From Flavobacteriia bacterium (GTDB lineage: Bacteria > Bacteroidota > Bacteroidia > Flavobacteriales > Flavobacteriaceae): 36,063 nucleotides of DNA. Numbering within the stretch: the stretch's first letter is position 1; each line of letters begins with the position of its first letter. The DNA lies in the NCBI GenBank assembly GCA_030625645.1, contig DAOUQH010000006.1, forward strand, positions 1-36,063, given 5' to 3'. Both the position numbers and the translations under genes were made by a program. Under the pieces are notes generated by a model. The model worked only from the letters and a program-made list of their open reading frames with translations, did not search any database and was not told the DNA's origin. Below, one piece after another: positions 1 through 36,063 of the stretch.

Positions 1-238
1 TTCGGATACTGCCGAATATGGTTGCTATTTATTTGATCATGCTTGTAAACCTTTATTAGCTGATTTTATGAAAAAGGTAGACACCAATGTAATTGGTGAA
101 AAATATGGTGAAGGAAAAGATAATGGTGTTGACAATCAAGAGCTAATTGCAATTAATGAGCAAATTAGATTTCATCCTGTTGAGATAGTAGGTTATGAGC
201 TTAGAGAAGCAATGACAGCAATGGTTAATATCTTATAA
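1..238 (+). CDS. ilvC: Ketol-acid reductoisomerase, C-terminal part (5' truncated by window edge)
   Basis: Frame starting at nt 2 reads SDTAEYGCYLFDHACKPLLADFMKKVDTNVIGEKYGEGKDNGVDNQELIAINEQIRFHPVEIVGYELREAMTAMVNIL*, resembling the IlvC C-terminus (SDTAEYG.YL...A.PLL..FM ... VDN..L...NE.IR.H..E.VG..LR). Confidence 0.85.
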   Translation, partial: SDTAEYGCYLFDHACKPLLADFMKKVDTNVIGEKYGEGKDNGVDNQELIAINEQIRFHPVEIVGYELREAMTAMVNIL

Positions 239-282
239 AACCTGATTAATACCAATAACTTAATATTATTTATTTGAATTTT

Positions 283-316
283 ACCCACTTTAACTCTTGT
301 TGAAGTGGGTATTTTT
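283..316 (+). terminator. Rho-independent-like terminator after ilvC
   Basis: ACCCACTT (283-290) / AAGTGGGT (303-310) perfect 8-bp stem followed by ATTTTT. Confidence 0.7.
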
Positions 317-381
317 ATTATAATAGATTATTATCAGATATTTATTTTATCTTCGTTTGACTATTAAATTTATTGAATTGA

Positions 382-963
382 ATGAATTCAGAATTATCTC
401 ATATACAAGCAAATATTAATTCATTGATTGAAATGAACGAAGAAGAATGGACTTACTATTCTGCTATGTTTAGGGTAAAAGAATTTAAGAAAAAAGAAAT
501 ATTATTAGAAGTCAATGATATTTGTTCGAATATATTTTTTGTAAATAAAGGTTTATTAAGAATTTATTTTATTGAAAAAAATGGTGATGAATCAACAATT
601 TATTTTTCACAGGAAAATGATTTTGCGGTAGATTATGATAGTTTTTTAAATCAAACACCGTCTAATTATACAATAGAGGCAATGGAAGATTCTCAAGTAG
701 TTTTTATGTCAAATAAGATGGTTGTTGAAGGCTATAATAAATTGCGTAATGGAGAAAAATTAGGAAGATTACTTGCCGAAAAATATTTTCTTATTTTTAG
801 TAAGAAAATTCAAAATATTTATACAAAAACTCCTTTTGAAAGGTATTTGTTGATGAATGAGCAATTTCCAAATATCCGTCAGCGTGTTCCACAACATTAT
901 ATTGCTTCTTACTTGAATATCTCTTCGGTACATTTAAGTCGTTTAATAAATAAGAAATTATAA
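382..963 (+). CDS. Crp/Fnr-family cyclic-nucleotide-binding-like transcriptional regulator
   Basis: 193 aa; cNMP-binding fold pattern (KKEILLEVNDICSNIFFVNKGLLRIYF) and C-terminal HTH (VPQHYIASYLNISSVHLSRLINKKL). Confidence 0.8.
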   Translation: MNSELSHIQANINSLIEMNEEEWTYYSAMFRVKEFKKKEILLEVNDICSNIFFVNKGLLRIYFIEKNGDESTIYFSQENDFAVDYDSFLNQTPSNYTIEAMEDSQVVFMSNKMVVEGYNKLRNGEKLGRLLAEKYFLIFSKKIQNIYTKTPFERYLLMNEQFPNIRQRVPQHYIASYLNISSVHLSRLINKKL

Positions 964-1009
964 AACTGATAACATTTGTTATTGCAAAATTATTCCTGCA
1001 TCAATATTT

Positions 1010-1801
1010 TTGCCTTTATTAGTTTTAAATAGTGGAATTTTGGAAAATTATTTTGATAGACAATTTGAGTTAAGGTATTTTGAAATGAACAAGTTTGGAG
1101 AAACTTCTCCAACTACAATATTAACTTTATTAGAAGAAGCAGCTGCAGATCATTGTTATTCAATAGAGCATAGTTTATATGATCTTATAGATAAAAATGT
1201 TGGTTGGGTATTGCTTTCGGGAGTTATGCAAATGGATCGCTATCCTAGTTATAAAGAAAAAATTACCATTAGAACATGGCTTTCAAGTTATTCATCAATT
1301 AGAGGGATTAGGGAGAATATTATTTATGATGAACAAAATAATATTATTGGAAAATCAAGAGGTTTATGGGTTTTCTTTGATATTGAAAGAAGAAGACCAA
1401 TTCAAATTTTTGATGAAATAAAAGAAAAATGGTCTTTTTATAGTAAAGAAAGTATAAGTCAAGATATTACAAAAAAGATACCAGCAATTGATACGGCAAG
1501 TTCTTTGAAAAAATTTAAAGTCAATCGGTATGATACTGATATGAATAATCATGTAAGTAATATTAGGTATTTACAATGGCTGATGGAAACAATTCCTGAA
1601 GAAATTGCAGATAATTATTATTTACATTCTATAGATGGACGATTTATAGCAGAGGCGCAATATGGTGATACTGTCGTATCTTTGACTAAGCAGGAAAATA
1701 AAGATTCATACATCCATACCATAAAAACGCAAGGAAACAATAAGGTTTGTGCTACTGCAAATACAGTATGGAAGAGAAAAGAAAATAGATTAATCGCATA
1801 A
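1010..1801 (+). CDS. Acyl-ACP thioesterase-like hotdog-fold protein
   Basis: 263 aa (TTG start in track; a later start such as ATG 1085 is possible); FELRYFEMNKFGETSPTTILTLLEEAAADH ... VNRYDTDMNNHVSNIRYLQWLMETIP typical of FatA/acyl-ACP thioesterases. Confidence 0.75.
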   Translation: MPLLVLNSGILENYFDRQFELRYFEMNKFGETSPTTILTLLEEAAADHCYSIEHSLYDLIDKNVGWVLLSGVMQMDRYPSYKEKITIRTWLSSYSSIRGIRENIIYDEQNNIIGKSRGLWVFFDIERRRPIQIFDEIKEKWSFYSKESISQDITKKIPAIDTASSLKKFKVNRYDTDMNNHVSNIRYLQWLMETIPEEIADNYYLHSIDGRFIAEAQYGDTVVSLTKQENKDSYIHTIKTQGNNKVCATANTVWKRKENRLIA

Positions 1802-1900
1802 AAAGATTGCTATTAAAAATAGTTAGAAAATCTTCAATAAATAAGCTATTTATCTATTTAAAAATATGCTTACATTTACTGCCAATAAATTAATAAGGCA

Positions 1901-3481
1901 ATGTCTGTAGAAGATATTTTTGATAATAATAATTTCCCCGGAGAAGTTAAGATTGAATTCCCAAAAAAACACCACAACTATTTAATAAATGGTGAGTTAA
2001 AGCAATGGAATGGAGATTTTTTAGATATATTTTCACCTATATGTACAAAAAATTCTAAAGGAGAATTTGAGCGTACTCTTTTGGGAACCATACCTAGAAT
2101 GAAAGAAGAAGTTTCTTTAGAAGCTTTAGCAGCTGCAGTTAATGCTTATGATTTTGGTAGAGGTGAATGGCCTCTAATGAAACCGAAAGAAAGGATTGCT
2201 TGTATTGAAAATTTTGTGAAATTGATGAAGCAAAAGCGCGATAGTATTGTGAAATTTTTGATGTGGGAAATAGCCAAATCTTTACCAGAATCTCAAAATG
2301 AATTTGATAGAACAATCACGTATATAAATGATACAATTTCTGCTTATAAAGAACTTATCCATGATAATTCTAAAGTTCAGTTTTACGATGGAGTTTATGC
2401 TAAAGTAGGAAGAGATTCTTTAGGAGTAGTTTTGTGTTTGGCACCTTATAATTTTCCGTTAAACGAAACCTTTTGTATGATAATTCCTGCTTTGATTATG
2501 GGAAATACGGTTGTTTATAAGCCAGCTGAACAAGGTGTTTTATTTGTATCGGAATTATTAGATGCTTTTACAGAGTCGTTTCCAAAAGGTGTGATAAATG
2601 TCTTGTTTGGAAATGGTAATGAAGTAGCAACACCTATAGTAAAAACAGGAAAAATTAATGTTTTGGCTTTGATAGGAAATAGTAAGTCGGCCAATGCTTT
2701 ATTGCAAAATGTACCAAATAGGAATAGGTTAAAATTGGTTTTAGGCTTAGAAGCAAAAAACTCTGCAATTGTTCTACCTGATGCTGATTTGGATAAAGCT
2801 GTAGCCGAATGTGTTTTAGGTTCATTAGGGTTTAACGGTCAGCGATGTACCGCTATAAAAATGATATTTGTTCATCAAAGTATTGTAGAAAGATTCAATC
2901 AAAAATTTATTAAAGAACTTGAAATTTTGAAATACGGTTTGCCTTGGGAGGAAGGTGTAAAATTAACGCCTTTACCTCAGATTAATAAACCCAAATATTT
3001 ACAAGATTTAATTGATGATGCAAAAAATAATAATGCCGAAATTATTAATAAAGATGGAGGTAAAAGAATAAAAAGTTTTGTTTATCCGGCAGTTTTATTT
3101 CCTGTAAATGATTCTATGAGAATTTTTCATGAAGAACAATTCGGACCACTTGTACCGATAATTCCTTTTAGTGATATTGAAGAACCAATAAAAGCAATAA
3201 ATAAATCTAATTATGGGCAACAAGTGAGTTTATTTAGTGAAAATCACGAATATTTAAAGCAAATAATTCCAATTATGACTAAATTGGTAAGTCGTGTAAA
3301 TATTAATAGTAAAGCGCAGCGGGGCCCTGATAATTATCCCTTTACAGGAAGAAAAGATTCAGCAATTAGTACTTTGAGTGTTAAAGATGCTTTAGAAACT
3401 TTTTCAATAAATACAGTTATTGCAATAAAAAGCAAAGACAATAATAAAGAAATAATAGATAATATTTTTACTGATGAATAG
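1901..3481 (+). CDS. gapN: NADP-dependent glyceraldehyde-3-phosphate dehydrogenase / aldehyde dehydrogenase family
   Basis: 526 aa ALDH family: LGVVLCLAPYNFPLNETFCMIIPALIMGNTVVYKPAEQG, catalytic FNGQRCTAIK; GapN-like sequence. Confidence 0.75.
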   Translation: MSVEDIFDNNNFPGEVKIEFPKKHHNYLINGELKQWNGDFLDIFSPICTKNSKGEFERTLLGTIPRMKEEVSLEALAAAVNAYDFGRGEWPLMKPKERIACIENFVKLMKQKRDSIVKFLMWEIAKSLPESQNEFDRTITYINDTISAYKELIHDNSKVQFYDGVYAKVGRDSLGVVLCLAPYNFPLNETFCMIIPALIMGNTVVYKPAEQGVLFVSELLDAFTESFPKGVINVLFGNGNEVATPIVKTGKINVLALIGNSKSANALLQNVPNRNRLKLVLGLEAKNSAIVLPDADLDKAVAECVLGSLGFNGQRCTAIKMIFVHQSIVERFNQKFIKELEILKYGLPWEEGVKLTPLPQINKPKYLQDLIDDAKNNNAEIINKDGGKRIKSFVYPAVLFPVNDSMRIFHEEQFGPLVPIIPFSDIEEPIKAINKSNYGQQVSLFSENHEYLKQIIPIMTKLVSRVNINSKAQRGPDNYPFTGRKDSAISTLSVKDALETFSINTVIAIKSKDNNKEIIDNIFTDE

Positions 3482-4199
3482 ATTTTACTTATCCATATTT
3501 TTGATTTTTTTTATAACAAATATTTTTTCTCAAGATCAAGAATTAGCTTTGATTCCAACAGATAGATTAGATATTGAATGGTGGAAAGATCGTCATGAAA
3601 AGAAAATAATTACTAGTGAAACTGATCCACAATTGGTTTTACTTGGTAATTCTATCTTACATACGCTGGATTATGCTGATAGAGGAGAGGTTTGGAGAAA
3701 ATATTTAAACAATTTTAATACTTTAAACTTAGGTTTTAGCGGTGACCGAACTGAAAATGTAATTTGGCGATTAGAAAATGGAGAAATTGATTCTCTAAAT
3801 CCAAAAGTTGTATTACTGCTGATTGGAACAAATAATACAGACGGTAATCACTTTTTATCGATAAGCCAGCCAGATGAATTGCAAAAAGCAATATGGAAAA
3901 TCACAAGGATTTTAAGAAATAAGTTTCCAGAAACTAAAATTTTGTTACTTGGTATTTTCCCTTACGGATATAAAGCAAATTACCGTGATAATCTCAATAA
4001 AGAAACCAATAAATTTCTGTCTGAATTTCCCGTAAAGGATAAAAATATTTACTATAGAAATATTGGTAATATATTTTTAGACGATAATGGAAAAATTGAT
4101 AAAAGCCTAATGCCAGATTACTTGCATCCTAGTGCAAAAGGACATCTATTAATGTTTAAAACTTTAGATCCAGTTATTGAAGAGTTGATGATAGATTAA
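3474..4199 (+). CDS. SGNH/GDSL-type hydrolase, secreted (platelet-activating-factor acetylhydrolase-like)
   Basis: Signal peptide-like N-terminus, LLGNSIL, GFSGDRTENVIWRL, LLIGTNNT, PDYLHPSAKGH; overlaps the gapN-like ORF by 8 nt. Confidence 0.8.
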   Translation: MNRFYLSIFLIFFITNIFSQDQELALIPTDRLDIEWWKDRHEKKIITSETDPQLVLLGNSILHTLDYADRGEVWRKYLNNFNTLNLGFSGDRTENVIWRLENGEIDSLNPKVVLLLIGTNNTDGNHFLSISQPDELQKAIWKITRILRNKFPETKILLLGIFPYGYKANYRDNLNKETNKFLSEFPVKDKNIYYRNIGNIFLDDNGKIDKSLMPDYLHPSAKGHLLMFKTLDPVIEELMID

Positions 4200-4374
4200 A
4201 GTTGCCCCGTTAAAATTTACTACAGATATTGTAGATTACATAATAATATTTACTAATTTTCTGTATAACTGTTCTAACAATTACATACCTGATTTGTATG
4301 TTTTGGGTAGATAACGTCTTCTTTTTAAAGAAGATACTAATCATTTTTTTTGAATAACAATAAATTACATTATA

Positions 4375-4382
4375 TATTTTTG
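4375..4382 (+). promoter_or_regulatory. Putative Bacteroidetes-type -7 box (TANNTTTG) upstream of lipoprotein gene
   Basis: TATTTTTG at 4375-4382 with a TTTG about 22 bp upstream, 39 bp before the ATG at 4421. Confidence 0.4.
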
Positions 4383-4420
4383 TAACTTAGCTGATAAATT
4401 AATTTTAAAATCCCCTTATT

Positions 4421-5551
4421 ATGAAAAAGATTACACTATTACTTAGTGCCGTTTTAATTTTTACACTATCATTTTATTCGTGTGAAGAAAGTCAATTGGA
4501 TCCTACAGATCCTGAATCTATTGATTTTGTTGAGTTAAAAACTATGAATAAGATAGATACTCCAGAAAAAATCCGTTTTTGTGGAGAAGATGAAGTCTGT
4601 TTATGGGCTGGTCAAAATATAGATGCTGGAACAGTTACAGTACGTAACGATGATGAAAATCTTTACATAACTGTTTATTCTAAAGATGGATTTCAGAAAA
4701 CCGAAGAGTATCTTAAAATTGATGTAGTAACAACGCTCCCTGATAAAAGACCAAACGCTGGACATTTCCCATTTAAAACTACTGAAATTAATAACGGAAA
4801 TGAAATTACTTATCAGATACCTTATAGTGAATTAACTGACTTGTTTGATTCTAACGGTGAATGTGAACCTCATCAGCTTAATATATTAGTACATGTTGAT
4901 ATTATTGCCAATGGTAAGGCTGAAACTGCTTGGGGAGGATGTGATGAAGGAGCTGGTAATGCTTGGTGGTATAATTTTGAATATTACACTCAATGCTGTG
5001 AATGCTGGTGTGGTTTTGGAAATGATTATCAAAATCCAGATGCAGAATCTTGCAAGAAAGGTATGTTTGAAGGTGAAGAATACATTTTCTGGTCAAATAA
5101 ATTCAATTTTGACGATATGGAAGGAAAAGAATATGCATTATCGCTTTTAGTGAATCCTACGATATGTGAACCTCAAGATAACAAAGGAGAAGTTATAGAT
5201 AAGTTAGCTTATGAAGTTGGTAAGGTTGTTTTGAAAGCGTATAAAGGTGATAATGGTATGCCATATGTTGATGTGATTTATACTTTAAATGAAAAGTATA
5301 AGGGTTATAATATTCAACTGGATCTATATAATGGAGCAGATAGAGTTCCAAAATATGATTTAAAGGAGATGGAGATTATCCAAGATGATTTGCATAGGCT
5401 TTATCAAACAAAGTTAACTCCAGGAGAGGTAACACATACGTTTACTATTCCATGGTTAACTAATGGTGATTCAAAAGACACATATATTGCATTGCATTCT
5501 GCAATAGGTGATTGCCCTATGCCTTCGTTACAGGAACCTTATAAGCCATAA
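4421..5551 (+). CDS. Cys-rich secreted lipoprotein of unknown function
   Basis: 376 aa; lipobox-like LSFYSCEE; CLWAGQNIDAGTVTVRNDDENLYITVYSKDGFQKTEEYLKIDV and ETAWGGCDEGAGNAWWYNFEY pattern; CCECWCGFG cluster. Confidence 0.6.
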   Translation: MKKITLLLSAVLIFTLSFYSCEESQLDPTDPESIDFVELKTMNKIDTPEKIRFCGEDEVCLWAGQNIDAGTVTVRNDDENLYITVYSKDGFQKTEEYLKIDVVTTLPDKRPNAGHFPFKTTEINNGNEITYQIPYSELTDLFDSNGECEPHQLNILVHVDIIANGKAETAWGGCDEGAGNAWWYNFEYYTQCCECWCGFGNDYQNPDAESCKKGMFEGEEYIFWSNKFNFDDMEGKEYALSLLVNPTICEPQDNKGEVIDKLAYEVGKVVLKAYKGDNGMPYVDVIYTLNEKYKGYNIQLDLYNGADRVPKYDLKEMEIIQDDLHRLYQTKLTPGEVTHTFTIPWLTNGDSKDTYIALHSAIGDCPMPSLQEPYKP

Positions 5552-5573
5552 TAATTCAAATTAATATTAAAAG

Positions 5574-5598
5574 GCTGTCTGAAAAGACAGCTTTTTTT
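5574..5598 (+). terminator. Rho-independent terminator
   Basis: GCTGTCT-GAAA-AGACAGC stem-loop followed by seven T. Confidence 0.8.
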
Positions 5599-5765
5599 GT
5601 TAGTAGTGTTATCGCTTTTAAAAGTATCGTAGAAGTTATTATAGCTGTTAATTTTGTTTGTAAGATAAGCTGCGAATTGAAAACTTTTTATTCTGTTTGA
5701 CTTTGTAATTTCTTTGTGCAACTCTGCGTAATTAAAATTTTATTGTTTTATAAGAATAAAAAGAA

Positions 5766-6455
5766 TTAGTTAGTCAACGCTTCCCAAACAACATCCTTAG
5801 TTATAGGTGCAATAAATGAAATAGTTTCTTTTTTTACCGGGTGTGTAAACTCTATTTTTCTGGCGTGAAGGTGAATTCCCCCATCTTTATTACTTCGGTT
5901 AAAACCATATTTTAAGTCTCCCTTTATTGGCGAGCCAATATTTGCCAATTGGCATCTTATTTGATGGTGACGGCCAGTTTCTAGATCAATTTCTAATAAA
6001 GTATAAGTATTACTTTTATTTATTGTTTTATAATGTAAAATAGCTCTTTTAGTCTCTTTTGCTTCTTTTGAAAAAGCAGTTGATTTGTTGTTTTTAGGGT
6101 TCTTTTTTAAATAATTAATTAATGTATCATTAGGAATTTGAGGAGCATTTTTAACGACTGCCCAATATGTTTTTTTGATTGTTTTTTCACGAAGCATTTT
6201 ATTTAATCTTTCCAATGCTTTTGAAGTTCTGGCAAAAATAACAATTCCACTTGTAGGCCTGTCTAACCTATGAACAACACCTATAAACACCTTACCAGTT
6301 TTATTATATTTTTCTGCAATATATTCTTTAACTACTTCGCTTAGAGGTTTGTCTCCGGTTTTATCACCTTGCACAATATCGCCAACACGTTTATTTATAA
6401 TGATTATATGGTTGTCTTCATATAAAACTTGTAAATTATTTTTGTTGCTGTGCAT
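5766..6455 (-). CDS. RluA-family pseudouridine synthase
   Basis: 229 aa; VVHRLDRPTSGIVIFARTSKAL, LLEIDLETGRHHQIRCQLANIGSPIKGDLKYG. Confidence 0.85.
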   Translation of the reverse strand: MHSNKNNLQVLYEDNHIIIINKRVGDIVQGDKTGDKPLSEVVKEYIAEKYNKTGKVFIGVVHRLDRPTSGIVIFARTSKALERLNKMLREKTIKKTYWAVVKNAPQIPNDTLINYLKKNPKNNKSTAFSKEAKETKRAILHYKTINKSNTYTLLEIDLETGRHHQIRCQLANIGSPIKGDLKYGFNRSNKDGGIHLHARKIEFTHPVKKETISFIAPITKDVVWEALTN

Positions 6456-6659
6456 ATTATTTTTTAAGAGGTTAAAAGTACAAATTATAATTTCTATTTT
6501 TATTAAAAAAGATTATTGACTTAATCCTAAAGTAGTCATTGAAATATCATTTAAAAAATTAAGCTGAAAAATAACGAGTGTAACTAAGGTGACGATAATT
6601 TTTTAAGAGACGATTAAACTTATAATGATAATTCAAGTCAAAGGATAAAACAATTTTAT

Positions 6660-7256
6660 ATGAAAAAAATAATGATATTTTTTATTACAGTTTTATTTTT
6701 AGGTTGTAATGATAGTGATGACATAGATTTAATCAGTGAAACTCTTTCAAAACAAGAGATTGAAGATTTACAATTTTTAAAGGAGGAAGAAAAATTAGCG
6801 CGTGATGTGTATTTGTTCTCTTATGATCTTTATGGTCAAAAAATATTTAAAAATATTGCGAATAGTGAACAATCACATATGAATAGTGTGTCGGTATTAA
6901 TAGCAAAATATAATATTCCAGACTTTTCTTTAGAGGAAAGAGGGGAGTTTTCTAATGAAATTTTACAGCAACTTTATGATGATTTGGTAGCTTTATCCAG
7001 CAAATCAATAGAAGATGCACTAAGTGTTGGTGCAACTGTTGAAGATTTAGATATAAATGATTTGAATCATTTTATCATAAATACAACTCATGCAGATGTT
7101 GAAGATATGTATCAAAAATTAAATTGTGGTTCTAGGAATCATATGAGATCATATTCAACTAATTTGAATACTCTTGGAGTAGTTTATGATCCGCAGTTTA
7201 TTTCTTTAGAAGAGTATAATACTATTATCAGTGGTTCAAAAGAACAATGTAATTAA
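6660..7256 (+). CDS. DUF2202 ferritin-like lipoprotein
   Basis: 198 aa; lipobox FLGC; LQFLKEEEKLARDVYLFSYDLYGQKIFKNIANSEQSHMNSV pattern of DUF2202. Confidence 0.75.
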   Translation: MKKIMIFFITVLFLGCNDSDDIDLISETLSKQEIEDLQFLKEEEKLARDVYLFSYDLYGQKIFKNIANSEQSHMNSVSVLIAKYNIPDFSLEERGEFSNEILQQLYDDLVALSSKSIEDALSVGATVEDLDINDLNHFIINTTHADVEDMYQKLNCGSRNHMRSYSTNLNTLGVVYDPQFISLEEYNTIISGSKEQCN

Positions 7257-7275
7257 TCCAAAAAAAATAATAAAA

Positions 7276-7782
7276 ATGAATAAATATTTAGTTTTTCTGT
7301 TTTCGATAACAATACTGTTTACTTCATGTAAACAAAATAAAAAAGAATTATCTCAAGTTGAAGAGTTGGTTTCAAATATTGATTATAACCAAGATTCTGA
7401 AGCTTATATTTTATTAAAAACCAAATGTTATATTTGTCATAGTGTCGATTCAAAATCTCATGATAATATTATTGCACCACCAATGGTAGCGGTTAAAAAA
7501 AGATATTTGAGGATATATGATGATAAGCAAAGTTTTGTTAATGCATTTTCAGAATGGTCTGTAGATCCGAAAAAGGAAAATGCAATAATGAGAGGTGCTG
7601 TTGCTCAGTTTAATGTAATGCCAAATCAAAATTTCACCGATGAAGAAATACGTAAAATAGCTACTTACATTTTTGATAATGAATTAGAATACCCTGAGTG
7701 GTTTGAATCTCATGAAGAATCGATGCATGGTAAAGGAATGGGAAGAGGAAATGGTAGAGGAATGCGTAGAGGGCAGTTATAA
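7276..7782 (+). CDS. c-type cytochrome-like lipoprotein
   Basis: Likely start at ATG 7276 (MNKYLVFLFSITILFTSCKQ, lipobox); haem motif CYICH; Met/Gly/Arg-rich C-terminus. Confidence 0.75.
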   Translation: MNKYLVFLFSITILFTSCKQNKKELSQVEELVSNIDYNQDSEAYILLKTKCYICHSVDSKSHDNIIAPPMVAVKKRYLRIYDDKQSFVNAFSEWSVDPKKENAIMRGAVAQFNVMPNQNFTDEEIRKIATYIFDNELEYPEWFESHEESMHGKGMGRGNGRGMRRGQL

Positions 7783-8376
7783 AAAATCTTTATTAACATT
7801 ATCAATAAAATCTAAAACTTCTTTTTGTCCTTTTTTATCAATTGCTGAAGTAATAAAAGAAGTTGGCATTTCTTCCCAGGTTTTTAACATGATTTTACTG
7901 TAGTTATTAATGTTTTTTTGAATAACATTTTTCCCTAATTTATCTGTTTTTGTAAAAACTATACAAAACGGAATGCCATTTTTACCTAAAAATTCCATAA
8001 ATTCTAAATCAATTTTTTGCGGTTCATGGCGAGAATCTACCAATACAAATGTACAAACTAACTGCTGTCTTTGTAAAAAGTAATCTTGGATAAAACTTTG
8101 AAACGTTTTTCTTAAATTTTTTGAAACTTTGGCATAACCATATCCCGGGAGGTCAACTAAAAACCAATTATCATTTATTACAAAATGATTTATTAATTGT
8201 GTTTTTCCTGGCCTTCCTGAGGTTTTTGCCAAGCTTTTATTACCAGTAAGCATATTGATTAACGAGGATTTCCCAACGTTTGATCGCCCAATAAATGCAT
8301 ATTCAGGTAAATTGTCAGCAGGGCATTTGCTTAAATCAGTGTTACTAATAACAAATTTGGCAGTGTGGATTTTCAT
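7777..8376 (-). CDS. engB: Ribosome biogenesis GTP-binding protein EngB/YihA/YsxC
   Basis: 199 aa; FIGRSNVGKSSLIN (G1), DLPGYGYA (G3), TKTDK (G4). Confidence 0.93.
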   Translation of the reverse strand: MKIHTAKFVISNTDLSKCPADNLPEYAFIGRSNVGKSSLINMLTGNKSLAKTSGRPGKTQLINHFVINDNWFLVDLPGYGYAKVSKNLRKTFQSFIQDYFLQRQQLVCTFVLVDSRHEPQKIDLEFMEFLGKNGIPFCIVFTKTDKLGKNVIQKNINNYSKIMLKTWEEMPTSFITSAIDKKGQKEVLDFIDNVNKDFL

Positions 8377-8387
8377 AAAAAGTATAG

Positions 8388-9149
8388 CTAATAATTATTC
8401 TTAAGCCATTGTTCCAAATGTTTGTTGAATTCTTTTGGGTGTTCCATCATAGGAGCATGACCACATTTATCAATCCAATGTAGTTCAGAATTCGGTAATA
8501 ATTTATGAAATTCTTCAGCTACATCGGGTGGTGTTACAGAGTCATTTTTACCCCAAATTAAACAGGTGGGTATTGTCATGTTTGGCAAATCTTTAGCCAT
8601 ATTATGCCTAATGGCACTTTTGGCAAGTGATAGGGTTCTAATTATTTTGTTTCGATTGTTAACACTTTCATAAATATCATCAACAATTTTTTTTGTAGCA
8701 ATTTTTGGATCGTAAAAAACTTCTTCGGTTTTTTTCTTGATATAGTCATAGTCACCACGTTTTGGATAACTTTCACCCATAGAACTCTCATATAAACCCG
8801 AACTGCCTGTCAAAGCAAATCCTTTTACACTTTTCGGATTTAGTTTAGTGTGATATAATGCAACATGACCTCCTAAAGAATTACCTATCAAGATGTATTC
8901 TTTAAGATTTTTATGTTTGGCAAATTGTTTTACATATAACGACAAATTTTTGACGTTAGTTTTTAATAATGGTAAGGTGTAAATTGGTAATTCAGGCATT
9001 AAAACCCTATATCCTAGAGTTGAAAAATGATCCAGAACACCGTCAAAATTACTTAGATCACCCATCAATCCATGTAAAATGATTAACGGAGTGCCTTCTC
9101 CAGATTCTAAGTAAGAAAATTTGCCTTCCTTTTTTAGAGTATATTTCAT
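8388..9149 (-). CDS. Alpha/beta hydrolase
   Basis: 253 aa; LHGLMGDLSNFD, nucleophile elbow IGNSLGGH, C-terminal CGHAPMMEHP. Confidence 0.9.
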   Translation of the reverse strand: MKYTLKKEGKFSYLESGEGTPLIILHGLMGDLSNFDGVLDHFSTLGYRVLMPELPIYTLPLLKTNVKNLSLYVKQFAKHKNLKEYILIGNSLGGHVALYHTKLNPKSVKGFALTGSSGLYESSMGESYPKRGDYDYIKKKTEEVFYDPKIATKKIVDDIYESVNNRNKIIRTLSLAKSAIRHNMAKDLPNMTIPTCLIWGKNDSVTPPDVAEEFHKLLPNSELHWIDKCGHAPMMEHPKEFNKHLEQWLKNNY

Positions 9150-9310
9150 TAAATAAAGTTTCTCTTAAACGATTTACAAAGATAAATAATTTGGTTCAAA
9201 GTACTAATTTTCTACCTATTTCTAATAATAAAAATCAATTAAAAACACTAAAACACTTAATTGTTTAATAATCAATAGTGTAGATTGAAAGTTAAAAGTT
9301 ATCAACAAAG

Positions 9311-9335
9311 TGGTAAAAAATGGTAGAAAGTGGTA
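9311..9335 (+). promoter_or_regulatory. Putative MraZ operator: three TGGTA direct repeats at 10-bp period
   Basis: TGGTA at 9311-9315, 9321-9325 and 9331-9335, directly upstream of mraZ and its -7 box. Confidence 0.65.
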
Positions 9336-9343
9336 ATTTTCCT

Positions 9344-9351
9344 TATATTTG
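9344..9351 (+). promoter_or_regulatory. Putative Bacteroidetes -7 promoter element (TANNTTTG) of dcw cluster
   Basis: TATATTTG at 9344-9351, 19 bp before the GTG start of mraZ. Confidence 0.55.
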
Positions 9352-9370
9352 TCCTAGTAATTATATTTAA

Positions 9371-9844
9371 GTGGTAAATCTAATAGGAACATACGAGTGT
9401 AAAGCGGACGCTAAAGGCAGGTTAATGATGCCATCTATGCTTAAAAAACAGTTGATGAGTGTTTTGCAGGAGGGTTTTGTAATGAAGCGTTCTGTGTTTC
9501 AGCCATGTTTAGAATTATATCCTATGAGCGAATGGAATATAATGATGGCAAAAGTCAATAAATTAAATCGTTTCGTCAAGAAAAATAATGATTTTATTAG
9601 AAGATTTACAGCAGGAGTTAAAGTTGTTGAGTTAGATAGTTCAGGAAGATTATTGGTTCCAAAAGATCTCTATTCATTTGCTGGAATTCAAAAGGAAGTA
9701 GTTTTATCTTCTTCGGTAAATATTATTGAGATTTGGGATAAAGATGAGTATGAGCAGGCGATTGGTGATGCTACTGTTGATTTTGCCGATCTGGCTGAGG
9801 AGGTTATGGGAGGTGTAAATGATGAGGAAGATGGAATATCATAA
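9371..9844 (+). CDS. mraZ: Division/cell wall cluster transcriptional regulator MraZ
   Basis: 157 aa, GTG start; GTYECKADAKGRLMMPSMLK and SSGRLLVPKDL AbrB-like repeats. Confidence 0.93.
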   Translation: MVNLIGTYECKADAKGRLMMPSMLKKQLMSVLQEGFVMKRSVFQPCLELYPMSEWNIMMAKVNKLNRFVKKNNDFIRRFTAGVKVVELDSSGRLLVPKDLYSFAGIQKEVVLSSSVNIIEIWDKDEYEQAIGDATVDFADLAEEVMGGVNDEEDGIS

Positions 9845-10727
9845 TCCGGTATTGCTCTTTGAAAGTGTTGGTGCGTTGGCTATAAAGCCTAATGGAATTT
9901 ATGTTGATGTAACTTTTGGTGGAGGTGGCCATTCAAAAGAGATTTTAAAAAGCTTGGGAGATGAAGGAAAACTTTTTGCCTTTGATCAAGATGAGGATGC
10001 TTTACAGAATATAATTGATGATGATAGGTTTGAGTTGATTCCGCAAAATTTTAGATATATCAAACGATTTTTAAGATTACACGGGATAAAGGAAGTAGAT
10101 GGAATTTTAGCAGATTTAGGAGTTTCATCCCATCAGTTTGATGAAGAGAGTAGAGGTTTTTCTACACGATTTGATGCAGACCTTGACATGCGAATGAATG
10201 CTGAAAATGCTTTAAGTGCTTATGATGTTGTAAATAATTATTCGGAAGAGGATTTGGCAAATGTATTATTCCAGTACGGAGAGTTAAGAAACTCAAGAAG
10301 TTTGGCAAGAGAAATTGTTTCTGCTAGAGCTGAAAAAGAGATTAAAACAAGTTTCGAATTAAAAGAAGTTCTTAAAAAATATTTACCAAAAAGCAAAGAG
10401 CATAAAATTTTAGCTCAGATTTTTCAAGCAATTAGAATAGAGGTAAATCAGGAAATAGAGGTATTAAAAGAATTTTTATTACAAACGCCAGGCTTGTTAA
10501 AAGAGAAAGGAAGATTGAGTGTAATATCATATCACTCATTAGAAGATAGATTGGTAAAAAGGTTTATAAAAAATGGAATGTTTGAAGGTGAGCCCGAAAA
10601 AGATTTTTATGGAAATTTTTCGGTACCACTAAAAAATATAGGAAAATTAATCATTCCGTCTAAAGAGGAAATTAAAGAAAATAATCGTGCACGTAGTGCA
10701 AAACTTAGAGTGGCAGAGAAACTCTAA
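9831..10727 (+). CDS. rsmH: 16S rRNA (cytosine(1402)-N(4))-methyltransferase
   Basis: MEYHNPVLL start at 9831 (track ORF from 9819); YVDVTFGGGGHSKEIL, DGILADLGVSSHQFDEESRGFS, SYHSLEDRLVKRF. Confidence 0.95.
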   Translation: MEYHNPVLLFESVGALAIKPNGIYVDVTFGGGGHSKEILKSLGDEGKLFAFDQDEDALQNIIDDDRFELIPQNFRYIKRFLRLHGIKEVDGILADLGVSSHQFDEESRGFSTRFDADLDMRMNAENALSAYDVVNNYSEEDLANVLFQYGELRNSRSLAREIVSARAEKEIKTSFELKEVLKKYLPKSKEHKILAQIFQAIRIEVNQEIEVLKEFLLQTPGLLKEKGRLSVISYHSLEDRLVKRFIKNGMFEGEPEKDFYGNFSVPLKNIGKLIIPSKEEIKENNRARSAKLRVAEKL

Positions 10728-10762
10728 TAAGGGCAGCTCAAAAATAAAGGGAAAACAAAAAA

Positions 10763-11089
10763 ATGTCAAAAACAAAAGATGCACTTTACAATATTTTAAA
10801 AGGTGGATTTCTTGTAGAAAAAGATGCTCAAAAAAATTGGGGCTTTATTATTTTTCTTACAGGATTGGCTTTGTTGATGATAGCGAGTTCGCATGAGATA
10901 GATCAAAAAGTACAAAAAATTGCTACACTCAATAAACAAAAAAGAGAATTGCGATCGAAGTTTGTAGCAACTAGATCAGATTTAATGAAGTTGAAAATGG
11001 AATCAACCATCAAGAAAGAGTTAGAGAAAAATGGTTTCTATTCGTATTCAACTCCTCCAAAAAAAATAAAAGTAAAGATTAGAAATTAA
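10763..11089 (+). CDS. ftsL: FtsL-like cell division membrane protein
   Basis: 108 aa; single TM (WGFIIFLTGLALLMIASS) then coiled region; position between rsmH and ftsI. Confidence 0.85.
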   Translation: MSKTKDALYNILKGGFLVEKDAQKNWGFIIFLTGLALLMIASSHEIDQKVQKIATLNKQKRELRSKFVATRSDLMKLKMESTIKKELEKNGFYSYSTPPKKIKVKIRN

Positions 11090-11090
11090 A

Positions 11091-13070
11091 ATGGCTATAG
11101 AAAAAAAACAAATACTAAATAGAGCGTACCTTCTTTCAGGTCTTCTTTTTTTGTTTGCTGTGGCTATCGTTTATAAGCTAGTCGAAATCCAGTTTGTTAA
11201 TGGTGATACTCTAAGAGGTCTAGCAGAGCAGCATACCGTTAAGAAGTTTGAAATCAAAGCAAATAGGGGTAGTGTTTATTCTGCAGATGGTAGTTTATTG
11301 GCAACTTCGGTTTCAAAATTTGATGTAAGAATGGATGCAGTTACAGTTTCAGATGAAAATTTTGAATCAGGTATTAAGGATTTGAGTAAGTCGCTTTCAA
11401 AAATGCTGGGCAAAAGTGCTAGTTTCTATGAAAAAAGTATCCGTAAAGCAAGAGCAAATAAAAATAGATATTTATTTATTACTCGTAATCTAAGCTATAA
11501 CGAATATCAAGAGCTTAAAAAATTTCCAATTTTTAAATTAGGTACTTATCGTGGAGGTTTAATTATTGAACAACGAACCGTAAGAGAGCATCCAATTGGT
11601 AAAATGGCAGAAAGAGCTGTTGGTTATGATGATTATCGTGGTAGAGTTGGAATTGAAGGAAGTTTTTATGAGTTTTTAAGAGGTAAAAACGGACAAAGAT
11701 TAAAGCAAAAAATTGCAAAAGGACAATGGAAACCACTTAGTGATAATAATGAAAAAGAGCCAATTGATGGTAGGGATATTATTACAACCATAGATTTGAA
11801 TATTCAAGATATTGCACATCATGCTTTATTAGGACAGTTAGAAAAATACGATGCTGAACATGGAACGGTTGTCGTTATGGAGACTAAAACAGGTGAGATA
11901 AAAGCAGTTTCTAATTTAGGTAAAACAGATAAAGGTACTTACTACGAAAAAAGAAATTATGCAGTTTATGAATCGCATGAGCCTGGATCTACTTTTAAAT
12001 TAATGGGAATGGTAGTTGCTTTAGAAGATAAAGTAATCGATTCATCTGAGGTTATCGATACTGAAAATGGGGTAATTAAATTTTATGGAAGAAGTGTAAG
12101 AGATTCCCATCGTGGTGGTTATGGCAAAATATCAGCAGCAAAAGTTTTTGAAGTTTCTTCAAATGTTGGTATGGTAAAGATCATTGATAAGTACTATAAA
12201 GATAATCCAGAAAAGTTTGTTCAAGGTTTAAAGAGAATGAATATTGGCGAAAAATTAGGATTGCCAATCAAAGGAGAAGGTGCACCAATAATTCCTAATC
12301 CAAATGATAAAAAAACATGGAACGGTTTATCACTACCATGGATGGCTTATGGTTATGGGGTTTCATTAACACCTTTACAAACATTAACTTTTTACAATGC
12401 TATTGCAAATAACGGTGAGATGGTAAAACCAATTTTTGTTAAAGAAATTAGAACACAAAGTAATGTGATTACCACTTTTGAAAAAGAAGTTATTAATCCG
12501 AAAATATGCTCACAAGAAACGATTGATAAAGTAAAAGAGATGATGTTAAATGTGGTTAAGCGTGGAACAGCAACAAATATTTATGATGAGAACTTCTCAA
12601 TGGCAGGAAAAACAGGTACTTGTCAAACAGATTATTGGAAATCAACCGGAACAAAATATATTTCATCTTTTGCAGGATATTTCCCTGCTGATAATCCAAA
12701 ATATTCTTGCATTGTAGTAATTCATAAACCAGATAAAAAACTTGGTTATTATGGTAATATTGTTGCTGCACCAGTATTTAAACAAATTGCTCAAAAAATA
12801 TATTCCGAAACACCTATTCAAGATGAAATTGATCTAAAAAACAGATTGAATCCATTGGATGATAATTATGAAAAATATTATCCAAAAGTGAATAAAGATT
12901 TTAAATCTATGCCAAATGTGACAAATATGGCAGGGATGGATGCAATACCATTATTAGAAAATTTAGGTTTTAAAGTTCGAGTTTATGGAAGTGGAAAAGT
13001 AAAATCACAATCTGTAAAACCAGGAAATAAAGTAGTAAAAGGAACAAACATAACATTAAATCTGTCGTAA
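11091..13070 (+). CDS. ftsI: Penicillin-binding protein / peptidoglycan transpeptidase with PASTA domain
   Basis: 659 aa; HEPGSTFKLM (SxxK), SSN, AGKTGTCQ (KTG); C-terminal PASTA-like MPNVTNMAGMDAIPLLENLGFKVRVYGSGKV. Confidence 0.95.
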   Translation: MAIEKKQILNRAYLLSGLLFLFAVAIVYKLVEIQFVNGDTLRGLAEQHTVKKFEIKANRGSVYSADGSLLATSVSKFDVRMDAVTVSDENFESGIKDLSKSLSKMLGKSASFYEKSIRKARANKNRYLFITRNLSYNEYQELKKFPIFKLGTYRGGLIIEQRTVREHPIGKMAERAVGYDDYRGRVGIEGSFYEFLRGKNGQRLKQKIAKGQWKPLSDNNEKEPIDGRDIITTIDLNIQDIAHHALLGQLEKYDAEHGTVVVMETKTGEIKAVSNLGKTDKGTYYEKRNYAVYESHEPGSTFKLMGMVVALEDKVIDSSEVIDTENGVIKFYGRSVRDSHRGGYGKISAAKVFEVSSNVGMVKIIDKYYKDNPEKFVQGLKRMNIGEKLGLPIKGEGAPIIPNPNDKKTWNGLSLPWMAYGYGVSLTPLQTLTFYNAIANNGEMVKPIFVKEIRTQSNVITTFEKEVINPKICSQETIDKVKEMMLNVVKRGTATNIYDENFSMAGKTGTCQTDYWKSTGTKYISSFAGYFPADNPKYSCIVVIHKPDKKLGYYGNIVAAPVFKQIAQKIYSETPIQDEIDLKNRLNPLDDNYEKYYPKVNKDFKSMPNVTNMAGMDAIPLLENLGFKVRVYGSGKVKSQSVKPGNKVVKGTNITLNLS

Positions 13071-13078
13071 AATTAGCT

Positions 13079-14542
13079 TTGAGAATATTAAAAGACATAT
13101 TATATAAAGTTGCTGTAAAAGCGGTAAAAGGCTCAACAGATATCAAGATCAAACAAGTTGAATTTGATTCTAGAAAAGTTGAAAGTAATACTTTGTTTGT
13201 TGCACAAAAAGGACTTTCATTTGATGGTCATTCTTTTATATCAAAGGCTATTGCTGATGGAGCTGTTGCTGTGATTTGTGAAGAATTACCAAAAGACATA
13301 CAAGATAATATAACCTATATTAAGGTAAAAGATAGCAATGAGGCTTTGGCAATAATTGCTTCCAATTTTTACGAAAATCCTTCCGAAAAATTAAAATTGG
13401 TTGGAGTTACGGGTACCAATGGCAAAACAACTATTGCAACTTTACTGTACACTTTATTTAAAAATGCTGGACACAGAGCAGGATTGTTATCAACGATTAA
13501 AGTAATGGTTGATAATCTTGAATTTCCGGCTACACATACAACACCTGATTCACTTTCAATCAATAAGTATTTACATGAAATGGTAATGCAAAAAGTGGAA
13601 TATTGTTTTATGGAAGTGAGTTCTCACGGAATTCATCAGAAACGTACTTCAGGTTTGGATTTTGATGGTGGAATTTTCACCAACTTAACACAGGATCATT
13701 TGGATTATCATAAAAGCTTTGCTGAATATCGCGACGTTAAAAAGCTCTTTTTTGATAATTTACCAAAAACAGCCTTTGCTTTGGTTAATGCAGATGATAA
13801 AAATGGCTTGGTAATGTTACAAAATACCAAAGCGAGTAAAAACACTTATGCATTAAAAACTATTGCTGATTATAAAGCTAAAGTTGTTGAAAATCAGTTT
13901 GATGGTTTGCATTTAGATATTAATGGCCAGGAAGTTTACACGAAATTGATAGGAGATTTTAATGCTTATAATTTATTGGCAATTTATGGTGTTGCAAATC
14001 TTTTGGGTATGGATAAGTTAGAAAATTTACGATTGATAAGTTCACTCGAAAATGTTTCTGGAAGATTCCAGTCAATTAGATCAGAAGGTGAAATTACTGC
14101 AATTGTCGATTATGCCCATACGCCTGATGCTTTAAAAAATGTTTTAGAAACGATTAATACAATTAGAACTCATAATGAGCAAGTAATTACAGTTGTTGGT
14201 TGCGGTGGAGATAGAGATAAAGGTAAGCGACCTAAGATGGGAAATATTGCTTCGGTGTTAAGCAATCAAGTTATTTTCACTTCTGATAATCCAAGAACTG
14301 AAGACCCAGAAGAGATAATAAAAGATATTGAAGCAGGTGTTAGTCCTGAAAATTATAAAAAAACAATTTCAATTACAGATAGAAAACAAGCTATTAAAAC
14401 TGCTTGTAAAATGGCAAATAAAAAGGATATAATTCTTATTGCCGGAAAAGGTCATGAAACCTATCAAATTATTGGAACAAAGAAAACAGATTTTGATGAC
14501 CTTAAAACTATTAACAATTTTTTTAAACAACTAGATAAATAA
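13079..14542 (+). CDS. murE: UDP-N-acetylmuramoyl-tripeptide synthetase MurE
   Basis: 487 aa, TTG start; [50 protein letters not shown]. Confidence 0.95.
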
Positions 14543-14547
14543 AAAGC

Positions 14548-15780
14548 ATGTTGTATTATTTGTTTGAATACTTAGAAAAACATTACCATCTCAGCGGAGC
14601 AGGATTATTTCAATATATCTCATTCCGTTCAGCAATGGCTTTTGCTTTCTCTTTATTAATTTCAACAATATATGGTAGAAGAGTTATTGATAAATTAAGA
14701 CGATTACAAATTGGAGAAACGGTAAGAGAATTAGGTTTAGAAGGTCAGAAAGAAAAAGCAGGAACTCCAACAATGGGAGGAATTATAATAATTTTAGCCA
14801 CTTTGATTCCGGTATTTCTCTTCGCAAAACTGGGTAATGTTTATATTATTTTACTGATAGTTACTATGATATGGATGGGTGCTATAGGATTTGTAGATGA
14901 TTATATAAAAGTGTTTAAAAAAAATAAAGAAGGTTTAAAAGGAAGGTTTAAAATAGTTGGTCAGGTTGTACTTGGGTCTTTTGTTGGTTTAGTGCTTTTT
15001 TTTAATCCTGATGTTACTGTAAAAGAAAAACTTCCTGCAAATGAGGTTGTAAAAGTTGAAAATTTAATTGTTCCTTCTAATCATTTTAGCGAGGAAATGA
15101 AATCTACAATCACTACAATTCCTTTTGTAAAAAATAACGAATTTGATTATGCAAACTTGATAAGCTGGATGGGTGAAGGTGCAGAAAAATATGTTTGGGT
15201 ATTATTTGTTTTTATTGTCATTTTTATTATTACAGCAGTTTCTAATGGTGCAAACTTAACAGATGGAATTGATGGTTTAGCAGCAGGATCTTCGGCGATA
15301 ATTGTATTGGCTTTGGCTGTATTTACATGGACTTCAGGTAATATCATTTTTGCTGATTATTTGAATGTAATGTACATACCTAATTCGGGTGAAATGACCA
15401 TTTTCATCAGTGCATTTGTTGGTGGTTTGGTTGGGTTTTTATGGTATAATGCTTTTCCGGCACAGGTGTTTATGGGAGATACAGGGAGCTTAACCATAGG
15501 AGGTGTAATTGCGGTAATCGCTATTGCAACCAGAAAAGAATTATTGATTCCAATTTTAGCAGGAATCTTTTTAATTGAAAATTTATCTGTGGTAATGCAG
15601 GTGGGTTATTTTAAGTTCTCAAGAAAGAGAACAGGAAAAGGTAAGCGCATATTTTTAATGGCACCTCTCCATCATCATTATCAGAAAAAAGGATATCACG
15701 AAAGTAAAATAGTTACCCGTTTTTGGATTGTAGGAATTTTATTGGCAGTATTATCCATTTTAACATTAAAAGTAAGATAA
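14548..15780 (+). CDS. mraY: Phospho-N-acetylmuramoyl-pentapeptide-transferase
   Basis: 410 aa; [35 protein letters not shown]. Confidence 0.96.
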
Positions 15781-15805
15781 CAATAACAAGATTAAATTAT
15801 AATAA

Positions 15806-16354
15806 ATGAGCTTAACAGCATTTGTTTCAAAACAAAATTTCACTACAAAAAATGCAATGGCTTCAAGAACAATGCAAGAGTTATTGAAAGTAAGAAAACA
15901 AACTATAAGAGATAGTTTTTCACTTAGTGAAAATGACGAACATAGATTGGAAAATGTTCTTAAAATTAATGGAGTGCAATATATAAATGATTCTAAAGCA
16001 GTAAATGTAAATGCAACATATTATGCCTTAGAAAGTATGGAGCATCAAACAGTTTGGATTGTTGGAGGTTTAGATAAAGGGAATGATTACCATTCTTTAT
16101 TACCATTAGTTCGTGAAAAAGTAAAAGCAATTATTTGCTTAGGAGAGCATAATTTTAAATTATTAGAAACATTTGAGAATGTTGTAGAATATATAATTGA
16201 AACTACCGATTTAGACGAAGCTGTTCAATTTGCATATAGATTATCAGAAAAAGGTGATTCAGTATTGTTATCACCTGCATGTGCAAGCCACGATCAATTT
16301 GAAGATTACCAAGAAAGAGGTTGGTTATTTAAAAGGGCTGTAAGAAACTTATAA
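15806..16354 (+). CDS. Stand-alone MurD C-terminal domain (truncated murD; N-terminal and ATP-binding domains absent)
   Basis: 182 aa; EHRLENVLKINGVQYINDSKAVNVNATYYALESM...VWIVGGLDKGNDYHSLLPLVREKVKAIICLG...LLSPACASHDQFEDYQERGWLFKRAV matches MurD domain 3; no GxxGKT P-loop; TAA immediately upstream in frame; only 25 bp separate it from mraY. Confidence 0.85.
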   Translation: MSLTAFVSKQNFTTKNAMASRTMQELLKVRKQTIRDSFSLSENDEHRLENVLKINGVQYINDSKAVNVNATYYALESMEHQTVWIVGGLDKGNDYHSLLPLVREKVKAIICLGEHNFKLLETFENVVEYIIETTDLDEAVQFAYRLSEKGDSVLLSPACASHDQFEDYQERGWLFKRAVRNL

Positions 16355-16381
16355 AGCAAAAATATATTTGACAAAGTATAT

Positions 16382-17587
16382 ATGACTCAGGTATTTAAAA
16401 ATATAAAAGGTGACAAAACCAGTTGGGCAATTATTGCAGTTTTAGCAATTTTTTCCTTTTTGCCAGTTTATAGTGCTAGTACCAATTTGGTATATGTTGC
16501 AGGTAATGGTACCACTTTGGGTCATTTAGTGAAGCACGCTGTTTTGTTGTTTTTTGGATTTGCAATAATTTATGGTACACACAAAATACCGTATAGATAT
16601 TTTAGTGGATTTTCGGTTTTGTTGTTGCCCGTTGTTATTGCACTTTTGGTTTTTACACTTGCAAAAGGAACCCTTATAGGAGGTGCAAATGCAAGTAGGT
16701 GGATTCAAATTCCTATTGTTGGAGTTGGGTTTCAAACTTCTACTTTTGCAGTAGTTGTTTTAATGATGTATGTTGCTAGATATTTATCAAAAAATAAGGA
16801 TAAACATATTAATTTTAAAGAAAGCATTATATACTTATGGATACCTGTTAGTGTTGTTTTAATGCTTATTCTACCAGCTAACTTTTCAACAACTGCAATA
16901 GCTTTTTTCTTGGTGCTGGTGCTGGCTTTTCTTGGAGGATATCCTTTTAAATATTTAATATCCATCATAGGAGCAGCAGTTTTGGTATTGGCAATTTTTG
17001 TTATTTCAGCTAAAGCATTTCCTGATACGATTAAGAATACAAGAATTGAAACCTGGAATAATAGGATTGAGAATTATATTTCCGGAGGAAGTGAAGAGAA
17101 TTATCAAGCTGAAAAGGCAAAAATAGCAATTGCCTCTGGTGAAATTAGAGGAAAAGGGCCAGGGAAAAGTGTACAAAAGAATTTCTTACCACAATCTTCT
17201 TCCGATTTTATTTATGCCATTATTGTAGAAGAATTTGGTTTAGCAGGAGCAATCATAATCCTATTTTTATACTTATTTCTACTTTTCCGAATTATAATAA
17301 TTGCAACAAAAACTGAAACAACTTTTGGCGTGTTATTAGTACTAGGTGTAGGTATTCCAATCATTTTCCAAGCAATGGTTAATATGGCGGTTGCAGTAGG
17401 TTTATTTCCGGTAACGGGACAACCCTTACCATTAATTAGTACCGGTGGAACTTCTATTTGGATGACTTGTTTCGCCATTGGAATAGTGTTGAGTGTGAGT
17501 GTTTTTAATGTACAAAATGAAAAAGAAACAGATATAAAAACAGAATTTGAAAACCCTTTAGATATTTTGCATGAAGCAGTTGGTTAA
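16382..17587 (+). CDS. ftsW: Cell division protein FtsW (SEDS glycosyltransferase)
   Basis: 401 aa polytopic; [56 protein letters not shown]. Confidence 0.95.
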
Positions 17588-18674
17588 CATATTGTTGAGT
17601 GGTGGTGGCACAGGAGGGCATATATATCCTGCAATCGCTATTGCAAATGAATTAAAAAGTAGGTATCCAAAAGCAAATTTTTTATTTGTAGGAGCAAAAG
17701 ATAGAATGGAAATGGAAAAAGTTCCACAGTTAGGGTATAAAATAAAGGGTTTAAATATTACAGGAATTCAAAGGAATTTGAGTACTAAAAATTTATCATT
17801 TCCATTTAAGCTGTTGAGTAGTTTATATAATGCAAATAAAATAATAAAGGTTTTTAAGCCAGATGTGGTTATCGGAACCGGTGGATTTGCATCAGGGCCA
17901 ACTTTATTTATGGCTAGTAAAAAAAATATTCCTTGTTTGATACAAGAACAGAATTCGTATCCGGGGATTACAAATAAATTATTAGCAAGTAAAGTGCAAA
18001 AAATTTGTACCGCTTATGATGGTTTAGATAAGTTTTTTCCTGAAGAGAAGATTATTAAAACAGGTAATCCTGTACGCCAAGATATATTGGATGTTTCCGG
18101 AAAAAGAGAAGAAGCATTAGAGCATTTTAAATTACAAAAAAATAAAAAGATTTTAGTTGTTTTAGGAGGTAGTTTGGGTGCAAGAAAAATAAATCAAATT
18201 ATTGAAAAAAATCTTGAAGAAATTCTTGATCTAGATGTTCAAATTATCTGGCAAACAGGTAAACTTTATATTGATGATTATAAAGAATATAATAGAAAAG
18301 AGTTTGTACAAACACATGCTTTTATTCAAAATATGGATTTATTATATGCTGTTTCCGATATAATAATTAGTAGGGCTGGAGCTGGAACAATTTCGGAGTT
18401 GTGTTTGGTAGGAAAACCTGTAATTTTTATACCATCACCAAATGTAGCTGAAGATCATCAAACTAAAAATGCCATGGCAGTAGTAAATAAAAATGCTGCA
18501 GAGATGATTAAAGAATCAGAATCGGATAAGAATTTTATATATCGATTCAAAAGCCTTATTCAAGATGAAAAAAGACAAAATATATTGAGTAGAAATATTA
18601 AAGAAATGGCTTTACCAAAAGCAACAAAGGAAATAGCAGATGCTGTGGAAAGTTTAGTAGAGATAACCAATTAA
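17571..18674 (+). CDS. murG: UDP-N-acetylglucosamine--N-acetylmuramyl-(pentapeptide) pyrophosphoryl-undecaprenol GlcNAc transferase
   Basis: 367 aa; [53 protein letters not shown]; overlaps ftsW by 17 nt. Confidence 0.96.
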
Positions 18675-18700
18675 TGAAATAAATAATAAAAAATTATGTG

Positions 18701-18787
18701 CTAAATACTGTGGTAACTATGGCAATTGAGGTAATAATGGGGGTTTTGACCAATAAATTGCCATAGTTCTAAAAATTTAGTATTCAG
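18701..18787. repeat. Nested inverted repeat in the murG-ftsQ gap (where murC would be expected)
   Basis: Perfect 13-bp arms AACTATGGCAATT (18715-18727) / AATTGCCATAGTT (18756-18768); outer imperfect arms CTAAATACT (18701-18709) / AGTATTCAG (18779-18787). Confidence 0.75.
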
Positions 18788-18795
18788 TAAATTAG

Positions 18796-19530
18796 ATGCT
18801 TAAAAAATATAACTCACATATCAAATTTATTTTACTTTTCTTGCTTGTAGCATTCTTATACGGATTTGCTAATATTAGAAATACAGATAAAAAAATAAAG
18901 GAGATTGACCTTATTTTTAAAAATGGAGGAAACCTTTTTATTACCTATGATTCGGTTAATAAATTGTTAATACAAAAAATGAAACCACTTAAAAAGCAAG
19001 CGATAGATAGTTTACATTTGAAAAGTATAGAAAAAGCAATACAGTCAAATCAGATGATTCAAAATGCTGAAATATTCTATACAAGTGATGGAAAGTTGGG
19101 GGCTGAAATTACACAAAGAACTCCGATTTTAAGAGTAGTTGATAGGTATAATTCTTACTATATTGATAAGTTTGGATTAAAAATGCCTTTATCAGATAAT
19201 TTTTCGGCAAGAGTTCCGATAATTTCAGGTAAAGTTGATATTAATAAGGATATTGATATAACAAATTTAGCAAGTAAGATATTAGAAGATGATTTTTTGA
19301 GAAAGCAAATAATTGGAATCGAACAAGAAGAAAATAACGGAGTTTGTCAATTTAGATTAAAAACTAGAATAGGAGATCAAATAGTTGTTTTTGGAACTTT
19401 GCAAAATTTTGAAAACAAAAAAAATAAGTTAAAAGTATTTTATCAAAAAGCATTAAAAGACAGTATTTTACAAAGATATGATACGATTAACTTGAAATTT
19501 AAAAATCAGGTTGTTTGTACTAAAAAATAG
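18796..19530 (+). CDS. ftsQ: Cell division protein FtsQ
   Basis: 244 aa; N-terminal TM, POTRA-like region and KAIQSNQMIQNAEIFYTSDGKLGAEITQRTPILRV; between murG and ftsA. Confidence 0.88.
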   Translation: MLKKYNSHIKFILLFLLVAFLYGFANIRNTDKKIKEIDLIFKNGGNLFITYDSVNKLLIQKMKPLKKQAIDSLHLKSIEKAIQSNQMIQNAEIFYTSDGKLGAEITQRTPILRVVDRYNSYYIDKFGLKMPLSDNFSARVPIISGKVDINKDIDITNLASKILEDDFLRKQIIGIEQEENNGVCQFRLKTRIGDQIVVFGTLQNFENKKNKLKVFYQKALKDSILQRYDTINLKFKNQVVCTKK

Positions 19531-19533
19531 AAT

Positions 19534-20835
19534 ATGGAAAACAACAATATAGCAGTAGGATTAGATATTGGAACAACAAAAATTGTTGCAATGGTAGGTA
19601 AAAAAGATGCCTACAATAAAATTGAAGTTCTTGGAACAGGAAGAGCTAAAAGTTTGGGTGTACATAGGGGTGTTGTTAATAATATCACACAAACAATACA
19701 TTCTATCCAAGAAGCGGTATCTGAAGCAGAAAGTATTTCAGGTGAAAAGATCCAAAAAGTAATTGTAGGTATTGCAGGGCAACATATTAGAAGCTTGCAT
19801 CACAGTGATTATATTACTCGTTCAAATCCAGATAAGGTAATTGATGAAAATGATATTGAACATTTGATAAATCAGGTTTATAAACTGGTAATGTTACCGG
19901 GTGAAGAAATTATTCATGTTCTACCACAAGATTATAAAGTAGATGGTCAAGCCGAAATAAAAACACCTATAGGAATGTATGGGGGTAGATTAGAAGCTAA
20001 TTTCCATGTTGTTGTTGGTCAGGTTTCTTCAATTAGAAACATTGGTAGGTGTATTAAAAGTGCAGGTTTAGAACTTGGAAGTATCACACTTGAGCCACTA
20101 GCATCAGCAAATGCAGTTTTGAGTCAGGAAGAGAAAGAAGCCGGCGTTGCTTTGATTGATATAGGAGGAGGTACTACAGACCTAGCAATTTTTAAAGATG
20201 GAATTATCAGGCATACAGCAGTGATTCCATTTGGCGGAAATGTGATTACCGAAGATATTAAAGAAGGTTGCTCGATTATCGAAAAACAAGCAGAATTATT
20301 AAAAATAAAATTTGGTTCTGCATGGCCTGGTGAAAATAAAGAAAATGAAATTGTTTCTATTCCTGGTTTAAGAGGTAGAGATCCAAAAGAGATTACACTA
20401 AAGAACCTATCTAAAATAATACATGCAAGAATAATTGAAATTGTCGAACAGGTTTTTCTTGAGATAAAAAATTATGGACATGAAGAAAGTAAGAAAAAAC
20501 TAATTGCCGGAATAGTTTTAACAGGAGGAGGGGCTCAGCTTAAACACATTAAACAGTTGGTAGAATATACAACTGGAATGGATACTAGGATAGGATATCC
20601 AAATGAGCATTTATCTAGTAATAGTGATACCGATTTATCTAGTCCTGCATTTGCAACTGCTGTAGGATTATTGATGAAAGGATTAAGCGAATTTGAGAAA
20701 GAAGCTAGAGAAGAAGAAAAAGAGGAACAAATCATTAATAGTGAAGAAAAGTCTGTACCACCAGAACAACCAAAAAGGACAGTTTTTGATAAATGGATAG
20801 ATAAGTTTAGAGATTTTCTAGAAAATGCAGAATAA
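19534..20835 (+). CDS. ftsA: Cell division protein FtsA
   Basis: 433 aa; VGLDIGTTKIVAMVG, VALIDIGGGTTDLAIF, GIVLTGGGAQLKHI. Confidence 0.96.
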   Translation: MENNNIAVGLDIGTTKIVAMVGKKDAYNKIEVLGTGRAKSLGVHRGVVNNITQTIHSIQEAVSEAESISGEKIQKVIVGIAGQHIRSLHHSDYITRSNPDKVIDENDIEHLINQVYKLVMLPGEEIIHVLPQDYKVDGQAEIKTPIGMYGGRLEANFHVVVGQVSSIRNIGRCIKSAGLELGSITLEPLASANAVLSQEEKEAGVALIDIGGGTTDLAIFKDGIIRHTAVIPFGGNVITEDIKEGCSIIEKQAELLKIKFGSAWPGENKENEIVSIPGLRGRDPKEITLKNLSKIIHARIIEIVEQVFLEIKNYGHEESKKKLIAGIVLTGGGAQLKHIKQLVEYTTGMDTRIGYPNEHLSSNSDTDLSSPAFATAVGLLMKGLSEFEKEAREEEKEEQIINSEEKSVPPEQPKRTVFDKWIDKFRDFLENAE

Positions 20836-20889
20836 TAAATAATTACGATTAATAAGAGAGAAATAGTAAACCCCTAGAATAAAAAAGAT

Positions 20890-22752
20890 ATGAGTATAGA
20901 TTTTAACAACATTTCATTTGATTTACCCAAAAATCAATCCAATGTAATTAAGGTGATTGGAGTTGGTGGAGGTGGAAGTAACGCCGTTAACCACATGTTT
21001 TCAAAAGGAATACAAGGTGTAGATTTTGCAGTTTGTAATACTGATGCGCAAGCCTTACAAAATAGCCCGGTTCCAACAAAAATTCAATTAGGAGTTTCTT
21101 TAACCGAAGGTTTAGGTGCTGGGGCTAATCCTGTAATTGGAGAAGAAGCGGCTAGAGAAAGTGTAGAGGATATTAAAAATATGCTTGATAAACGCTCAAA
21201 AATGTTATTTATTACTGTTGGAATGGGAGGTGGTACCGGAACAGGAGCTGCACCTGTAATTGCCAAAATTGCAAAAGAATTAGATATTCTTACTGTAGGG
21301 ATTGTTACTACACCATTTTCATTTGAGGGGAAAATGAGAAATGAACAGGCGCAAGAGGGGATAGATAAATTACGTGAACAAGTTGATTCTTTAGTAGTTA
21401 TTAATAATAATAAACTACGAGAGGTTTACGGTAATTTAGGGTTTAAAGCAGGATTTTCAAAAGCTGATGAGGTTTTGTCAACTGCAGCTATCGGAATAGC
21501 ACAGGTAATTACACATCACTATACACAAAATATTGATTTAAGAGATGCTAAAACTGTACTAGCAAATAGTGGTACTGCTATCATGGGTTCTGCAAAAGCA
21601 TCAGGTTCAAATCGAGCACAAAATGCAATAACAAAAGCATTGGATTCTCCACTTTTAAACGACAATAAAATTGCTGGTGCACAGCGTGTATTATTGTTGA
21701 TTGTTTCTGGAACTTCAGAGGTTACTATTGATGAAATAGGAGAAATTAATGATTATATTCAGTCTGAAGCAAAAACAAATGTAGATATAATCATGGGTGT
21801 TGGTGAAGAAGATGATTTAGGAGAATCTATTGAGGTAACAGTGATTGCTACAGGATTTAATCCCGAATTTCAACAAGAAATTGAAAGTAGAGAAACCAAA
21901 AAAATAGTTCACACTTTAGTGGAGGATAAAAAAGCAATTATTAAAGAAATTTCAAAGCCAGTTGAGTCTGAAAAAAGATATATTTTAGAAGAAGAAACTC
22001 CTGTTGCAGAGAAAGAGATTGATGTAAGAGATATTGAGGTGAATTATGAAGAAGTAACACCTCAAGTTGAAGATTTTCAAGAAGATTTTATCATTAAAAG
22101 CATTAGCACAAAGGAGGAAATAAGCGAGGAAAAAGTAGAAGATATCGAACAATTATCTGAAAATCAATTTTCATTTACCTTTGATTTACCGATTGAAGAA
22201 AAATCTTCAGAAAAGCAAAAATTTACAACAGAAGCTTCTGCAAAGAATATAAATATTTATGATCTTGAAGAAGTAAATCCAGAGGAAAAGGTTGAAACTA
22301 AAATAAAGCATACTTTAGATATTGAAGATGAATTTGCTCCAGAATTAAAGGTGTTGAAAAATATGAAAGGAGATGATGATAGTAGTGAAGATTTTGATAT
22401 TAAATTAAAGGTTACTAATGAAACTATTGTAAATGAAATTAAACCTAGTATTAGTATTGAAGAAAAAGATGTATCACCATTAAATCTTACAATTGAAGAA
22501 TTGCGTAAAAAGGCTGATGATCGTAGAGAAAAAATGAAAGATTTTAATTATAAATTCACCAATAGATTTAGTAGTAATATTGATGAAATAGAAAGTAAAC
22601 CAGCTTATAAACGAATGGGTGTTGATTTAGATGAAGTGTCTCATTCTTCAGATAATCATCAAAAAAAGTCTAGAATGACATTAGATATTGATGAGAATGA
22701 CGAAATACAATTCCGTTCAAACAACTCGTTTTTACACGATAATGTAGATTAA
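20890..22752 (+). CDS. ftsZ: Cell division protein FtsZ with long acidic C-terminal linker
   Basis: 620 aa; IKVIGVGGGGSNAVNHM, ITVGMGGGTGTGAAPVIA; C-terminal NSFLHDNVD. Confidence 0.97.
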   Translation: MSIDFNNISFDLPKNQSNVIKVIGVGGGGSNAVNHMFSKGIQGVDFAVCNTDAQALQNSPVPTKIQLGVSLTEGLGAGANPVIGEEAARESVEDIKNMLDKRSKMLFITVGMGGGTGTGAAPVIAKIAKELDILTVGIVTTPFSFEGKMRNEQAQEGIDKLREQVDSLVVINNNKLREVYGNLGFKAGFSKADEVLSTAAIGIAQVITHHYTQNIDLRDAKTVLANSGTAIMGSAKASGSNRAQNAITKALDSPLLNDNKIAGAQRVLLLIVSGTSEVTIDEIGEINDYIQSEAKTNVDIIMGVGEEDDLGESIEVTVIATGFNPEFQQEIESRETKKIVHTLVEDKKAIIKEISKPVESEKRYILEEETPVAEKEIDVRDIEVNYEEVTPQVEDFQEDFIIKSISTKEEISEEKVEDIEQLSENQFSFTFDLPIEEKSSEKQKFTTEASAKNINIYDLEEVNPEEKVETKIKHTLDIEDEFAPELKVLKNMKGDDDSSEDFDIKLKVTNETIVNEIKPSISIEEKDVSPLNLTIEELRKKADDRREKMKDFNYKFTNRFSSNIDEIESKPAYKRMGVDLDEVSHSSDNHQKKSRMTLDIDENDEIQFRSNNSFLHDNVD

Positions 22753-22782
22753 AAAATAAATTATTTATTTAGTTAGTGGGGG

Positions 22783-22817
22783 AAATCCGGAAGACTTTTT
22801 ATGTTTTCCGGATTTTT
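22783..22817 (+). terminator. Terminator-like hairpin after ftsZ
   Basis: AAATCCGGAA (22783-22792) / TTCCGGATTT (22806-22815) followed by TT; end of dcw cluster. Confidence 0.75.
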
Positions 22818-22862
22818 AATGGTATAAAACTAGTGAAAGTTTTTAAATTGTAAATAGAATAA

Positions 22863-25800
22863 TTATTTACCAATAATTATTTTTTTAGAAACTTGGTTGT
22901 TTCCTTCGTTTATTTTTAAAAAATATAAACCTGTTTCTAAGTTGGTTAAATTTAAGTAAAAGTTATTATCTGTGATATTTCTTTTTTTGTAAACCAATTT
23001 TCCTGTAATATCATAAACAGTTACTTGCATTTCTTGAGTACTTTGTCTATTTATAAAAATATTACCATTTGATGGGTTTGGATAAACCTTTAAAGAATTT
23101 TTCTCATATTCATTAACGGCTAAGATAGCTGTAGCATCGATAGTAAAATTATCAATTAAGACACCTTCTTCATTGCTAGCTTGATCTGATGCAAAAACAA
23201 AACGGAAAACAATATTACTTTCATTATTTAGTGCAGCTAAATTATAACTATACTCTTTTAAAGATAAATCTGTACCTGTCCATTGTTTACCTACAGTAAT
23301 AGGTCTTTCTATGCTATGATAACTACTGTTATACCAATTTGGATCACTTGCTGATCCAAGAATACTCCAGCTTATTCCTTTATCTACTGTGTACTCTATA
23401 TAAAGCACATCCCAATCTAATTCGATATTAAATGCCATATCAAATCTTAAAACAGGATTTTCTAAAGAGGCAAGATTATAACATGGTGAAATTAAATAAC
23501 TAAAAGAATTATCGAAATAATTACCTGCCAAATTGGTAATATACGCGCTTTCAGAAAGATCTTTAAATACTGGTGTTGTTGCTTTTCCTTTTTGCCAAAG
23601 ATCATCGCTGCCCCCAATTGTTTTAACCTGCCATCTATCTGGATTTACATCACCAAATGTGTTGACATATTGTCCTTGTCCAGAGTTGTTTATAGTGAAT
23701 TTAGCCTTTAATTCATTATTCTCAATAAAGGCATCATTTGTAATGGTAGTTTCAACAACCATTTCATGCTCCCCGGGGGATAATGAATTATTTGCTGGTA
23801 AAGTAATTTCTTTATTATTATCTGAACTGATATTGCCTGTATATTGATGGGTAAAATTTTCACCATCAATACTGTAATTAATATCGATAACAGAAATAGT
23901 ATTCAAACCATTATTCTTTACTAAAATCACTGGTTTAAAATCTCCACATTGAATACTGTTATTACTTAAAATGGATAAGAGACTTACATCATCTCCAGCT
24001 TTTTTCACTTCAATAGGTGATTGCCAAACTCCTCTACCATACGTTCCAGCTGTTATAATTTTTTCATTCACGTTTATTTCAATATCCTTAACAGGAACAT
24101 TGGGTAAACCTTTTGAAAATACTTCCCATTCTGTCATTTCATCATTAATATGATATACACCTAAAGATGTTCCAACATATAAATCATTATCGGGACTTTG
24201 ATTTTGATGTCTAATAATAAATTTTGGCTCATTTGGTAAGTTCAAATCTATACTAGTCCAATTTGCCCCTCCATTAATTGATTTATAAACATTATTGTTG
24301 TAAAATCCGCCAAGCGTTAAATAAACTATATTATTATCACTATTATTTATTTCTATGGAAGTAATCTTTCCAATAAAGCTAGTGGTAAGTGTAGTAAAAT
24401 TAAGCCCTCCATCTTCACTTTTGAAAATTCTATCTGATTTTGAAACATATACAAGATCATTATTTGTAGTTGATATTTCAATATTATCTAGATCTCCACC
24501 AAAAACATCATCCGAAACAGCTTCCCAATTTCCACTTTTAAGTTTGTATAATTTTTTATAACCTGCAAAAAGTTCACCATCTTTATTTGCTAAAAGTGGA
24601 GTAACCCAATTACCACCACTGTCAGTATCACTCACTTCATCAGCAGGAGCTGAAGTAACTCTTGATCCATTTCCTCCGCCATTATAAGTTACATTTAAGC
24701 TGCCGCCATATTGTGTAAAACCGTAGTAAGTATTTTCATTGTTTGGATCTATCGCACAATCCATTCCATCTCCTCCATGATATTTATGCCATATATCATT
24801 ACTGTATCCAAAACCACCATTATCCTGTAATCCTCCAGCTATATTTTTTGCTGAATTTTTTGCTGTAGCAATTTTATAATATTGACTAATATTAAGTGTT
24901 TCAGTTAAATCTTTAAAACTTGCTCCCTCATTAGCAGATTGGTATATTCCACCATCAGTACCAGCATATAGTTTATTATTAAAATATCGCATAAAATGAA
25001 TATCTGCATGCGTATAAGAAGGGTCTTCAGAGTTCCACCAACGATTAATCTGTGAAAAATTATTACCACCATCTGTAGATTTCCAAATATCAAGAACACC
25101 TACATAAATAATTTTCTCATTTGTAGGAGAAACTGTTAAAGCCAAATCATACCAAGCTTGTTTGCTTACAAAAATATCATCTGTTTCAGCTGTTTTAATA
25201 AATGTATCTCCACTATCAGTCGATTTATATAATCCTTCAAAAGAATAATCAGACTTTGCACATAAAACGTAAAGAGCACTTGGGTTTGCAGCTGTAACGT
25301 CAATAACCATTCTAGAAGAAGTAGTTGGTAGATTATCCGTTATTTGTGTAAAAGAATCTCCTCCATTTGTAGATTTATAGAAATTTTTTGAAGTAACTGC
25401 GTATAGTGTGTTTGGATCACCTGGTTTAAGTTTTAAATCGCCAAAATTACCTTCTTGCATATTTTTCCATTTGCCACCGGCATCAGTTGTTTTGTAAATC
25501 CCGTTACTTGTTGCAACCCAAAGTATATTTGAGTTGTTAGGGTGAATATAAATTTCGTTTGAGGAAGAGTAAGGATCTGTAAATTCCAATCCAGTTTTAT
25601 TCCATGTACTACCACCATCAGTAGATTTCATAACCCCTATACTATAAGAATCATTTGCATCATCATCGCCGGTTGATATATAAATAATGTTTGAATTGTT
25701 TGGGTCAATAGCAATTCCTGAAACGCCAATTTGTGGTAAATTATCAGATAATGGTCGCCAATTTTTACCAGCATCTGTAGATTTCCAAATTCCACCAGAA

Positions 25801-26237
25801 GGTGCTCCAACATAAAAGGTATTGGCATTGTTTGGATCTACAATAAATGTGTTAATCCTTCCTTGTCCATCTTTTACATTGGTTGTATATGGCCCAAGTG
25901 AACTCCAATCTCCTCCATCACTAAATTTTTTAGCAATTTCATTTTTTTGCTCCCATGCATCCCAAAGCATAGTTGGAGGTGCTATATAGCCACCTTTAAT
26001 TGTATAATGTTTCCAATGATTTTCCCAACGTTTAAAAGGCTTATAGCCACTTCCTTTGGCTTGCCAATCTTTGTCTTTAAAATATGCATTAAAATTATTG
26101 GTTAATGTTTGAATGGTTTGTTCAGATGATTTTGCTACATTTTCTTGGTTCTGAACCCATGGAGCATTTTCATTATATTGGGCTTGGATTGCAAACGTAA
26201 TTAAAACAAAAAACAGAAAAGTATAAGTATTTTTCAT
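22863..26237 (-). CDS. Large secreted Asp-box/BNR-type beta-propeller protein with T9SS type A C-terminal sorting domain
   Basis: 1124 aa; N-terminal signal; at least nine S-x-D/N-x-G-x-x-W/F repeats (e.g. WKSTDAGKNW, MKSTDGGSTW, YKTTDAGGKW); C-terminal LKVYPNPSNGNIFI...TGLYFLKINEGNNQVSKKIIIGK. Confidence 0.88.
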   Translation of the reverse strand: MKNTYTFLFFVLITFAIQAQYNENAPWVQNQENVAKSSEQTIQTLTNNFNAYFKDKDWQAKGSGYKPFKRWENHWKHYTIKGGYIAPPTMLWDAWEQKNEIAKKFSDGGDWSSLGPYTTNVKDGQGRINTFIVDPNNANTFYVGAPSGGIWKSTDAGKNWRPLSDNLPQIGVSGIAIDPNNSNIIYISTGDDDANDSYSIGVMKSTDGGSTWNKTGLEFTDPYSSSNEIYIHPNNSNILWVATSNGIYKTTDAGGKWKNMQEGNFGDLKLKPGDPNTLYAVTSKNFYKSTNGGDSFTQITDNLPTTSSRMVIDVTAANPSALYVLCAKSDYSFEGLYKSTDSGDTFIKTAETDDIFVSKQAWYDLALTVSPTNEKIIYVGVLDIWKSTDGGNNFSQINRWWNSEDPSYTHADIHFMRYFNNKLYAGTDGGIYQSANEGASFKDLTETLNISQYYKIATAKNSAKNIAGGLQDNGGFGYSNDIWHKYHGGDGMDCAIDPNNENTYYGFTQYGGSLNVTYNGGGNGSRVTSAPADEVSDTDSGGNWVTPLLANKDGELFAGYKKLYKLKSGNWEAVSDDVFGGDLDNIEISTTNNDLVYVSKSDRIFKSEDGGLNFTTLTTSFIGKITSIEINNSDNNIVYLTLGGFYNNNVYKSINGGANWTSIDLNLPNEPKFIIRHQNQSPDNDLYVGTSLGVYHINDEMTEWEVFSKGLPNVPVKDIEINVNEKIITAGTYGRGVWQSPIEVKKAGDDVSLLSILSNNSIQCGDFKPVILVKNNGLNTISVIDINYSIDGENFTHQYTGNISSDNNKEITLPANNSLSPGEHEMVVETTITNDAFIENNELKAKFTINNSGQGQYVNTFGDVNPDRWQVKTIGGSDDLWQKGKATTPVFKDLSESAYITNLAGNYFDNSFSYLISPCYNLASLENPVLRFDMAFNIELDWDVLYIEYTVDKGISWSILGSASDPNWYNSSYHSIERPITVGKQWTGTDLSLKEYSYNLAALNNESNIVFRFVFASDQASNEEGVLIDNFTIDATAILAVNEYEKNSLKVYPNPSNGNIFINRQSTQEMQVTVYDITGKLVYKKRNITDNNFYLNLTNLETGLYFLKINEGNNQVSKKIIIGK

Positions 26238-26262
26238 ATCAATAGGGGATTTTTTTGAGTCT

Positions 26263-26270
26263 CAAATATA
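26263..26270 (-). promoter_or_regulatory. Putative -7 box (TANNTTTG) of T9SS protein gene
   Basis: CAAATATA on + strand = TATATTTG on - strand, 26 bp upstream of the start codon. Confidence 0.45.
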
Positions 26271-26348
26271 AGTATTTATTCGAGAACAAATTTGATTATA
26301 GAAAATTAAATATAGGCAACTGTTGAATCTATAGCACTATTATGTATG

Positions 26349-26870
26349 CTACTTAATAGCTTTGGCTTTGTAGTTATTTAGTAAAACAGAATCTTTTTCT
26401 TTTTTTACATTAATAACTTTTTTGATATCCTCATTTGGAATTGTAACTGATAAAACATAATGTGAAATTTTCCATTTTCCATCTTCTTTTGTTAATACGC
26501 CAGATCCTCTGCAAATCCCCATCCAGGTGTCTAATAATTCATCAAACCAAGCAATATTATCAGTTTTTGAAAAATAAATATTCCTTTCTAAAGGTGTAAA
26601 ATTCCAGGTCTCTTTTTTATCAAAATATGGTTTTGAGAAGTCTTTAAACTGTTTTTTATTCCAAACCTCTTTAGCATCAGTTCCTACAAATACAAAACTG
26701 TTACTTGTTTTATCAAAATATGTATTGAAGTCAGCACTTGCAACATCTTTATGCCACTGATTTAAAGTTTTATTTATATCAATTTCAGATGTATTTGTAT
26801 GTTGTGAAAATAATGAAATTGAGGTAAATAATAATAGGGATAATATAATATTTCTTTTTAATTTTTTCAT
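26349..26870 (-). CDS. Secreted NTF2/SnoaL-like (DUF4440-type) protein
   Basis: 173 aa; signal peptide; INKTLNQWHKDVASADFNTYFDKTSNSFVFVGTDAKEVWNKKQFKDF ... W..SHYVLSVTIPNE. Confidence 0.6.
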   Translation of the reverse strand: MKKLKRNIILSLLLFTSISLFSQHTNTSEIDINKTLNQWHKDVASADFNTYFDKTSNSFVFVGTDAKEVWNKKQFKDFSKPYFDKKETWNFTPLERNIYFSKTDNIAWFDELLDTWMGICRGSGVLTKEDGKWKISHYVLSVTIPNEDIKKVINVKKEKDSVLLNNYKAKAIK

Positions 26871-26898
26871 TAGTTCTCTTTTTTGGCTAAGTTCTAAC

Positions 26899-27486
26899 TT
26901 ATTTTTGTTCTTCTAAATTAATATCCATTAAACTATCTCTTGATTTCAAACTATCTCCTGCAATTTCATCAATAAAATCTTTTAACTCTTCATTTATATC
27001 TTCTTGCTCAACCATATTATTTATTTTAGAATTCAATGCAGAAAAGGATTCAAAAATCTTAGATTTTTCTTGTTTTACTTCTTCATCTGAAATCTTTTTT
27101 AAATCCGACATATCTTTTAGCCGCAAAGCTTCGTTATGAATAACATGTAACCTTATTTTTACTGAAGAAATCTGTAGTTCACTAATCCGAATAGAGTCCT
27201 TTAATTCTTGTGCTAATTTGGCAAGTTCTTCCGCATTAAGCAAGGATCTACTTACATTATAGCTTTGATAATTTTGTAAAAGATTATTTATTCTTTCATA
27301 CTCTTTCCAGCTTTTTACCATTTTTTCACCATCAGGGCTAAGGCTTTCATTAATTTTATTTATATAATTTTCTGAAATAGTTACAATTTTTTCATTATTT
27401 TCTGATTGCTCTTTTTTCAAGGTTTTATCTTTACAGGAAATAATTATTAAAAGAAACGTGATGAAAAATAACTTTCTTACTAACAT
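26899..27486 (-). CDS. Hypothetical lipoprotein, helical/coiled-coil rich
   Basis: 195 aa; lipobox LIIISCKD; charged helical sequence. Confidence 0.55.
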   Translation of the reverse strand: MLVRKLFFITFLLIIISCKDKTLKKEQSENNEKIVTISENYINKINESLSPDGEKMVKSWKEYERINNLLQNYQSYNVSRSLLNAEELAKLAQELKDSIRISELQISSVKIRLHVIHNEALRLKDMSDLKKISDEEVKQEKSKIFESFSALNSKINNMVEQEDINEELKDFIDEIAGDSLKSRDSLMDINLEEQK

Positions 27487-27605
27487 AATTGTATTTTATT
27501 TAGAAATTCAAAAATAAGAAAATATTGTGGTAAGTTATACATCTTTAAAGATACATAATTTCACCATTTTTATTCTATATATTTGTATGAATAAAACTAA
27601 ATATA

Positions 27606-28547
27606 ATGAACCCAAAAATTCTCATCATTGGTGCAAGTGGACAAATAGGAACCGAACTTACCTTAAAATTACGTCAAATTTACGGAAATGAAAATGTTGT
27701 TGCTTCAGATATTAGAAATGGAAATTATGAAGTAATGCAATCTGGTGAATTTGAAATTTTAGATGCAACTAAAAGTGAAAGAATATTAGAGATTATTCAA
27801 AAGCATAAAATACAGCATGTTTATTTAATGGCAGCAATGCTTTCGGCTTTAGCTGAAAGACATCCAAAAAAAGCATGGGAGTTGAATATGACTACATTAT
27901 TTAATGTTTTAGATCTAGCAAAAGATAGACATATTGAAAGAGTTTTTTGGCCAAGTTCCATTGCTGTTTTTGGACCATCTTCTCCAAAACAGAATACACC
28001 TCAAGATACGATTATGAACCCTTCAACTGTTTATGGTATTAGTAAAGTAGCAGGTGAAAATTGGTGTGCATATTACAATAAAAGATATGGTGTTGATGTG
28101 AGAAGCATAAGATATCCGGGCATTATAAGTTATAAAACAAATCCGGGAGGGGGAACTACTGATTATGCAATTGAAATATTTCATGGCGCAATAAAATATA
28201 AAGAATATCAGTGCTTTTTAAAGGAAGATGCTACTCTGCCAATGATGTATATGGATGATGGAATTGATGCGACAATTAAATTAATGCAGCAAAAACCATT
28301 TGCTGAATATAATTCTTATAATGTTGCTGCAATAAGTTTTTCACCAGAGGAGATTACAGGTAAAATACAAAAATATATAGCCGATTTTAAAGTGATTTAT
28401 AAACCTGACTCCCGTCAGGAAATTGCCGAATCATGGCCGCAAAGTATTGACGACTCAAAAGCGAGAAATGATTGGGAGTGGAATCCAAAATTTGATTTAG
28501 ATACTTTGGTAAAAGAAATGTTACAGGGCTTGCATTATAAAATATAA
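27606..28547 (+). CDS. NAD-dependent epimerase/dehydratase, L-threonine 3-dehydrogenase (SDR type)
   Basis: 313 aa; ILIIGASGQIGTEL, WPSSIAVFGPSSPKQNTPQDTIMNPSTVYGISKVAGENW, GVDVRSIRYPGIISYKTNPGGGTTDYAIEIF. Confidence 0.85.
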   Translation: MNPKILIIGASGQIGTELTLKLRQIYGNENVVASDIRNGNYEVMQSGEFEILDATKSERILEIIQKHKIQHVYLMAAMLSALAERHPKKAWELNMTTLFNVLDLAKDRHIERVFWPSSIAVFGPSSPKQNTPQDTIMNPSTVYGISKVAGENWCAYYNKRYGVDVRSIRYPGIISYKTNPGGGTTDYAIEIFHGAIKYKEYQCFLKEDATLPMMYMDDGIDATIKLMQQKPFAEYNSYNVAAISFSPEEITGKIQKYIADFKVIYKPDSRQEIAESWPQSIDDSKARNDWEWNPKFDLDTLVKEMLQGLHYKI

Positions 28548-28565
28548 AATTAATTTCAAAATTAG

Positions 28566-29168
28566 ATGGAAAAAGTAATTGAAAAGAGTTTACAACAAGC
28601 ATATTCTTATACTGAATATAAAGAGATGGTGGCTGGTTTGTTAAAAGAAAATAAAGCTACAGGTAATAATACTACTGCACAATTGATTGATTTTACAAAA
28701 TTAAATCAGAGCAGAATGAAACGTTTGGATAAGCAAACAAAACTGATTGATGCTGCTGAAATTAAAGTGAAGCAAATTAATAAAGACTTTACATGGTTGG
28801 TTATAACCGAAGGTTGGTGTGGGGATGCTGCGCATGTTTTACCCGTTTTGAATAGATTTTCTGAGGCCAATTTAAAAATTAACCTAAAAGTGGTTTTAAG
28901 AGATGAAAATGAAGATTTAATGAATCAATTTTTAACCAATGGCACTAAGTCAATTCCGAAATTAATTATTATTGAAACTAAAACAGGGAAAGTTATAAAT
29001 TCCTGGGGACCACGATCAGAAAATGCAACTAAAATGGTGGTAGATTATAAAGAAAAAAATGGCGGTATTGATGAGGAATTTAAGAAGGAACTGCAAATAT
29101 GGTATAACAATGATAAAGGGGAGAGTATTCAAAAAGAAATGATAGATATTATAGATGAAATGATCTAG
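28566..29168 (+). CDS. Thioredoxin-like family protein
   Basis: 200 aa; WLVITEGWCGDAAHVLPVLNRFSE, SIPKLIIIETKTGKVINSWGPR. Confidence 0.75.
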   Translation: MEKVIEKSLQQAYSYTEYKEMVAGLLKENKATGNNTTAQLIDFTKLNQSRMKRLDKQTKLIDAAEIKVKQINKDFTWLVITEGWCGDAAHVLPVLNRFSEANLKINLKVVLRDENEDLMNQFLTNGTKSIPKLIIIETKTGKVINSWGPRSENATKMVVDYKEKNGGIDEEFKKELQIWYNNDKGESIQKEMIDIIDEMI

Positions 29169-29226
29169 AATTATCAAACAATTTGTATAAAATGGATATT
29201 ATTATAAATAAATAAATAAATGGAAA

Positions 29227-29697
29227 ATGATTGTAAAAAGTACAGAATTGGATGACAATTCAAAAATTTATATATATCCTTCAAGTAGAAAATTCTATGC
29301 AGATGAAGTTCCAATAATAAGTAAAAAATTAGACACTTTTTTCGAAAATCTTCCCAATACAGATTCTTATTTTGAAATTAAATACCAGCGTATAATTATA
29401 ATTTTTATTTCGGATAAAACACCTTTTTCTATTGCTCAAAATGACGCTTTGGTATCTTTGATATTTTCATTTGAAAATGAATTCAATTTGAGTTTGGTAG
29501 ATAAAGTGAAAGTATTTTTTAAGCAAGGTGAATATGTACAATCCAAGGAAGTTCCCGATTTTAAAAAGTTAATCAAAAATAGAGGTGTTTCTAAAAAAAC
29601 AATAGTATTCAATAATTTTATCCACTCAAAATATGAATATGATTGTTGTTGGGAAGTTCCGGCAAGTGAGAGCTGGGTGAGTCACTTTTTTAAATAA
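29227..29697 (+). CDS. Hypothetical protein
   Basis: 156 aa ORF between the thioredoxin-like gene and truB; YPSSRKFYADEVP...YDCCWEVPASESWVSHFFK; no clear function. Confidence 0.6.
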   Translation: MIVKSTELDDNSKIYIYPSSRKFYADEVPIISKKLDTFFENLPNTDSYFEIKYQRIIIIFISDKTPFSIAQNDALVSLIFSFENEFNLSLVDKVKVFFKQGEYVQSKEVPDFKKLIKNRGVSKKTIVFNNFIHSKYEYDCCWEVPASESWVSHFFK

Positions 29698-29706
29698 TCA
29701 GAGGTT

Positions 29707-30408
29707 TTAAGATTTTGTATCTCCAAATAGAATATTAGTATATTCCTCTGGTGAAATTCCTTCATTAACATTAAAATTTCCACTTTTTGTTCGACGAAGT
29801 GCTGATAAATGCGAACCTGTATTTATTGATTTTCCAAAATCATTTGCAAGTGACCGGATATAAGTTCCCTTACTACAAACCACTCTAAAATCTACATTTG
29901 GTATTATAATATTTATAATTTCAAATTCGTAAATTGTAATTCTTCTGGATTTTATTTCGGTAGTTTCTCCTTTTCTTGCAAGATCATATAATCTTACACC
30001 ATCTTTTTTAATTGCTGAAAATAATGGTGGTATTTGATCTATTTCGCCAATAAATTTGCTTGTAGCTTCTTTAATTAATTCATCGTTAATATGGTCGGTT
30101 GGATAAGTTTTATCAACTTCAGTTTCTAGATCATAAGAAGGAGTAGTTCCGCCAAGTGTTATTGTTCCGGTATATTCTTTGGTTTCTGCCTGATATGAAT
30201 CAATTTTTTTGGTAAATTTTCCAGTACAAATTATCAATAATCCTGTTGCTAGCGGATCTAAAGTTCCGGCATGACCGACTTTAATTTTTTTAAATTTGAA
30301 TTTCTTCTTTATAGCCGAACGTAATTTATTTACTACCTGAAAAGATGTCCAATGTAAAGGTTTATCGATTATGATAACTTGTCCGTTTTTAATATCTTCA
30401 GCAGTCAT
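29707..30408 (-). CDS. truB: tRNA pseudouridine(55) synthase TruB
   Basis: 233 aa; GHAGTLDPLATGLL, QIPPLFSAIKKDGVRLYDLARKGE, KGTYIRSLANDFG. Confidence 0.95.
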   Translation of the reverse strand: MTAEDIKNGQVIIIDKPLHWTSFQVVNKLRSAIKKKFKFKKIKVGHAGTLDPLATGLLIICTGKFTKKIDSYQAETKEYTGTITLGGTTPSYDLETEVDKTYPTDHINDELIKEATSKFIGEIDQIPPLFSAIKKDGVRLYDLARKGETTEIKSRRITIYEFEIINIIIPNVDFRVVCSKGTYIRSLANDFGKSINTGSHLSALRRTKSGNFNVNEGISPEEYTNILFGDTKS

Positions 30409-31206
30409 TTATAAATAAAAATAGGAATAAGTAATAGCAATAATCCCAACGACAAAACAGTAAATTGCAAAATAATAAAGTTTACTATTTTTCACTAAAG
30501 ATATCATCCAGTTACAGGCGAATAATCCCGAAATAAATGCAGCAATGAAGCCAATACCCATTGCGCCAATATTTTCATTTTGAAAGCTAATATCACCTCC
30601 TAAAATATCTTTTGCAACTTTTCCAAAAATCAATGGAACAACCATTAAAAATGAAAAACGGGCAGCTTTTGTTCTGTCAACTCCCAATAAAACCGATGTA
30701 GATATTGTTGCTCCAGAGCGTGAAATTCCGGGTAGCATGGCAATAGCCTGCGAAACACCTATGATAAATGAGTTTTTAAAAGAAACATCTTGATTGGTGT
30801 TTTTTGCTCTATCTGCAAGTAATAATAAAAGTGCAGTTATTAATAGCATAAAACCAACCATAAGAATATTTCCATTGAAAAATGCTTCGAGTTCTTTTTC
30901 AAATAATAGACCAATTATTACAGCCGGAATCATTGAAATGATAATTTTTAGTGAAAATTTCATCTCGTCATTCCATTGAAATTGAAAAATACCTTTTATA
31001 ATTTGCCAAATTTCTTTTCTAAAAATAACAATCGTACTTAGTGCCGTTGCAAAATGAAGAATTACAGTAAAAGTTAAACTTTCTTCAGGTAGTGATTTGT
31101 CGCCAAACATGGCTTTGGCTAATTCTAAATGACCACTAGATGAAACAGGTAAAAATTCGGTTAGACCTTGGATGATTCCAAGAATAATTGCTTCAATATA
31201 ACTCAT
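30409..31206 (-). CDS. uppP: Undecaprenyl-diphosphatase UppP/BacA
   Basis: 265 aa; GIIQGLTEFLPVSSSGHLEL, AMLPGISRSGATIS. Confidence 0.95.
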   Translation of the reverse strand: MSYIEAIILGIIQGLTEFLPVSSSGHLELAKAMFGDKSLPEESLTFTVILHFATALSTIVIFRKEIWQIIKGIFQFQWNDEMKFSLKIIISMIPAVIIGLLFEKELEAFFNGNILMVGFMLLITALLLLLADRAKNTNQDVSFKNSFIIGVSQAIAMLPGISRSGATISTSVLLGVDRTKAARFSFLMVVPLIFGKVAKDILGGDISFQNENIGAMGIGFIAAFISGLFACNWMISLVKNSKLYYFAIYCFVVGIIAITYSYFYL

Positions 31207-31225
31207 TTTCTATTTTAAATTTCAA

Positions 31226-31483
31226 TTATTCTTCTTTTCCTTTTGGATTGGTAAAAATAGCATAAACTTCAATAGCAAGACCAATTAAAACTAGAGTAGG
31301 AGCTAATCTTATTCGTTGAAAATTGTATATATCTTCATTAAAAACAGCCGGATCTTCACTTCCGCCACCTGCCATAAGGGCAAATCCTATCATAATTACA
31401 ACAATACCAATTGCCATGATGATATAATTTTTCTTAGCAAATAAAAACTCTCCTTCTTGTTTTTTCATTCTCTTTTTTGCCAT
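31226..31483 (-). CDS. DUF3098 small membrane protein
   Basis: 85 aa; two TM segments, FAKKNYIIMAIGIVVIMIGFALMAGGGSEDP; located next to ftsX. Confidence 0.75.
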   Translation of the reverse strand: MAKKRMKKQEGEFLFAKKNYIIMAIGIVVIMIGFALMAGGGSEDPAVFNEDIYNFQRIRLAPTLVLIGLAIEVYAIFTNPKGKEE

Positions 31484-31489
31484 TTTAGT

Positions 31490-32368
31490 TTAGTTATAAA
31501 GTTCGTCGGTTTTAAGGTTTAAAAATCGTGAAGTAGCAAAAAATGTACTTAGCCAGGTTATTAAAATTCCGATAAGGAAAATACCACCAAACAAAAAAGC
31601 CAGCGTTTTTTTATCGTTTACTAAATCGAGATTTGGAAAATTATTATTCAAATAATATACAACAAAGCCTAAACCGATTAAAGCTAGAATTGCACCTATA
31701 ATTCCAAGCTTAATACTTCCCCAAATAAAAGGTCTTCTAATAAAACCTTTAGTTGCACCAACCATTTGCATGGTTTTAATAGTAAATCTTTTTGCATAAA
31801 CAGATAGGCGAATTGAACTGTTGATTAAAACAATTACAATTAAAGTTGCCAAAGTGCTGAATATCAAAATAAACATACTAATTCTTTCTACATTTTTTGT
31901 GATTAGACCAATTAAAGGTTTATCGTAAGAAACATCGGATACAAATTGATTTTCACGATAATTCTTTTCAATATCTTCAATTTCTTTTGTAGTAACATGA
32001 TCTGCTTTTATAAAGATATCAATGGAGTTTTGTAAAGGATTATAACCTAAAAAGTTCATAAAATCTTCACCATTTTCCTTTTTATAAATTTCAGCAGCAC
32101 CTTCTTTTGAGGTAAATTTTGTGCTTTTGGTAAAATTTTCTTTGTCAATAGATTTTTGAAGCGCCTTAATATTTACCTCTTTTACATCATTATGAATAAA
32201 AAGAGTAATAGCAGTTTGTTCTTTTATATTATCGGATAATTTTTTGGTATTTAGAACCAATAAACCTAAAATTCCCAGTAAAAATAAAACCAAAGCAATA
32301 CTTATAATTACTGAAAGATAAGAGGATCGTAAGCGTCTTTTATGATATTTTTCAAAAGATTTACTCAT
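31490..32368 (-). CDS. ftsX: Cell division protein FtsX (permease-like)
   Basis: 292 aa; N-terminal TM, extracellular domain, RLSVYAKRFTIKTMQMVGATKGFIRRPF and TM block. Confidence 0.92.
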   Translation of the reverse strand: MSKSFEKYHKRRLRSSYLSVIISIALVLFLLGILGLLVLNTKKLSDNIKEQTAITLFIHNDVKEVNIKALQKSIDKENFTKSTKFTSKEGAAEIYKKENGEDFMNFLGYNPLQNSIDIFIKADHVTTKEIEDIEKNYRENQFVSDVSYDKPLIGLITKNVERISMFILIFSTLATLIVIVLINSSIRLSVYAKRFTIKTMQMVGATKGFIRRPFIWGSIKLGIIGAILALIGLGFVVYYLNNNFPNLDLVNDKKTLAFLFGGIFLIGILITWLSTFFATSRFLNLKTDELYN

Positions 32369-32485
32369 AAATTAATGTGGTTTTTTACGTTTTGCAAGGT
32401 ACTTATTTCAAATTATATGACAAATAAAATTTTGCTCTCAGTATAAAACAATTTGTAACAATTTTATCTTGAGGTATATTACTAA

Positions 32486-32902
32486 TTAATCGTTTGTTTT
32501 TGTTGAAATTTCTTGACAAAGCTCTATTAAAACGCCATTTGTGGATTTTGGATGTAAAAAAGCAATCAATTTATTATCGGCACCTTTTTTTGGCACTTCA
32601 TTTAATACAATAAATCCTTCATTTTTTAATCTTGCAATTTCAGTTTTAATATCTTCAACAGCAAAAGCTATATGGTGAATTCCTTCCCCTTTTTTGTCGA
32701 TAAATTTTGCAATCGGACTATCTGGATTCGTTGCTTGTAACAGCTCAATTTTATTTGGTCCGGTTTTAAAAAAAGATGTTTTCACACCTTCGCTTTCAAC
32801 TTCTTCAATCTTATAATGAGATTTCCCAAAAAGACTAGCGAAAATAATATTAGATTTTTCAAGGTCTTTTACAGCGACACCAATGTGTTCAATTTTGTTC
32901 AT
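32486..32902 (-). CDS. mce: Methylmalonyl-CoA epimerase
   Basis: Likely start ATG at 32904-32902 (MNKIEHIGVAVKDLEKS); GEGIHHIAFAVEDI, HPKSTNGVLIELCQ; glyoxalase fold. Confidence 0.88.
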   Translation of the reverse strand: MNKIEHIGVAVKDLEKSNIIFASLFGKSHYKIEEVESEGVKTSFFKTGPNKIELLQATNPDSPIAKFIDKKGEGIHHIAFAVEDIKTEIARLKNEGFIVLNEVPKKGADNKLIAFLHPKSTNGVLIELCQEISTKTND

Positions 32903-32920
32903 TTTGATATAATTTTTATT

Positions 32921-32928
32921 CAAAAATA
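32921..32928 (-). promoter_or_regulatory. Putative -7 box of mce (divergent promoter)
   Basis: CAAAAATA on + strand = TATTTTTG on - strand. Confidence 0.4.
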
Positions 32929-32953
32929 GCTAAAATTTAAAATAATTAAAGCT

Positions 32954-32961
32954 TATTTTTG
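32954..32961 (+). promoter_or_regulatory. Putative -7 box of rbfA (divergent promoter, near-leaderless)
   Basis: TATTTTTG ending 5 bp before the rbfA ATG (32967). Confidence 0.45.
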
Positions 32962-32966
32962 CATTT

Positions 32967-33356
32967 ATGGAAACAAACAGACAAAAAAAGATAGCCGGAG
33001 TTATTCAAGAAGATTTGGCAGATGTTTTAAGAAAAGCTGCTCAAGATAAAGCACATGGAGTAATTATTTCTGTAACAAAAGTAAAAGTTACCCCAGATTT
33101 GAATGAGGCAAAAGCATATTTAAGTATTTTTCCTTCCGAAAAGAAAAAAGAATTGTTTGAGAGTATTTTTACGAACACACATAAAATTAAACACGAATTG
33201 GCGCAATTGACCAGACATCAATTACGTAAAATGCCTGATTTAACTTTCTATATTGATGATTCTTTAGATTATATAGACGATATTGATGTTGCTTTGAAAG
33301 GTGAAGAGAATCCAATTAAGGATCCTGAATTATTATCTAAAAAGGAAAAAAAGTAA
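32967..33356 (+). CDS. rbfA: 30S ribosome-binding factor RbfA
   Basis: 129 aa; RQKKIAGVIQEDLADVLRK, VTKVKVTPDLNEAKAYLSIF, LRKMPDLTFYIDDSLDYIDDI. Confidence 0.93.
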   Translation: METNRQKKIAGVIQEDLADVLRKAAQDKAHGVIISVTKVKVTPDLNEAKAYLSIFPSEKKKELFESIFTNTHKIKHELAQLTRHQLRKMPDLTFYIDDSLDYIDDIDVALKGEENPIKDPELLSKKEKK

Positions 33357-33357
33357 G

Positions 33358-34557
33358 TTGGATTTTTCGCTGTACATAGCCAAAAGATATTTAGTATCTA
33401 AAAGTAATAATAATACTATTAATATTATTACGATGATTGCTACTTTGGGTGTAATTGTTAGTACAGCAGCTTTATTTATTGTTCTTTCGGTATTTTCAGG
33501 TTTAAAGGATTTTAGTTTAAATTTTCTTAGAGTTGCAGATCCCGATTTAAAAATATCTGTAATTAATGGTAAATCATTTTTCTTTAATGATAGTATTAAA
33601 AAGGCTTTATTAAAAGATAAAATTGCCGATTATACCAAAGTAATTGAAGAAAGAGCTTTTTTTAATTATAATGAAAAATCACATATTGCTATTATTAAAG
33701 GTGTTGACACCAATTATTTGCATGTCAATAGGTTGGATACTGCAGTTTATTTTGGCGAATGGCTTAGATATGATGCAAAATATACTTCGGTGGTGGGTAG
33801 TGGTATTGCTAATATCTTATCGGTTGGGGCTTATGATTTTTTGGAATCCTTAAAAATATTTGTTCCAAAACCTGGCGAAGGTTATATTACCAATCCAAAA
33901 ACTGCATTTAGTAAAGTAGAGACACAGCCCATAGGAATCTTTAAATTAACTGATGATCTCGATAAAAAATATGTTTTTGTAAATTTAAAATTAGCTCAGG
34001 AATTATTAAATTATAAGTCAGATCAAATAACAGCAGTTGAGATTAAATTATCTGAAGATGCTAATGTAGATAAAATTCAAACCGAACTTAAAAATAAACT
34101 AGACTCCAATTTTAAAGTTCAGACTCGAGAACAGTTAAATTCGGTTTTTTATAAAATGCTTAATACCGAGAATTTGGTTTCCTATCTTGTTTTTACACTA
34201 ATCTTAATTATTGCTCTATTTAATGTAATTGGTGCAATAGTGATGATGATTATCGATAAAAAAGCCAATTTAAAAACACTTTTTCACCTTGGAGCCCCAG
34301 TCAAAGAGATTAGAAAAATATTTGTTTTACAAGGGTTTTTACTCACCTTATTCGGATTGTTTATAGGTTTGCTATTGGCAATTCCGTTTGTGTTATTACA
34401 AAAAAAATATGGCTTTATAATGATTACACAATCTTTAGCTTATCCGGTAGAATTTAATTTTTCAAATGTTTTTATTGTGATTCTTACAATTGTGATTCTA
34501 GGATTTTTGGCTGCAAAAATTGCTAGTGCAAGAATTAGCACAAAGTTGATGGAGTAG
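33358..34557 (+). CDS. FtsX/LolC-LolE-type ABC transporter permease
   Basis: Likely TTG start at 33358 (MDFSLYIAKRYLVSKSNNNTINIITMIATLGVIVSTAALFIVLSVFSGLKDF); C-terminal TM block with FHLGAPVKEIRKIFVLQG. Confidence 0.87.
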   Translation: MDFSLYIAKRYLVSKSNNNTINIITMIATLGVIVSTAALFIVLSVFSGLKDFSLNFLRVADPDLKISVINGKSFFFNDSIKKALLKDKIADYTKVIEERAFFNYNEKSHIAIIKGVDTNYLHVNRLDTAVYFGEWLRYDAKYTSVVGSGIANILSVGAYDFLESLKIFVPKPGEGYITNPKTAFSKVETQPIGIFKLTDDLDKKYVFVNLKLAQELLNYKSDQITAVEIKLSEDANVDKIQTELKNKLDSNFKVQTREQLNSVFYKMLNTENLVSYLVFTLILIIALFNVIGAIVMMIIDKKANLKTLFHLGAPVKEIRKIFVLQGFLLTLFGLFIGLLLAIPFVLLQKKYGFIMITQSLAYPVEFNFSNVFIVILTIVILGFLAAKIASARISTKLME

Positions 34558-34817
34558 GAATTTCATCATTTAGCATTTTTATACACTTTCTTTAGATTAT
34601 ACAAACATCTGTTAATAAGTTGATTAAATTTTATAATAATCAATAGTAAAATAAATAGTTAAAATTACCGTTAATACAGTAATAATTTAATTACTTATAA
34701 CAGTTTCCCCTTAATGAATAGCATAGTTACCACATATAATAGTATTACACATCTTATCTCTAAACAGCTTTATTTAGTTACGCATTTATATTTTACTAAC
34801 TTAAATATTTTGTCATA

Positions 34818-35558
34818 ATGAATATTGAGGAAGTAAATATGCGAGAATTTTTCACAAAAATATCAACTACATTTAGTGAAAATGGTTTTAGATTTCAAGA
34901 AAATGATATTTCTAAAGAAGATCTGATAAATAATAAGGAGTGCTTTTATATTTTTGATATAAAGCATAATAAAGTAATTTATCATAATGGTTTTCAAAAT
35001 CTATTAGGATTTTACGAAGAAGATATTAGCTTAGAATTTATTTTAGAGAAGTATCACCCTGAAGATCTACAAACTGTCAATAGAATTGCTAAGGCAACCA
35101 TTTTACATTGTTTAAGTACACCTTTTCAGTGTGAAGATAGTACCTTGCAAATAACCTTTAGAATTAGAAACAGTAAAGACTCGTATAATAAAGTTTTAAG
35201 TCAGTCAACTGCATTTCAAGTGAATAAGCGGGGTATAATGACCCATATCTTGGTAAAATTGGTAGATATTAGTTTTTTAGAAATTCCTTTTTGTGTTAAT
35301 TGGTATTTTCATGCTAAAGATCTAGATGTTGATGCTTTTAGAAATCAAATTTATAAAGCATATCATGACTTTTTTACCGAAAGAGAAAAAGAAATAATTA
35401 TAGAAATTGAAAAAGGACTTACCTCAAAATTAATTGCTAAAAAATTTAATATAAGCGAGCATACTATTGCTACACATAGAAAAAATATATTAAAAAAAGC
35501 AGGACGCCATAATACAAAAGATTTGATTTTATTTTGTAAAAGAAAAGGTATTTTATAA
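34818..35558 (+). CDS. PAS-like sensor domain + LuxR-type HTH transcriptional regulator
   Basis: 246 aa; FYIFDIKHNKVIYHNGFQNLLGFYEEDI (PAS-like); LTSKLIAKKFNISEHTIATHRKNILKKAGRHNTKDLI (LuxR HTH). Confidence 0.85.
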   Translation: MNIEEVNMREFFTKISTTFSENGFRFQENDISKEDLINNKECFYIFDIKHNKVIYHNGFQNLLGFYEEDISLEFILEKYHPEDLQTVNRIAKATILHCLSTPFQCEDSTLQITFRIRNSKDSYNKVLSQSTAFQVNKRGIMTHILVKLVDISFLEIPFCVNWYFHAKDLDVDAFRNQIYKAYHDFFTEREKEIIIEIEKGLTSKLIAKKFNISEHTIATHRKNILKKAGRHNTKDLILFCKRKGIL

Positions 35559-35574
35559 TAGAGTTTAATTGTAA

Positions 35575-36063
35575 ATGCTATATGTCTCATCTATCAATTA
35601 TCTACAATCTATGTTAGATTTTAGAGGTGGAAGAAAGTTTGATATTACAACTTCACTTCCATATCAAATATCGCCAAAAAACTGGAACTCATCAAAACAA
35701 ATTGTTAGAAATACAATTAACCAACACGACAAAGATGAAATCAATAAAAAACTGGCACAAATAAAGGTAAATATTATTGATAAATATAATCGGTTAAATG
35801 GAAGTCTACACCTTATTGATAAAAACTGGCTTACAAATGTTGCAAATAAAACAATCAATAAATCTATTACTCAAAATCAAATTACACTTCTTTCGTTTTT
35901 AGATAATTATATGGAGAAAGTGAAAACACAACCTAGCCCGTATACAGGAAAGCACCTTTCTAAATCTCGTATTGCAAATTTACAATTGACTGTAAATAAA
36001 CTTAATGTATTTTCTAAAGAACGCTATCAGATAGATTTTTCAGATATAACAATGAAATTTTAT
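35575..36063 (+). CDS. Tyrosine-type site-specific integrase, N-terminal part (cut by window edge)
   Basis: ATG 35575 with open frame to the window end (163 codons): FRGGRKFDITTSLPYQISPKNWNSSKQIVR (arm-binding-like) then QITLLSFLDNYMEKVKTQPSPYTGKHLSKSRIANLQLTVNKLNVFSKERYQIDFSDIT (SAM-like core-binding). Confidence 0.75.
   Translation, partial: MLYVSSINYLQSMLDFRGGRKFDITTSLPYQISPKNWNSSKQIVRNTINQHDKDEINKKLAQIKVNIIDKYNRLNGSLHLIDKNWLTNVANKTINKSITQNQITLLSFLDNYMEKVKTQPSPYTGKHLSKSRIANLQLTVNKLNVFSKERYQIDFSDITMKFY

Follow-up and report, generated by a model that had tools for sequence, protein, structure and literature searches.

The genus Lutimonas (Flavobacteriaceae) has lost two enzymes of the peptidoglycan pathway. 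In its ancestor murC disappeared entirely and murD lost its catalytic two thirds, and murE, mraY, murG, murF, mpl and murI stayed. We regard this loss as near certain. Textbooks count both enzymes as essential, and both are targets for antibacterial agents. Most likely, their two steps have been replaced by a different route.

The window is a stretch of 36,063 nucleotides (contig C77) from a Lutimonas metagenome-assembled genome (MAG; 1.96 Mb, 69% complete). It carries a dcw cluster in the order mraZ, mraW, ftsL, ftsI, murE, mraY, murD', ftsW, murG, ftsQ, ftsA, ftsZ, where murD' denotes a truncated murD. On the forward strand, murE (13079..14542) is full length with the DAP-type motif DNPR. 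It is followed by mraY (14548..15780), identified from its sequence, murD' (15806..16354), ftsW (16382..17587), murG (17571..18674), ftsQ (18796..19530), ftsA (19534..20835) and ftsZ (20890..22752); mraY, ftsW, murG, ftsA and ftsZ stand in the same order in relatives. Next to ftsZ, on the minus strand (22863-26237), lies a gene for a 1124-aa repeat protein that looks BNR/VPS10-like by eye and has a C-terminal sorting-type tail. A similar ORF occupies the same location in three other MAGs (G001, G003, G005). Searches for phage and plasmid sequences yielded nothing informative.

The original prediction placed a missing murC between murG and ftsQ, and the sequence bears this out: murG stops at 18674, ftsQ starts at 18796, and nothing Mur-like lies between them, with murE, mraY and murG kept. 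The 121-bp spacer (18675..18795, forward strand) is the site where sister genera have murC. Searching the clusters by tblastn with a sister MurC and the N-terminal half of MurD returned only cross-matches to murE, so that the claimed absence of a Mur-ligase remnant holds. The spacer had also been described as AT-rich DNA; it is not empty, and contains a conserved hairpin that had been overlooked. The reported truncation of murD is real. The product has 182 aa and covers only positions 273-440 of the 441-position MurD model TIGR01087.

The same architecture is found across the genus. All four relatives with a cluster share the 182-aa murD' and the murC gap, as does every Lutimonas locus spanning murG to ftsQ; sister genera carry murC and a full-length murD. 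Scanning GTDB genomes with the fragment led to the name of the genus, and the truncated murD occurs in 22 genomes. Most are MAGs, and the firmest basis for the loss is two isolates (L. halocynthiae CECT 8444 and L. saemankumensis DP2N0-7) and one closed chromosome (CP070731.1). The incompleteness of the window MAG could suggest that murC and murD exist and are simply missing from the assembly or annotation. We give this virtually no chance: the truncation recurs in 22 genomes, murC is absent wherever the junction is spanned, and a tree of MurD sequences (below) points to a single ancestral truncation. The isolates and the closed chromosome equally refute a collapsed assembly, which the original prediction had named as an alternative.

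Neither enzyme was found elsewhere by its domain. We searched for PF08245, the Mur ligase middle (ATPase) domain, at E-values up to 1. Six GTDB genomes of the genus have no proteins above the curated cut-off beyond MurE, MurF, Mpl and FolC; sister genera and other relatives in the family typically have six. Over the whole genomes of the two isolates and the closed chromosome, the search again returned only these four, except that L. halocynthiae has a further homologue of 886 aa (L108, G420:C17:194213-194845). Proteins of similar length occur in several sister genomes. The search finds no murC elsewhere and no fifth PF08245 protein common to the genus, and gives no support to a relocated MurC or MurD or to a fused or additional Mur ligase. 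The original prediction had proposed relocation or replacement of the two steps; relocation finds no support here, and replacement by another route is the most likely explanation.

A second lineage has lost the same steps. Among 398 genomes of the order, murD is absent from all four genomes of one genus (g30) in another family (f11), which are up to 99% complete. The other murD misses listed were mainly 0.3-Mb symbionts or incomplete MAGs. The four f11 genomes (G034, G049, G061, G070) also lack murC and murI. All four have murF and mpl, three have murE (G061 gave no match), and their PF08245 proteins are MurE, MurF, Mpl and FolC only. In G034, ftsW comes immediately after mraY, and ftsQ immediately after murG. 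Family f11 lost murC, murD and murI independently of Lutimonas. These data support a coordinated loss of both steps, since it extends over the whole of Lutimonas and has recurred in a second family. Two sediment Bacteroidales MAGs are a third, partial case: each has a separate 182-aa murD fragment that keeps the D-Glu residues (L092:7956-8504, L093:6767-7315), murC is intact, and no other MurD ligase domain was found in either. A 654-aa PF08245 protein of a Bacteroidales MAG was considered as a MurD and set aside, its sequence being a MurF-alanine racemase-type fusion.

The remaining part of murD is a gene under purifying selection, not debris. The encoded protein has 180-183 aa across Lutimonas (one longer ORF call, L080), and pairwise dN/dS is 0.04-0.10, comparable to murE and murG. 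It aligns to the C-terminal 168 positions of TIGR01087 and has a single Pfam domain, PF02875; profile matches on the window protein include neither the N-terminal UDP-MurNAc-L-Ala domain nor the central ATP domain PF08245. In a tree of MurD C-terminal domains, all Lutimonas fragments form one clade (support 100/99) among Flavobacteriaceae MurD, most simply explained by one ancestral truncation and vertical inheritance. AlphaFold models a confident domain from residue 50 (mean pLDDT 79.9) whose best Foldseek matches in the PDB are all MurD, and MurD' is predicted to fold as a complete MurD domain 3.

Conservation of the residues that bind substrate is poor. Lutimonas MurD' keeps 49 of the 88 positions that are near-invariant in 23 full-length sister MurD proteins. 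The D-Glu-binding residues of MurD are T321, K348 and S415 in E. coli numbering (PMC3527612). 

These residues are kept in all 23 full-length sisters; among the 26 Lutimonas copies T321 is kept in 2, K348 in 11 and S415 in 11. The window copy keeps K348 and S415 and has V at T321. Since D-Glu contacts are lost in most copies while purifying selection and the MurD fold persist, MurD' looks like a conserved pseudoenzyme domain. We take it to be a non-catalytic protein that probably serves the Mur and divisome proteins as a structural or regulatory partner.

The hairpin in the murG-ftsQ spacer (18694..18770, forward strand) consists of the 5' sequence GTGCTAAATACTKTGGT, a long stem with perfect 13-bp arms (18715-18727 and 18756-18768) and a GGGG loop. 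It folds better than all of 200 shuffled sequences (z -4.5). An alignment of 14 copies has a common 5' motif, GTGCTAAATACT, and the GGGG loop; 93% of cells pair, and six pairs have compensatory changes on both sides. Slid controls, which retain the relatedness of the sequences, are 32-47% paired. The covariation score was reached by 0 of 500 shuffles, although kinship of the sequences limits what shuffles prove. With a covariance model, nine Lutimonas genomes each give a single copy at a clear score, which lies between murG and ftsQ wherever the context was read. In 12 sister genomes and two f11 genomes the model finds none, one chance-level match aside. Comparison with Rfam gave no family, the only match being at chance level and on the other strand.

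In most copies a short T-run comes after the stem, which makes a terminator or an ftsQAZ leader likely. Lying in the murC scar, the hairpin probably acts on the transcript in one of these ways and sets murG apart from ftsQAZ. The conservation of its 5' motif and loop hints at a function beyond simple termination. A leader peptide encoded in the spacer was rejected, as its reading frame is not maintained among the copies (L080 carries an insertion of 2 bases). Taken as a whole, the reading that the MurD pseudoenzyme domain, together with an RNA hairpin fixed in the murC scar, became integral to a rewired cluster is tentative, and we give it clearly less than an even chance.

How the first two stem residues are supplied can be approached from the enzymes that are left. 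Mpl is the only remaining enzyme known to join a peptide to UDP-MurNAc. In our best reading, these residues would no longer be added one by one; Mpl would instead load UDP-MurNAc with a ready-made L-Ala-D-Glu(-DAP) peptide. The mechanism is inferred, and we put its likelihood somewhat short of even. Both isolates, the closed chromosome and f11 retain mpl; the PF08245 search did not find it in two Lutimonas MAGs, G002 (51% complete) and G005 (90%). Lutimonas Mpl is full length, with three Pfam domains and 67-75% identity to most Flavobacteriaceae orthologues. It has no conserved-site substitution pointing to a new specificity, and conversion of Mpl to MurC or dipeptide specificity was therefore rejected. 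The murE gene is under strong constraint (dN/dS 0.035-0.083), and its retention suggests that the bypass would deliver a dipeptide rather than a tripeptide.

Three sources of the dipeptide can be proposed. It could be derived from peptides by an epimerase of the L-Ala-D/L-Glu family, come from muropeptides that are imported or recycled, or be made by a putative L-Ala + D-Glu ligase. The epimerase is present in six of seven Lutimonas genomes searched and in all four f11 genomes. It has the enolase-superfamily motifs KxK, DAN, EQP, ADES and NIK, and its best PDB match is 3iji; it scores below the curated NCBIfam cut-offs for the AEE and DgcA models. No export signal was seen in the Lutimonas protein, and the f11 copy that was read (G034) has a Tat-type signal. 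The epimerase also occurs in sisters with murC and murD (G012, G019) and is not specific to the loss lineages. Lutimonas MurI has both catalytic cysteines intact (murI was not found in the incomplete window MAG), which suggests that free D-Glu is still used and favors a ligase as the source. In f11, the loss of MurI favors the epimerase or imported or recycled muropeptides.

The evidence on the Mpl bypass points both ways. Mpl is kept and the epimerase is present in both lineages, and a studied Mpl, PaMpl of Psychrobacter arcticus, weakly accepts L-Ala-D-Glu (1.4 per min) and L-Ala (0.7), compared with 260 per min for the tripeptide (PMC3060825). Multicopy E. coli mpl also rescues a murC(ts) mutant (PMC3060825). 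Against the bypass, PaMpl uses the dipeptide at a rate about 190-fold below that for the tripeptide (PMC3060825), Lutimonas Mpl has no specificity substitutions, and mpl was not found in the two MAGs. The epimerase is shared with sisters that have murC and murD, its f11 copy was read with a Tat-type signal, and neither an epimerase nor scavenging, taken alone, accounts for an active MurI in Lutimonas.

Intact MurI would be accounted for if a non-homologous enzyme added the L-Ala and the D-Glu, whether directly on UDP-MurNAc or by making a free dipeptide for Mpl to attach, with MurI supplying D-Glu in Lutimonas. The catalytic cysteines are kept though no MurD is left to use D-Glu, and the genus shares no fifth Mur-ligase middle domain, which fits an unrelated enzyme. 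We nevertheless consider this doubtful, because searches with PF13535 and PF07478 gave no ATP-grasp dipeptide ligase common to all Lutimonas and because f11, without MurI, is not explained. PF07478 matched one Ddl and scattered paralogues. Strong PF13535 (ATP-grasp_4) matches were confined to the MAGs G001, G003 and G005, each with a protein of 364-392 aa (L213, L214, L215) that is absent from the isolates and sisters.

Scavenging of murein tripeptide from other bacteria, attached by Mpl, would suit both the preference of Mpl for tripeptide (PMC3060825) and the position of the f11 epimerase gene, which encodes an export signal and adjoins an NlpC/P60 endopeptidase gene in G034. It would make MurE redundant and murE dispensable, yet murE is strongly constrained, and Lutimonas isolates grow in culture and have genomes of 3.6-4.0 Mb; we find this route unlikely, slightly more so than a non-homologous enzyme. 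Far less probable is a split ligase, with Mpl or MurE lending its ATP and UDP-MurNAc domains to MurD' in trans. MurD' has a constant length of 180-183 aa, is under purifying selection, is predicted to be a complete domain 3, and is present where MurI is present (Lutimonas) and absent where it is absent (f11). However, the D-Glu contacts are gone in most copies, and the Mur-ligase active site requires precise domain closure within one chain.

The loss covers a whole marine genus, including cultured strains, with the rest of the wall pathway kept. If the bypass is true, the MurC and MurD steps can be circumvented naturally, and a cultivable genus without both enzymes, plus a second independent case, offers a direct way to find the route to the first two stem residues. 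We found no description in the open-licence literature of murC and murD loss in Lutimonas, or of their combined loss in a free-living bacterium.

Compared with the canonical MurC-MurD-MurE-MurF pathway, Lutimonas has the same dcw order of murE, mraY, ftsW, murG, ftsQ, ftsA and ftsZ, with murF and mpl elsewhere, but murC is absent and murD is reduced to a non-catalytic C-terminal domain. A full-length Mpl-type ligase is kept, as in the recycling pathway of P. arcticus (PMC3060825); there it is a side branch, whereas in Lutimonas Mpl would be the sole, putative entry of peptide onto UDP-MurNAc. The epimerase shares enolase-superfamily catalytic motifs and its closest structure, 3iji, with the L-Ala-D/L-Glu epimerase (AEE) of muropeptide catabolism, but falls below the NCBIfam equivalog cut-offs and would here provide dipeptide for synthesis. 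Among known deviations, MurD2/MurL of Xanthomonas comes nearest; it replaces the D-Glu step only, and MurD2 is a complete MurD-like ligase with UDP-MurNAc-L-Ala as its substrate (PMC8788868). It is likewise a natural replacement of the D-Glu step, and f11 likewise lacks murI; Lutimonas differs in having no extra Mur ligase in the PF08245 search and in having lost MurC too.
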